Shown: positions 1 to 64,000 of the stretch, one piece after another
Position numbering within the stretch: the first letter of the stretch is position 1
How the letters are laid out: each line of letters begins with the position of its first letter
Assembly: GCF_964019385.1 (NCBI RefSeq)
Contig: NC_088649.1
Location: 19,420,118-19,484,117, forward strand
DNA length: 64,000 nt
Source: Sycon ciliatum
Lineage: Eukaryota > Porifera > Calcarea > Leucosolenida > Sycettidae
Reading direction: 5' to 3'
Translations under genes and position numbers: made by a program
Notes under the pieces: model-generated
What the model saw: the letters and a program-made list of their open reading frames with translations, nothing else
What the model was told of the DNA's origin: nothing
Databases searched by the model: none

Positions 1-179
1 CCCTGCCCTGAGCTACATGCTGTCTGCTCACTGGGCTGTCGTCTTCTTTGGTCAAATCAGGGTGGAAGTGCAGGGCGTCGAAACCGGTGCGGCAGTTGCA
101 GCCAAAGCCGCATCAATAATTTCATCAATGCGATGGATAATTGTGCCGTCTTCTCACACGCATACACGCACGCGCGCAT

Positions 180-180
<1 letters not shown>

Positions 181-242
<62 letters not shown>
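181..242. repeat. (CA)n microsatellite
   Basis: Nearly pure CA dinucleotide run, preceded by a CG/CA-mixed stretch. It lies just 3' of the LINE fragment's stop codon. Open frames here are only repeat translations. Bases 1-180 show nothing else recognisable. Confidence 0.95.
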
Positions 243-243
<1 letters not shown>

Positions 244-309
244 TACTACTATTGACAGCTGCCAAGAAATGGCCACGCCGCTCCCCGAAGGGAGGTACTG
301 TCAGAGAGT

Positions 310-937
310 TTAGGGGAGAGGTAGGCAGTGCTTGAAATGGCGCTCCAGGTCCTGTCGCCTCCGAAACTGGCGTCGATTGCAGACTCGGCAATGATGTTCA
401 AAGTGCTGGCGATCAGTCACTGTAGGGCGATTCGGGCGGGGTCCACAGCGATGGCGCTTGAGGCCAGCAGTGGACTTAAAAAGTACGCTGGCAGGCTGTA
501 CATACCGGGACCTCGGCAACAGGAGGAGCATCACTAGGCGGTCGGTCGTCACAGTTGTCACTCTCTTGACACTTATGCACTGCAAGCCCACCCCTGCTCC
601 GGAGCCATCTACTGCAGGCAGGACACTGCACCGACCCAGGCTGTTGTGGTACGGGGAGGTGTCGGACTGCTGTGCACTTGTGCCTGGCCATGTCAGGGCG
701 ACGACGAAACAGGCGGTCGCAAACGTGGCACACAATCGTCTTCGGGGCACGCTCCTTCACACCCGCTGCTGCCGACACAATACCACGCCACTCTCCGCGA
801 TCGTTGGCCGATTCGAACCAATTGTGCACACCGGCCACAGTCAGATCAGCCCGGACAGCGTCCTTCCAGCGATGTTGGGGGCCGCAAAACGGGTGGGTTC
901 GTTGGAGATGAGCGAAGAGCAACTGCTTGGGTAACCG

Positions 938-940
<3 letters not shown>
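310..940 (-). pseudogene. LINE 3' end: reverse transcriptase C-terminus with C2H2-like fingers
   Basis: On the minus strand, 940 to 476 encodes a segment containing HRWKDAVRADL, then WFESANDRGEWR. This resembles the post-RT tail of many invertebrate non-LTR retrotransposons. It is followed by finger-like motifs CHVCDRLF...HKC, CPACSRWL...HKC and CTACQRTF. A frame change near 476 moves the continuation to 475-310, which holds CRVCNRRQF...HFKHC and the stop at 310. The upstream RT core is missing: the coding segment is cut exactly at the CA repeat at 941. It is therefore a 5'-truncated, frameshifted, inactive copy. Assignment rests on motif recognition; the LINE clade is not resolved. Confidence 0.7.
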
Positions 941-1004
<64 letters not shown>

Positions 1005-1005
1005 G

Positions 1006-1036
<31 letters not shown>
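941..1036. repeat. (CA)n microsatellite at the LINE truncation point
   Basis: About 96 bases of CA with a short CGCA interruption near 1000. It abuts the truncated LINE coding segment. Bases 1037-1311 show no recognisable feature. Confidence 0.95.
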
Positions 1037-1315
1037 TTTCACTATGTTCAGGAAAGAACGCTTGGAAGTGTGTCAGGTAGATGCGTGCACTTAGCGCGCT
1101 TGGTTCTCAGTTTTTTTGTATGTGAGCCATACGTTGGACTTTCCCATCTTGCCACCCCACGTTTCAGGGACGCGGGGCCAGCATCTGAAGGCCAAACTCG
1201 CAACATAACCGAAATTACTGTCTCTAGTAGTGCAGCATGTGCATACGAGTCGAAATCTACAGGTAAAAGACCAAAGGATTAAAACAGTCGACGGCTGACG
1301 TCACACATTTCTTAA

Positions 1316-2433
1316 AGGGGAACTGTCACCAAAATTTTTCTTTGTCTTATCTTGTAGTTCTTTGGCTCCTGATCACGATGGTGTTATCCGTTTTTCTCTG
1401 CGATGGCTGGAAGTGGGTGAAAACTTGAAAAGAAGGTGCCCAAAATTGTCCCGAAGTACCGAGTGACGTCACGCCGGACTTGACCTCCACGCGTAGATTC
1501 ATCGTCAAAAACGAAGTCCAGCCCGTGTGCTGATCCATCGAGCCAACTGTTCGATGTACGGTGCACGCTTGCCTTCTGAACTCGGACACTCGATGTGTAC
1601 GTTGTACACAATGAGAACGCCAAAAAGGGACAAAATAAACAAAAGTCTACAGCAGTTTGTCGCACTGGTACTTCCTCCACGAAGCTCCAGCTCTTTGTTT
1701 TATTTGTGATTACGAAGGAGTCGAAGGATGTTTGTTTGCTGTTTAGTGTGACACACATACCTCGTACTTGAAAATTATGTCGTTGTATCGAAGGTGGCGG
1801 TGTTGTCCACCCGGCTCTGAAATGAAAGACATCAGAGTTTGTCATCTGCATCTTCAGCAACATCGCCAGATGAATCGCCTTCACGTACCTACATCGCGTT
1901 CCTTTGGGGCTCGGGTTGGTGGTGTTATCGCCGACCGGAGGAGTACTGTTTTCTGCATACGCACTCATCATCGTGTTGTTCCTCACACGAAAAGTTCAAA
2001 ACAACGACGTACTTCCGTGCTCACAAAATAAAACTTACATCCTCGCGGAAGAAGTCAAAAAGGTGAAAGCTCAGCTGCTTTTTATTTTGATTTGGCTGTG
2101 TAGCTGCACGTGGGTCTCTGCCTCTTTTTCATTCTCCTTCGGTACGACGTACCCATCTGTGTTACAGATCAAAAGGCACACGTGCACCGTACATTGGAAC
2201 AGCTAGCTCGATCGACCAGCACACGGGCTGGACTTCGTTTTTGACGACGAATGTACGCGTGGAGGTCAAGTCCTGCGTGACGTCACTCGGTACTTCGGGA
2301 CAATTTTGGGCACCTACTTTTCACGTTTTCACCCACTTCCAGCAATCGCAGAGAAAAACGGATAACACCATCGTGATCAGGAGCCAAAGAAGTACAAGAT
2401 AAGACAAAGAAAATTTTTGGTGACAGTTCCCCT
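1316..2433. mobile_element. TTAA-flanked fold-back element, family i
   Basis: Both ends are flanked by TTAA (1312-1315 and 2434-2437). Terminal inverted repeats begin AGGGGAACTGTCACC and extend about 260 bp (about 1316-1575 and 2180-2433) with scattered mismatches. The middle has no convincing transposase. A TTAA duplication is known for piggyBac and Kolobok transposons, so this is probably a non-autonomous derivative of one of those. The terminal AGGGGAA is shared with the elements at 22020 and 53425. Confidence 0.85.
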
Positions 2434-2693
2434 TTAACACAAAATTTCTGCTCCAGTCAGCAATGTTCGCATGGTGATGGTGTGCATAATAATAATAATA
2501 ATAATAACTCTCGTCTACGTTCCAAAGGGAACTCACGACAATGAAGCAACGAAAAGCACCGCGGCAGAGAGAGAAAAGAGAAGATAAAATTATTTAACGA
2601 AAACAATCACGGTGCATGGTGTGCATAATGCCATGCTATTTACAGTAACATGTGCGGCGTGTGTTTATTGTTTGTTGCCATAGAAACAAACAG

Positions 2694-2819
2694 GAACTAC
2701 CAGAATACCCGCAATCTGCAGCCATCACCGAGAGGGATCTTCGTGTTGCGGACTTTGAGCGTTGCAGCAAGCAGTTTTTATCCGGGGCTTGGCCGTGCGA
2801 CGTGAAGAAGGCGACAGAG
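2694..2819 (+). CDS. FERM gene, exon A (F2 lobe start)
   Basis: A 126-bp exon, phase 0 to 0, 42 codons. The acceptor is ...AACAAACAG and the donor GT merges with a TG repeat (GAG|gtgtgtgtg). The product includes [22 protein letters not shown] in two parts: [13 protein letters not shown], then PCDVKKATE. This matches the start of the FERM F2 lobe, where talins have an ARDDI..G..P.....A.E pattern. FERM domains link membrane receptors to the actin cytoskeleton. The next exon continues with the expected helix (IASLHAHI). Exons for the F1 lobe must lie upstream and are not visible in 1-2693. The alignment was made by eye. Confidence 0.65.
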
Positions 2820-2903
2820 GTGTGTGTGTGTGTGTATGTGTGTGTGTGTGCATGCGTATGCGTGCGTGTGTGCGCGTGTGTGTGCGTGTGTGTGTGTGTG
2901 TGT

Positions 2904-2942
<39 letters not shown>

Positions 2943-2965
2943 CGTGTGTGTGTGTGTGCGCGTGC
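2820..2965. repeat. (TG)n microsatellite starting at an exon donor
   Basis: Imperfect TG run that begins with the GT of exon A's 5' splice site. It is followed by a TGTC-rich stretch (3021-3075). Confidence 0.95.
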
Positions 2966-3224
2966 GCGTCTGTGTGTTTACATGCACAGTATATGCGTCA
3001 CAATGTGTGTTTGTACATGTCCATCCGTCTGTCTGTCTGTTTGTCTGTCCGTCTGTTCATCAGTCTGTCTGTCTCTAACGGTAACTACAATCACATGTAA
3101 AGACACCACAGTGCCGTGGGCAAGTCTAAAAACAACAAATCTAGTACAACACCCTCTCTGTATCAGCTACTGCAGAACGTGGAGGGCGTGCATAGGTAAC
3201 TGTCTTGGGTTCTATTCCGATGTA

Positions 3225-3631
3225 GAGTCATACCTCGTAACGTTAATCCGGGCGGTCCGGGACTGGGCACTGCCCGTAACTCCGAATCACATAGATTGTG
3301 ACTGGGGAAAGGCCATAGATACGGCCGATGACGTCACTATGTCCCCAAATGTGACAAGAGAGTAGCAGTAGAGTAAAAGCTGGTGTAAGCGACCTCTGTG
3401 TTTAGCGACCACCTGCTCTTAACGACCGTTTCCCCCTGCACCGACAGTTCTACACAGACACTGTGGGACCAGGTTCTAAAGACCACCTGGCTTCAATGAT
3501 CGCTTTTGCTTGCACCGTGCGGTGGTCGCTTAAAGCAGGTTTTGCTGTATCTGCACTGCAACTCACCCAAAGGATGCCAGGTAGGCCGAAATGTGCGTAC
3601 CTCCGGGGTCCGGATAACCGAGGTATGAGTG
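3225..3631. mobile_element. MITE, TA-flanked, TTATCCGG-type termini
   Basis: Inverted termini (AGAGTCATACCTCG at the left; CCGAGGTATGAGTG at the right) enclose about 400 bp, and TA flanks both ends (3223-3224, 3632-3633). The right end continues inward as CCGGATAA. Related copies occur at 8697 and 20055. A TA target suggests a Tc1/mariner/pogo-type source. No coding sequence. Confidence 0.6.
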
Positions 3632-3797
3632 TATGGACACAGGTCACGTGAGGTGTAGACATAGTTTGTACTGGTGATCACGTCATATGGCTATGGTGGC
3701 ATGTAGAATGCTAGAACACGTCTAACTTAGGGTCCAAGTAAAGAAAAAGCTCGTGTTACGCCATAGATGAATGGATAGGATTACGTTGTAGCATATA

Positions 3798-4235
3798 TTG
3801 TGTGTGTGTTTGTGCGTATTTGTGCGTCTGTGTGTGTGCGTGCGTGCGTGTGTGTGTAAGTGTGTAAGTGTGTGTAGGGGTGTGTGTGTGTGTGTGTGCG
3901 CGCGCGTGCGTGCGCGTGCGTGCGTGTGTGTGTGTGTGTGCGTGCAAGTACATGTGTACATGTGTGCGTGTGTGCGTGCGTGTGCTTGAGTCTCGGTGTG
4001 TGCGTGTGTATGTGTGTTTGTGTCTCGGTGTGTGTATGTTTGTGTGTTTTGTGTATACTTATATAATAATTACTTTGTGCACGAGTGTGAATGTGCTTCT
4101 GTGCCTCTGCATATGCCAATACGTGTGTGTGTGTGAGTGTGTGTGTATGTCTGTGTATGTGCATGCATGTGCATATGTGCACGTATGTGCATGCGAATAT
4201 GCGAACGTGTTTGTGTGTGCACGGGATGTGTATGT
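3798..4235. repeat. TG-rich tract before a 3' splice site
   Basis: Long imperfect TG/CG tract with TATG and TCGG interruptions, ending about 25 bases before the acceptor of the exon at 4262. Confidence 0.9.
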
Positions 4236-4261
4236 TCCCTTTGCTGCTGGCCATGCTGTAG

Positions 4262-4306
4262 ATCGCCTCTCTTCATGCTCACATTACATACGGAGGTGGT
4301 ATGACA
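4262..4306 (+). CDS. FERM gene, exon A2
   Basis: A 45-bp exon, phase 0 to 0, between a pyrimidine-rich acceptor (CTGCTGGCCATGCTGTAG) and the donor GTAAGT. It encodes IASLHAHITYGGGMT. This continues exon A's KKATE in the way the F2 helix of talin-type FERM domains continues (E-hydrophobic-A-x-hydrophobic-Q-x-Q-I-x-F/Y-G). The perfect phase match supports it, although so short an exon needs transcript support. Confidence 0.6.
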
Positions 4307-4384
4307 GTAAGTGGGTCAAGCTCGCTGCCAAAGAACTTGGCTGAAAGGTACGAGCCAGGCAATTTATCATAAGAATTTGTTCTG

Positions 4385-4480
4385 TAGGCATCTGCGCCTT
4401 GATCCTTGGGGGTGGTGGATGTCGAAAACTGGGCCTCCAGCCAAGTCTGACGCAAACGGTGACTTTTGTCTGACCTGCGA
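4385..4480 (+). repeat. Dispersed repeat of about 100 bp, copy 1
   Basis: Contains CATCTGCGCCTTGATCC, GGGTGGTGG, AAAACTGGGCC and CAAGTCTGACGC. It is related to 38101-38218 (+) and 49098-49206 (-). Family unknown. Bases 4481-5456 show no other recognisable feature. Confidence 0.6.
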
Positions 4481-5456
4481 GCAATGGTTATGCTGGAGTC
4501 TATTTGCATCCAGTGTTGTGCAAATCATGAATAAAAAATAAATAAAAAATAAAATAATTCATTGTTCACGTGAGACTCAGCTGAAGGCCTAGTTTTCAGC
4601 ATCCATAGGAACTCCCTCTATGGATCATGAAACAAAAGTGGAACGGAAATTTTCCACGTGCGCGGCATGTTCGCAGTCCTGGAGAGGCTACGTCTAATTC
4701 CTTCGGACACTTCTATCACTGTCTGGATTGACTTTTAAGGGCCTTGGCTTTGCCTACAGTCCATTCATCGGAAACTGTTCCGCGGGCTTTTGAAAGTCGG
4801 ATTTGGGCCGAAATAAGGATCAAAAACCCACTTTAAATCTCAAAAATCTGGGTTTTGGATCTGCTTCTCCATACATTTGCCATGGCATACCTGTCCTAAT
4901 TTTGTAAAACCTGGCTGAATTTCTATTTCCCTGTTCTTGGACTTTTCTGGCCTCAAATGTGGCAAGGAGTAATTGCACGGGTCACACAATGCAGGATGTA
5001 CTGTTGTTTTTACGATATCTACAACTACAGTCGTCGCCAAAAAAATCCGGCCAATGCCAAGTATACGCGTACATACATGTAGGTATGGTAGGTAGATCTA
5101 CGCACGCGGTACTTCATCGCGGGTTCATGCACTGGAGTGGCACATGCACTAGACTCTAGTCTAGCCTCAACTAGGCCACTGCCACTGCCACTGGACCAGT
5201 GGCAGTGTGCATGTGGACAGCACTGAACAGTCGACAAGTCTGCGCCACACTCTGCCTGCTGCAGTCGGGTTGAGCACTGCGCCGAGCCTGAGTCTGTCTG
5301 ATCGCTGAGTGAGTGTAGAAGGCGACGGTTTCAAATAGGACATACCGGTAGGTTGCAAACCGGAACTGTCGTGAATATGCACTTTCTCTCTTAGTATTTT
5401 GATTAGAAAACATATGTCACAGTGAGACTACGATGTGTTATAACTTATACTCCGAG

Positions 5457-5503
5457 CCAAAATTTCATGGCTCTGCGATGACCAGAAGCGCCACACCAAG
5501 CAG
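5457..5503 (+). CDS. FERM gene, candidate exon A3
   Basis: A 47-bp candidate exon with a weak acceptor (ACTCCGAG) and a strong donor (AAGCAG|GTGAGT). Read in phase 0 it gives PKFHGSAMTRSATPS plus two bases. Those two bases complete an Arg codon with the first base of exon B, which needs exactly that phase. The length (about 16 residues) fits the variable F2 loop between the QIxFG-type helix and LKELLP. Sequence alone does not prove it, because this loop is not conserved. Confidence 0.45.
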
Positions 5504-6085
5504 GTGAGTTTTTGACGTGTTGATTTTTACGACTTTCGAAAAATCAACTTCTTGTCGCAGGTAAACAGCGGCTCGCCTCTCGCCAATAAAGCACCGCATA
5601 CCAATCGAAACTAATGGAGAAGCACACACAAGGCTTATTATTATTCTGTACTGGCCGTCGTGGAGCGATAGCAATTACCTAATTTCAGACTAAGAGTGAA
5701 TTTGACGTGCACCCTTTCCGATTTGGAGCCACCTCTGATGTGAAGCGAAAAACTGGGCAACTAAAAGTTACTTGGAGGCAATGGGTCAACACAAAGGAGT
5801 GGCTCAGTTCGATTGACTCTGGCCTCAGATCAAACTTCAACATGCCAGTTTCCTTCCACAAACATAATATTTCGAGTGAACAATCAACGCTGATGATAGG
5901 TTTGCATGGTTTGGGCCTATACAAATTTGGCTGACCTGTCAAGCCGTTCCGGTATCCACTGCACGTATCGAGCCGTTGCCTCTACATGGTGTATGCGGGC
6001 CTAGCCGGCCTGTCAGCATGTGAACAGTGAAGACATAACTGCAGTACATGCAGACCCGATCTACCAGTACCACTATGATTATTGA

Positions 6086-6208
6086 AGTATGCGGCCCAGT
6101 ACAGCTATGTAGTATGCGGCCCAATACAGCTATGTAGTATGCGGCCTAGTACAGCTATGAAGTATGCGGCCCAGTACAGCTATGAAGTATGCGGCCCAGT
6201 ACAGCTAC
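6086..6208. repeat. 25-bp tandem repeat, five copies
   Basis: Five near-identical copies of a 25-bp unit beginning AGTATGCGGCCCAGTACAGC, with single substitutions. Bases 5504-6085 and 6209-6539 show no gene. Confidence 0.9.
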
Positions 6209-6539
6209 CGGTAGCTAGCATTGCATTTGGCCGGATTTTTTTGGCGACGACTGTATGTGCGGGAGACACCGAAAAGTTAGGGTGCCAGCTTCCAATGAAT
6301 GGACTGTAATGCTGTTTCATGATACGGTTTCTATGCTTTACCTTACCTGGCTGCAGACACAAGGAACTCTCTTTCACCTGAATGCCGCCAGGCATACAAA
6401 TACAAGGGAGCGGCTGTGGCCAGAAAAATCGAAAACTGCTTCCGCCAGTCCTGTCCGTGGCATGCTAAACGGGCGGCGCACAAAGTCTCAGATAATTCTG
6501 ATATTCCCACTGTTTATCAGTGGCTGTCTGTGTGGACTT

Positions 6540-6621
6540 GTGCGTGTGCGAGTGTGTGTGTGCGTGTGTGTGTGTGTGTTTGTCTGTGTGTCTGTGTGTC
6601 TGTGTGCGGGCGTGCGGGCGG

Positions 6622-6688
<67 letters not shown>
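6540..6688. repeat. (TG)n microsatellite before a 3' splice site
   Basis: TG tract with CGGGCG interruptions at about 6606-6622. It ends 18 bases before the acceptor of the exon at 6707. Confidence 0.95.
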
Positions 6689-6706
6689 CCGCCGCATCTG
6701 TACCAG

Positions 6707-6770
6707 GCTGAAGGAGCTGCTGCCCCCTGATTTCCGTAAAGACAAGACTGCAATGAAGTTAGCTAAACAG
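6707..6770 (+). CDS. FERM gene, exon B (F2 lobe)
   Basis: A 64-bp exon. Its first base completes a split codon, then it reads [21 protein letters not shown] to the donor CAG|GTGGGT in phase 0. [11 protein letters not shown] matches the conserved L-K-x-F-L-P-K-E-Y-x-K segment of talin-like F2 lobes. The acceptor (ATCTGTACCAG) sits directly after a TG repeat. The next exon starts in phase 0, as needed. Confidence 0.68.
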
Positions 6771-7019
6771 GTGGGTGTTGCTGTAATGCAGAATGATGAC
6801 GTCATTGTTATTGTCTAAAGCATTGCCGTAATTCTACTAGCCCCCTCCCCCCACTGGTTCACTCGTGTCTGATAGATTTAAGTAAGGGGAGAATGCTTAC
6901 GTGATGAGATGCAAGGCACAGTGTATTAACTGAGGGATGCATGTCAGGTGCATAGCTCATGCATACACAATGTAGTCCGGTTACCGCACCGGCAAATAGC
7001 CATCAAATGTACGTGCATA

Positions 7020-7441
7020 CTTGGGCCGTGATCGTTTGGTCGGATCCAGATCCAGATCCATTGGATCCACTGGATCTGCAATGATCGATTGGTCGAATCC
7101 TGATCCAGATCCTCCGGATTTGGATCCGAGCAACCCTGCCCCGGGAGCAGGGTTGACTGGATCCATCGGATCCAAATGTGACCTTAATGCGTATATGGCA
7201 GGTAAAAATCATTTTTCTACTCATTGTCGTACGTCTAGTGGACTTTTGTTGACTTTTCGTACGACGCGCGCGATCAGTACGACTTTTGCCTTTCTTGGGT
7301 GACCTGTCAGCGCCATTTTTTTACTTCGTCAACATGGCAACAGCCAAGGTCCGCAAAAAAAGTGTTCGGTTGATTCTGAAGGATCCGACGGATCTGAGAT
7401 TTGGATCTGGATCTGGATCCGACCAAACGATCATAGCCTAA
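7020..7441. mobile_element. hAT-like MITE rich in GGATCC/GGATCT
   Basis: Terminal inverted repeats (CTTGGGCCGTGATCGTTTGG against CCAAACGATCATAGCCTAA) run about 45 bp and are packed with GGATCT/GGATCC hexamers. GTGCATA flanks both ends (7013-7019, 7442-7448), close to the 8-bp duplication typical of hAT elements. No transposase. Confidence 0.65.
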
Positions 7442-8187
7442 GTGCATAGTCAAAACAAGCAAAAATGGCGGCTATGAGGTTGCCGGTGGTACATGGTCAC
7501 CACACCACAGATGTACTCTGGTACATGGTCACCACACCACAGATGTGCAGGCTACGTCCCTGCATGGCATTCACCCGGATTACCCAGTCGACCGATACAG
7601 GAGGTCACGGAGTCATGTGTGTGCCTCGGACTGCCTCCCCACCACGGGCCGCGCACGGCATGCTCTGTCGACGATCGGTAGGTCCAAACTTGCCAAAGCC
7701 CACTGCTCAAGAAACAGCAGGAGTTTGCAAGATGACAGTGTCGATTCGCCTTGGCTATCGTATTTTCCGGTGTACTACAAAACCGGATAATTTCGGTGGA
7801 GATTTATTTTCAGTAACCTCAGTACAGGACATTTTTACCAAAAAATAAAACGTGACCTGAAATTCAACATTGTCATGCCACAACACAGTTTGCAGAATGC
7901 ATTCTTCGATCTGGTGAACTGGTTTACCGAAATTCTCGCGCCGCCGAACCGTTGATTTTGGGAGGTACCGAAAATATTACACCACCGAAAATTCCCGGTT
8001 TCACAGTGTAAGCCGCCCTTTGAACACTCAACGGATTCACACCGAAAAAGGGGCCCGGGTGCGGCGTATACTCCGATGATCAAATTAACGGCGATAGATA
8101 GGGTGGATGTCTGTATTTGCTGGCAGAAAATGGGGGGGGGGGGGCAGTTTATACTCCAGTGTGGTTTATACTCTAGAAAATGCGGTA

Positions 8188-8375
8188 CAGTCAACTTGGC
8201 TAATAACGACTGCGGATATAACGACAATTCGCGAATAACGACAGCATTTCCATGCCCAGAGCAAAGTCCCATCCAACTGTAATACATATAATGAGACTTC
8301 GGGTATAACGACACTTCGCGAATAAGGACACTTTTTTGATGCCCCGCCGAGTGTCGTTATAAGCGAAATTGACTG
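8188..8375. mobile_element. MITE, CAGTCAA termini, copy 1
   Basis: TA-flanked (8186-8187, 8376-8377) element of 188 bp with termini CAGTCAACTTGGC / TTGACTG and internal AACGAC repeats. A sister copy lies at 47230. Bases 7442-8187 otherwise hold unassigned AT-rich DNA and a G12 run near 8132. Confidence 0.75.
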
Positions 8376-8425
8376 TACCTGGTTTTGTTTTTTTGTTGCC
8401 GTACAAACATGCACTCTGTGTCCAG

Positions 8426-8530
8426 AACTTCACGCAGTTCAGCGGTATCACAGTGCCCGATGCGCAACAACTCTACACAGACCTGTGCAAGGGACTGCCC
8501 ACGTACGAAGCCACGTTCTTTGCCGTGAAG
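8426..8530 (+). CDS. FERM gene, exon C (F2 lobe end)
   Basis: A 105-bp exon, phase 0 to 0, 35 codons, with a good acceptor (CTCTGTGTCCAG) and donor (AAG|GTGAGG). It encodes NFTQFSGITVPDAQQLYTDL, then CKGLPTYEATFFAVK. The closing LPTYEATFFAVK matches the end of F2 in talin/myosin-type FERM domains (L-x-T-Y-G-x-x-F-F-x-V-K). Exon B flows into it with no phase conflict. Confidence 0.78.
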
Positions 8531-8696
8531 GTGAGGGCTGCGTTGTCAAGTTCCCGTTGTCGCAAAGGAAACCCGGCATGCTCATGTCCTCACCATTCCA
8601 CCCATGCGCCAATCAGGCAGTCGAGACCGGCATGTTTCAGCCAAAGGCAATAGCCTGTGTGGATTACCCTGGTAAAATAGAAACATGCAACTATTA

Positions 8697-8884
8697 GAGT
8701 CAGACCTCGCATAACCGCACACATCCGTTTTCGACCAAAATATCCGGATAAGCGAGGGAACCGGATAATCGAACACACAAACTGTATGTATGCATGGCAA
8801 ATGCTGTAAATCGGTCACCAGAGATTTTCTTCCGGACGGCGAGGGATCCGGATAAAAGAGGACCGGATAAGCGAAGTCTGAATG
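8697..8884. mobile_element. MITE, TA-flanked, TTATCCGG-type
   Basis: Inverted termini (GAGTCAGACCTCGCATAACC against GATAAGCGAAGTCTGAATG) flanked by TA; 188 bp; same group as 3225 and 20055. Confidence 0.6.
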
Positions 8885-9415
8885 TACTACTACTACTATT
8901 GATATGTACCTATTCGGAGGCTATTCCTTACGTCATGTTTGTAATACATCGCATTCACGCACGCGCGTACGTATTAGACATCTGGTTCTGCTTTTGGGTG
9001 CGCTTCTCTTCCTGTTGGCATTTCATGACACATATGTTTCCGTTCCCAAGTCTTCTTCTTCAGTATTGAATAAATAATAACGTATCACTTATCAACCCTA
9101 CTCTTGTCAAGAACACCGTTTCCAGGAGAAGCGAAACTTGAGAAAGTACAAATTTCACCACCTCGTCACCACCGTAATCCGGACTCCAGGGCTTGAGAAT
9201 CTGGTAATGGAGAAGGCGTTTTATAAAATGATAATCGGTGCCAATGTCACGAAATATTATAATGTATATCAACTGCATGACTACCGAAAACGACTAATTT
9301 TAGCGCCGGTGATATTCAAGCGATTTTAGAAAAAGGAGTGTTTTCACTAAGGTTTTCCACACCAATCGAAAGTTTACATGTTCAGTACTGTACTGAATAG
9401 AAAACCTTACACACA

Positions 9416-9602
9416 CCATCTTCAATCCAAGTGGTCTCTTCGCTGCAAATTGCAAAAATTATCTCAATCAAATTTTCGGCCAGGAGCCGTCATCAGCCAT
9501 CATCAGCCATCATCAGGATCCTGATGATGGCTCGTGGCCGAAAAATTTGATCGAGATAATTATTGCAATTTGCAGCGAAGAGACCACTTGGATTGAGGAT
9601 GG
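9416..9602. mobile_element. Fold-back with hammerhead-like core in its loop
   Basis: Long inverted arms (ACCATCTTCAATCCAAGTGG... against its complement ending at 9602). Near the centre, the + strand has CTGATGA (9521-9527), a GGC...GCC stem and GAAA (9540-9543). The minus strand has a parallel CTGATGACGGC...GGCCGAAAA (9496 back to 9473). This resembles a degraded hammerhead core as found in Penelope-like elements, but helices I and III are not convincing. Confidence 0.5.
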
Positions 9603-9701
9603 TGTGTATGGTTTTCCATTTAATGAAGTGGCTGCAGTGGAGCTTGCACATTTTAACTACATTACTAGTCATCTTTCCTTTTACTCTGAAACTCGAGCCG
9701 A

Positions 9702-9765
9702 TCAAGTGTCAAGTCAAGTCGGCGGAATAGCGCGCGCTCCAGTGTGGGGAGCAAACCCTTTTCTG
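9702..9765 (+). repeat. Fragment of the hammerhead-bearing repeat unit
   Basis: About 64 bases (TCAAGTGTCAAG ... GGCGGAATAGCGCG ... GTGTGGGGAGCAAACCCTTT) match the part of the 479-nt unit found at 59490-59552. No ribozyme is present in this copy. Confidence 0.8.
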
Positions 9766-9882
9766 AAACTCGGATCACTATAGTATTTTCATCGCAAGTT
9801 CATCCAGATTCAGAAAACGCTAAAGGTTTTAACCGCAAAAGTTAGTCGTTCTACAATAGTTCTGAACGGTGTGCTACACCTC

Positions 9883-9883
9883 C

Positions 9884-9914
<31 letters not shown>

Positions 9915-9974
9915 TGTGTGTGCGTGTGTGCATGTGTGCGTATGTGTGCTTGCGTGTGTGCATGTGTGTGCGTA

Positions 9975-10031
<57 letters not shown>

Positions 10032-10259
10032 CCGTGTGTGCGTGTGTGCGTGTGTGCGTGTGTGTGCATGTGTGCATGTGTGCATGTGTGTATGTGTGTG
10101 CGTGCGTGCGTGCGTGCGTGTGTGTGCGTGTGCGTGTGCGTGCGTGTGTGCGTGTGTGTGTGTGTGTCTGTGTGTGTCTGTGTGTGTCTGTGTGTGTCTG
10201 TGTGTGTGTGTGCGTGTATGTGCGTGTATGTGTGTGTGTATGTGTGTGTATGTGTGTGT
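9883..10259. repeat. (TG)n microsatellite, 380 bp
   Basis: Long TG/CG/TATG tract ending about 55 bases before the FERM exon at 10316. It generates long spurious Cys/Val frames. Confidence 0.95.
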
Positions 10260-10315
10260 CATGCGTTGGCATCTACATGCCTCTCCTATCCCCTGCTCGT
10301 TGATGTTGTGTGCAG

Positions 10316-10408
10316 GCACCGTGTAAGAAGAACAAGAGAGCCGTTGTTCCTTGCATACTGGCCATCTCGCCGACCTGTATTGTCAGACTTGACTCCAGCA
10401 CTATGGAG
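10316..10408 (+). CDS. FERM gene, exon D (F3 lobe start)
   Basis: A 93-bp exon, phase 0 to 0, 31 codons, between TGTTGTGTGCAG and GAG|GTACGG. It encodes APCKKNKRAVVPCILAISP, then TCIVRLDSSTME. This matches the first strands of the F3 (PTB-like) lobe in talin: K-x-K-N-K-L-V-P-x-L-L-G-I-T-x-x-x-V-M-R-V-D-x-x-T-K-E-V. It joins exon C directly (FFAVK|APCKK). Confidence 0.78.
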
Positions 10409-11308
10409 GTACGGATGCAGCCACATGCAGGTCTACCCTCGTTGGTAGCCCACCCGGGGGGGGGGGGGGGTCAAAACTGTTGTCTTATAACAAGTATTAT
10501 CTGCCATCCAGACGTGAATGTACGCGTGTCAGGCGTCAGGGGATTTCGGATCGTTGTCTACGAATGAGGGTTGTCTTGTAACCTATGTCGTGGTAACCAG
10601 GACAGTTCTGTACCCCGTGTAGCTCAGCCTCAGGGGCAGGTTTTAGCACAATTGCCTGCACTGGAGAAGTCAACCTCATCAGGCGCGTAGCTCGTGTGCA
10701 GTCAGCAGAATCCGGTCACTGCGCCTGCAAAATGGCCGCCATAGACATTAGAACCGGGAATTTTCTGTGGTGTAAAAGTTTCGTTATTTCCCAAAATCAA
10801 AGGTTCGGTAGCGCGAAATTTCGCCAAACCAGTTTTCCACATCCAAAAATGCATTTTGCACACTGTGTGGCATGGCATGGTTGAATTTTTGGGTCACGTT
10901 TTATTTTTGGTAAAAGTTACCTCCACGGAAATTTTCCGGTTTTACAGTAGTCGAAATAGGCAAAATCGCGGCTATGAGGTAGTCGGTGGTACATAGTCAC
11001 CACACCACAGATGTACTCTGGTACATAGTCACCACACCACCGATATGTTCTGGTACATAGTCACCACAATACATAATAATTATAAACATGCTACACCCCT
11101 GATCGTAAACAATCGTTCACACTCCTCGAGTCTGACAAGGCTGCAGATGGCGCCGCATTTGGCATCCTTGATAATTGCCCATGACGGTGAGCGAGGTTGG
11201 TAGCCACTGGTGACCAGAGCGGGGAAAGTGAAGCTGCTGGGAGTAACGTAGTCGTGTATAAAAGCCGCGGCTTGTATGACATTTTTGGAGAAATTTTGCA
11301 GGCTTCTA

Positions 11309-11440
11309 CAGCGCTGGCAACTGAAATCCGACCACCCCCTGAGCGGTGGGCTCACATTCTAGCGGTCTCTGTTTCGTAGTTTGACGGTCTTTGCGATGTG
11401 AGCGTGGGGGGGGGGGGTCGGATTTCAGTTGCCAGCGCTG
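11309..11440. mobile_element. Short TA-flanked MITE with poly-G loop
   Basis: Perfect inverted ends (CAGCGCTGGCAACTGAAATC and its complement), about 26 bp each, between TA dinucleotides; the interior includes a G11 run. Bases 10409-11308 otherwise hold a G14 run at about 10456 and unassigned intron. Confidence 0.75.
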
Positions 11441-11499
11441 TACATGAGCTTTTTCTAATTGTCCGCAAACTCCAACACAGCCATTTACACATTCAGGTA

Positions 11500-11725
11500 A
11501 CTTCACTTCTAAACTCCAAACTCCAAAAACGGTCTTTTCACTGCCATTCAAATTCAAATTTACACTACACCAAATGTTGGGACCTAGCCCATAATCAGGG
11601 TGTCATATCGACTGTGAATCATTACTCTGATGATAGGCCAGGCCCGAAAATTTGGTGTAAGGGCAAATTTGAATTTGAATCGCCGTGAAGAGACCGTTTT
11701 TGGAGTTTGGAGTTGAGAAGTGGAG
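11500..11725. mobile_element. Fold-back with second hammerhead-like core
   Basis: Arms of about 80 bp (ACTCCAAAAACGGTCTTTTC... against GAAGAGACCGTTTTTGGAGT). In the loop the + strand has CTGATGATAGGCCAGGCCCG followed by AAAATTTGG (about 11621-11649), paralleling the motif at 9521. Both are followed by a GAAGAGACC box. Probably a relative of the 9416 element. Confidence 0.5.
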
Positions 11726-11818
11726 TTTTCTTCTAGTCAGTGAGACAGGTATATCTGTGTACTAGTGTGTCAACACTAAAACCAGGCTGATGTGCGGACA
11801 GTGTATCTGGGATGACGA

Positions 11819-11945
11819 CTACACCATAGCTCAGTGGTTAGAGCATCGCTGGCTACAAGCGAGGGTCCCTGGTTCGAGTCCTGGTGGTGACAGTCAATTT
11901 TTTCTTCAGACTTTTCCCGTTCGTGTCTTTTCCCTCAAACCAGTT
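11819..11945 (+). mobile_element. tRNA-derived SINE, copy 1
   Basis: The tRNA-like head has an A box (TAGCTCAGTGGTTAGAGCA, 11827-11845) and a B box (GGTTCGAGTCC, 11871-11881), which form the internal pol III promoter. The tail (GTCAATTTTTTCTTCAGAC ... CCCTCAAACCAG) is shared with 17664-17760 and 60067-60118. The head fused to a constant tail makes this a SINE rather than a tRNA gene. Confidence 0.8.
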
Positions 11946-12324
11946 AATACAGCGTATCTTGAAAATCAGGCTTCTATTCGACACAGGCTTCTATTCGACA
12001 CAGGCTTCTATATGAAACAGGCTCTCATACAAACAAACAAAAATTCAAGGTTTGCATGAGACTCGGCTCGGCTCTCAAACAAGACACTACATACAGTGCA
12101 CGGCAGGGAGGGCCCTATGGCTTGTTAGTGCGCTCCAGGGTAGTCAGAGGGCCGTAGTACGATATCAATAAGGAGCTTGGTTACGCCATTCTGCACTGGT
12201 TGATGTCCAGAGCCTGGACTGTTTGTTGATGTCCTGTGATTGATCTTTTTGGTTTTATTATTGGATTGGATTTGCTTTTGGTTTGGAAAGTCTGATTTGG
12301 GTTTTTTTTTATGCCATGCCGCAG

Positions 12325-12390
12325 GTTGTGTCGAAGTGGTCTTTGTCGGACGTGGAAAACAGCTTAGCATCGCCCACGCTGTTTGGACTG
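12325..12390 (+). CDS. FERM gene, exon D2 (F3 lobe)
   Basis: A 66-bp exon, phase 0 to 0, 22 codons. The acceptor is strong (T10 run, then ATGCCATGCCGCAG) and the donor is CTG|GTAGGT. It encodes VVSKWSLSDVENSLASPTLF, then GL. The pattern V-x-x-W-x-L-x-x-V-x-x-x-x-A-S-P-x-x-F matches talin F3 (V-I-Q-E-W-x-L-T-N-I-K-R-W-A-A-S-P-K-S-F) residue for residue in spacing. It fills exactly the gap between exons D and E. Confidence 0.75.
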
Positions 12391-12607
12391 GTAGGTGTTC
12401 GTGTGTGCTGGGGCTTGTAACCTTTAATATAAAAAATAAAAAATATGCCTCGTGCTAGAGCTGTTATCCAGTTAGTTGCAGAACGTCAGTACCGTCGGTC
12501 GGTGTTGTGCAATGTTATCGCCTGAGCTGATTGCTTAGTAACTGGCGGTTTTAGTGGACAATAAGCCTTATAAAATCTTGTAGGACGCATCACGCAGCTT
12601 CAGAAGT

Positions 12608-12677
12608 AAAAATTGGTTGTGAGCAACACTGAAAGCTGTGATTGAGGGTGAGCCAGTGTTGCTCACAACCAATTTTT
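12608..12677. repeat. 24-bp perfect hairpin
   Basis: Arms 12608-12631 and 12654-12677 (core ATTGGTTGTGAGCAACACTG) pair perfectly around a 22-base loop. Could be a tiny MITE or a young inverted duplication. Confidence 0.75.
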
Positions 12678-12943
12678 TAATAGGCCTTATAGCTGATTGA
12701 AAAATATTCTCTCGTTGAGCTGATTGCAGTACTCTCCGGAGAATAAGGCGCATTGGAGTGTCGACCATCGCCAGGTTTTGATACAAAGTCCAGGCATGGT
12801 CTACCCTGTGTATCCCCGTTAATTTGACCATCATAGTGCAATCCACACTGATTTGTTTAGGCGGACTACGAGTGTGTTCAAAGTGCGGCATAAGCGCCAG
12901 GAAATGTGCCAGTTCACAAGGCAGTGAGGGTGTGGGATGCATT

Positions 12944-13187
12944 TGTAACGGAATCACAGCCATTCCGTTCCCCGGGACGCAGGACACAAAGGACAAGACT
13001 GGTTTGTATTACATTATTTATATTGACATTAGGAAATCGAGACAACACTCAAAAGGACGAACAAGAAGACTGACAAAAGGACTCTCGACTACAAAATCGC
13101 GCATGCTCATATCACACATGCACGCGACTAGACGAGACAGTTTGGGGAATGCCATCACACAGGAAAACAACACATCATTTTACAACA
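12944..13187 (-). repeat. LTR (3' LTR of the minus-strand element)
   Basis: 244-bp repeat with TG...CA ends, next to the polypurine tract (13188-13200). Confidence 0.88.
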
Positions 13188-13875
13188 CCTGCCCCCTTGA
13201 TGACATTCCACAAAATAATAAACCGACACCACGTTCCACATGCACAACAGCAAAAGGAACCACAGCAAAACAGAAAAACCAAAACCAACCAACAGCTTGC
13301 ATTGTAGCACAACAAAACTGGGCCACGACACAGGGCCAAACCAAGACACAAGAGCCGACGCTCTAAACTCAGGCACACAAGGATAACCGAAACACGAGAG
13401 CCAAAGCTCCAACAAAATAATAACAATATGCGCGCAGCAGCGCAAAATAAATCTACAACACAAATTAATGCAGAACAACAGAACGACGAGAAGAGCAACA
13501 TACCGACAACCAAACTCAACAACACAGCAACCAACTGAACAGCGAGAGAAACACGATCAGACAACACAGCGAGCAAAACAACAACAAGACGAACAACAAA
13601 GGACGACACACAGTCGGTGATGCCAGACTCATCCACTGGCCTCTGGCGAGCCACGGCCACACGCTCCATGCGGTACCTGCCGTCCCAGGCTCCAGTCCCC
13701 AGCTTCTGCCGGTCCACCACCTTCTCTGCCTCCTCTCCGCGTCGTCTTCCGCTTCCACCAGCTCCTCATCTCTCCTGATCACCTCCACCCCACGCTTACT
13801 ATTATTTGTTGACGACGACGAACAGACTCATGACAAACTTACTCATCCTCTGCGTCCCGGGTTTCGGCACCACGT

Positions 13876-14119
13876 TGTAACGGAATCACAGCCATTCCGT
13901 TCCCCGGGACGCAGGACACAAAGGACAAGACTGGTTTGTATTACATTATTTATATTGACATTAGGAAATCGAGACAACACTCAAAAGGACGAACAAGAAG
14001 ACTGACAAAAGGACTCTCGACTACAAAATCGCGCATGCTCATATCACACATGCACGCGACTAGACGAGACAGTTTGGGGAATGCCATCACACAGGAAAAC
14101 AACACATCATTTTACAACA
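13876..14119 (-). repeat. LTR (5' LTR of the minus-strand element)
   Basis: 244-bp repeat identical to 12944-13187 by eye. The primer-binding-site-like sequence lies at about 13856-13873. Confidence 0.88.
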
Positions 14120-14188
14120 CATTACTATGAATGTTTTCTCCGCTGTAGGATGCCATGGCCAGGCTTGACTTGTGTCCTGGCTCTCGAC

Positions 14189-14473
14189 TGTGTGTGTGTG
14201 TATGTGTGTACGCGTGTGTGTGCGCGTGTGCGTGTGTGTGCGTGTGTGTGTGTGTGCGCGTGTGTGCGCGCACAAGTGTGTGTGTGTATGCGTGCGTGTG
14301 GGTGCGTCTATGTGTGCGTACGTGTGTGTGCGTGTGTGTGTGCATGCGTACGTGTGTGTGCGTCTGTGTGTGCGTACGTGTGTGTGCGTGTGTATGCGTT
14401 CACGTATGCTTGTGCACATATGTGCGTGTGTGTGCGTGTGTGCGTGCGTGCGTGCGTGCGTGTGTGTGCGTGC

Positions 14474-14551
<78 letters not shown>
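14189..14551. repeat. (TG)n microsatellite before a 3' splice site
   Basis: About 360 bp of TG/CG-rich repeat, with a pure TG stretch at 14480-14546, ending roughly 10 bases before the acceptor of the exon at 14561. Confidence 0.95.
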
Positions 14552-14560
14552 ATGCTACAG

Positions 14561-14656
14561 AAGTTCAAACACTATGAGGAGTTGACTGTCATGACGTTTC
14601 AAGCAGAGCAGATCCAGTCAGTGTTGAACGTCTGTGCCGAAGAGTGGAAACACAGG
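14561..14656 (+). CDS. FERM gene, exon E (F3 lobe end)
   Basis: A 96-bp exon, phase 0 to 0, 32 codons, acceptor TATGCTACAG and donor AGG|GTAATG. It encodes [20 protein letters not shown], then [12 protein letters not shown]. This matches the last strands and C-terminal helix of F3 (F-x-D-Y-x-x-x-x-x-V-x-T-x-E-G-E-Q-I-x-x-L-I). It follows exon D2 directly. Confidence 0.75.
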
Positions 14657-16574
14657 GTAATGTAGCTCGCATGTTAACAATGCCGCGCTTTGTCTGTGCG
14701 GAGGCCGAGACCACCAAGATCGGCAGGGCAGCAGGGCCCCGCCACCACTTCCCGCATTCATTCGGGAGCATAGTGGACTTCGTAAAAAAAAATTAAAAAA
14801 TAGGGATGCCTCATCCAGGCGGGCTACGCAGGGTGTAGCTGCTCCCCATTAAAGGGCATGCACGTCCGCTTTTGTGTAGAATGGCTGGTGCATGTCATTC
14901 ATGGTCATTATGTGCATGCTGAACCTAGGTTGAAATTTTTAGGGGGAGGGGGGGGGGCATGTCTCCCCCCCCCCCCCCCCCCCTCCCCCAGGCCCTATGC
15001 GGGCAATGTTCCTGTATCCTCCTCAATACTGTCCGGCGTGTCTACTCCAACATCCACTTCTATGCATTACAGTATGACAGGGGTGCGTAGCTTGCATGGG
15101 GCACGGGGGGGACGACATGTGCCCCCCCCCCCCCCCCCCCCCCCCGTGTCCTGTGGGAGGTATGCGCCTGGCATGCTAGCAGTATTGATCCATCATCCAG
15201 CGGGCTTTATCGCGTGTCCATGTCAAATGTGCAGGTACCGTATTTTCCAGAGTATGAGCAGCACTGGTGTGTAAGCCGTACCACAATGTGTGGCACGAAA
15301 TGCAGACAGCTACCCTACTTATCACCGCTAATTGGTAATCATACATGTAGTATATGTCGCACCCCCCCCCCCCCCTCCCCGCCCGGCGCCCTTATTGGGT
15401 GAATTTTGAGTGTCCAAATTGCGGCTTTTACTCCGAACACTTGGATGAGTTTGTTATGCTGCTGGCTATCAAGTGAAGACGTCTCCAGACTGCTAAGTCA
15501 TCGTACGCGCACAGCGTTGCCGTCCGGCTAGCTGCTGCATGCATGCGCCGCACACCGAAAACGTATTCCTCGCGCTGACCGTTTACCGACTGAACTCAAT
15601 GCATGTGGAGAATTGCGTCTTCAAATGTTTACCCTTGGATTTGACGTGTGCCTTTGGTTTCCCTGGGACAATTGTCATTATCTTGGTCATCCTGGAAAGC
15701 CCCTGGCAAGAGCAACACTATGAACCAAAACTCGAGTCCACGAAATGCACTGGACCAGCACTGAAAGCCAGAATCAAGAGAAATACCAAGAGTACAGAAC
15801 AAGAGTGTGCAACTCCGCTCGGTTCGACCTACGGCGGAATGTTTTGTCCGCGTGCCCTTTCTCGGAGATCACGAGTCGTGCCGTACGGGGCGTGCATTGC
15901 GAGCCTGTGGCCGCGTGAACTCGGCATGGTTTCACTGAACTCTCACTACAATCATGGTAAAGGGAAGATGGAGGATTACGGCTGTTTTCATGCTTTGCGC
16001 TTGCTTTGCGCGACATGCGTTAAAGAGCATTTTTGACCTAAGAACAAGCTTCATATTTCTCAGAATCTAATTTCTACACTATTTTCTTCAACACTACTTG
16101 GGAGATCAAGGTTGGAGCTAAATTAATAACACGACACTATAGGGAGAATTTTTCGAATTTTCGGATATCAAATGTTGCTGCCTGCATTCGAATATTCTTT
16201 CTGGCAAGGGTATTCTATAAATATTCGAACAATTCGAATATTCGTTGCATCACTACTTATTTCTCATGATTCGAGTCGATTTGTGTCTCGACGTATGCTG
16301 GTCTCCATGGTCTGTGAGTGCAGACCTCTAAAGCTCTATGGTAATTTCATGTCATAATCATGTCAGACCCTGTGTTTGTTTTCTGCGGTCTGCCTGGCTA
16401 AACATGTGAAGAGCTTACATGCAAAACAACCGCCAAATTGGAGAAATTGAGATTTTGAGCTCAGTGTTATCATTACATCTAGAGCCGCTAGAGAGGTTTC
16501 GACCCGCGTGATTTGTGCTCTTACGTGAACGTCCATTTTTTTGCGTTGACGCGAGCTCAGAAAGAGCTTTCGTT

Positions 16575-16922
16575 TCACGTTGCTTGTGAAGCACGTCGTT
16601 TCTCTGACGACAGGAGCGAAAACTTCAAAAGTGAAAAAAGTGATTTTTGGTGAGCTTTAGACTTTGAAAGTAGGTTGAAGTTTTGTTTCAGTAGGGGTAG
16701 AGAAGTGTTGTGAGGCCGCGCCGATGATGGATCAATACCAACAAGCTGTTTTTGTTGCTGCCGTGGGACTAGGTGGCCGAGCTCTGGCCCAATCCGCTTC
16801 AAGACATCATGGCATGTCTTGAAGCGGATTGGGCCAGAGCTACTTGAACCACTTGAACTTGAAGCAGCTCCAGGGGACTCCTGATTTGAGGCAGAAGATA
16901 CTTGACTCACACTGGCAGACAT
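16575..16922 (-). CDS. Unrecognised 115-codon ORF spanning a perfect hairpin
   Basis: ATG at 16922. The N-terminus is Ser-rich (SSASNQESPGAASSSSGSS), followed by IRFKTCHDVLKRIGPELGHL and a basic C-terminus. A 27-bp perfect hairpin (16780-16841, loop 8 bases) lies within it. I recognise no domain. It may be the first exon of a transposon-borne gene or chance. Confidence 0.25.
   Translation of the reverse strand: MSASVSQVSSASNQESPGAASSSSGSSSSGPIRFKTCHDVLKRIGPELGHLVPRQQQKQLVGIDPSSARPHNTSLPLLKQNFNLLSKSKAHQKSLFSLLKFSLLSSEKRRASQAT
16780..16841. repeat. 27-bp perfect inverted repeat
   Basis: Arms 16780-16806 and 16815-16841 (core CTGGCCCAATCCGCTTCAAG) pair perfectly around an 8-base loop. Confidence 0.9.
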
Positions 16923-17402
16923 CGCGATGGAATGAGCTACGCTGAAACTAAGACGTGCAATTCGCTAACTCCTAGTAACTAATTACTTCCTCCTGTATCA
17001 GAAAGCAGAGATGCCAAGCCAAGTGACTTTCCTTTCCTTTCGATCTATGGCATGTTCCATCACGATGCATGCAGTCGGGATTCCTGCCAAAAGGCCAAAG
17101 TCGCACAAATATTATTTATAGCTAGTTTAGGCAAAATCGACAAAATCGAGTCAATAATCCCAACCTGATAGCAAGGCTAAATTTGCAAAAACTCGCGTTC
17201 ACGTCGAACGTGAGTTGACCTCAGCTCACGTCATGAACGGGAGTTTCGACGCCAAAATTTGCCACACCGACGTGAAATTTCACGGTGTAGTGCAGAACAA
17301 CGTGAAACGAAACCTCTCTATTTTCAGGCAAAATTTCCCATTCAAACTCTGATTAGGACCGCTTTAAACTGGTGGCCCAATGTTGATTTAGATACAAACA
17401 TT

Positions 17403-17632
17403 TAACTCGGATACTGAGCCAGTAATACATGTAAAAAAAAAGAGAAGAAACACATGAGAACGAGTCATGCAGCAACTATACAAGATGTCTTAACTCGCTG
17501 AATAACTCAGTATCCTGTCAGTTTTGTGCCCTATTATCGCACTTTCTGACTGTTTATCATCTTGTTACAGTCGTGGATAGTTGCTGCATAACTCGTTCTC
17601 ATGTGTTTTCTTCTCTTCTTTTATTTTTAGAT
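17403..17632. mobile_element. Fold-back element, AACTCGGATACTGAGCC family, copy 1
   Basis: Inverted arms include GAACGAGTCATGCAGCAACT and its near-complement around 17572-17600. The left end AACTCGGATACTGAGCCAGT and an internal CAGTTTTGTGCC...GCACTTTCTGACT recur at 58806-59356. Confidence 0.6.
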
Positions 17633-17663
17633 ACAAACTGCAAATAATATAATGAATCCTTTA

Positions 17664-17760
17664 TTGGTCACTGGTTTGAGGGAAAGACGCAAACGGGAAC
17701 AGTCTGAAGAAAAATTGACTGTCACCACCGGGACTCGAACCAGGGACCTTCGCTTTTGAA
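17664..17760 (-). mobile_element. tRNA-derived SINE, copy 2 (5' truncated)
   Basis: On the minus strand: B box GGTTCGAGTCC, GGTGGTGACAGTCAAT and the same tail as the 11819 copy. The head is cut before the A box. Confidence 0.75.
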
Positions 17761-17887
17761 AATAAAAAATAAAATATTCATCGGCCATTATCCGAAAAGT
17801 GGCGAAATGGATATGTCGCGTTTTTGAATCTAAACTCTTCATGTTCTTGTGTTCTTCTCTGTGCTCTGCTAAATCTGCATTCTGTAG

Positions 17888-19381
17888 AGCCAAGCAGCCG
17901 CGGGCTATATTGACGTCACGGCAACAGTCGCGGATGCGCGGTGCGTGCCGTACTCGACTCGTTTCGTCAGGACTGACTCACCGCAGTCCGCCAGTGTTGA
18001 TCGTGCTCTAGCCGGCGACTCCGGTGTGTACGCCGAGGTCAAGCCAGTGCATGCTGCTGCGTCAGACATCGCAGCGCACATGGCAAGCGTAGGTAGCGAG
18101 TCGTCGTCCTCGTCTTCGGCGGCGCTCTCCAGGGCCCGAGGTACGGCCGCCGACGATGATGTACGGCGTCCCTCCTCGAAGGACTCGAACGCATCACTGG
18201 TTTCCGGTGCGATGAGCCCCGGGCTAGTACCATCTGAGCGGATTGTGTATGAGATTTCGGTTGAAATTGACGCCTACGATCCGTACACGAGTGTTTACCA
18301 TAGTGCCAACCAACACCAGAGGCTGATAAACGAGTATGACTATATTGCTGTCAATACCGCTGACACCAATACAACTTGTGCGGACACCATGCAGCCTGCT
18401 ACTAGCAACGAAGTGATGACATCATCGACGTGTGATGATGTAGAGGCCGAGACACCAAGTGCATTTCCTGAAGATGCGGATGGCTACTTGGCCTCGACGG
18501 ACTGGATTTCTCGCCCCCTTCTTGGAAACTCTGCAGAAGATGCACTGGCACCAGTGGCGCGGCAGCGAATGAGACCAATGACGTCCTCTGTGAGCCGACG
18601 GATGGCAACGGTGTTTGCGAACAGAGCATCTTCAACTTGCCGGACATCGGCAGAAGTTGATCTCCAGGACCTCTGCCTGTCCATTTGCAACCCGACCGCA
18701 GAGTGTGCTGATGATCCTGATCCAACGCCTGCGCCCGGCTCTACTTCTACGCATGGCCATCAACAGCAGAGTGCTACGGCTGTGTCATGCATGGACAAAC
18801 CAACATCGTCCTCATCTGTTTCCTTTGCAGAAACTGCAGCCACGTCCAAGGCTGCCAGCTCGACATCATCCACTGCTGCTTTTCCAGCTTCAGGGCCGGA
18901 GTCGAGCTTTCCATCGCACATCTATTTTGAACTGTCACCCTTTCTACCCTCCCAGCTTGGCGCAATCGACAATCCTGAGTGCCTGGTCGAACTGACAGCG
19001 AACCAACACGCAGCCTCAGAGGTATATTGCGAAAGTGCCCACCGTGCACTGCTGTCTTCCCACGAACACCAGTCACCGGCAGCATCATCATCAGCAGCAG
19101 CAGCTACTGAACAACTCAAACTGCCCAAGCCTGTGGCAAGATCCAGGTCAAAGCCACCAAGTGCTGCCATTGCCACGGCGTGTCCCCAACGTTTAGCGGC
19201 GTGTGTTCAAGCGCCGCCACCGCCAGCAAGTGATCCAGGTAGTCCAAGCTCTAATTTGAAAGCAAGTCAACGCACCCTTCAACATGGTCCCCGTCCAACT
19301 CCACAACCCAGATCCAGAAGCGCGCATGGCATCACTGGCGGTAATACAAGTACTATCCACAGCCCGCTCTTGCAATATTAA
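17888..19381 (+). CDS. FERM gene, terminal exon: Tyr-motif, Ser/Ala/Pro-rich tail
   Basis: The acceptor CTGCATTCTGTAG is followed by a frame open in phase 0 for 497 codons to TAA at 19379-19381. Exon E ends in phase 0, so it joins directly. The tail is low-complexity (Ser, Ala, Thr, Pro) but has spaced tyrosine motifs. In exon numbering these are Y7 (GYIDV), Y48 (GVYAEV), Y121 (VYEIS), Y150/152 (NEYDYIAV), Y200 (GYLAS), Y346 (IYFEL) and Y380 (VYCES). Near the end are proline patches (QAPPPPASDPGSP, PRPTPQPRSRS) that could bind SH3 domains. I infer a membrane-cytoskeleton adaptor whose tail is tyrosine-phosphorylated. No known family with this tail is recognised. Linkage to the FERM exons rests on strand, order and phase. 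Confidence 0.65.
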   Translation, partial: SQAAAGYIDVTATVADARCVPYSTRFVRTDSPQSASVDRALAGDSGVYAEVKPVHAAASDIAAHMASVGSESSSSSSAALSRARGTAADDDVRRPSSKDSNASLVSGAMSPGLVPSERIVYEISVEIDAYDPYTSVYHSANQHQRLINEYDYIAVNTADTNTTCADTMQPATSNEVMTSSTCDDVEAETPSAFPEDADGYLASTDWISRPLLGNSAEDALAPVARQRMRPMTSSVSRRMATVFANRASSTCRTSAEVDLQDLCLSICNPTAECADDPDPTPAPGSTSTHGHQQQSATAVSCMDKPTSSSSVSFAETAATSKAASSTSSTAAFPASGPESSFPSHIYFELSPFLPSQLGAIDNPECLVELTANQHAASEVYCESAHRALLSSHEHQSPAASSSAAAATEQLKLPKPVARSRSKPPSAAIATACPQRLAACVQAPPPPASDPGSPSSNLKASQRTLQHGPRPTPQPRSRSAHGITGGNTSTIHSPLLQY

Positions 19382-19625
19382 ACAGTCAATCTATTCTTTA
19401 GACGTACACGGACATCGACAGGAAAGCCATCAAGTGAAACTGTCCAGAGGATAGATAATATTATTATAGCAACCCTCCGCATGCACTTGATTTGTACACC
19501 TGAGTTTTTTTTCTATTTTTGAAGCCGCTACTTTCAACCGGGACGTACTCTTATTCTGTTGAAACTAAACTAACTCCTTTCTCTGCATGGCTTTCTGCAA
19601 AGTGAGCAGAACGCGAACGCAAATC

Positions 19626-19702
19626 CCTCTCCTGAATTCAATTGGCTGTGTTGACATGCTACGAAGTGCAAAAATATATACTTCAAGTAAATAAATAAAT
19701 GA
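19626..19702 (+). mobile_element. 3' end fragment of LINE (same family as 56763-58800)
   Basis: TTCAATTGGCTGT and TTGACATGC.ACGA.GTGCA match the 3' UTR at 58727-58765. It ends in an AAATAAATAAAT tail. It lies in the presumed 3' UTR region of the FERM gene. Confidence 0.65.
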
Positions 19703-19894
19703 TCCGCGCCTTTAGTAAGGGAATCCGTGAACGGAAGTTCTACTAATGCTTCTCCTGAATCGAAGGTACCAAACCAACGTTCTTCTAACTAAAGTTCATT
19801 AGCACACGAAGAGACGAAGAGACCGAGCCAGTTGTAAACCTGACTGAGTGCTTACTTATTGAAGATTAATTTAGTTGATTAGAGTCGTATAATA

Positions 19895-20022
19895 CTTCTT
19901 CCTCCCTCTCTCTTTATTTCTGTTCTTGCCGTGGTTGGCTATCATCCCTCTTTCGCACGTTGTGTGTGCCAATTGGTCATGGACCACGAGTTGAGTGAAA
20001 TACAATAAAATAAATAAAGAGT
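19895..20022 (+). mobile_element. 3' end fragment of a second LINE family
   Basis: GCCGTGGTTGGCTATCA ... GAGTGAAAT ... AATAAAATAAATAAA matches the 3' ends of the LINEs at 61031-61357 and 61383-61564. Its AATAAA could serve as a polyadenylation signal for the FERM gene upstream. Confidence 0.6.
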
Positions 20023-20054
20023 GTGATATCCCTTACTACCACCAAGAGTATGTA

Positions 20055-20388
20055 CACTCAGACGTCTCTTATCCGGGCACCTTGGGACCGGGCACTGCCC
20101 ATATCTCAGATTTGCCCGTATCTCAGGATAACTCATCTACCATGTATCATATCATTTTTGAAGAAGTTTATTTGGAACGTATTGCACATGTTCAGGATAC
20201 AAAAGGAACCCATTGATAAAAATGTGTGGATTACATAGGTTGGCAGTGAAAAATAAGCACTTCCTCATACGGAAAAAAGTTCAAAACCCCCAAATTCGAA
20301 GCATTTGTGCTATAGGAACTCAAGCTGAAGGTGCCCGGTAGAGGGACGTGCCCGTATCTGAGGCGTCCGGATAAGAGGCGTTTGAGTG
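20055..20388. mobile_element. MITE, TA-flanked, TTATCCGG-type
   Basis: Termini CACTCAGACGTCTCTTATCC and GGATAAGAGGCGTTTGAGTG form a 25-bp inverted repeat between TA dinucleotides (20053-20054, 20389-20390). 334 bp, no ORF. Confidence 0.8.
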
Positions 20389-20390
20389 TA

Positions 20391-22015
20391 CTGCATTAGG
20401 AAAGTCAACAAATATTCGGCGCATACGTATTTTTCGGCTTTTTTCGGCCTGATCATATCTCGCCGAAAATTTCTTGCAGCCGAAATTTCCTTTCGCAAGG
20501 CTCAGTGTGACTGTGTATTCAGGTGGCAGCAGTACAGGCCGAAAATTTGCCACAGCCGAATTGTTTTTTAGCCCTGGGAGGCCGAAATTTGAATGGGCCG
20601 AAAATTTGTAGGCTTTAACAGTAAGCCCCCAAGAGTGTGCAACTCCTCATAGGCTCATACCCTTTCTATGGGGTACGCCGACGGCAAAAACTCACATCAA
20701 GTGGTGCAGTGTCGCAGTTGCACGTTCCCAGCCTGTTTTTAGCGACCAGGGGAGTATTTTTTTATTTTATTTTTTTTTACTAATCACAAACCCAACTCGT
20801 AAAATAAATAATTATGTAATAAAAAAGCACTCCCTAATTAATTCACTGAGCGTATGCAAATCCCCGGCATTATCATGGCAGACATTCGGATTGGACACCG
20901 TGGGTTCAACTGGGACGGCATCCCGACGCCTCACCGAAAACACATTCACAGAACGACGTTTCACCGAGGCTCGGAGCAGTTGAGGCGGTCATTGTGAGGA
21001 AGCTGGGGCACTCTTCTTGTGATCAGGAGCTGCACTGTGAGGGGAGTCGTCGTCCCTGTCCCTCTTGAGGCTCGGTGCCTACAGTCCATTCAGAAAAAGA
21101 TGATATCCTAGCTTTTGGCCATAAATGGGTCAAATTTTGAGTTTTTGTGACAATTTTGTTGGCAATCCCCCGTGGAATGCTCTTCCAATTGTGTTTTTGA
21201 AGTCTATTTCTCCAAAGAGCAAGCCATAACAAGAATGAGATTTCGGCCAGGTTTTGCCCCCACGTCAGGCGAAATTACTGGTCAGTCGGCAACACGCATT
21301 TTTCCCAAAAAAATGCGTTTCACCTGCTGGGAGATCGAGAGTATACGTGTACTCGAGTCTCATCCTGAGCACGTTTTTTCTTCCTTTTTTCAGCTCCAGT
21401 ATAGCTGTATTTTTCATTGCAAACTACGGCCGTCCTCGATTGTTGTGTTCGTTGTTCAAACGAAGTGGACATAATCATTCAATCATGAAGGCAGAGGACA
21501 TAGGAGCCTGATTGGAGTTTCTCGTGGCATAGGACGGTCACACAGAGACACTTTGGGATTTTCTGAACATAAAATACCGTACGCACGATGCTGAGATCAA
21601 TTTGTGCGATATCAAATTGTTTGTGATCTACCACATCGAGCGGAACGGGATCTGATCCAAACACAAGCTTACCGACGGTTAGGCTGCCTACCTGACTGGA
21701 TAAATGATCCCTGTCTTCACCAGACGCCAAAAGTCGGACACCATGTCCTTTGCCGCGACGTCCATCTCCAAAAAGAACTCCATCTTCGTCGTGAAAAGGC
21801 TTGAAATACTCAATATTCAACCGAGATTCGCGGTCTCACCCTTTCTCAGCTCATCAGATCGAATCATTTTTTGTTGTAGCAGTTGCAGGGCAGATCCCCG
21901 CCACTACTTCAACAGAGGATGGCTCCAAAGCATGCCTGGAACAAGCCATATCGAGGTTGCAAGCCACCCCTCTCAGCAAGAAATTCGAAATTTCAATGGT
22001 GGAAGATACCAAGAA
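20391..22015. other. Unassigned region
   Basis: Holds a CCCCCAAGAGTGTGCAACTCC-like fragment near 20625 (see 37015), an AT-rich stretch at 20755-20830 and the unrecognised minus ORF at 21479-21820. No other gene is evident. Confidence 0.5.
21479..21820 (-). CDS. Unrecognised 113-codon ORF
   Basis: A minus-strand frame with non-repetitive, protein-like composition (for example FKPFHDEDGVLFGDGRRGKG and DVVDHKQFDIAQIDLSIVR). I do not recognise a family. It could be a fragment of a transposon-borne gene or one exon of a larger gene. Confidence 0.3.
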   Translation of the reverse strand: MNIEYFKPFHDEDGVLFGDGRRGKGHGVRLLASGEDRDHLSSQVGSLTVGKLVFGSDPVPLDVVDHKQFDIAQIDLSIVRTVFYVQKIPKCLCVTVLCHEKLQSGSYVLCLHD

Positions 22016-22369
22016 TTAAAGGGGAAGTTAAGGCAAAAATTAAAATTTCACCAGTTGTAGTCTTCGGGGTGCTGAGTCGAATGGTCGTGGTCCGAGGAAG
22101 CTGAGGCTGCGTTTACACGACAACGCTGGGGGTGAAAACGCAAGAAAATCCTTTCGGATCCATGGTTCATTTACACGGTACGAAGAGCAAAACGTAAAAG
22201 TTGTACACCAAAACGGAAGAAAACCAAAACGCTGGCCAAGGTGGAAGAATTTGAAAACGGAAAAGTTCTGCCGGATAAATTTGGGTGTGTAAACAGTCGA
22301 AACGGTATGCTGGCCTCGTTTTCCGTCACGTGTTTTTCGTTTTCGGCCGTTTACACGGATCCGACAATC

Positions 22370-22510
22370 TTTAGGGTTTTACGTCGGGCCCTAGACGACG
22401 GCTACTTTGGCCAACCGGACAACGAAGAAGTTGTGACCAAAGAGAATGATTTTATTTCTTGCGCATGCGTATGTAGAATGACGTAATACTCAGTGAGTCA
22501 GGTCGCTACA
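22370..22510 (-). repeat. LTR 1 of TRIM-like array
   Basis: 141 bp, TGTAGC...CTAAA on the minus strand; its outer + strand neighbour is the AATC target duplication. Confidence 0.9.
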
Positions 22511-23311
22511 GTACTCCCCCGCCAGTGGTGAGGTCGGGAGGAGCGAAGCACGATAAACAAGAAACAAGAAAGAGAAGAGAAAGGAAAGCGCAGCATGTAC
22601 AAGGCGGAACGGCAAAAATATAATAATATGATCCATATGTACAGGCGAGAGCGCTGCGTGTGTGAAATTTGTTAACATCGTGGCACAAATGCCGAAACTA
22701 AAATCAGAAAAGCAGGAAAGAGAGAGATGCATGACAGAGGCGGGTTAACGTGTCAGAGGTGTGTTAACGTGACAGAGGTGGAGAGCATGTCAGAGGCAGA
22801 AAGACAGAAAAGAGGAAACGTACGCATGACAGAGGAGTGTTATCGTGTCAGAGGCGGCTGCATGTTGCAGGCTTGGCGGGATACCAGCAGGAGCGCTGCA
22901 CTGATGCGAGGCATGCGAAGTGAGGCGGGGACAGATGGAGGCGAGCGCAGCTCCATGGGGTCCGGTGCCGGGCGTGTGCCTGCGTGCGTGCACAGTGAGT
23001 GAGCTGGTACGACGGGTACTGGTTGGTGGAGGTGGCCAATTTCCAGCTTGAGGCCAGGACGAATACGGACGACGACGACTGGACGATGCCGTGGCAGGAT
23101 AGCGGGGTATCCAGGTGGGCCGGGAGGGTGGCAGGGGCCACAGCAGCTCCGAGGCGGATCCAGTGACGAGTGGTGGTGAGGCTCAAGTTTTACGTCAACA
23201 GCCGGCGATTGACGGGATCCCGAGAGTTGAGGCGAGCAGGAAACTGCGGCGGGCCGAGCTCAGGGATGGCATGCTCAAAACTCCGAAGAGCGCAGCGTCG
23301 GGGGTCACCAA

Positions 23312-23452
23312 TTTAGGGTTTTACGTCGGGCCCTAGACGACGGCTACTTTGGCCAACCGGACAACGAAGAAGTTGTGACCAAAGAGAATGATTTTATTTC
23401 TTGCGCATGCGTATGTAGAATGACGTAATACTCAGTGAGTCAGGTCGCTACA
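23312..23452 (-). repeat. LTR 2 (shared middle LTR)
   Basis: 141 bp, flanked on one side by the primer-binding site of one unit and on the other by the polypurine tract of the next. Confidence 0.9.
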
Positions 23453-24253
23453 GTACTCCCCCGCCAGTGGTGAGGTCGGGAGGAGCAAAGCACGATAAAC
23501 AAGAAACAAGAAAGAGAAGAGAAAGGAAAGCGCAGCATGTACAAGGCGGAACGGCAAAAATATAATAATATGATCCATATGTACAGGCGAGAGCGCTGCG
23601 TGTGTGAAATTTGTTAACATCGTGGCACAAATGCCGAAACTAAAATCAGAAAAGCAGGAAAGAGAGAGATGCATGACAGAGGCGGGTTAACGTGTCAGAG
23701 GTGTGTTAACGTGACAGAGGTGGAGAGCATGTCAGAGGCAGAAAGACAGAAAAGAGGAAACGTACGCATGACAGAGGAGTGTTATCGTGTCAGAGGCGGC
23801 TGCATGTTGCAGGCTTGGCGGGATACCAGCAGGAGCGCTGCACTGATGCGAGGCATGCGAAGTGAGGCGGGGACAGATGGAGGCGAGCGCAGCTCCATGG
23901 GGTCCGGTGCCGGGCGTGTGCCTGCGTGCGTGCACAGTGAGTGAGCTGGTACGACGGGTACTGGTTGGTGGAGGTGGCCAATTTCCAGCTTGAGGCCAGG
24001 ACGAATACGGACGACGACGACTGGACGATGCCGTGGCAGGATAGCGGGGTATCCAGGTGGGCCGGGAGGGTGGCAGGGGCCACAGCAGCTCCGAGGCGGA
24101 TCCAGTGACGAGTGGTGGTGAGGCTCAAGTTTTACGTCAACAGCCGGCGATTGACGGGATCCCGAGAGTTGAGGCGAGCAGGAAACTGCGGCGGGCCGAG
24201 CTCAGGGATGGCATGCTCAAAACTCCGAAGAGCGCAGCGTCGGGGGTCACCAA

Positions 24254-24394
24254 TTTAGGGTTTTACGTCGGGCCCTAGACGACGGCTACTTTGGCCAACC
24301 GGACAACGAAGAAGTTGTGACCAAAGAGAATGATTTTATTTCTTGCGCATGCGTATGTAGAATGACGTAATACTCAGTGAGTCAGGTCGCTACA
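24254..24394 (-). repeat. LTR 3 of TRIM-like array
   Basis: 141 bp; its outer boundary meets the second AATC. Confidence 0.9.
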
Positions 24395-25894
24395 AATCAA
24401 AAAAATTGTTTTTATAATTTTCGTCATGTGACGAGTGTTGTTTTGTGGCCTATTCCTGGAGTGTGATTGGTGCTTCCACGACAACACTTGGCACATGACG
24501 AACTTTTGCGGATCCTTTGCTCCCGTGTAGACGCGCGAAAACGATACAAACGGAGACCACCTCGGATCAGCTTTGATCGTGTAAATGCACGAAAACGAAA
24601 AAAGAAATGCGGGACTGAAAACGGAAAACTGGCCGTGCGTTGTCGTGTAAACGCAGCCTGAGACGCTCCCTTCCTACTTGAATCCCAATCGAACTCGCGC
24701 ACTTCCACCGAAACTGGGTGACTGCGCCCTACTAGATGGGGATTTGTATGCAAAATGTCACTAAAAGCGCCATTTCGTTCTTATAAAAGCACGGATGACC
24801 GCGATTGGCCCATATGTTGCAGTCTTTGGGACGCTGAGTGGACTGGTTTTGGTCCGAAAAGGCTGCGATGCGGCGTTCCTCCTTTATTCCCAATCGAACA
24901 TGGTTGAAGAAGCGGTCACGTGCTCCTGCGTACACCAGTCACCTGGTCACCGTGCCTGCAGGGTACAACTTACTAGCCTGTTTGACCTTTTTTGGGTGCA
25001 GTCCTGTCACTCGAGTTGAACCCGAGTTGAACCTTGGTGTGAAAGTTGTCACCTGCTGGCGTGGTGACCAGGTGATTTGGGCACCCAGGACCACGTGACC
25101 GCTTCTTCAACCATGTTCGATTGGGAATAAAGGAGGAACGCTGCATCGCAGCCTTTTCGGACCAAAACCAGTCGACTCAGCGTCCCAAAGACTACAACAT
25201 ATGGGCCAATCGCGGTCATCCGTGCTTTTATAAGAACGAAATGGCACTTTTAGTGACATTTTGAATACAAATCCCCATCTAGTAGGGCGCAGTCACCCAG
25301 TTTCGGTGGAAGTGCGCGAGTTCGATTGGGATTCAAGTAGGAAGGGAGCGTCTCAGTTTCCTCGGACCAAGACCATTCGACTCAGCACCCCGAAGACTAC
25401 AACTGGTGAAATTTTAATTTTTGCCTTAACTTCCCCTTTAAAGAAGAGAATCAAAACTACTTTGTAGTATGTTTCGCGGAGCGATCGCTCAACCTACGTC
25501 ATTCCAACCAGGGAGTCGTAAAAGCCCGGGAGAGGACACGGCACACATTCCCAGAAAACATCTTTGCCTCGCGGTGCCGGGGAACGCTGCCAGGGAACGG
25601 TGTTGCGAGGCAAGGATTTTTATTTTCGAAAATTGTGATGTCTTCTTGAAATACTAATTGGGACATTCTCCGATTTCTCTTAGAGCACGGAGACGATTGC
25701 TCCGTCGAGTCTTCTGATCTCTATTTTCATCCTCAATTCTTCCAGCTGCCTCACTCATTCTCTCTCAGTTTATCGAAGTTAATTTATTCTGAGGCGATGG
25801 AAATGCAAGATAATCCCTAATTGTACTTCACTTTTATTTGAGTTGGGGTGAACGAAATGAGATTTGTGGAAAATGACGCCATTTCCCGTGTTAG

Positions 25895-26390
25895 CCGCTG
25901 GTCGTATCATACAGCCCATATTCCATTGCAGGTGATGGGCGAACGTTCGTGTTGAGATCCGCTGAGCTTCCTCGTACTCGTGGAGTTGAATTTGTGGCAG
26001 AAATTGCACTGAATTGCAGTCAAATGGTTGTGAATGAAACGAGATTTGTGGAAAATGACGCCACTTCCCGTGTTAGCCGCTGGTCGTATCACACAGCCCA
26101 TATTCCATTGCAGGTGATGGGTGAACGTTCGTGTTGAGATCCGCTGAGCTTCCTCGTACTCGTGGAGTTGAATTTGTGGCAGAAATTGCACTGAATTGCA
26201 GTCAAATGGTTGTGAATGAAACGAGATTTGTGGAAAATGACGCCACTTCCCGTGTTAGCCGCTGGTCGTATCATACAGCCCATATTCCATTGCAGGTGAT
26301 GGGCGAACGTTCGTGTTGAGATCCGCTGAGCTTCCTCGTACTCGTGGATTTATGAATTTGTGTCAGAAATTGCACTGAAATTGCAGTCGA
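25895..26390 (+). repeat. 182-bp tandem repeat array in copy 1
   Basis: Nearly three units of a 182-bp repeat (with GCGAACGTTCGTGTTGAGAT and GAATGAAACGAGATTTGTGG). The repeated 62-residue frames inside are a by-product of the repeat. Confidence 0.9.
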
Positions 26391-26782
26391 GTGGACTTCT
26401 GTGCGTGTGTTGTGAGTGAGTCGCAAAGGCTCCCTTCCTTCAGCATCGTCAAAACGCAACATAGAGCATTATTACGCACTCGTTCCATGATTCATGATAT
26501 TGCCTGGATTCTTTTAAAAACAATCAATGTGTGTTCCCTATCTATCTATATTGTACATGGTTGCAGGTCGTTATTGATAAATCTTGATAATTTCAACACT
26601 TTTCTACTCGTATACTGAGTACGCGGTGACTTAAGCCGTTTAGGAAACGGAAGGCTCAGCCTCCAGGTTGGCCAGAAAGGTTCTCAGTGAATCTAACCGA
26701 AGTCTTGGCGAGTGTACAAAAGGTAAACCTATCATTTGTACTTCATAACGGAATTTGCACAAAAATGCGCACGCACGCGCGT

Positions 26783-26787
<5 letters not shown>

Positions 26788-26815
<28 letters not shown>

Positions 26816-26871
26816 CTGTACAAACACACACAAAAAGTACAAGTACAAGCACATGTGCACATACACACGCC

Positions 26872-26903
<32 letters not shown>
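26788..26903. repeat. CA repeat with adjoining C17 run
   Basis: A (CA)n stretch, a spacer, then a C run directly followed by (CA)n. The same compound occurs in copies 2 and 3 and at 38474 and 48942. Confidence 0.9.
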
Positions 26904-26905
<2 letters not shown>

Positions 26906-27087
26906 AACTCCCCACTCCCTGTACCATGTGTACTGAGTCTGACAGACAGACACACTTATGCTTCCTTCGCCACCAGTTTCGGATAATGGTGTCAACAACG
27001 AGTTGTAAAATATTGGTATTTTAGGACTCCCTGTCCTGAAGACGAGCACCGCGCCGTGGATCGAGCAGATCCGGCCGCGCCGGCCTA

Positions 27088-28128
27088 TAGTCTGTTTCAA
27101 AAAGATTTACAATCAGGTTTGGGTCTTAAAAAGTATGAAGATAAGGGAAATTTGGACAACAAAGTACATAGAATGGCTTGTTAGGACACGGCAAATTGTT
27201 CTGTGAAGGTTTCGGAACAATTGGACCAACCGTTAAGGAGTTAGAATTTCGGCCAGGTTTCCGGCCTTTTCCCATGGTTTACAATTTGCCCAGGAAGCCA
27301 GTATCGATTTTTTATCAAAACCCACGATTTATCACTTCCTTTTTGGCCTTGTGGTTATGAATGCTGTCTGCTGACCATGAAGTTGTGAGTTCAAATCCCA
27401 ACCTATCCTCAAGTCAAACTTTTTTTCATTGTTTTGGTGATCAAGCTGGTACAAGACAAAGAAGATGGCTGCACCAAACGACTTGTTGTTGGAGCTCGCG
27501 CTTCCTGCCGAGCTGACTGACACTTGACTGGCTCACGCCATGTGAACACACCCACAACACTGCAATGGTGTGAGTGAATATGGAAGTCATCGCGTTGTAA
27601 TGGAAGTCATCGCGCTGTAGCTTTTTGAGATTTATTTTAGTATTTCAAGATCGCCAATTTATTTGAATTTAGCAGTCAACGCCGTCTTCTATCAGCGTTC
27701 ACAAGCGTCTGCTTTTCTCAAAATGTCGTCGAAGTCACACGGATAGCTTTGCCAAGTCATGGCCAGTGGGAATATGTCCGTGTCGATGTCGTTTTCGTCA
27801 CACGGTGAGTAAATTGCATCGCAGCTCAAAGAAACTATTTTGGTCACAAAACGAATTGGGACCCATGCAGCTCGTCAACATTTACAACACTTTCGTTTCG
27901 ACATGTCCTCTCTGACTCCATTATCGATACGAGGAAGAACTCGTTTGTTGTAAACCAGACGTACATGACAGTATCAACGTGAGTGAGTTGTCATTTTTCC
28001 TGCTTTCGCGCGGAATATTTCTTCGAGTTCACGGTGAGTTTTTCCAGGCAGCGCTCGAGTGCTCATACGGTAAGACGCCAAACTCTGCGGGCGATCGCCA
28101 GGATTGTAAATCTTTTTGAAACGGACTG
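27088..28128. mobile_element. TA-flanked transposon, Tc1/mariner-like, copy 1
   Basis: Ends TAGTCTGTTTCAAAAAGATT and AATCTTTTTGAAACGGACTG, TA at both sides (27086-27087, 28129-28130), 1041 bp. The empty site is preserved at 36365-36367 (GGCCTAGCG) in element copy 3. A tRNA-like stretch occurs near 27345-27405 (TGGTTATGAATGC ... GAGTTCAAATCCC). No transposase frame. A second copy lies at 39003-42283. Confidence 0.85.
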
Positions 28129-28233
28129 TAGCGTGCTTCACTTTCTGGCCGAGGCAAACATCGTCCGCGTGCGCGCATCCCGTGTCCTCTCCCGGGCTTT
28201 TACGACTCCCTGGTTGACACCATTATCCGAAAC

Positions 28234-28275
28234 CAGGGAGTAGTACAATACCATTATGTATTGTACTACTCCCTG
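28234..28275. repeat. 17-bp hairpin at the junction of two inverted elements
   Basis: CAGGGAGTAGTACAATA (28234-28250) pairs perfectly with 28259-28275 across an 8-base loop. It sits exactly between copies 1 and 2 of the CCAGGGAG element. Confidence 0.9.
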
Positions 28276-28443
28276 TCCGAAACTGGTGGCGAAGGAAGAA
28301 TAAGTGTGTCTGTCTGTCAGACTCAGTACACATGGTACAGGGAGTGGGGAGTTGAGTGTGTGTGTGTGGGGGGGGGGGGGGGGGGGAGGCGTGTGTATGT
28401 GCACATGTGCTTGTACTTGGTTTTTTTGTGTGTGTTTGTACAG

Positions 28444-28476
<33 letters not shown>

Positions 28477-30691
28477 ACGCGCGTGCGTGCGCATTTTTGT
28501 GCAAATTCCGTTATGAAGTACAAATGATAGGTTTACCTTTTGTACACTCGCCAAGACTTCGGTTAGATTCACTGAGAACCTTTCTGGCCAACCTGGAGGC
28601 TGAGCCTTCCGTTTCCTAAACGGCTTAAGTCACCGCGTACTCAGTATACGAGTAGAAAAGTGTTGAAATTATCAAGATTTATCAATACGGAGCATCAGCA
28701 AATCGAATTTTCGATTTGATTATTCGAATGGCAAAAAGAAAATCAGAGAGAAAATTCGAATGAAAAAGAGGTTCAGCATGTAGCGCAGTCCAGTATTTTC
28801 GAATCGAGTTTTTTTTAGCTTGAGCAGTTGAGGACTGGGATTTTGGGATGTGCAATGAACGGAGTTGCTGTTGTTTCTCATTGCCTTTGGGGATGACGCG
28901 AAGCGGCGGATGCTTCATCCGATTCAGGCTATTGGCGATAGGATCTCTCTTGGAGACCCCTTGAAAAGGCGGATCTCGGCCGAGCTCCTCCGCTATCCCT
29001 TGCATATCAGGAGATTTGCGGACGAATAGGTGAGGGTGGGCCCTACACTGCCTGAGCAGAATGAGATCCATGGTAAGGTCGACCCTCAAATATTTGGCAC
29101 ACTTTGAGTTGCCCTCTCCCTGCGGGGAACTCACGATAGACGCAGATGCCGAGACAACGCCAGCAGGGCTACTGCAGTACTGGGAGCAGGAGGCATACCG
29201 GGGCTGGTAGTTGGTGACAAAGCCATGATTCCAGGATACTTGAAATGAAACAAAATGCACACTTGATAAAACGTTTCACAGTTCGAGAGAGAGGAAAGCG
29301 TCAAGATTGACTAGAAGTCCGTTAGTCGATATCATGTAATTAGGCAAATTTGCCTGTTTGTTCTTCGACTCTAAATAAACAAACAAACAAACAAAAGTCC
29401 TGACTAGTACTTTAGTAAGAACTAGTAGCTACATGCGCAAGAATGAGTACTCGTAGTGCGCCGTGTACTAGAGCACGCGCGGAGCATTCGAAAAGTATTC
29501 GAAAAGTATTTTCTGTTTGCGGGCATTTTTCAGTCGAACAAAGCCCTAGTTTCGACTGATTGAGTGCTTTTCGTGACGATTCTCGAATTTCATTCGAATA
29601 TTCGATTTGCTGATGCTCCGTAATAACGACCTGCAACCATGTACAATATAGATAGATAGGGAACACACATTGATTGTTTTTAAAAGAATCCAGGCAATAT
29701 CATGAATCATGGTACGAGTGCGTAATAATGCTCTATGTTGCGTTTTGACGATGCTGAAGGAAGGGAGCCTTTGCGACTCACTCACAATACACACGCACAG
29801 AAGTCCACTCGACTGCAATTTCAGTGCGATTTCTGACACAAATTCATAAATCCACGAGTACGAGGAAGCTCAGCGGATCTCAACACGAACGTTCGCCCAT
29901 CACCTGCAATGGAATATGGGCTGTATGATACGACCAGCGGCTAACACGGGAAGTGGCGTCATTTTCCACAAATCTCGTTTCATTCACAACCATTTGACTG
30001 CAATTCAGTGCAATTTCTGCCACAAATTCAACTCCACGAGTACGAGGAAGCTCAGCGGATCTCAACACGAACGTTCACCCATCACCTGCAATGGAATATG
30101 GGCTGTATGATACGACCAGCGGCTAACACGGGAAGTGGCGTCATTTTCCACAAATCTCGTTTCATTCACAACCATTTGACTGCAATTCAGTGCAATTTCT
30201 GCCACAAATTCAACTCCACGAGTACGAGGAAGCTCAGCGGATCTCAACACGAACGTTCGCCCATCACCTGCAATGGAATATGGGCTGTATGATACGACCA
30301 GCGGCTAACACGGGAAATGGCGTCATTTTCCACAAATCTCATTTCGTTCACCCCAACTCAAATAAAAGTGAAGTACAATTAGGGATTATCTTGCATTTCC
30401 ATCGCCTCAGAATAAATTAACTTCGATAAACTGAGAGAGAATGAGTGAGGCAGCTGGAAGAATTGAGGATGAAAATAGAGATCAGAAGACTCGACGGAGC
30501 AATCGTCTCCGTGCTCTAAGAGAAATCGGAGAATGTCCCAATTAGTATTTCAAGAAGACATCACAATTTTCGAAAATAAAAATCCTTGCCTCGCAACACC
30601 GTTCCCTGGCAGCGTTCCCCGGCACCGCGAGGCAAAGATGTTTTCTGGGAATGTGTGCCGTGTCCTCTCCCGGGCTTTTACGACTCCCTGG
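28259..30691 (-). mobile_element. CCAGGGAG-terminus element, copy 2 (inverted)
   Basis: Reverse complement of the left part of copy 1. It contains the CA/poly-G compound (28351-28480) and the 182-bp array (about 29838-30340), and ends at 30691 with the CCAGGGAG terminus. The inner end is truncated at the hairpin. A 933-bp MITE (28688-29620) is inserted. Confidence 0.8.
28688..29620. mobile_element. TA-flanked element with CGGAGCATCAGC ends
   Basis: Ends CGGAGCATCAGCAAATCGAA and its complement (TTCGATTTGCTGATGCTCCG), TA at both sides (28686-28687, 29621-29622). The uninterrupted sequence is visible in copies 1 and 3. It carries an unrecognised minus frame (to about 29260) with RVDLTMDLILLRQCRAHPHL and LNRMKHPPLRVIPKGNEKQQ, possibly remnant coding DNA. 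Confidence 0.85.
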
Positions 30692-30706
30692 TTCAAACCC
30701 ATTTGA

Positions 30707-33700
30707 ACTTCATAGTTCATACTGTTCGTCTTCTTTTTGACATGCTCTCTTTCCATCGTCCTTCGCTTTTGTTTGTTGAGAGCTGTTTTGGCTTTCTCCT
30801 ATACCTCTGGGGGATGCCAAGTGATGGTTTTGAGAGGCTGGTGATTGCTGTGAGCGAGAGTTTGCCGATCGGCGTCGTCCTCGCTATAGCGATGAAAATA
30901 CTAGTTACTGCGCCCCTGGCAGATATCACAACACGTCGGAGCGTCCAGGAGCAAAAGAATCTTGGGTTTTCACTGGAATCTAGTTCCTCCAGCATCGTGT
31001 AGCCCACCGTCGGTTAATGGTGGTCCAGAAAGGTCGAACCTGGTCTTCTGCAGCATCTCTCAGTCCTGCGAGGCACACTGAATACGCCTGTCATGTATTC
31101 TACAAATAAAAATCACGAAGTAGTGGACTTTATAGTGATGAGTCTATCCTGTATGCTGCTGAGACGCAGGAAATGTGACTGGTGTCCGTACACTGGACGC
31201 CAATATCATCCCAGTCTTCTCCTGCAGGATCTGTTTGACATTGACATACCGGTATGCAGTGGGTCGACATTGACCTGGTTTGGCAGCTATCTGCCTGGGT
31301 GGATGTAGCAGGTTTGCATTGGCGCGTCGTCCAGTCCGACATTTTCTTGTAACTGTGGAGTACCGGCAGGGTTTGAGAGGTTGCTTGTGCTGTGAACACA
31401 TCTCTACTGCCTGTCTCGTCCTGGAAGTGCCGTCTCGCCGCTTCCTTGCTCTACAGTCACGCCGTTATTTCGCTTTGTTTCGTGGTGCAGCTCAAAACCT
31501 GCCCAAACAACTGTGAGCTCGCAACATGGTATGGACAAATTGCACCACTCATGCTGGTTAACTAAAACCGGGATAGTCGAGTAAGCGAGTTCACTCCCTG
31601 GGCCATGGCAAGATGTGTTCAGCGCGGGCTATTCCAAGCTCCAAGTGCATAGTCACCGATCGATCCATGCGATGGTGGTTGACCTACAAAGAGCCAAGGT
31701 CTGCGAGTACTACTATTGGATGCTGTCTACATGCAGTCAACAACTTGAAATCAAAAGTACCTCAGTATGCCCCAGAATAGGGCATGTGCATCTATAGCAT
31801 GACACAACAGGGGTTCTGGCGGCACCTGTCAAACAAGCAGTAGCGACTAGTGCCAGCTACCTATTGGAGGCTAGCCGCTACACTCTGTCACTGGAGATAA
31901 TTATTATGTTCACTGTTTAGACTGAGCACAATCAATGATGCCCAATCAATCTGCCCAATGTGTGTTCTGTTCCGCCTAATTATAACGTCCCATGGCATCA
32001 ACCCTACTACACGCACATGTCGTCACTCTAGCATGACTTGTGTTATTATTGTTTATTTTGATTCGCAAGATAAATAGAGCACAATAAACGTTAACTTGAC
32101 CGAAGGATAAAGGCGACTGCAGATAGAGGAACACATCGAGGTACAGGTACCGGCATCAATACAGTATCAGAGAGAAACAAACAAAAATGAGAGGTACGCA
32201 GAAAAAACTCTTGTAAGCCCAAGGGGAAAAGGTTGATGAGGGATGAATGCACTCTCCACGCTCATCTACACTGTTCGTGGAAATGAACGCATACATACAA
32301 TGATATACAACATAGCAATAGCATGCACAGAACCGAACAATTTCATGTTCACACATGCAAGCCCAGACCTGAACATTAGTACCAAAAGCCGATACAGACA
32401 ATATCCCCATACACACAGACGCACACACACACAATGTCCCATGTATGCGCCCGTGGCGAGAAAAGCACGCAAATCTACAAAGGCACTGGATGTGAACCCA
32501 CAAATTTTCTCTTATAGCAACGATAGCAGATCTGATTCTGAATGAAACACACACACACAACACAATCATTGAATGCCCATCCGCAGATGATGGCAGGTCC
32601 TGAAAGAACAGGCAGTGTTCCAGTAATGGGGAACAGAACTTCGAGTGGCGAGTGAGGTATACACACACACACACGTGCGTGCTCGGGCACACACTTAAGT
32701 ATTCAGAAATAGAATCGACATTGTAGTATTCATTGGTTGGGGAATGGAAAGGAAAATAAAACATTGCTGTAGGTTATTGTTGTAAGGAAACTGGGAGCAC
32801 AACAGAAAGGTAAGCAACTTGCTTTGAAGCAAAGAAAGTTATTATTCCACGGATCTCAGAAGGAAGGAACGTTCCAGAATGCTGCACTGGCAACAGGCGG
32901 CCTGCATGTGCGCGGCCCCTGCAGTCGGTCCAGCTGCCGGCCTTGCAGTGCTGAAAAGAATGTGCAGTACAGCATGTCACATAGTATCGCAGCCTGGACA
33001 AATAGGCGCTGGGAAGTCCTAGTTATGTGCTCACCTACACCACGATGCACCAATCTTCTGAGCTACTTTGGCAACAACTTTGTCCACTTGAGACTCCCAT
33101 GGGCTGAGCCAGTTGTTGAGGGCTGCACCAAGGTGGACGGCAATGACCGCTGATGGCAAGGCAATCCATGACACACAGTCACTAGGGCATCGTCAACATG
33201 GCGCTGAGGCTGGATCGATAAAATCAACCTTTAGGCTGTCGCGGGGTTGACAACGAGGCCGCTGTCTCGAAGCTAGTTAGTCAGCCTGGTCACCGCCATT
33301 GACGAACCAGTCAGTGGCGGTAGGTTGTGACAAGTGTGGTGCAATATTGTCATCAAATTCAGTACTTGGGATAAGATGAGTGACAAAGGGAACGTTGTGT
33401 TTGATAATAATTGAAGTGAACAGGGATGATCACAAACCCTGCGCGTACTCCACTGTGAGTTACAAGAAAATTCCGGACTGGACGACGAGAAAACGCAAAC
33501 CTGCTACATCCAACCAGGCAGATACTATTACGATAGCTGCCAAACCAGGTCAATGCCGACCTACTGCATAATGTCAATGTCAAACAGATCCTGCAGGAGA
33601 AGACTGGGGTGTTGGCGTCCAGTCACTGAGTGTACAGACACCAGTCACATTTCCTGTGTCTTTTGCAGCATACAGGCTGAGACTCATCACTGTAGAGTCC

Positions 33701-34112
33701 ACTACTGCATGAGTTTTATTTGTACAATACATGGCAGGCGTACACGGTGTGCCTCGCAGGACTGCGAGGTGCTGCAGAAGACCAGGTTCGACCTTTCTGG
33801 ACCGCCATTCACCGACGGTGGGCTACACGATGCTGGAGGAACTAGATTCCAGTGAAAACCCAAGATTCCTTTGCTCCTGGACGCTCCGACGTGTTGTGAT
33901 ATCTGCCAGGTGCGCAGTAACTAGTATTTTCATCGCTACAGCGAGGACGACGCCGATCGGCAAACTCTCGCTCACAGCCATCACCAGCCTCTCAAAACCA
34001 TCACTTGGCATCCCCCAGAGGTACAGGAGAAAGCTAAAACAGCTCACAACAAACAAAAGCTAAGGACGATGGAAAGAGAGTATGTCAAAAAGAAGACGAA
34101 CAGTATGGAGTT
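30707..34112. mobile_element. Long fold-back element, arms about 680 bp
   Basis: Left arm about 30707-31385 and right arm about 33425-34112 are inverted copies (for example GCCAAGTGATGGTTTTGAGA against its complement near 34000). The 2-kb interior (31386-33424) is not repeated elsewhere in the window and shows no convincing gene. The outer ends are GAACTTCATAGTTCATACTG and CAGTATGGAGTTC. Family unknown. Confidence 0.75.
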
Positions 34113-35022
34113 CAAATGGTTTTGAACACTCGTACCACCAACTATACCACTTTCAATAAATCGTGACGCCATTTTGTTTTAACATGAATATCGCGGATTG
34201 GGACATTCTCCGATTTCTCTTAGAGCACGGAGACGATTGCTCCGTCGAGTCTTCTGATCTCTATTTTCATCCTCAATTCTTCCAGCCGCCGCACTCATTC
34301 TCTCTCAGTTTATCGAAGTTAATTTATTCTGAGGCGATGGAAATGCAAGATAAATCCCTAATTGTACTTCACTTTTATTTGAGTTGGGGTGAACGAAATG
34401 AGATTTGTGGGAAATGACGCCACTTCCCGTGTTAGCCGCTGGTCGTATCATACAGCCCATATAAATATATATAGGCATATTCCATTGCAGGTGATGGGCG
34501 AACGTTCGTGTTGAGATCCGCTGAACTTCCTCGTACTCGTGGAGTCGAATTTGTGGCAGAATTTGCACTGAATTGCAGTCAAATGGTTGTGAATGAAACG
34601 AGATTTGTGGAAAATGACGCCACTTCCCGTGCTAGCCGCTGGTCGTATCATACAGCCCATATTCCATTGCAGGTGATGGGCGAACGTTCGTGTTGAGATC
34701 CGCTGAGCTTCCTCGTACTCGTGGAGTTGAATTTGTGGCAGAAATTGCACTGAATTGCAGTCAAATGGCTGTGAATGAAACGAGATTTGTGGAAAATGAC
34801 GCCACTTCCCGTGTTAGCCGCTGGTCGTATCATACAGCCCATATTCCATTGCAGGTGATGGGCGAACGTTCGTGTTGAGATACGCGGGGCTTCCTCGTAC
34901 TCGTGAATTTATGAATTTGTGTCAGAAATTGCACTGAAATTGCAGTCGAGTGGACTTCTGTGCGTGTGTTGTGAGTGAATCGCAAAGGCTCCCTTCCTTC
35001 AGCATCGTCAAAACGCAACATA

Positions 35023-35742
35023 AGATATCCTTAGCTAAAAAAACGCTAACGTAAACGCAAACCTTTCCGTACTTCGGATCGTTCAAGCTGACTTTTCCCT
35101 TAGCACAAAGTACGTTATAGTTGAGACGAAGTAGTCGTGACAACCATGGCGATATGAATTTTCGTGGAAACAGATGCGGGAAATTCAAAATTTTGAACCA
35201 GGGATTAGTTTGCTGTCGTTCCGAAAGAATACCTTGGCGAGGTCTTTTACTCTGGAATAGCAAAAGCACGGCGAACATGAGTTTTCGCTGTTCCCAGGTC
35301 CTTGGAAACCCTTTCCTAAACGCAGCACCGAAGACTGTAAGGGTTCTCCAGCTCCAGCACGTCTGGGAGAGGCCGATGAATTTCTTCCTCAGGAGTGCCG
35401 CGGAACTGGTCCTTTGTTTCCCAGATGGGATAGAGGGAGAACGGCACGAAGCAGAGGACGCAGAAATTGTCAACTGAAAGGCAAAACTCGCCAAAAAGCT
35501 AAATGTCACAAGAGGAAGCAATCTCGACTCTCGATCTCATCTCGATCTGCACGTCGACGTGCTTTTTATCTCCCGCCAGTTACAAAACAATGCGAGTTTT
35601 TGCATTTTTTGCAGAATTTCCATAACGAACGTCGGCCCGTTGAGCTCTGTAACGTTTTTCCGTTATCCGATAACGTCTTTTGTCACGGCTGGGAGTGAGT
35701 ACCGTAAAAGTTAGCGTTATCGTACTTTTGCTAAGGATGTCT
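35023..35742. mobile_element. TA-associated element with AGAYATCCTTAGC ends
   Basis: Ends AGATATCCTTAGC and GCTAAGGATGTCT, inserted at the TA of AACGCAACATAGAGC, a sequence intact in copy 1. The minus strand has a protein-like frame (about 35521-35023, with KKFIGLSQTCWSWRTLTVFG) that I do not recognise. Confidence 0.75.
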
Positions 35743-36136
35743 ATGGAGCATTATTACGCACTCGTTCCATGATTCATGATATTGCCTGGATTCTTTTAAA
35801 AACAATCAATGTGTGTTCCCTATCTATCTACATTGTACATGGTTGCAGGTCGTTATTTATAAATCTTGATAATTAATTTCAACACTTTTCTACTCGTATA
35901 CTGAGTTCGCGGTGACTTTAGCCGTTTAGGAAACGGAAGGCTCAGCCTCCAGGTTGGCCAGAAAGGTTCTCAGTGAATCTAACCGAAGTCTTGGCGAGTG
36001 TACAAAAGGTAAACCTATCATTTGTACTTCATAACGGAATTGTGCACAAAAATGCGCACGCACGCGCGCGCACACACACAAACACTGTACAAACACACAC
36101 AAAAGTACAAGCACATGTGCACATACACACGCCCCC

Positions 36137-36167
<31 letters not shown>

Positions 36168-36375
36168 ACTCAACTCCCCACCCCCTGTACCATGTGTACT
36201 GAGTCTGACAGACAGACACACAATCATGTTTATGCTTCCTTTGCCACCAGGTTGAATAATGGTGTCAACAACGAGTTGTACAAATATTGGTATTTTAGGA
36301 CTCCCTGCCCTGAACTAAGACGAGCACAGTGCCGTGGATCGAGCAGATCCGGCCGCGCCGGCCTAGCGTGCTTCA

Positions 36376-36903
36376 GGCTGCGTTTACACGGCAATGAAAC
36401 GAAACGAAACGGAACGAAAACGGGCTGGCCTCGAATCGTTTTCAAACCGTTTACACGAGAACGGCAAATCGTTTTGAACCGTTCACACGAAAACGAAAAA
36501 CTGGCGATCAAGCTGGAGTTAGCACGTGCTGGCTTGGCGCAAGACCAGGAAGTTATTATTATTATTATTATTATTAGTTGGAGATGGTTGGAGTTGGTAC
36601 GTGCTGGTGGTCGCAAAGGTCAGGTATTTCCCGCGAAATATAGTCCCGCGCGGAATGGTTTCCATGACCGCGCTCCGTTTCCAATCGTTTTTAGTGTTTT
36701 CACAGTTTACACGAGAACGAAAACGTTATGAAAACGTTTTGAAAACGTTTCAAAACACTTTGAAGTGCGTTCCGTTTAGGTATCGTTTTCGGGCGTTGTC
36801 CTAAAATGATAGAAGAAAACGCAACGATTTCGTACCGTTTAGGTCGTACTTCGTTGTCGTGTAAACGCAAATCGTTTTCAATCGTTGTCGTGTAAACGCA
36901 GCC
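36376..36903. mobile_element. MITE with GGCTGCGTTTACAC ends, 528 bp
   Basis: Ends GGCTGCGTTTACACGGCAAT and GTTGTCGTGTAAACGCAGCC, target duplication TCA (36373-36375, 36904-36906). The empty site is seen at 28131-28140 (CGTGCTTCACTTTC). Same family as 22105. Contains an (ATT)n stretch. Confidence 0.9.
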
Positions 36904-37014
36904 TCACTTTCTGGCCGAGGCAAACATCGTCCGCGGGCGCGCATCCAGTGTCCTCTCCCCGGCTTTTACCACTCCCTGGTTCAGACCAAGACTCAAAAAG
37001 AGTACAGTCATAAA

Positions 37015-37287
37015 CCCCCAGAGTGTGCAACGCCTGATCCAGCTCTGCATAGGGTCTTGCCACTCTTGGTCGAGCGGAATCGGATCTTTGCGTCATAATA
37101 CCGTACACATCTGAGGGGAGCCCGCGGGGAGTCGCGGGTACTCTTGGATCAAAAACAATGGTGCCCTGCCTCGAGACCGGCCTAGCGCTGGTTTTGAGTG
37201 TACGCATGACATCAGAAGATCCGATTCCGCTCGACCAAGACCCTATCATCCTATGCAGAGCTGGGTCGGCGTTGCACACTCTGGGGG
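37015..37287. mobile_element. MITE with CCCCCAGAGTGTGCAACG ends
   Basis: Ends CCCCCAGAGTGTGCAACG and CGTTGCACACTCTGGGGG, with further inverted pairing (TCTGCATAGGGTCTTG). 273 bp. Partial relatives near 15791 and 20625. No clear target duplication. Bases 37288-38100 are unassigned. Confidence 0.7.
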
Positions 37288-38100
37288 GTGAGGTACTCTT
37301 GTTCAGACGTACATGCTAGGCATGGAACCACACAGGGGATGATGCCATAGCTGACACACAGAGTCACACACACACAGCAGATTCGTGTGCACAGATACTA
37401 AATTAGTGGACGTCGTCATCTTCTTCCCGCTGCGCTGATCTCAAGGGTACTATGACGTGCTATTTCGCCTGACGAAAGCACTGAATTGGGGAAAAACCAT
37501 GAAAATCAAACCCGTGCACTTCACTTGCAGAACAGTACATTTGCGGTTCAAACCCCAGTAGAGGTACATTTTTTTTACCCTTTTTCAAGTTTCGAATCTC
37601 GCGGCACTGGCAAAATCAAACACGGGAGCTCTCCAGAGCCAGCGCTCATCTTTTTCTGAATGGCCTGTACACGGATAGTCTCATAATGCCGGCATTCTCC
37701 CCTGGACCTATTCGTAGTCGTCGCATTGCAAAAAGGCTTCTGCGATTCCGCTGTTTGCATAGTTGGACTCACTTTTAAGGCCGATTCTTGATCGGGATTC
37801 ACAGAAGCTTTTTCGCGATGCGACACGCGATGCGACGTGATCTGCGACGGATGCGTGCGAAGCGAACTCGCGAAATACCATTCACAGATAAGAAGTCAGC
37901 GATTCGACGTCTTGCTGATTTGGGTACGTCACCATGACATTCGCGCCGTTTGGTACAACTTGTACAAATTTATTGGACACTCTTGAACCTTTGTACAACT
38001 TTGCTGTAGAAAAGGTCAAAATCGTACGCCAAATCGCTTGTCGCATCCATCGCAAAAGTTGAGCCAAGCTCAACTTCTGCGATGGCCCAGTTGCGGCGAT

Positions 38101-38218
38101 CTACTCACCTCCCACCGCTTAGGAGCTGCATCTGCGCCTTGATCCAAGAGGGTGGTGGCGTTCCTGCGGATGCGGAAAACTGGGCCTTTGGCCGAGTCTC
38201 ACGCGAACCGTGAAATTT
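38101..38218 (+). repeat. Dispersed repeat of about 110 bp, copy 2
   Basis: CTCACCTCCCACCG ... GAGCTGCATCTGCGCCTTG ... GGGTGGTGGCGTTCCTGCGG matches 49098-49206 (minus) and part of 4385-4480. Confidence 0.65.
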
Positions 38219-38264
38219 TTTTTTTTTTTTTTTTTTCCCCTTTAACGTCGCACCACAAACAGGC

Positions 38265-38464
38265 NNNNNNNNNNNNNNNNNNNNNNNNNNNNNNNNNNNN
38301 NNNNNNNNNNNNNNNNNNNNNNNNNNNNNNNNNNNNNNNNNNNNNNNNNNNNNNNNNNNNNNNNNNNNNNNNNNNNNNNNNNNNNNNNNNNNNNNNNNNN
38401 NNNNNNNNNNNNNNNNNNNNNNNNNNNNNNNNNNNNNNNNNNNNNNNNNNNNNNNNNNNNNNNN
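38265..38464. other. Assembly gap, exactly 200 N
   Basis: Exactly 200 N between a T18/CCCC region and a poly-C/CA compound repeat (38474-38503). The true length is unknown. Upstream lectin exons may be missing here. Confidence 0.99.
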
Positions 38465-38607
38465 ACACGCAGACCCCCCCCCCCCCCCCCACACACACAC
38501 ACAACGCCATACACAGAGATACTTACACACATTTGCGGCTTTACCACTAAAACAAGTGCTAATGTGTAGATTGTTTCTTGATTTTCTATTGTGTTCTTTT
38601 GTACCAG

Positions 38608-38982
38608 GTTCACTAAACTGTTACGGTAGAGTATGGAGATGGTATGACTCGAAAACTACTTGGAATGTAGCACAGAAATATTGTGCTTCGAAGCGACTAC
38701 GACTGGCAACTGTGTACAATAGCAATGAATTCACCCACTGTTTGGGAAAGGTACCATTGTTTCGTGCTGTGCCGGACAGGTGGATTGGCCTGAATGATAA
38801 GGACACGGAGGGTGTATATAGATGGGATGCTACTCAGCATACAACCAGACCTGGAAATTGGTGGTGGGCTTGGAATGAGCCAAACAATTATCTTGATGGA
38901 GAAGACTGTATACTGTATCGTGGCGATCGTCGACTGAATGATCACAACTGCAATGTTCACAAAGCCGGATTTGTGTGTGAAG
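38608..38982 (+). CDS. C-type lectin-like domain exon 1
   Basis: A 375-bp symmetric exon, phase 1 to 1. A textbook pyrimidine tract and TACCAG acceptor precede it, and the donor is GAAG|GTAAGA. It encodes one complete CTLD: SLNCYGRVWRWYDSKTTW at the start, WIGLND in the core, EPNNYLDGEDC and LNDHNC around the sugar/Ca2+ site, and GFVCE at the end. EPN with the ND of LND is the calcium-ligand pattern of mannose-type lectins, so calcium-dependent sugar binding is plausible. Phase 1-1 exons are typical of modular extracellular proteins. Neighbouring exons (signal peptide, membrane anchor) are not seen; the gap is 140 bp upstream. Confidence 0.9.
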
Positions 38983-39002
38983 GTAAGATAAGATGTACAC
39001 TA

Positions 39003-42000
39003 TAGTCCGTTTAACAAAGATTTACAATCAGGTTTTGGTCTTAAAAAGTATGAAGATGAGGGAAATTTGGCCAACAAAGTACATAAAAGGGCTTGTTAGG
39101 GCACGGCAAATTGTTCTGTGAAGATTTCGGAACAATTGAACCAGCGGTTAAGGGGGCAGCCTACCCATAAATTTCATATGGCATTCAATTGACCGTAACT
39201 TTGGTGTTTCTCAATGGATTTGAGTGAAATTTTGACCACACACTCATGCCACTATGCTGGCCCTCACGACATGATTTACAAGTTCTTGCGCCTCACTGAC
39301 AGGCTTTCCAGGCCGGAAAAACTCAAATTTCCGGCATAGTGCCACGGTGTGCGAGCCACCCAGGAGCCAAACAAAAGCATTTACAATTTTTCACATTTTC
39401 GTGCTCATTCTGTTTGTGCGCGGGACTCGAACCTAGAACAAGTCCAGAAGCAGCCATGGGTGATGGGGTAGGGCCCATCAACGAGGCCCTGGAATCTGTC
39501 ACAACGGAACGAGTGGGCGTTTTCTCACACACTCCCACAGACCCAAGTCAATTTTTGAATTTTTTTAGGTTTAGCACGTGCTACGAGGTCGTACCTTTGA
39601 TACAACATCCAGTGCTGGGACCTCCACAGCAAGCCATTTCCACAGCGCTGCACACCAAATCCAGGATACCCTCAGAAACCGGCAAAGACTACCACTCACG
39701 TTTCACTACTGCCTAGTACTGAATCCTACCTGACTTCTTGACACGACTCAAACTTGCCAAAGTCACTAAATCAACGTCAACTACAATAATCAAGCCACAT
39801 ATCTGCAACGTCACAAGGGTGCTGGCAAAAGTCCTGCTGCACAGCGGCGGGCTTTGCCCGCCGCCGTGCAGCCCAATACGTGGCTCAAAAACCTGTTTTT
39901 TTGGACTTGGAGCAAAATTCTGCACACTTTCACGTGTTTCCATGATACGACAAGTTGCGCACGGTCTGCTCACATTCAAATACAGTGCTGCCAACAAATG
40001 ACAGCGTGCAACAAAAAAATCTTTCCTTGCAAGGGCACATTTTCGGCCATAACTCTTGAACGGCCGGTCAGATCGGGACACAATTTTCAGAGAATTTGCA
40101 GCTATTCATGCTCTTTCAACTGACGTAGCACTCAATATGAATTTACAAATTCGATTTTTCAGCGAATTTTTGGGTAGTCTGCCACCTTAATTTTTTTTCA
40201 GCGAATTTTTGGGTAGTCTGCCACCTTAATTTTTTTCAGCGAATTTTGGGTAGTCTGCCACCTTAATTTTTTTTCAGCGAATTTTTGGGTAGTCTGCCAC
40301 CTTAGGTAGTCTGCCACCTTAGGTGGCAGACTAGGTGGCAGACTACCCAAAAATTCGCTGAAAAATCGAATTTGTAAATTCATATTGAGTGCTACGTCAG
40401 TTGAAAGAGCATGAATAGCTGCAAATTCTCTGAAAATTGTGTCCCGATCTGACCGGCCGTTCAAGAGTTATGGCCGAAAATGTGCCCTTGCAAGGAAAGA
40501 TTTTTTTGTTGCACGCTGTCATTTGTTGGCAGCACTGTATTTGAATGTGAGCAGACCGTGCGCAACTTGTCGTATCATGGAAACATGTGAAAGTGTGCAG
40601 AATTTTGCTCCAAGTCCAAAAAATCAGGTTTTTGAGCCACGTATTGGGCTGCACGGCGGCGGGCGAAGCCCGCCGCCGTGCAGCAGGACTTTTGCCAGCA
40701 CCCTCGTGACGTTGCAGATGTGTGGCTTGATTATTGTAATTGACGTTGATTTAGTGACTTTGGCAAGTATGAGTCGTGTCAAGAAGTCAGGTAGGATTCA
40801 GTACTAGGCAGTAGTGAAACGTGAGTGGTAGTCTTTGCCGGTTTCTGAGGGTATCCTGGATTTGGTGTGCAGCGCTGTGGAAATGGCTTGCTGTGGAGGT
40901 CCCAGCACTGGATGTTGTATCAAAGGTACGACCTCGTAGCACGTGCTAAACCTAAAAAAATTCAAAAATTGACTTGGGTCTGTGGGAGTGTGTGAGAGAA
41001 CGCCCACTCGTCCCGTTGTGACAGATTCCAGGGCCTCGTTGAGGGGCCCTACCCCATCACCCATGGCTGCTTCTGGACTTGTTCTAGGTTTGAGTCCCGC
41101 GCACGAGCAGAATGAGCACGAAAATGTGAAAAAATTGTAAATGCATTTGTTTGGCTCCTGGGTGGCTCGCACACCGTGGCACTATGCCGGAAATTTGAGT
41201 TTTTCCGGCCTGGAAAGCCTGTCAGTGAGGCGCAAGAACTTGTAAATCATGTCGTGAGGGCCAGCATAGTGGCAGGAGTGTGTGGTCAAAATTTCACTCA
41301 AATCCAAAGTTACGGTGAATTGAATGCCATATGAAATTTATGGGTAGGCTGCCCCCTTAAGGAGTTAAAATTTCGGCCAGGTTTCGGGCCTTTTCCCATG
41401 GTTTACAATTTTTCCTGGAAGCCAGTATCGATTTTTCATCAAAACCCACGATTTATCTCTTCCTTTTTGGCCTTGTGGTTATGAATGCTGTCTGCTGACC
41501 ATGAAGTTGTGAGTTCAAATCCCAACAAATCTTCAAGTCAAACATTTTTTTCTTCATTTTTTCATTGTTTTGGTGATCACGCTGGTACAAGACAAAGAAG
41601 GTGGCTGCGCCAAACGACTTGTTGCTGTTTCCTGCCGAACTGACTGACACTTGACTGGCTCACGCCATGTGAAGCTGTGAACACACACAACACTGAAACG
41701 GTGTGAGTGAACGCGGAAGTCAGTGCGCTGTAGCTGCGTGTTGTTGAATACACCAGCACATCGATCGATCAATTTCTTTTTGAGAATTATTTTAGTATTT
41801 CAAGATCGCCAATTTATTTGAATTTAGGAGTCAACGCCGTCTTCTATCAGCTTTCACAGGCGCCTGCTTTTCTCAAGATGTTGTCGAAGTCACACGGATA
41901 GCTTTGCCAAGTCATGGCCTTGGGAATGAGTCTGTGTCGATGCCGTTTTCGTCACATCGTGAGAGTAAATTTCATCCGCGGCAGCTCAAAGAATCTATTT

Positions 42001-42283
42001 GGTCACAAAACGAATTGGGAAGCATCCCGCTCGTCAAAATTTACCACACTTTCGACATGTCCTCTCTGACTGTCGACTCCATATCAATACGAGGAAGAAC
42101 TCGTTTGTTGTAAACCAGACGTACATGTACAGACATCAGTGAGTTGACATTTTTCCTGCTTTCGCGCGGAATATTTCTTCGAGTTCACAGTGAGTTTTTC
42201 CAGGCAGCGCTAGAGCGCTCATACGGTAAGACGGCAAACTCCCCGGGCGATCGCCAGAATTGCAAATCTTTTTGAAATGGACT
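39003..42283. mobile_element. Tc1/mariner-like TA element, copy 2, interrupted
   Basis: Starts TAGTCCGTTTAACAAAGATT and ends AATCTTTTTGAAATGGACTA. The outer parts align with 27088-28128, and a 2205-bp palindrome (39152-41356) is inserted. It begins only 20 bases inside the lectin intron. Confidence 0.8.
39152..41356. mobile_element. TTAA palindrome, family iii, 2.2 kb
   Basis: Ends GGGGGCAGCCTACCCATAAA and its complement, flanked by TTAA (39148-39151, 41357-41360). Copy 1 of the host element keeps the empty site (CCGTTAAGGAGTT at about 27230). The arms are near-perfect over 1 kb each, so every frame appears twice in mirror image. Each arm holds a GC-rich hairpin (GGCGGGCTTTGCCCGCC, about 39846-39862). 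The centre (40158-40345) is a tandem repeat resembling the element's own end (GGGTAGTCTGCCACCTTAA). Confidence 0.92.
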
Positions 42284-42833
42284 AGGCTTTCCCCAAATCG
42301 GCCGGCTCAAAATTCGCCGAAAAGAGAGATTTATCGAAAAATCGCTAAGCTTTTCGCCGATATTGGAGGGTTCCTTTGAGAATCGCCGAAAATCTACCAA
42401 ATGTTGTTGCAAAGTGCGTTTACGAACAAACGATGTGCTGCAATCATGACTGCTCCAGCTTCTTACTTCAGTACTTGTAGTACTAGTGGTTTGAGGTCGT
42501 GTGACTCGTGTCCTTTGACCTACTCTCACATCTCTCAAACAAACATTAGCCATTAGGAAGATCGTTTCTAGTAAAATGCTACACAACAACGGTTACAGTA
42601 TACAGGGGCGAACATAGGGCGGTTCCCGGGATGCCCGGGAACCAGTAAAGAAATTCGATGTGGGTACGGAGAATGCTTTTATCCTGGCCCAGCTGCAGCG
42701 TGCAGTGCACTAGTGCATACATGCCTACAAATAAAGGCAGGTGTAAAAGTGCTGCTGCCGTGCTGGCACTGTTGGGGCATTTTTGTGACACAGCGTAGAT
42801 CTACTGAACTGGGTGCAACAAAGTCTCTACATA

Positions 42834-43013
42834 CCGTATTTTTCGGAGTATAGTGCGCACCTTTGTATAACGCGCACCCCCAATCTTCATTGGGGTGCGC
42901 ACTTTAATCTTCATTGAAGTACATGCATTTCATATTCGGAGCATAGTGCGCACCTGCGATTTAGGGCCTAAAATAGCACATCTAAAGTGCGCACTATACT
43001 CCGGAAAATACGG
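42834..43013. mobile_element. MITE, CCGTATTTTTCGGAGTATA ends
   Basis: Inverted ends CCGTATTTTTCGGAGTATAG and CTATACTCCGGAAAATACGG between TA dinucleotides; repeated GTGCGCACT blocks inside. 180 bp. Confidence 0.85.
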
Positions 43014-43065
43014 TAGGCCTACGAGTTTCATCGACTCCTCGATCTCAGAGTCATTTCCTTTGCAG

Positions 43066-43387
43066 TTTGTTTCGACAAAGTGACGTTAGTAGGTTACGTT
43101 TTGACAATGCTTTCGCTTGGTGGAAAAGAAAAATGAAGCGTCGACATCTAGAGGGCCAGCGCTCTATTCAGAGCTATTTTGAGCAGGTGGCAAAGCGTGT
43201 AGCCAGTGACGAAGGTCAAGCGATAGATGAGATTGTGGACGCACCTGACTTGCAAGTGGAGGCTGCAACGAGCAGCACAGAGGACGGAATCGTCGGCGAA
43301 GCTGTAGAGCGACCATTGTTGGAAGCTGCTGCCGCTGGATCATCCAAGACTTACTTCAGTGACATTGGAGTGTGTTGGAAAGGATAA
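43066..43387 (+). CDS. Possible transposase N-terminal exon (hAT/TTF-like)
   Basis: Open after a CTTTGCAG acceptor-like site. The first in-frame ATG is at 43133 and the stop at 43385-43387. It encodes MKRRHLEGQRSIQSYFEQVA, an acidic linker and TYFSDIGVCWKG. A basic start followed by Q-x-S-I-x-S-Y-F and a D-I-G motif resembles the beginning of hAT/ZMYM-type transposase-derived proteins. The catalytic part is not found downstream in any intact frame, so it is probably dead. Assignment by resemblance only. Confidence 0.35.
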
Positions 43388-44123
43388 TCTGAAAGTGTAC
43401 TTCCACAGTGGAATCCCTGATTCCCCCGAAATTTTCCGGACATGGAAAAGATTTCCGTCATCGACAATCATTGTGCGCCACTGAAGGCGAAGGATTTCAT
43501 TTCCTGTGCGTGTCCAGACGGATGGTAAACAGCGCCGCGTTCAACTATCCGGCCGGGTTGGAGGAGTTTCCCTGTGTAGTCTTTTGACCGGCGTGCCATG
43601 GTGGCTTCTGCTTGCCCTGTGTGATGTTCGCAACAGATGATTCGAAGCTTGGGCAGCTTTACCGCAGTCCTCTCGAGAATATAACCCGACTCAAGACTGC
43701 ATGAAATCGTCCTGCTGAACGAAACATCCATAAAAATGCCTTGGCAAAGTTCAGTCTTTTTAAATCAAAAATGCATAGCAGTGACATTATCCAGCAGTTT
43801 ATGCAGGAAACTCCGTCGGATACGTATTACTGCACTAGCAATTGTGTGGAATGTTGGTTGATCAGTTGGCATGGGAACCACTCCTGGAGGCGATCGGTGT
43901 ACGCCCCTGGCATACTCTATCTAGCAGAGCTGTGTTTCCAATATCTCACCAATTTTGAAGCCAATATGCCAACAATTCTGTTAGTAGATATTCCAATATA
44001 TTCCAATTTTGCAGCTGATTGTCAAACAATCAGCTGATTTTGCAGCCTAATCTGATGTATTTTTGAGCCGAGCGAAAAGCCGCATAGGCGAAAAACGGGC
44101 CAATTTGGGGAAAGCCTTATGTA

Positions 44124-46240
44124 CACAGGGTTCTAGCCAGGTAAAATAGGGGGTGGGCAGAGGAAGTAGTTACCCCGTCACCCATTTTCCTTTTTCCAAA
44201 GTTGTCTTGCCACCCAAATTGCAACGTACCCCGACTTCACCCCCGGTAAGTGTACCTTTATGAACCATCTGTTACCGACTATCGACTGCATTTTCCTTGA
44301 ATGGCTGCTCCCCCCCCCCCTACCCCCTTTGTCTAGAACCCTGTGTACATGTAGTAATGACTCGTGTACTAGTATACTAGCTACATAGAGCTGTAATACT
44401 GTGCAATTCCCTTATAATGTGGGTCGGAGGTGTTTTTACTAAGGCCAAAAAAAATAGGCTTGTTTCGGGTCCGCAACCCATCCAAAAGGAGACTCAGTCG
44501 GCCGGAATGAAACTTTTTTGGATTCTATTTTTGGTTAATCAATCATTTTGTTATTGATGGACAAGAGTACCTACACATGTAAATACATGATTGTATACAT
44601 GTATCATGGTAAGGATCAATGTCACCGCTAACTGACTGTTCTTGCACACCAGTATTCTTGTCGTCCTAGATCCTGAGAAATCAGGCAAAAGGTTCGAGTG
44701 CTTGCAGCTCTGTTATGCTAGCTCGTATCGACCCCGGAGTTTTCGAGCTGACGGCTGGGAATCTCTGCTACTTTGCAGGTATTTCGATTATTGAATTCGG
44801 TTGAGATTTGACTGAGTTATGACTTATTGAGTGCACTTGCACACATGGCATTGGCACCGTTCGTATACATTTGGGACCAAAAAATGTGACAGACTTTGGG
44901 AAAAATGGCACCACGATCTGGTGGTAGCGGCATAGCACAATAGAACGCACACAGCACACTACCTGACTACCATGACTACTACGTCAAGCCACAACTGACG
45001 ACCGTTACGTGCCTACAACCGGTAATCACTACAATAATTATTATTATGTACATGCCATCAATTATATATTCACAGCCTACGGCACAACTTCCGATGAGAA
45101 ATATATCACAATATGAAGAGAACATAGTTAGCAGGGAGGGTAATTGGGTGTAACTCCAGCCACACAACACAGGCATAAGTCACAGCAAAAGCAAGAGAGG
45201 ATTTTTCTGCAATCATAGTCATGGCTGCACACCCACACGCACACATACGCACGCGCACGCTCGGGCGTGCGCAGACACACACGGCAATAAGGGAAATGGC
45301 CACATACGTAGTGTAGGATTACCACTCAACAATGGAGAAAGCGCATAATTCAACTTCAAAAGTTCAGTTGAGGACTGTTTTTCTTGGGTCAGACTCGTCG
45401 TGGAAATGACAATGCACTGAGCTACCAATAACTATGGAGTGTCGGGATTAAGTGGTGTATGGCTATGCTTACACACTGCCACTGTCCAAAGAAGGTGGTG
45501 GACATGCCTGTTGACGTGCCAGATGAGGGGAAACAGTCACCTTGCTGACCCTCAGGGCTGACCATAGCGCTTTCGTTGCTGCTGGTTCCCAATTGTCGGT
45601 TGCGATGCCGCGTAACAGCGTTATTCCGGCCCTGATTCTGCTGGTCGAGATCAGCCACACCGTTGCGCCAGTGTTGCATCTAGACCTGGATCCATTCCTG
45701 GATCTACGCTGCATCAATGCTGGTAGAGATCCACCAGCTCGATAAGTGCTTGATCTGCACAACACCAGCTGCATCCAACGGCAACAGCAACGGGCAGTAC
45801 ACAGCATTGATCACACTACAATCATGCCAAGCTGCAGCAATGCATAGCCAGCGCAAAAGCAGCCAAGCAAAAGGCCACACGCATTGAAGGCTGGCTCGGC
45901 TACTCGCGTGGCTCAGCAAGGCCATGAGCAGTGTATCGCAGGCGTTTCGGAGGTTGTACCCACAACTTGATTCAGCAGGAGTTGCAGGCAGCATTGCATG
46001 ATCAGACTGGCAATATCAGGTGACTGTTCGTTGCTGACTCTCCTGCTCACTCCCACGGTACCGTTATAACTACAAGGTGGCTCATCCATACAGCTAGCAG
46101 TACTGTGCCGCGGTGCTCTTACGTCGTTGAATAATACTTATCCTAACCGTTCGAACCCTCGTCGGATTTTTCCCAGTGGCTGCCGTATTCTGAGCGTCAT
46201 TATGTCTTTCTCCAACGAAACCACTATCTAGAAATTCAGC
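44124..46240. other. Unassigned region
   Basis: Contains a C10 run near 44291 and a short CA-rich stretch near 45237-45281. No exon, repeat family or element end could be supported. Confidence 0.5.
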
Positions 46241-46259
46241 CTTGCACTTTTTTCTTCAT

Positions 46260-46510
46260 TTCCATTGTGTTGAGGACATCGCAGAGCTCAGCAGTAACAT
46301 CGAGCATTTCCCTAAGCTCATGCAAGCCTTGTGACGAGATCGTGAAAAGAAACAAACGGCACCTCATCCCTAAGCTGCACCTCTTAGAGATGCACGCCGT
46401 GCCAGCTATGGTTCGACTCCTTGTTGGCCTTGGCTTGCTAGGTGAGGAAGGCTCGGAGAGCATCCATGCGGACTCTCAACTCGGACTCTGGAGAAGCGTT
46501 TCTCGCAGAT
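46260..46510 (+). pseudogene. Transposon-derived coding fragment, frameshifted
   Basis: One frame reads VEDIAELSSNIEHFPKLMQA (from about 46270). After a frame change a second reads PKLHLLEMHAVPAMVRLLVG, then LGLLGEEGSESIHA. The block P-K-L-H-x-L-E-x-H...GxLGExGxESIHA is one I recognise from uncharacterised, multicopy transposon-type proteins of invertebrates. The family name is not certain. It is broken and has no upstream domain. Confidence 0.5.
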
Positions 46511-47229
46511 TCCTGCGCCCATTCCTGCGCCCATGAACGGATTAGTTTAACCCTAGAACTACCAGAGGCATCATATGATGCATTTGTGAATTTCAAAATG
46601 GGATTACTGTGATATGGGGGGTTAGAATCTCCCCAAATTTTGTGACTTTTATTTATTTTGTATTGTGTTAGTGGCAGTGGGCTGTATCCCCAAAATTTGA
46701 GTACAGTTCCGAAATGCCAGGGGTGCTACCTAGAACTGCCGCGCAGCATCGTATGACTCCACATACTACAGGCATCAATAAGAGGGCGAATTTGGCTCAG
46801 AACCACACGTGAATAGTGTAAAGAGTAATACGTTTAGGAGGAAGGAGATGGGACCATGAAGGTGGTAAATTGTACATATGGAAATGCTAATATGCATATT
46901 CCACATGTAGTTATGGTCAATATCGTAATCCTGAAACCTGTCGAAACACACAAATTTGTTCGCCCGAAATTTGGAAAGAGATCCGCTATATTATCATCTG
47001 CAGCATAGAACGATATGAACTGCCAGCGCAGTTATGATATTCTTGGAACTTCCTTTGAGTTTAGGTTGGTCTGGCGGAAGCCATGTTTGGCAGGCGTAGT
47101 GTCGCTGCCGATAAAGCATTTCAGGTGATTTTGAAAAATTTGTGGGCGGGAGTTTGAGGATGAATGCGAGGAGAGTGACTGGATCATTGTGGGCGAGGAA
47201 TTAGAACTCTGCGTAAAATGTACGGTGTA
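46511..47229. other. Unassigned region
   Basis: AT-rich non-coding sequence; no repeat end or exon supported. Confidence 0.5.
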
Positions 47230-47385
47230 CAGTCAACTTTGCGTATAACGACACTTGGCGGGGCATCAGAAAAGTGTCATTATTCGCGAAGTGTCGTTAT
47301 ACCCGAAGTCTCATTATATGCATTACAGTTAGATGGGACTTTGCTCTGGGCATGGACATTTTGTCGTTATTCGCGAATTTGACTG
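47230..47385. mobile_element. MITE, CAGTCAA termini, copy 2
   Basis: TA-flanked (47228-47229, 47386-47387), ends CAGTCAACTTTGCGTATAAC and TTGACTG, with internal homology to 8188-8375 in the opposite orientation. Confidence 0.75.
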
Positions 47386-49097
47386 TACTGCAAAAAGCCA
47401 CGTATTTCAGAAGTGTGCACGGTTTTTGCCTCCTGTACTCTTTCATCATGCAGGCCGTACGATTTTTCCTTGTCAACAGCTGGCAGAACACTATAAAAAC
47501 CGAAGATCAAAGTCATTATAGGTATCGAAAAGGGGCTCGCAAAGCACCTAAATAGCTCCACAAGCTATGAAAAAGAATGAAGCTCGCAATAAGAGCCCAG
47601 CATTTCATTTGCTTCTATTCCCATAAACACTACTTTGAAGTACGACATAGGTGTTTATTTTATACAGGTTGTCCCCCGTTAATACGAGTCCGGTTAGTAC
47701 ATTAACCCCGTTAGTACATAAGAAATCTCAAGTCCCGGATGAAACGTGGTCACTTCCATACAAATTTTGTCGGTTAGTACATAATTCGTTAGTACATAAA
47801 CCCCGTTAGTACGTTGTATTTCTCGCGAAACATTTACAGTTGCAAATATGGCATCTGGTGTGTTCTTTATTGTCGTTTCTTTTCCTGACTTCTTCAGTCA
47901 GTTTGAGTCTCACCAGTGTCCCTGCCCTTGCCATGCCTACATGATGCCTAATCACCATTGGGGATATACACCCGTTTTTTTCCCCCACTACTGCGTCCGT
48001 CGGCGAGGGTTTTTACCGGCTGGCTCAGTCCAGGAAAATTAATCTGACGGTCCCAAGTGGTTCTGCATCATGTCTTTTTTCTGCTATCCGCTGGCACACA
48101 TATTCTATCTGAGACACTCTGTTCTCAGTCCTTGCTTTCATACCTCACTCGTTATCTGGTTCACATCTGGCTGCGGCCAACTACCCTTCATTTGGTATGT
48201 TTTCGCTTTTGCTGTCTATGTCTCCGTGTGTACCAGTATATGTGGAGCAAGAAAGAACATTCCCTCTGTACCCGCATGTCACCTACCTCAATAGTACATA
48301 ATTTGTTGTTGTTTTGGCCTTCCAGTGGAGGCACATAGTTTTCCAGTTTCTTTCTTGTGGACACTGAATTAGCTCAGAAATCAGAGCACACAATGCACAA
48401 CAATGCACAACAACAAGGTTAGGATTGGTTGCTCTTGGAAAGTGAAAATAATGGCCAACAACTGCGCGCGCATGCGCATATGTGTAGAGATCATGACGCA
48501 CCAGACAAGTCATAATAATATGACTATGAGCATAGCCATAACAGTACTCGTTTCTCCTATTTGTTCATTCTGTGATAGCTCCACTACCAGTGCACAGTCG
48601 GTGGACTAGATGGTCTGATTGGTCGGCCTGTTCTGGAAGCTGTGGTGTTGGATTTCATACGAGAACAAGATCATGTACACCACCAGCTCCGCTACATGGT
48701 GGACATAATTATTGTGTAGACACTCAAAGGAGACAACACAATGTTTGATAGCATCCTGTCCATCATGTAAGTTAGTGTTTTGCCAGTGTGCAGCCATTTC
48801 TAGATTGTCTAGAGCAGATACATTATTAAACATGCTCCAAGCTCAAGTAAGGAACAGAACATAGGCTCTTCTAGGTATAAAGATCAGGGTTGTCACGGTA
48901 CGTGACTGTACAGAAAAATGTACATGAACATATGCACAAACACAGCCCCCCCCTCCCCCCCCCCCCCCCACACACACACACAGCAACACACACCAGTAAT
49001 GTTAGGGAATCTTGAATTTTTTACAATCATGTGTTTCGGAGAAAGGAGTTTTAAGGGTGCGATAAAAGCAATTGATGCCGAAACACCATGGAACTAG
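47386..49097. other. Unassigned region with a poly-C/CA compound repeat
   Basis: GTTAGTACATAA repeats lie around 47693-47815 and a C-run followed by (CA)n at 48945-48982. Nothing else recognisable. Confidence 0.5.
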
Positions 49098-49206
49098 TCA
49101 CAGTTCGCGCGAGACTCGGCTGGAGGTTGAGTCCGCAGGAACGCCACCACCCTCTAGGATCAAGTCGCCGATGCAGCTCCCAGTCGGTGGGAGGTGAGTA
49201 GATCAG
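49098..49206 (-). repeat. Dispersed repeat of about 110 bp, copy 3
   Basis: Minus-strand match to 38101-38218 (CTCACCTCCCACCG, GAGCTGCATCGGCGACTTG). Bases 49207-49991 show no further feature. Confidence 0.65.
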
Positions 49207-49991
49207 ACCCACCACAAAGTGGTGAAGGACCGAAAGTCCCATTCACTGCATCCATGTTTCCCTCGTGCCAGGCCACAACCATGAAATGAAATATGTATAA
49301 AAATGATTCAAGATCATCCCTGGACAAGCCAATCAGCCAAACACCAGTAACATATTAGCCTATCCAATTTGGACCGGAACGATGCCTAGTGGTGCTCCGG
49401 TTCCCTGGGTTGACCCTGGTTCGGCAGGCGTGGAGAATGAGGTTCGTGGTATTGTATGTCCATCTTTATCCCGCCTCAATCTGTACGTCATCTTTGGAAC
49501 AATGCGTGTGTTCAGTGTGAAAAAGGAGGTTCTACAGACCCTTAGTAAAAGTAACCTTACCTATTTCTTTCAATGCCGACAGTGCCTCCGCGCGAAGCGC
49601 GAAGGGCTGTGATGTAGGCTGATCGAACCGGAGTACGAGTGCATCCATGTTAAGGCCGCCAGGAGTTTGTGTTATACGCAGTACAGCTCACAAGTTTTTC
49701 ACTTCAAAGGCAGCTCACAACACGTGCCACACATACTGATGGCGCTTTGGTCATTTTACCACCCCCAGGCCCGGGGACACCATCCACGGTCAGTTTCTGG
49801 AACGTGCCACCAGACGTGAAAGAAAGTGATTAATTTGAAAGTGTCGTCTAGCCTTTAAAATAGGACGAACTACACCCCTCTTGCGCGTCTGCGCCACACA
49901 ACAAAAGGCCAAACTGTTTAGCTAAAGAGAGTAATCTGTTCTTGCTCTCAGGAGACGACTGGACAACTGACACCGAGACGAGACCAGGGAA

Positions 49992-51538
49992 TATATGTAG
50001 GACTCAGTAAGCAGTCACGTCTCGATGACCGATCACGATCCCCGTGACCAATCAAACAGTCACAAATCCCCGAAGAGCAGTCATAAAGTCACACACCAGT
50101 TTGAATCCCGATGACCAGTCAGAAACAGCCGCGACTTCCTCTGTGAACGGTCACAGGATCCACGTCAAAATATTACGACTCAACTGTAGGCATTCACGCG
50201 TTCAGCATACTTTTTTCCTTCACAGGTTTCAGAAGTGAGCAAGAAAGATTTCGATCAACTCTCGATCTCCGCGTAGTTTACTTGTAGCTCGAGTCTGGTG
50301 TGTGTGGGCTCCTCTCCAAAACGAAGGGTGGTCGAAAATCTTGCAGGCTTCAGATAGAATCTCTTTTGAGAGGACGTTCTGGCTAGTAGGTTGTGCTATT
50401 CATCATATTTGAAGAACAAACTTCGTCGTTCAGAAAAGCTATTTCGGAATATTTTCAGTCATGTAATTTTTGCATGCCGATCTTGCTAGAGCAGAGACTG
50501 ACTTCAACTGATCCAGCATGCAAGCAGCACTCGATTTGTGTTTTTGGAGAGGATGGGTGACAAGATTACGGAGTCAGAAGTGGACATCGTCGACGATGCA
50601 GAGACGAAAATATAATGAAGATGGAAATGAAAAATATGTTCATTTCCAAGAAGGTACTGAGTACATCAAGCACCTTCGTGTGTGTAGCTCTGTCTTTCTT
50701 GTGGAAGACTCCACAGAAAAACAATGTCCAGCTTGTTGAAACTGAAACTGCCTCTCAGTTGAAGTCGTTCAGGAAGACATCTATTCAAGACATCATTGAT
50801 CCATTCTCAAGGACCATCGTAAGAAATTAAATCAAGTCATGTTTATCGATAAGAATGGCGAACTAGACCAGAGAAGTGTGAGTGTCTTGTTTTGACTGCA
50901 GGAAACTGTATTTCAATATTCTGGCTCAACGTAGTGCTTACGCAGTTTACTGCTTCGAACACATCTTCATTTCTACTCCCAAAATAACTCTGTAAAATTT
51001 TATTGATGCAACATTATGCATCATGGTCTTTCTCGTTGTGCTGCTATAACGTGTATAAGTACATGCATACGAGTACTGTGTACCGTTTACTGTCTCCTTG
51101 TCAGTGTTTTTGGGCGATCCTCCACACCTTCATTTGTCTTCCAATTATTAATTTTATAGAAATATTCACTCACTTCAACTTCTTTTGATTGCTGGTGCGA
51201 ATGTAGCCTGCGATGCCTGCTTGTTAGTGAGAGTGCACCAGACATGTATCGATATGTATGTCTGACGAGATGTTCTTGAACTGGCATGCTGCTTTGCTTA
51301 GATAAGGTTTAGAATTGGGTGTTCAATGGCCTGGAGGAATTAATCATGTTTGCGATCAGTATCACCAAGAGTACGGTTCTTCCGTCTACGCATCTCTTCT
51401 TGGCTTGTGGATTGGTTGAAAAGAGATAAAATAATAATACAGAAGTACTTGTGTCCAAGTGTCGTCGTGAAAACAAGTTCTACCTCCGTAACTTTGTCCG
51501 CAAGGTCACGTGAATCTAGCTGGTAGTCCCGCTGCCTA

Positions 51539-51580
<42 letters not shown>

Positions 51581-51632
51581 TAAGTGTGCGCGCGCATGTG
51601 TGAGTGTGTGTGTGTGTGCATGCGTGAGAAAG

Positions 51633-51681
<49 letters not shown>

Positions 51682-52752
51682 ATGTGTGTGTGTGTATGTG
51701 TGTTTGTGTGTGCGTGCATGGATGTGTGTGTGTGGATGTGTGTGTGTGGTTGTGTGTGTGTGGATGTGTGTATGTGTCTCAAACTCTCTCTTCTACTCCC
51801 CCTGTCTCGGGGGGGGGGGGGGGGGGCGGCGTGGCCAAGCATTTGGCAGCTGTACACCAGGCCAGGTGTGTGTGTGTGTGTGTGGATGTGTGTGTGTGTC
51901 TCAAACTCTCTCTCTTCTACTCTCCCCCTGTCTCGGGGGCGGCGTGGCTAAGCATTGGCAGCTGTACACCAGGCCAGGTGTGTGTGTGTGTGTGTGATGT
52001 AGAGAATGAATGACATATGTGCGTGTGTGGGAGAGAGAGAGAGATTTAGAGAATGAGTGTGTGTGTGTGTGTGTGTGCGCGTGTGAGTGTATGTGAGAAA
52101 AGGGAGAGAGTGTGGGTGTATGTGTGTGTGTAATGGTGTGGGCATGTGTGGTCCCCAGCTCTATTCCATGTCATTCACGCTGGAACTGCTGCTGCATAGC
52201 CCCAAGTCTGAAGACTTGGCAACTTCACGCCTGCACCTGACTCTTGCACTATGATACCCGTCGCCTATGATAACCCTCAGAATTTCCCACCTTGCTCCCT
52301 CTTATGTTCAGGCTGCCCGTTTAGGAGCCATCAGTTGCCTGACGATCGTAGTAATACGTGAAACTCAGAGTTGTGACAAAGCCTCCAATCTCTCTTGTAA
52401 TACAGAAAAACCTATATTCTGCCTGTGACTACTCACAGAGAAAGAGTGGTCACAACTGTACATTCCGCATGTAACTGTTCGCATGGAATTATAGTGGTCA
52501 CAACTGCATTCTGTGACCGCTCATAGGGAATTATAGTTTCCACAACACATCCTGCAGTACGAAGCACCCTGCGAGCAGTCACGAACTGTGTACTTTACAC
52601 ATGTACATGTATGGTGATTTGTGACTGGTCATGGGGCATTGTGACTGGTAAACTAATTTGTGACTGGTCATGGGGGGTTTGTGACTGTTTGACTGGTCAC
52701 GGGGACCGTGATTGGTCACGGGGCCTTGACTGGTCACTGAGTCCTACATATA
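49992..52752. mobile_element. Element with satellite-like inverted ends
   Basis: The left end (TATATGTAGGACTCAGT... to about 50160) and right end (about 52600 to ...ACTGAGTCCTACATATA) are inverted copies built from repeated GTGACTGGTCA/GGGG motifs. The 2.4-kb interior contains the TG/GA repeats at 51540-52140 and no supported gene. Confidence 0.6.
51540..52140. repeat. TG / GA compound microsatellite with internal duplication
   Basis: TG runs, AGAGAG runs and a duplicated segment (CTCAAACTCTCTCTTCTACT ... GCTGTACACCAGGCCAGG at about 51778-51868 and 51900-51980). A G18 run lies near 51810. Confidence 0.9.
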
Positions 52753-53330
52753 ATTATCATGAAGGCATGAGGGAAAATTGCGGCGGTGGATGCGAAATAG
52801 GTGCCAGCTTGACGGCAAGTGAAGCCAAGACGGCAGACGACCAAATACAACGGGAGCAAGACAGCAAACGGCCAAATACAATGGGGGCAAGACGGAAAGT
52901 GTGTATATGGAGGGGACAAAAGACGGTGCAGCCGCATGTACAAAGCCGTCAAAGACAGCCCAGCAGCGTGTACCACGGTTCGGCAGCATGTGCGACAAAG
53001 AAACACAAACGCAGCAGCAGCAAAGAGACACAAGCGCAGCCGCATGTACAACAAAAGGTTTGGGAGAACTTCGAATTCAAAGGATGGTATGGTATGGTAT
53101 TGATTTATTTGAATTCGGTATCTCAACAGTACATTGTACAACTTGGGAAGATCCGAATGATATAGATACATAAACATAAAAGTGGAGTAGGTGCTACAGC
53201 GGATCATTTTATCGCAGATTGTGGACTAAACTAATACCAGGATCAGTCGGGGGAGTGTCTGAAAAGAGAAAAAAATGCCAGACCCTCCATTGGAGTGAAA
53301 ACCCTGTCAGCGCCTTCTAGGTTCAGCCTG
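52753..53330. other. Unassigned region
   Basis: GACGGCA/CAAATACA-type short repeats at 52810-52900 and a GGTATGGTATGGTAT run at 53083; no exon supported. Confidence 0.45.
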
Positions 53331-53402
53331 GTCCATAGTTCAGATGGTGTTAGAGCATTGCTTATGACAAGAAAGGTCCCCGGTTCGAGTCTTGCTAACA
53401 CA
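53331..53402 (+). mobile_element. tRNA-like sequence (SINE head or tRNA pseudogene)
   Basis: A box-like TAGTTCAGATGGTGTTAGAGC and B box GGTTCGAGTC (53381-53390) at tRNA spacing. Different from the 11819 SINE, with no shared tail. Confidence 0.5.
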
Positions 53403-53424
53403 TAATTTGTGCCCCACCGTTTAA

Positions 53425-54274
53425 AGGGGAAGTTAAGGCAAAAATTAAAATTTCACCAGTTGTAGTCTTCGGGGTGCTGAGTCGAATGGTCTTGGTCCGA
53501 GAAAGCTGAGACGCTCCCTTCCTACTTGAATCCCAATCGAACTCGCGCACTTCCACCGAAACTGGGTGACTGCGCCCTAGGAGATGGGGATTTGTATGCA
53601 AAATGTCACTAAAAGCGCCATCTCGTTCTTATAAAAGCACGGATGACCGCGATTGGCCCGTATGTTGTAGTCTTTTGGACGCTGAGTCGACTGGTTTTGG
53701 TCCGAAAAGGCTGCGATGCAGCGTTCTTCCTTTATTCCCAATCGAACATGGTTGAACAAGCGGTCACGTGCTCCTGGGTGCCAAAATCACCTGGTCACCA
53801 CGCCAGCAGGCGACAACTTTCACACCAAGGTTCAACTCGAGTGACAGGACTGCACCCAAAAAAGGTCAAAACAGGCTGTAAGTTGTACCCTGCAGGCACG
53901 GTGACCAGGTGACTGGTGTACGCAGGAGCACGTAACCGCTTGTTCAACCATGTTCGATTGGGAATTAGGGGCGAACGCTGCATCGCAGCCTTTTCGGACC
54001 AAAACCAGTCGACTCAGCGTCCAAAAGACTACAACATATGGGCCAATCGCGGTCATCCGTGCTTTTATAAGAACGAAATGGCGCTTTTAGTGACATTTTG
54101 CATACAAATCCCCATCTCCTAGGGCGCAGTCACCCAGTTTCGGTGGAAGTGCGCGAGTTCGATTGGGATTCAAGTAGGAAGGGAGCGTCTCAGCTTTCTC
54201 GGACCAAGACCATTCGACTCAGCACCCCGAAGACTACAACTGGTGAAATTTTAATTTTTGCCTTAACTTCCCCT
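53425..54274. mobile_element. TTAA fold-back element, family ii, intact copy
   Basis: 850 bp between TTAA sites (53421-53424, 54275-54278). Ends AGGGGAAGTTAAGGCAAAAA and its complement; arms of about 400 bp meet near 53850. Same family as 22020-25437. Confidence 0.92.
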
Positions 54275-54281
54275 TTAAATA

Positions 54282-54765
54282 CAGTAGGTATCGGTTATAG
54301 CGTGGGTGTTTGAAAAACGACTTTCTATTCTTATTTCCGATATTTCTTACACACGATAAATCAAGTGTGGCATATCACATGCATGTGCGCAGGGCCGGAA
54401 GATCATCTTACATGCAACGCAGTACTTCTGTGCATGTGGCTGGTCATAGTCCCATAGGCTTACCATGAGGCTACATGAGTTACATGATCACAACAGTTGA
54501 ATCTGCAGCACTACGACGCAACGAGAGTCAGATCAGAACGGAATTGGACAGATGTTATTACTACAGGCGATACACTTTGTACTAATCTGGCATGTTTTGC
54601 TACACAAAGTCCATTCTTAGGACCGATATATTCTAATATGGGATAAAATTGCTTGTAAGAATAAATGTGCACTTGGAATCAATGTTATGATTATGAAAAC
54701 ATGAGAGTTCATTCTTGTAGGCAGTATATTCTTTTACACGACCACACTATAACCGATACGCACTG
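54282..54765. mobile_element. MITE, TA-flanked, CAGTAGGTATCGGTTATA ends
   Basis: Ends CAGTAGGTATCGGTTATAGC and CTATAACCGATACGCACTG, TA duplications at 54280-54281 and 54766-54767; 484 bp. It sits immediately next to the TTAA element. Confidence 0.85.
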
Positions 54766-54905
54766 TATTTTAACAATCATTGAGGCAACAAGAAACGTAA
54801 AATTGCGATGAATAAAACTAATTTTCTGTCATTTCAATGTAAACTAAATAAAATATATTCTACTAGGATCCTAAATGAATATTTTCTCTGTACACTATAT
54901 TTCAG

Positions 54906-55316
54906 TACCTACACCAGGAGGAAGTTGCCCAGCACAAGCTTGCTGGTTTCCAGGTGCACTGAAATGTTACATTCGGCAGGATTATTTACGTACGACATGG
55001 CCGGAAGCAGCAACACATTGCCGTCAACTGCTCCCGGGTGCCAGAATGTTATCAATCAACTCTCAAGAAGAGCAAGATGAAGTGGCCAGTCATGTTCTGA
55101 AGCATGGAAGTTGGGCCTGGTTCAATGCCACTGACATGCGCACTGAGGCAGTTTGGAGCCAAGGGTCTACTCCTTTGAAATATGCCCATTGGAATTTCAT
55201 GACTAGTGAACCGAATGGAGGAAGAGAGGAAAATTGTGCTAGCATAGATGCGCGTCGTGGTGGATTTTGGTTAGATGCGACATGTGTATATACTCTACAT
55301 GTGTTCTGTGAAAGAG
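54906..55316 (+). CDS. C-type lectin-like domain exon 2
   Basis: A 411-bp exon, phase 1 to 1, acceptor ACTATATTTCAG and donor AGAG|GTAAGT. One complete long-form CTLD: an extra N-terminal cysteine pair (CPAQACWF), CYIRQDYLRTTWPEAATHC, an EPN motif in TSEPNGGREENC, WLDATC in the second calcium-site position, and HVFCE at the end. EPN is kept, but the usual WND is WLD, so one calcium ligand is lost and sugar binding is doubtful. Same strand and same phase as the exon at 38608, so the two may belong to one multi-CTLD gene or to tandem lectin genes. Confidence 0.9.
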
Positions 55317-55362
55317 GTAAGTACACATTCGTATCACAATGCAAATGCAAATGGTTAGGAGA

Positions 55363-56505
55363 CCTTATTAATGCGATTAATAGTATAAGTGAAGCGGACA
55401 TTACAAAATGATGAATGAGAATACATGTATCTAAAATGGTTGTTCCTAATCGATTTTCTTGAGACTATCATCAGGGAAAATCGTCTCACAATAGAGGCTA
55501 TACGGAGAAACAAACTACTTATAGGTTATCGGATAGTGAGAAGTATACAAGGTGAGGTGTGAAAAAAAACTAAAGTGGGAGAGAAGACGAAAGAAATTAG
55601 AAGAAAAGATGTGAGAGTGTTCTGACGGTGTGAGCTACTACAAAAGGTGAGTGAAATGAAGGCGTGGAAGCAGGTGAATGTGATAGAGTGAGGAACTGTG
55701 AGGTGTAGGTGTATGCGAATGAATACGTGTGTGAATGCTAGGTGAAGAGTCTCAGTTTTGTGACATTTTCTTTCTAAATGCATAGATTAGGATTGTGTTT
55801 ACGGATGAAAACAGCTTCTAATACCTTAAGTTCACGAAACCTATGAGCACGACACAAAACAGTGAGCAGTGATGAAGAGAGTGAGTTGGACAACCAAGAT
55901 GAAGATGACCGGACTGAAGGTGAGACCACAACGAAAGGGTCAGCAATTAAGAAACACCTCTTGTCTAGTAGCCAATGCCGCTCAGTGTATGATGATTCAT
56001 GCTTCACTGTTTTGTGTCGTGCTCGAAGGTTTCGTGAACTTAAGGTATTAGAAGCTGTTTTCATCCTAAACACAATCCTAATCTATGCATTCAGAAAGAA
56101 AATGTCACAAAACTGAGACTCTTCACCTAGCATTCACACACGTATTCATTCGCATACACCTACACCTCACAGTTCCTCACTCTATCACATTCACCTGCTT
56201 CCACGCCTTCATTTCACTCACCTTTTGTAGTAGCTCACACCGTCAGAACACTCTCACATCTTTTCTTCTAATTTCTTTCGTCTTCTCTCCCACTTTAGTT
56301 TTTTTTCACACCTCACCTTGTATACTTCCCACTGTCCGATAACCTATAAGTAGTTTGTTTCTCCGTATAGCCTCTATTGTGAGACGATTTTCCCTGATGA
56401 TAGTCTCAAGAAAATCGATTAGGAACAACCATTTTAGATACATGTATTCTCATTCATCATTTTGTAATGTCTGCTTCACTTATACTATTAATCGCATTAA
56501 TAAGG
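55363..56505. mobile_element. Fold-back element in lectin intron, arms about 500 bp
   Basis: Near-perfect inverted arms meet around a 130-bp centre (about 55862-55990). GGTTAGGAGACC flanks both sides, which allows a target duplication of 8-12 bp depending on where the terminus is drawn, as in hAT (8) or Mutator-like (9-11) fold-backs. The centre encodes an acidic stretch (SDEESELDNQDEDDRTEGET) in an 84-codon frame that runs into the right arm. Confidence 0.85.
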
Positions 56506-56762
56506 TTAGGAGACCGTTCACCATTAGCAAGAATTGTGCAATACTCTGTGGATTCATTAGCGCAGTACAGAGAAATTTTGCTAGTCCTGTGAAACATTCT
56601 GATTTAGAAGTATAAACAGTAAAACCTGCTCTCTCCTCTCGCCCAAGCCATTCAGCATCAACGAAGCTGTGAACTCAGCATACTGCTGTTACACTTCAAC
56701 GTGGAAATGCTTATAATACCCCCCCCCCCCCCCCCCACCACCACCACCACCAACGTAACTAT

Positions 56763-58583
56763 GTAAAATGCCTTTCCAGATCCTGCCATCGCTGCTACAT
56801 CCGCAACCTCCGTGCCACGATATCTCCCACAAACCCTCGCCTCCCATCCCTCCCTGTGCTCATTCGTCAACTGCGAAATCCTACCAGCGCCCGGGTCATA
56901 CCTTCGAAGATGGTGGGCCCCAATGGTCGAACAAGAACCTCTCCGGCATCCATTGGTAACTTATTGAACCGCCACTTCGTCAGTCCTGGCTTACAGGTTG
57001 ACCCCGATGCTCCTATTCCCACTATTTCCTCCCTACCTCCACCAGCAACTACATTGCACTCCCTGATCATCACCTCATCGACTGTTCACAAGTATATTGC
57101 AAGACTGCCTCTGAACAAATCCCCCGGAGCTGATAGGATCACCAATGAGATCCTCAGGAAACTGAGCTACTCAATTGCCTGCCCACTCTCCATTCTTTTT
57201 AACCTTTCCCTCTCCTCCCGGCACATTCCCGTCACGATGGAAGTCAGCCACTGTCATTCCAGTGTACAAAAATAAAGGCGACAAGAACAACCCGTCTAAT
57301 TACCGACCAATCTCCCTCCTGTCCTGTGTCTCCAAACTGCTAGAGAGAATAGTGTATGACCGCTTGTATGCCCATATCTCCCCTCTTCTTCACCCCGCTC
57401 AATCTGGCTTCCGTCGTAAGGACAACACATCCCTGCAATTGTCCCGCATAATCCAAGACCTCTGCTCCCTAAAAGACCAGCGGCAGGTCTCCTGCATCTG
57501 TTTCTTCGACCTCTCCAAGGCCTTCGACACCGTGTGGCACAAGGGCCTGATCGCCAAACTTCGTGCCCACGGTGTCTCCGGCTCCCTACTCGCCTGGATA
57601 ACTAGCTACCTCTTGGACCGAAATCAGTGCGTCACAGTGAATGGAACCTTATCTGACCTCGAGTCTGTGACATCCGGAGTGCCCCAGGGCTCCATTTTAG
57701 GTCCCCTGCTCTTCCTCACATATGTTAATGACCTACCCTATGCCATTCCCAATATTTCTTTGTTTGCACATGATACCACTGTCCTTACTTCCTCCCCATC
57801 TCACGCCACCCTGTACCCCAAAGTTCAGACCCGTATCAACGACATTGTTCACTTGATGAGCACTTGGTACCTTAGGCCAAATGTGACCAAAACCGAGCTC
57901 CTCCTTTTTCCCCCTCCCACAGATCCAACGCCCATCTTCCACTTTCCCGATGATCCCGGTCACCCTATCTCTGTAGCGCCCCACCATACGCACCTTGGCA
58001 TTGTCATAGATTCCGCCCTCTCCTGGTCTCACCATGATGATCATGTGTCGTCCAAAGTATGCCGATCTGTCGGCATAATGTCAAGTCACTTGTCCCATTT
58101 GCCCCAAAATTGCCGGATTAATTTTTATAAATCATACATTCTTCCCCTCTTCACGTACGGCTTCCCTGCCTGGTCCACCATTAACAAAACCAACATAGGT
58201 AAATTAGAAGTTCTCCATCGCCGTATACTGCGCATCATATTTCGTACTGATCGCTATATCTCAAATCTAGACTTGTATGCTGCTGCATCTACTACCACTC
58301 TGCAAAACTACCTTGATGCTTCCAAGTGCACCCTGGCACATTCAATTTTTCTTGACCAGCACCCTGCTCATTTACAGTCCCTTAATTGGTTCAATTGGTT
58401 CAAGTCAGGTGGCACCACCCGAAGCTGCGTTCGTCTCCCCTAGCTAGGTCTACCCTATTCGTAAATTCCCCTTTCTTTTCCTCCTACTCCACGTGGCTCC
58501 AACTGCCTCCCAGTGTTAGACAAGCTCCAGATATGCCCAAATTCCGTACCCTCGTCAGACAGCACTTCAGTATCTCCCAGTAA
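56763..58583 (+). pseudogene. CR1/Jockey-type LINE reverse transcriptase, decayed
   Basis: Reads as one RT in three frames, with frame changes near 57235 and 58410; the stop is at 58583. Motifs in order: YIRNLRATISPT, NKSPGADRITNEIL, NYRPISLLSCVSKLLER, FFDLSKAFDTVWH, SGVPQGSILGPLLFLTYVND, LFAHDTT, HTHLGIVID and C-terminal FFSSYSTWLQLPPSVR. The catalytic FADD is FAHD, so one essential Asp is lost. The endonuclease domain is missing. The 3' UTR ends in AAATAAATAAAT/AAT repeats near 58800. A C16/ACC run (56720-56752) lies at its 5' edge. Inactive. Confidence 0.88.
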
Positions 58584-58759
58584 ACAAAATCCCAGTCACC
58601 ACTTCCGCTGCATAGCTCGCTGAGCATCCCATTGCTTTGTAAGTTGCTAATCCCTTCCCACTTTGTGTACGTGCTCTTCATTTTCTTTTTCTCTTCTTCC
58701 GTGGTTGGTCTCACCCTCTCCTCAATTCAATTGGCTGTCTTGACATGCCACGAGGTGCA

Positions 58760-58773
58760 GAAATAAATAAATA

Positions 58774-58802
<29 letters not shown>
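58760..58802 (+). repeat. LINE tail, (AAAT)n(AAT)n
   Basis: AT-rich microsatellite tail typical of CR1/Jockey-type LINE 3' ends. Confidence 0.85.
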
Positions 58803-58805
<3 letters not shown>

Positions 58806-59356
58806 TTTGAAACTCGGGTATTGAGCCAATAATAAAAGTAGAAAGGAAAAGGACATATGGAAACGAGTTAAGAGTAACTCTCCACCACTGTAACTAGATA
58901 CTATATACAGTCAGAAAGTGCAACAACTAGGCAAAAAACTGACAGAGTACTGAGACATTCGACGTCCCGACACCTAGCTTCAACCACCCAAGTTGGGTGG
59001 TGTGCTGCTTTGCTGCTTCGAATTGTAGTTAGACCGCTTTGTCAAATCGCCTACTGGTCTCGTCATCGTCCAGTGACAATCGACATTCTTTGTTCCGTTG
59101 GGACTGTAGCTTGTGCTCGTTTTCGTTGCGCTTGCCTTCCCCTCTTTGGTCTTTCCATAACCTTGAACCTTCCAAGTTGGAAGGCTGTCGGTTAGCGCTA
59201 CGGAGATGTGTTGAAGCTAGGTGTCGGGACGTCGAATGTCTCAGTACTCTGTCAGTTTTGTGCCTAGTTGTTGCACTTTCTGACTTTATATAGCATCTAG
59301 TTACAGTGGTGGAGAGTTACTCTTAACTCGTTTCCATATGTCCTTTTCCTTTCTAA
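58806..59356. mobile_element. Fold-back element, AACTCGG family, copy 2
   Basis: Arms (AGTAGAAAGGAAAAGGACAT... against ATGTCCTTTTCCTTTCTAAT) of about 200 bp; internal CAGTTTTGTGCC and GCACTTTCTGACT as in 17403-17632. Its right end abuts the first hammerhead. Confidence 0.7.
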
Positions 59357-59363
59357 TTCACCC

Positions 59364-59407
59364 CTCAACTGATGAGGGGTGAATTCCCCGAAACACTGTG
59401 TATTGAG
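59364..59407 (+). ncRNA. Hammerhead ribozyme 1 (5' side shortened)
   Basis: CTGATGA (59369-59375), GGGG/CCCC stem II with a 6-base loop, GAAA (59390-59393), 3-bp helix III, GTA cleavage triplet. Helix I is limited to CTCAA/TTGAG because the unit starts here. Predicted cleavage between 59402 and 59403. Confidence 0.82.
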
Positions 59408-59795
59408 CAGGGAGTGGTGCTTTCTTGCAGGTTTGCCGAGTCGAAGGTTCGATGGACTTCTCGTGTGCTCTGGATGGCAGTCGTGAGTCAGTCAAGTGTC
59501 AAGTAAAGTCGGCGGAATAGCGCGAGCTCCGGTGTGGGGAGCAAACCCTTTTCTTACAAATCATCGCCGAAGTCGCAACCACTACTTCGTACTGTTGTGC
59601 CCAGCGCGGGCTTGCGACTAGTTGGTTTGGAGGTGACAGCGTTGCGAATGACCGAGGGTCCTCGACGTCTGTCTCACCGTCCAGGAGCGACACTGACTCA
59701 CGCTGCTATCTGGTGCTCACGAGGTGTTTGTCGCGCTGAAAACGGAGCGTCTCTGTAAGTTTGTATCCCTGGTGATGGTCGTGCCTGGAGAGCAC

Positions 59796-59803
59796 TATAT
59801 AAG
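59796..59803 (+). promoter_or_regulatory. TATA box upstream of hammerhead 2
   Basis: TATATAAG, centred in the inverted repeat GAGCAC...GTGCTC (hairpin 59781-59820), about 30 bases before the 5' end of the ribozyme, the expected distance for a pol II start. Conserved before hammerheads 3 and 4. Confidence 0.6.
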
Positions 59804-59832
59804 TGGTGCTCTTCAGGCACAATCTTCCTCAG

Positions 59833-59896
59833 CCTACTCAAGCTCAACTGATGAGGGGTGAATTCCCCGAAACACTGTGTATTGAGCAGGGAGTGG
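59833..59896 (+). ncRNA. Hammerhead ribozyme 2 (complete, type I)
   Basis: Self-cleaving RNA. Core CTGATGA (59848-59854); stem II GGGG/CCCC with loop TGAATT; GAAA (59869-59872). Helix III has three pairs (ACA/TGT, loop CTG). The cleavage triplet GTA is followed by TTGAGC, which pairs with GCTCAA (59842-59847) as helix I. An internal loop (AA against AGG) and an outer stem (CCTACTC against GAGTGG) could supply the loop-loop contact active hammerheads need. Predicted cleavage between 59881 and 59882. Open helix I makes it type I. Confidence 0.9.
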
Positions 59897-60066
59897 TGCT
59901 TTCTTGCAGGTTTGCCGAGTCGAAGGTTCGATGGACTTCTCGTGTGCTCTGGATGGCAGTCGTGAGTCAGTCAAGTGTCAAGTAAAGTCGGCGGAATAGC
60001 GCGAGCTCCGGTGTGGGGAGCAAACCCTTTTCTTAATAATAATCAATTCAGTCAATTCAGTCAATT

Positions 60067-60118
60067 CAGTCAATTTTTTCTTCAGACTTTTCCCGTTTGT
60101 CTCTTTCCCTCAAACCAG
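60067..60118 (+). mobile_element. SINE tail fragment
   Basis: Matches the tail of the 11819 SINE (GTCAATTTTTTCTTCAGAC ... CCTCAAACCAG), preceded by four TCAATTCAG repeats and followed by (AAT)n. Confidence 0.7.
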
Positions 60119-60282
60119 ATAATAATAATAATAATAATAATAATTAAGAAATGGTTTGCTCCCCACACCGGAGCTCGCGCTATTCCGCCGACTTTACTTG
60201 ACACTTGACTGACTCGCGACTGCCATCCAGAGCACACGAGAAGTCCATCGAACCTTCGACTCGGCAAACCTGCAAGAAAGCA

Positions 60283-60346
60283 CCACTCCCTGCTCAATAC
60301 ACAGTGTTTCGGGGAATTCACCCCTCATCAGTTGAGCTTGAGTAGG
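60283..60346 (-). ncRNA. Hammerhead ribozyme 3 (complete, minus strand)
   Basis: Exact inverted copy of hammerhead 2: same core, stems and cleavage triplet. Predicted cleavage between 60298 and 60297 on the minus strand. Confidence 0.9.
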
Positions 60347-60787
60347 CTGAGGAAGATTGTGCCTGAAGAGCACCACTTATATAGTGCTCTCCAGGCACAA
60401 ACATCACCAGGGATACAAACTTACAGAGACGCTCCGTTTCAAGCGCGACAAACACCTCGTGAACACCAGATAGCAGCGTGAGTCAGTGTCGCTCCTGGAC
60501 GGTGAGACAGACGTCGAGGACCCTCCGTCATTCGCAACGCTGTCACCTCCAAACCAACTAGTCGCAAGCCCGCGCTGGGCACAACAGTACGAAGTAGTGG
60601 TTGCGACTTCGGCGATGATTTGTCTGTCTCACCGTCCAGGAGCGACACTGACTCACGCTGCTATCTGGTGTTCACGAGGTGTTTGTCGCGCTTGAAACGG
60701 AGCGTCTCTGTAAGTTTGTATCCCTGGTGATGTTTGTGCCTGGAGAGCACTATATAAGTGGTGCTCTTCAGGCACAATCTTCCTCAG

Positions 60788-60851
60788 CCTACTCAAGCTC
60801 AACTGATGAGGGGTGAATTCCCCGAAACACTGTGTATTGAGCAGGGAGTGG
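60788..60851 (+). ncRNA. Hammerhead ribozyme 4 (complete)
   Basis: Identical to hammerhead 2 by eye, offset by 955 bases. Predicted cleavage between 60836 and 60837. TATATAAG lies about 30 bases upstream. Confidence 0.9.
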
Positions 60852-61030
60852 TGCTTTCTTGCAGGTTTGCCGAGTCGAAGGTTCGATGGACTTCTCGTGT
60901 GCTCTGGATGGCAGTCGTGAGTCAGTCAAGTGTCAAGTAAAGTCGGCGGAATAGCGCGAGCTCCGGTGTGGGGAGCAAACCATTTCTTACAAATCATCGC
61001 CGAAGTCGCAACCACTACTTCGTAATAATA

Positions 61031-61357
61031 ATTAACTCTCTTTATTGCTTATTCTGTTTGGCTCACTCTACCCAGAGATGTTAAGGATCTGACCTCACTC
61101 CGCCTGTTTAAGATCCGTGCCGCCCCTTATTTACTACGACATAAATAGCTCCTTATCCCCATGTCCTTTGCGTCTCTGTGTTTTTCATTTATTTTATTTG
61201 ACATTATATTTCTTTACAGAGTTGTTGTTGCTGTTCATTTTGATACTCTTACTTTTTCCCTCCCCTTACTTTTATTTATCGCCGTGGTTGGCAATCACCC
61301 ACTCTCTTAACATTGGCGGGTGTTTCCACCGAGTGAAATGTTGTAATAAATAAATAA
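61031..61357 (+). mobile_element. 5'-truncated LINE: last RT codons and 3' UTR
   Basis: Opens with the RT C-terminus IAYSVWLTLPRDVKDLTSLR, then LFKIRAAPYLLRHK and a stop at about 61148. The 3' UTR has GCCGTGGTTGGCAATCA and ends AATAAATAAATAAA. Same 3' UTR type as the LINE on the opposite strand at 61383. Confidence 0.75.
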
Positions 61358-61382
61358 AAGAGCTTACGTGGAGATAGAAATG

Positions 61383-61564
61383 TAATTTTTATTTATTTAT
61401 TTATTCAACATCTCCTGGCCCGTCCGAAGACTGCCAATAAACATGAGAGGTCAGGTGATAGCCAACCACGGCAAGCTAAAAGGGAAAAAAAGAAAGATGC
61501 TGTCAGAGAGGGAAAGGAGATAGGGAGAGAAAAAGAAAGGGAGGCACATTAATAATACATGGGA
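61383..61564 (-). mobile_element. 3' UTR of the LINE at 61565
   Basis: On the minus strand: pyrimidine-rich stretch, GCCGTGGTTGGCTATCACC and a terminal AATAAATAAATAAATAAA tail. Confidence 0.75.
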
Positions 61565-64000
61565 TCACTTCGGATGAGACAGTGTGGAAAGCTGGACTGT
61601 GAATTTCCTGATATCCTGGCATGTCTTAATGCTAGTAGGCAGGTTAGACCAAAGGGAGTATGCTGAGAAGAAAGGGGATTTCAAAAACAGAGAGGAACTA
61701 GCTCGGGGCAGTGATAAGGCATTGCGTGTTGGTCTAGTGGTAACAAACCAGTTGTACTTGGCAATATGTTTCGGGACTTGGGCTAGGAAGATTTTTTGCA
61801 CAAGGATACAAAGATGCTGCTGATGTCGGGCAAGAAGAGGGTGCGTGGAAGCAAGTTTATAAAGACAAAGGGAGGCAAATGTTTGGTCTTTTCGAAACAG
61901 AATTTTCAGAAGCAAGCGTTGATGTACCTCCAGTCTGTGGAGTAAAGTCTGAGACAACCCGCACCAAGCTATATCGCAATAGTCAAATATAGGCAAAATG
62001 TACGACTTAAAGAACAATTCTCTGCAGTTATCATTCAAGTGTTGGCAGTGGGGTTGTAGCATACCTAAGGACGCACTCGCACGCTTGCACACAGACTGGA
62101 CTTGTGGAGACCAGGAGAGTTGGCGGTCGAGAATAACGCCCAGGTGCTTGTGCTCGTTAACAACTTTAATAGGTGTACTATTTAGACCAGGAAAATACAG
62201 AAGTTGAGTGGGGGGCGAGGGAGAGAAGAACATGGCCTCGGTTTTGGCGAGGTTAGGCTTCAGTTTCCAGGTTTCCATCCATGTTACTGTAGCGTTGACC
62301 CCGGACTGCATGGAGGCCGTGAGGTTGTCTGCCGAGCTGTCGGAGCACATCAGAGCAGTGTCGTCAGCAAAAAGACTTACATTTGGTACAAGGGCTGGCA
62401 AGTCATTAACGTACAGTAGAAATAGGAGCGGCCCAAGTATGGACCCCTGGGGTACCCCAGACACGACTAGTAATGGGTCTGATAGGGAGGTAGATACTCT
62501 GACAGTCTGGTGGCGGCAGGAAAGATAGGATGAGAGCCATTGCAGGGCTGGACCGTGTACCAAGAAGACGGACTCTAGCTTTGCAAGCAGACCACGATGC
62601 CAGACGGTGTCGAAAGCTTTCGCTAGGTCAAAGAACACGATGCCAACATGCCGCCTGAGGTTCCGCTGGGTGTAGATGTCTTGTACTAGACGTGTTAGTT
62701 GGAAAGTTGTGGAGTCTCCACGGCAGAAACCGGATTGAGATGGTGAAAGCGCTGGGGTGACGTGGCAGTACAGAGACTCAAAGAAAATACGTTCACAGAC
62801 CTTGGACACAGCGGGAAGGAGAGAGATTGGTCTGTAGTTGCCAGCCTGAGAGCGTTGGCCTTTCTTATAGATCGGGACGATAACAGCAGATTTCCAGACG
62901 GACGGAAATACTCCTGTACGATATGACATGTTAAAGAGCAGGCACAAGGGATAGGACAGAGATGGCGCAAGCCATTTGAGAACCTCATTGGGTATGCCAT
63001 CTTCGCCAGGGGACTTACAATTCTTCAGGAGTTTGAGGTGCTTACAGACGGTAGCAGTCGTGGTAACGACGCGTGTGAGTGGTGCGCTAAGTTCAGGGGC
63101 TGGGGACAGCGATGGAATGACCCAATTCGGATCTTCCGGAATGCCGGATGAAACAAACTGCTTGTTCAGTGTGTCTGCAATCGCCTTCACATCGTGCTGG
63201 CGGTTGCCATTGGAGTCCGTCAGGTACTGGATTGGCGCGCGGGAGGTCCCGCGGCACTGGTTGCGAATGAATTGGTGGAGTGATGGGCGATCGGGGGAGG
63301 AGAGTGTTGCAGAAAGAGAGTTTAGAAAGGAGCGGTGTGAGGTACGAGAAAGGTGCTTGACGAAGTTGCGTTGAACTCGGTAAGCCTCCCGGTTAACCGG
63401 CGTTGGGAATTTCTTGTAGATGCTGAAAAGATCACGCTTGCGCTTCACTTCAGATACGAGGGACCGTGTCACCCATGGGGGACTAGATGTCGAGGATGTT
63501 GGGTTGGAATGTTTCCGGTTGTTGTAGCCGATAGCAAAGTTAGAGAGGTGCTGTTGGAACCCTCGTTCAAGGACGGCTGCAAAGTGATCTACCGCGGCGT
63601 CAACAGTTGGAGAGCCTTCTGGTTGCAGAAACGACCAGTCGTGGCAGGAGAAATCAGCGTTCATAGAGTCCCAGCACTGAGAGGGAACTCGACGGAAGCG
63701 ATATGGGAACGGTTTGCGAGAAGGAAGTGGCAGGTCTGGATCCGAGGGCAATGAGACGGCGAACTGGCATGAAACCATGAGATGGTCCGAGGAGCCAAGA
63801 GCGCAAGCTGTGTGAACGTCCGTCGCCAGCAGGGGTTGGTTCGTGAAGACAAGGTCTAGACATGACTGTGTTCCGGAAGATGTTGTGTGCGTTGGACTCT
63901 GCACCAGCTGATCCAAACCGAAGCAGGTAAGGGTGCGAAAAAGTGCCGCCCCAGCAGGACACGTTAAATCCGATGGGCACCACCGTTTGTGCTTACTGTT
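61565..64000 (-). CDS. CR1/Jockey-type LINE ORF2 (endonuclease C-terminus and reverse transcriptase), partial
   Basis: One uninterrupted frame from the window edge to the stop at 61565, more than 800 codons. The N-terminal part is the end of the apurinic-type endonuclease (QSCLDLVFTN, SSDHLMVSC). The RT follows: NCKSPGEDGIPNEVL, NYRPISLLPAVSKVCER, FFDLAKAFDTVWH, SGVPQGSILGPLLFLLYVND, catalytic LFADDTAL, HKHLGVILD, then C-terminal FFSAYSLWSNLP. All RT catalytic Asp residues are present and no frameshift is seen, so it may be recently active. It would supply target-primed reverse transcription for its own RNA and possibly for SINEs. The 5' part is beyond base 64000. Confidence 0.93.
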   Translation of the reverse strand, partial: NSKHKRWCPSDLTCPAGAALFRTLTCFGLDQLVQSPTHTTSSGTQSCLDLVFTNQPLLATDVHTACALGSSDHLMVSCQFAVSLPSDPDLPLPSRKPFPYRFRRVPSQCWDSMNADFSCHDWSFLQPEGSPTVDAAVDHFAAVLERGFQQHLSNFAIGYNNRKHSNPTSSTSSPPWVTRSLVSEVKRKRDLFSIYKKFPTPVNREAYRVQRNFVKHLSRTSHRSFLNSLSATLSSPDRPSLHQFIRNQCRGTSRAPIQYLTDSNGNRQHDVKAIADTLNKQFVSSGIPEDPNWVIPSLSPAPELSAPLTRVVTTTATVCKHLKLLKNCKSPGEDGIPNEVLKWLAPSLSYPLCLLFNMSYRTGVFPSVWKSAVIVPIYKKGQRSQAGNYRPISLLPAVSKVCERIFFESLYCHVTPALSPSQSGFCRGDSTTFQLTRLVQDIYTQRNLRRHVGIVFFDLAKAFDTVWHRGLLAKLESVFLVHGPALQWLSSYLSCRHQTVRVSTSLSDPLLVVSGVPQGSILGPLLFLLYVNDLPALVPNVSLFADDTALMCSDSSADNLTASMQSGVNATVTWMETWKLKPNLAKTEAMFFSPSPPTQLLYFPGLNSTPIKVVNEHKHLGVILDRQLSWSPQVQSVCKRASASLGMLQPHCQHLNDNCRELFFKSYILPIFDYCDIAWCGLSQTLLHRLEVHQRLLLKILFRKDQTFASLCLYKLASTHPLLARHQQHLCILVQKIFLAQVPKHIAKYNWFVTTRPTRNALSLPRASSSLFLKSPFFSAYSLWSNLPTSIKTCQDIRKFTVQLSTLSHPK

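Follow-up and report, generated by a model that had tools for sequence, protein, structure and literature searches.

The window, by which we mean the whole 64,000-nucleotide stretch of the Sycon ciliatum genome analysed here (contig NC_088649.1, positions 19,420,118 to 19,484,117), carries near its right end four hammerhead ribozyme motifs. String and descriptor scans place the start of the CTGATGA...GAAA...GTA core at 59369, 59848 and 60803 on the plus strand and at 60331 on the minus strand. The motifs belong to two pairs of repeats, insertions 1 and 2, whose parts and surroundings are collected in Table 1. The nearest long ORF has an RVT_1 domain (E 6e-34) and no other domain match, and is followed by an (AAT)n tract. 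It has 7770 relatives; among the best 120, the top one, from an ENA source, shows 93% identity over 96%, and the single EukProt entry (50% over 59%) carries the name of transposon BS, a non-LTR element, with the prefix scpid of Sycon ciliatum. Of the 33 listed ORFs of at least 150 aa, 20 were scanned for domains: RVT_1 was found in one, Lectin_C in two and GIY-YIG in none, the C-type lectin domains being in keeping with an animal host.

Several other repeats share the window. A MITE-like palindrome with TA on both sides and near-identical ends (98% over 59 columns) lies directly to the left of copy 1, and an end related to it (77%) occurs elsewhere. A tRNA-derived SINE-like element is present at two further places (Rfam tRNA, 37.9 bits); ARAGORN, run with the bacterial code, reads it as tRNA-Pyl with anticodon cta, presumably the SINE head, and its tail recurs between copies 2 and 3 (92-93%). 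A 182-bp tandem repeat forms three arrays (95-96% matches), the middle one in the opposite orientation. Just past the (AAT)n tract, at 58808-58826, TGAAACTCGG is followed by GTATTGAGC, as at the ribozyme cleavage site; TGAAACTCGG also flanks the truncated copy on its right, at 9764, perhaps by coincidence. A possible half-hammerhead at 58809-58826 (GAAACTCGGGTATTGAGC) is without the CTGATGA half, is in neither the descriptor list nor that of the covariance model R1 described below, and was set aside as coincidence.

Table 1. Features of the hammerhead-bearing element and its neighbours, in positions of the window
Feature	Position	Strand	Remark
Hammerhead copy 1	59363-59408	+	R1 23.9 bits, E 3.5e-5; descriptor 5/4/3 bp; predicted cleavage after 59402
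Hammerhead copy 2	59842-59887	+	R1 31.2 bits, E 1.2e-7; descriptor 6/4/3 bp; predicted cleavage after 59881
Hammerhead copy 3	60292-60337	-	R1 31.2 bits, E 1.2e-7; descriptor 6/4/3 bp; predicted cleavage between 60298 and 60297
Hammerhead copy 4	60797-60842	+	R1 31.2 bits, E 1.2e-7; descriptor 6/4/3 bp; predicted cleavage after 60836
Outer stem of copy 2	59834-59839/59891-59896		
Insertion 1, tandem dimer (copies 1-2)	59364-60044	+	core-linker-upstream-core; period 479 bp
Insertion 2, head-to-head inverted pair (copies 3, 4)	60148-61023	.	1 difference in 367 columns
Candidate left target-site duplication of insertion 2	60136-60147	+	AATAATAATTAA, 12 bp
Candidate right target-site duplication of insertion 2	61024-61035	+	AATAATAATTAA, 12 bp
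5'-truncated copy of the element's 3' end	9696-9761	+	66 bp; blastn 94% over 66 bp, 9702-9767
Direct repeats flanking the truncated copy	9685-9695; 9762-9772		TCTGAAACTCG, 11 bp
Weaker match to the element	27491-27537		84% over 49 columns
TATA box upstream of copy 2	59796-59803	+	TATATAAG, at apex of hairpin 59781-59820
TATA box upstream of copy 3	60376-60383	-	TATATAAG
TATA box upstream of copy 4	60751-60758	+	TATATAAG
Monomer bounded by the cleavage sites predicted for copies 1 and 2	59403-59881	+	479 nt; GC 54%
Palindrome at left end of insertion 1	59355-59385	+	13-bp arms, 5-nt loop; snap-back-like
ORF with RVT_1 domain	57166-58443		
(AAT)n tract	58774		
ORFs with C-type lectin domains	38214-39005; 54875-55411		
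MITE-like palindrome	58841-59353		TA on both sides
End related to this palindrome	17564-17619		
tRNA-derived SINE-like element	11820-11949; 17671-17721		
Tail of the SINE-like element	60067-60124		between copies 2 and 3
182-bp tandem repeat arrays	25848-26388; 29811-30351; 34476-34947		middle array in opposite orientation

Detection and architecture of the ribozymes

The type I core, comprising CUGANGA, GAAA, a NUH triplet and three helices with helix I open, is present in all four copies. A descriptor requiring the core letters and minimum lengths of 4, 3 and 2 bp for helices I, II and III, respectively, found these four sites in the window and none in 60 first-order Markov shuffles. The covariance model R1 was built from 18 viral-contig hammerheads, the window sequence being absent from it; the 18 were picked for an equal, short helix III out of 64 distinct descriptor matches, and the alignment omits some eligible near-duplicates (L029, L064, L113). 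The scores of the four copies are given in Table 1, with E-values that the tool itself describes as rough; the next two matches in the window reached 10.5 bits. Applied to seven loci outside the model, R1 gave a match of at least 26 bits in six and none for L122. A chance motif is ruled out by the descriptor shuffles together with this independent model, and the hammerhead motifs at the four sites are real. Since the four copies share one ancestor, they amount to one motif seen four times.

The first-pass annotation had named Rfam scores below threshold for all copies as a result that would count against the ribozymes. This is literally what was obtained: Rfam release 15 returned no hammerhead family at gathering score over the whole window, nor at E up to 10 over 59000-61500 and 59820-59910. 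The viral controls, however, show this to be a poor test. Four of six viral-contig loci with the hammerhead pattern matched a hammerhead family, at 28.1-30.5 bits, and none of the six reached the gathering scores of 34 (type I) or 48.5 (type III). The other two, L062 and L121, matched no hammerhead family at E up to 1. The descriptor recognises a canonical motif in L062, which R1 scores at 56.4 bits despite the missing Rfam match; the motif of L121 is weak (R1 26.2 bits). Because the scan is weak on these control hammerheads too, we do not take the Rfam result as defining.

Patterns for the ribozyme and for the 3' part of the element found no copy of the element in the viral-contig and genome-contig collections; in the viral contigs the ribozyme patterns matched two loci, L121 and L122, each considered over its ribozyme-like stretch, and 59364-60044 had no match in the phages collection. 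In the same viral contigs, L006, L073, L089 and L104 each hold several canonical type I hammerheads in a single stretch (L006 has four R1 matches of at least 47 bits within 4.3 kb), and at L029:579-627 an array of viral tRNAs includes a type I hammerhead, which follows one of the tRNAs at a distance of about 10 bases.

Stem II consists of 4 bp (GGGG/CCCC) closed by the loop UGAAUU, and helix III of 3 bp (A-U, C-G, A-U, the A15.1-U16.1 pair included) closed by the loop CUG; the cleavage triplet is GUA. The earlier description of a 6-bp helix I with an outer stem in three copies and a 3-bp helix III is borne out: helix I is GCUCAA/UUGAGC, reduced to 5 bp in copy 1, and beyond an AA/AGG internal loop copies 2-4 have in common the 6-bp outer stem CUACUC/GAGUGG, which was read on copy 2, copies 3 and 4 carrying the same letters. 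In type I hammerheads, the tertiary contact is made by the A's adjoining helix I and by loop II. Among 128 aligned rows, three of them from the window, an A adjoins helix I in at least 96 on the 5' side and at least 73 on the 3' side; 8 viral rows have TGAAT as loop II, and 13 have TAAAT or TAAT. Since these features are common in the viral rows, the parts for the tertiary contact look present in copies 2-4, as far as their letters tell. For the 66-mer the hammerhead fold is calculated at -18.8 kcal/mol and the minimum-energy fold at -19.3, a minimum that does not stand out from shuffled sequences (z -1.25), of which 22 of 200 go as low.

Copy 1 differs. It has CC where the other copies have AA beside helix I, the outer stem is missing, and the palindrome at the left end of insertion 1 forms a hairpin that pairs over the ribozyme core (-25.9 kcal/mol by the folding program). 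Because this left-flank hairpin covers the core, copy 1 is expected to be inactive in a transcript containing the flank and is probably misfolded. Thus, of the four type I hammerheads originally announced, all have the core letters and three are intact, while copy 1, with its 13-bp hairpin and no outer stem, is probably misfolded. The compensating helices announced with them fell away: the ribozyme is identical in all four copies from CTCAA on, so there is no covariation.

When two copies were cofolded, a double-hammerhead structure was predicted at -49.3 kcal/mol. As much energy was gained by 53 of 300 shuffles, and 18 of 300 reached that dimer energy; the double hammerhead is therefore compatible with the sequence and no preference for it is indicated, and dimer preference was dropped. 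The available text of Cervera and de la Pena (2020; PMC7229834) describes amphibian hammerheads with a weak helix III that cleave poorly alone and better as dimers. The axolotl and newt retrozyme or satellite hammerheads resemble the present one in their weak helix III and near-palindromic loop, which make a double hammerhead possible; their unit is 330-350 bp according to that text, and the dimer energy gain here does not go beyond shuffles.

Two probable insertions of one repeat unit

Three parts make up the unit: a 193-bp core (from CTCAACTGATGA to TTTCTTA; 192 bp in copies 3-4), a 111-bp linker starting with CAAATCATCG, and 175 bp of upstream sequence ending with the TATA hairpin and the ribozyme. 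Copies 1 and 2 show no differences over the 193 bp of the core, and copies 3 and 4 differ at one position of the 192-bp core and none of the 175 upstream. Between the pairs there are two to three differences over 193 core positions, five over the 175 of the upstream part and one in the linker. Because differences are fewer within pairs than between them, each pair probably derives from one template molecule, judging from the copies themselves. The ribozyme had been called young or conserved; with so few differences within pairs (0/193 and 1/367) and no compensating change in the helices, young fits better.

Insertion 1 is a dimer, with no longer array in the window. On its left, copy 1 adjoins the MITE-like palindrome and not an upstream region of the element, and the flanks of the insertion hold no clear target-site duplication. 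In insertion 2, one arm is without about 110 bp of the other arm's linker, and an inverted pair of this kind would be the form expected from twin priming. The flanking 12-bp words are candidate target-site duplications, the left one being ambiguous in that it lies inside the microsatellite of the SINE tail and TTAA may be the element's end. The 11-bp repeat around the truncated copy, in contrast, is a clear target-site duplication: among the 2,235,800 position-offset pairs of the window at offsets of 60-94, 91 show a recurring complex 11-mer.

The least credible origin of insertion 2 is that the inverted pair 60145-60989 arose from a DNA transposon of foldback type or as an artefact of assembly, the hammerheads being passengers. 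In favour are the near-perfect palindrome that the pair forms and the palindromic MITE-like element nearby; the missing linker in one arm, the difference between the arms at one of 367 columns, the candidate duplications at both sides and the tandem arrangement of copies 1 and 2 all speak against it.

Fold of the monomer and the TATA boxes

The RNA between the predicted cleavage sites of insertion 1 would fold into a rod, a shape similar to the one described for retrozymes. Its linear minimum free energy is -204.9 kcal/mol (z -5.54; none of 100 shuffles as low) and its circular one -199.3 (z -5.3; 60 shuffles). The unconstrained linear fold contains 16 of the 19 hammerhead pairs, with helix III open, and the circular minimum-energy fold contains 4 of the 19; enforcing all 19 in the circle costs 2.0 kcal/mol (-197.3 versus -199.3). 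The minus strand folds at -165.4 kcal/mol against -199.3 for the plus strand, yet the z-scores are equal (-5.26 and -5.3), and we make no claim on strand polarity from folding. Nine differences separate the two monomers: five fall at unpaired sites, one keeps its pair and three break theirs. Because the minus strand has an equal z-score and the differences do not favour kept pairs, the rod is a fact of the sequence and no evidence for selection on the RNA; it may reflect an inverted-repeat origin instead. In its present form the locus is probably poor at producing monomer, since copy 1 is without an upstream region and is predicted to misfold.

Each of the three complete upstream regions has a TATATAAG box, which before copy 2 sits at the apex of a hairpin. 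TATAWAAG occurs nine times on both strands of the 64 kb, and three of the nine are in these upstream regions, which form one family. With the usual TATA-to-start spacing of 31-35 nt, the start site would fall at about 59827-59831, slightly ahead of the outer stem at 59834. A bacterial-type scan gave one weak terminator pattern and no sigma-70 promoter, neither of which bears on a eukaryote.

A probable retrozyme-type element and its possible mode of spread

We consider it likely that the cluster represents two insertions of one non-autonomous retrozyme-type element. Animal type I hammerheads are known from tandem repeats of 150-450 bp in many phyla (PMC7229834). As described in the available text of that paper, they give rise to self-paired circular RNAs of about 170-400 nt, the discussion allowing circles of 150 to more than 1000 nt; the circular fold leaves the ribozyme free in most animal retrozymes, GC is below 50%, and target-site duplications, when present, exceed 4 bp. 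The element in S. ciliatum is like these metazoan non-LTR retrozymes in its type I hammerhead with a short helix III, its tandem units, its strongly self-paired monomer and its target-site duplications of more than 4 bp (11 bp, and the candidate of 12 bp). The tandem and inverted repeat of animal-retrozyme kind that the first reading had seen is thus upheld, copies 1-2 being tandem and 3-4 head-to-head. It differs in its unit of 479 bp, just above the range, in its GC of 54%, low GC being read as descriptive and not as defining, and in having a TATA box in a hairpin before the ribozyme as well as an inverted pair. Counting against the retrozyme reading, and lowering our confidence in it slightly, is the circular minimum-energy fold, which does not contain the active ribozyme; the dimer without a longer array, the missing Rfam match and the equally good folding of the minus strand also weigh against it. 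Where the available text of PMC7229834 speaks of a 'promoter', which it does twice, T7 constructs are meant, and 'inverted' is absent; 'sponge' is absent there too and occurs once each in the available text of PMC4918200 (in a reference title) and of PMC7761336. A literature search for hammerhead ribozyme and Amphimedon returned nothing on topic by title. The schistosome satellite repeats and W-elements (PMC4918200, PMC8490949) are also repeated, apparently mobile hammerhead units; as described in the available texts the schistosome repeats hold a full tRNA, whereas none was found in the 479-bp unit, the SINE tail between copies 2 and 3 being a separate neighbour.

It is unlikely, in our estimate, that the element is instead a SINE-like retroposon with a 5' hammerhead, in which the mobile RNA would be the core of about 200 nt, starting from the TATA box and ending at TTTT or TTCTTA, and the tandem and inverted forms would be accidental. 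The truncated copy does end where the core ends, and copies 1 and 2 have both a run of four T's at the core end (CCCTTTTCTTA) and the word GGTTCGA, which resembles a pol III B box. Copies 3 and 4, however, are without the T run, both pairs look copied from multi-unit or circular templates, and an RNA of the core alone would not carry the upstream promoter region that three units possess.

Very improbable is the idea, raised in the first-pass annotation, of a Penelope-like element, or a non-autonomous derivative of one, with the hammerhead in a pseudo-LTR. Such elements bear tandem type I hammerheads (PMC7761336, available text), and the minimal hammerheads of Penelope-like elements and Terminons (PMC7229834, PMC7761336, available texts) share the type I topology and the short helix III. 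The ribozyme here is not of the minimal form, since it has an outer stem, an internal loop and a loop II. In addition, the 20 of 33 ORFs scanned gave no GIY-YIG, and the adjacent reverse transcriptase ORF has RVT_1 only, is followed by the (AAT)n tract and has as its EukProt relative among the best 120 the protein named after transposon BS. The suggestion is not supported.

For the retrozyme-type element we infer cleavage, circle formation, promoter use and a partner enzyme, in the following order. Each unit would be transcribed from its own TATA box, which lies immediately before the hammerhead, and the RNA would extend across the unit as far as the ribozyme of the following one. This pair of hammerheads would then excise a 479-nt rod-like monomer, which a host RNA ligase could join into a circle. 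Finally, a LINE-type reverse transcriptase would copy monomers, multimers or circles into DNA by target-primed reverse transcription, the outcome being tandem dimers such as copies 1-2, inverted twin-primed copies such as 3-4, and 5'-truncated copies with target-site duplications such as 9696-9761. The mobilising enzyme of animal retrozymes is left open in the available text of PMC7229834, where LINEs or Penelope-like elements are proposed, the latter as a strong candidate.

Animal retrozymes being already known, the element described here is best read as a further one, with hints of a promoter and of a mode of insertion. We put forward tentatively, as a possibility that we ourselves consider rather unlikely, that its own TATA box makes every RNA start with a hammerhead which trims the 5' leader, and that a LINE inserts the tandem, twin-primed and truncated copies from multimeric or circular RNA. 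If pol II transcribes the element, the trimmed leader would include the cap. Target-primed reverse transcription of the LINE type is suggested by the truncated copy with its 11-bp repeat and by the inverted pair, which has the form left by twin priming, and the TATA box beside the ribozyme leads to a testable idea of how the unit is transcribed. If the self-trimming reading is true, the element would represent a class of promoter-bearing, self-trimming retrozymes.
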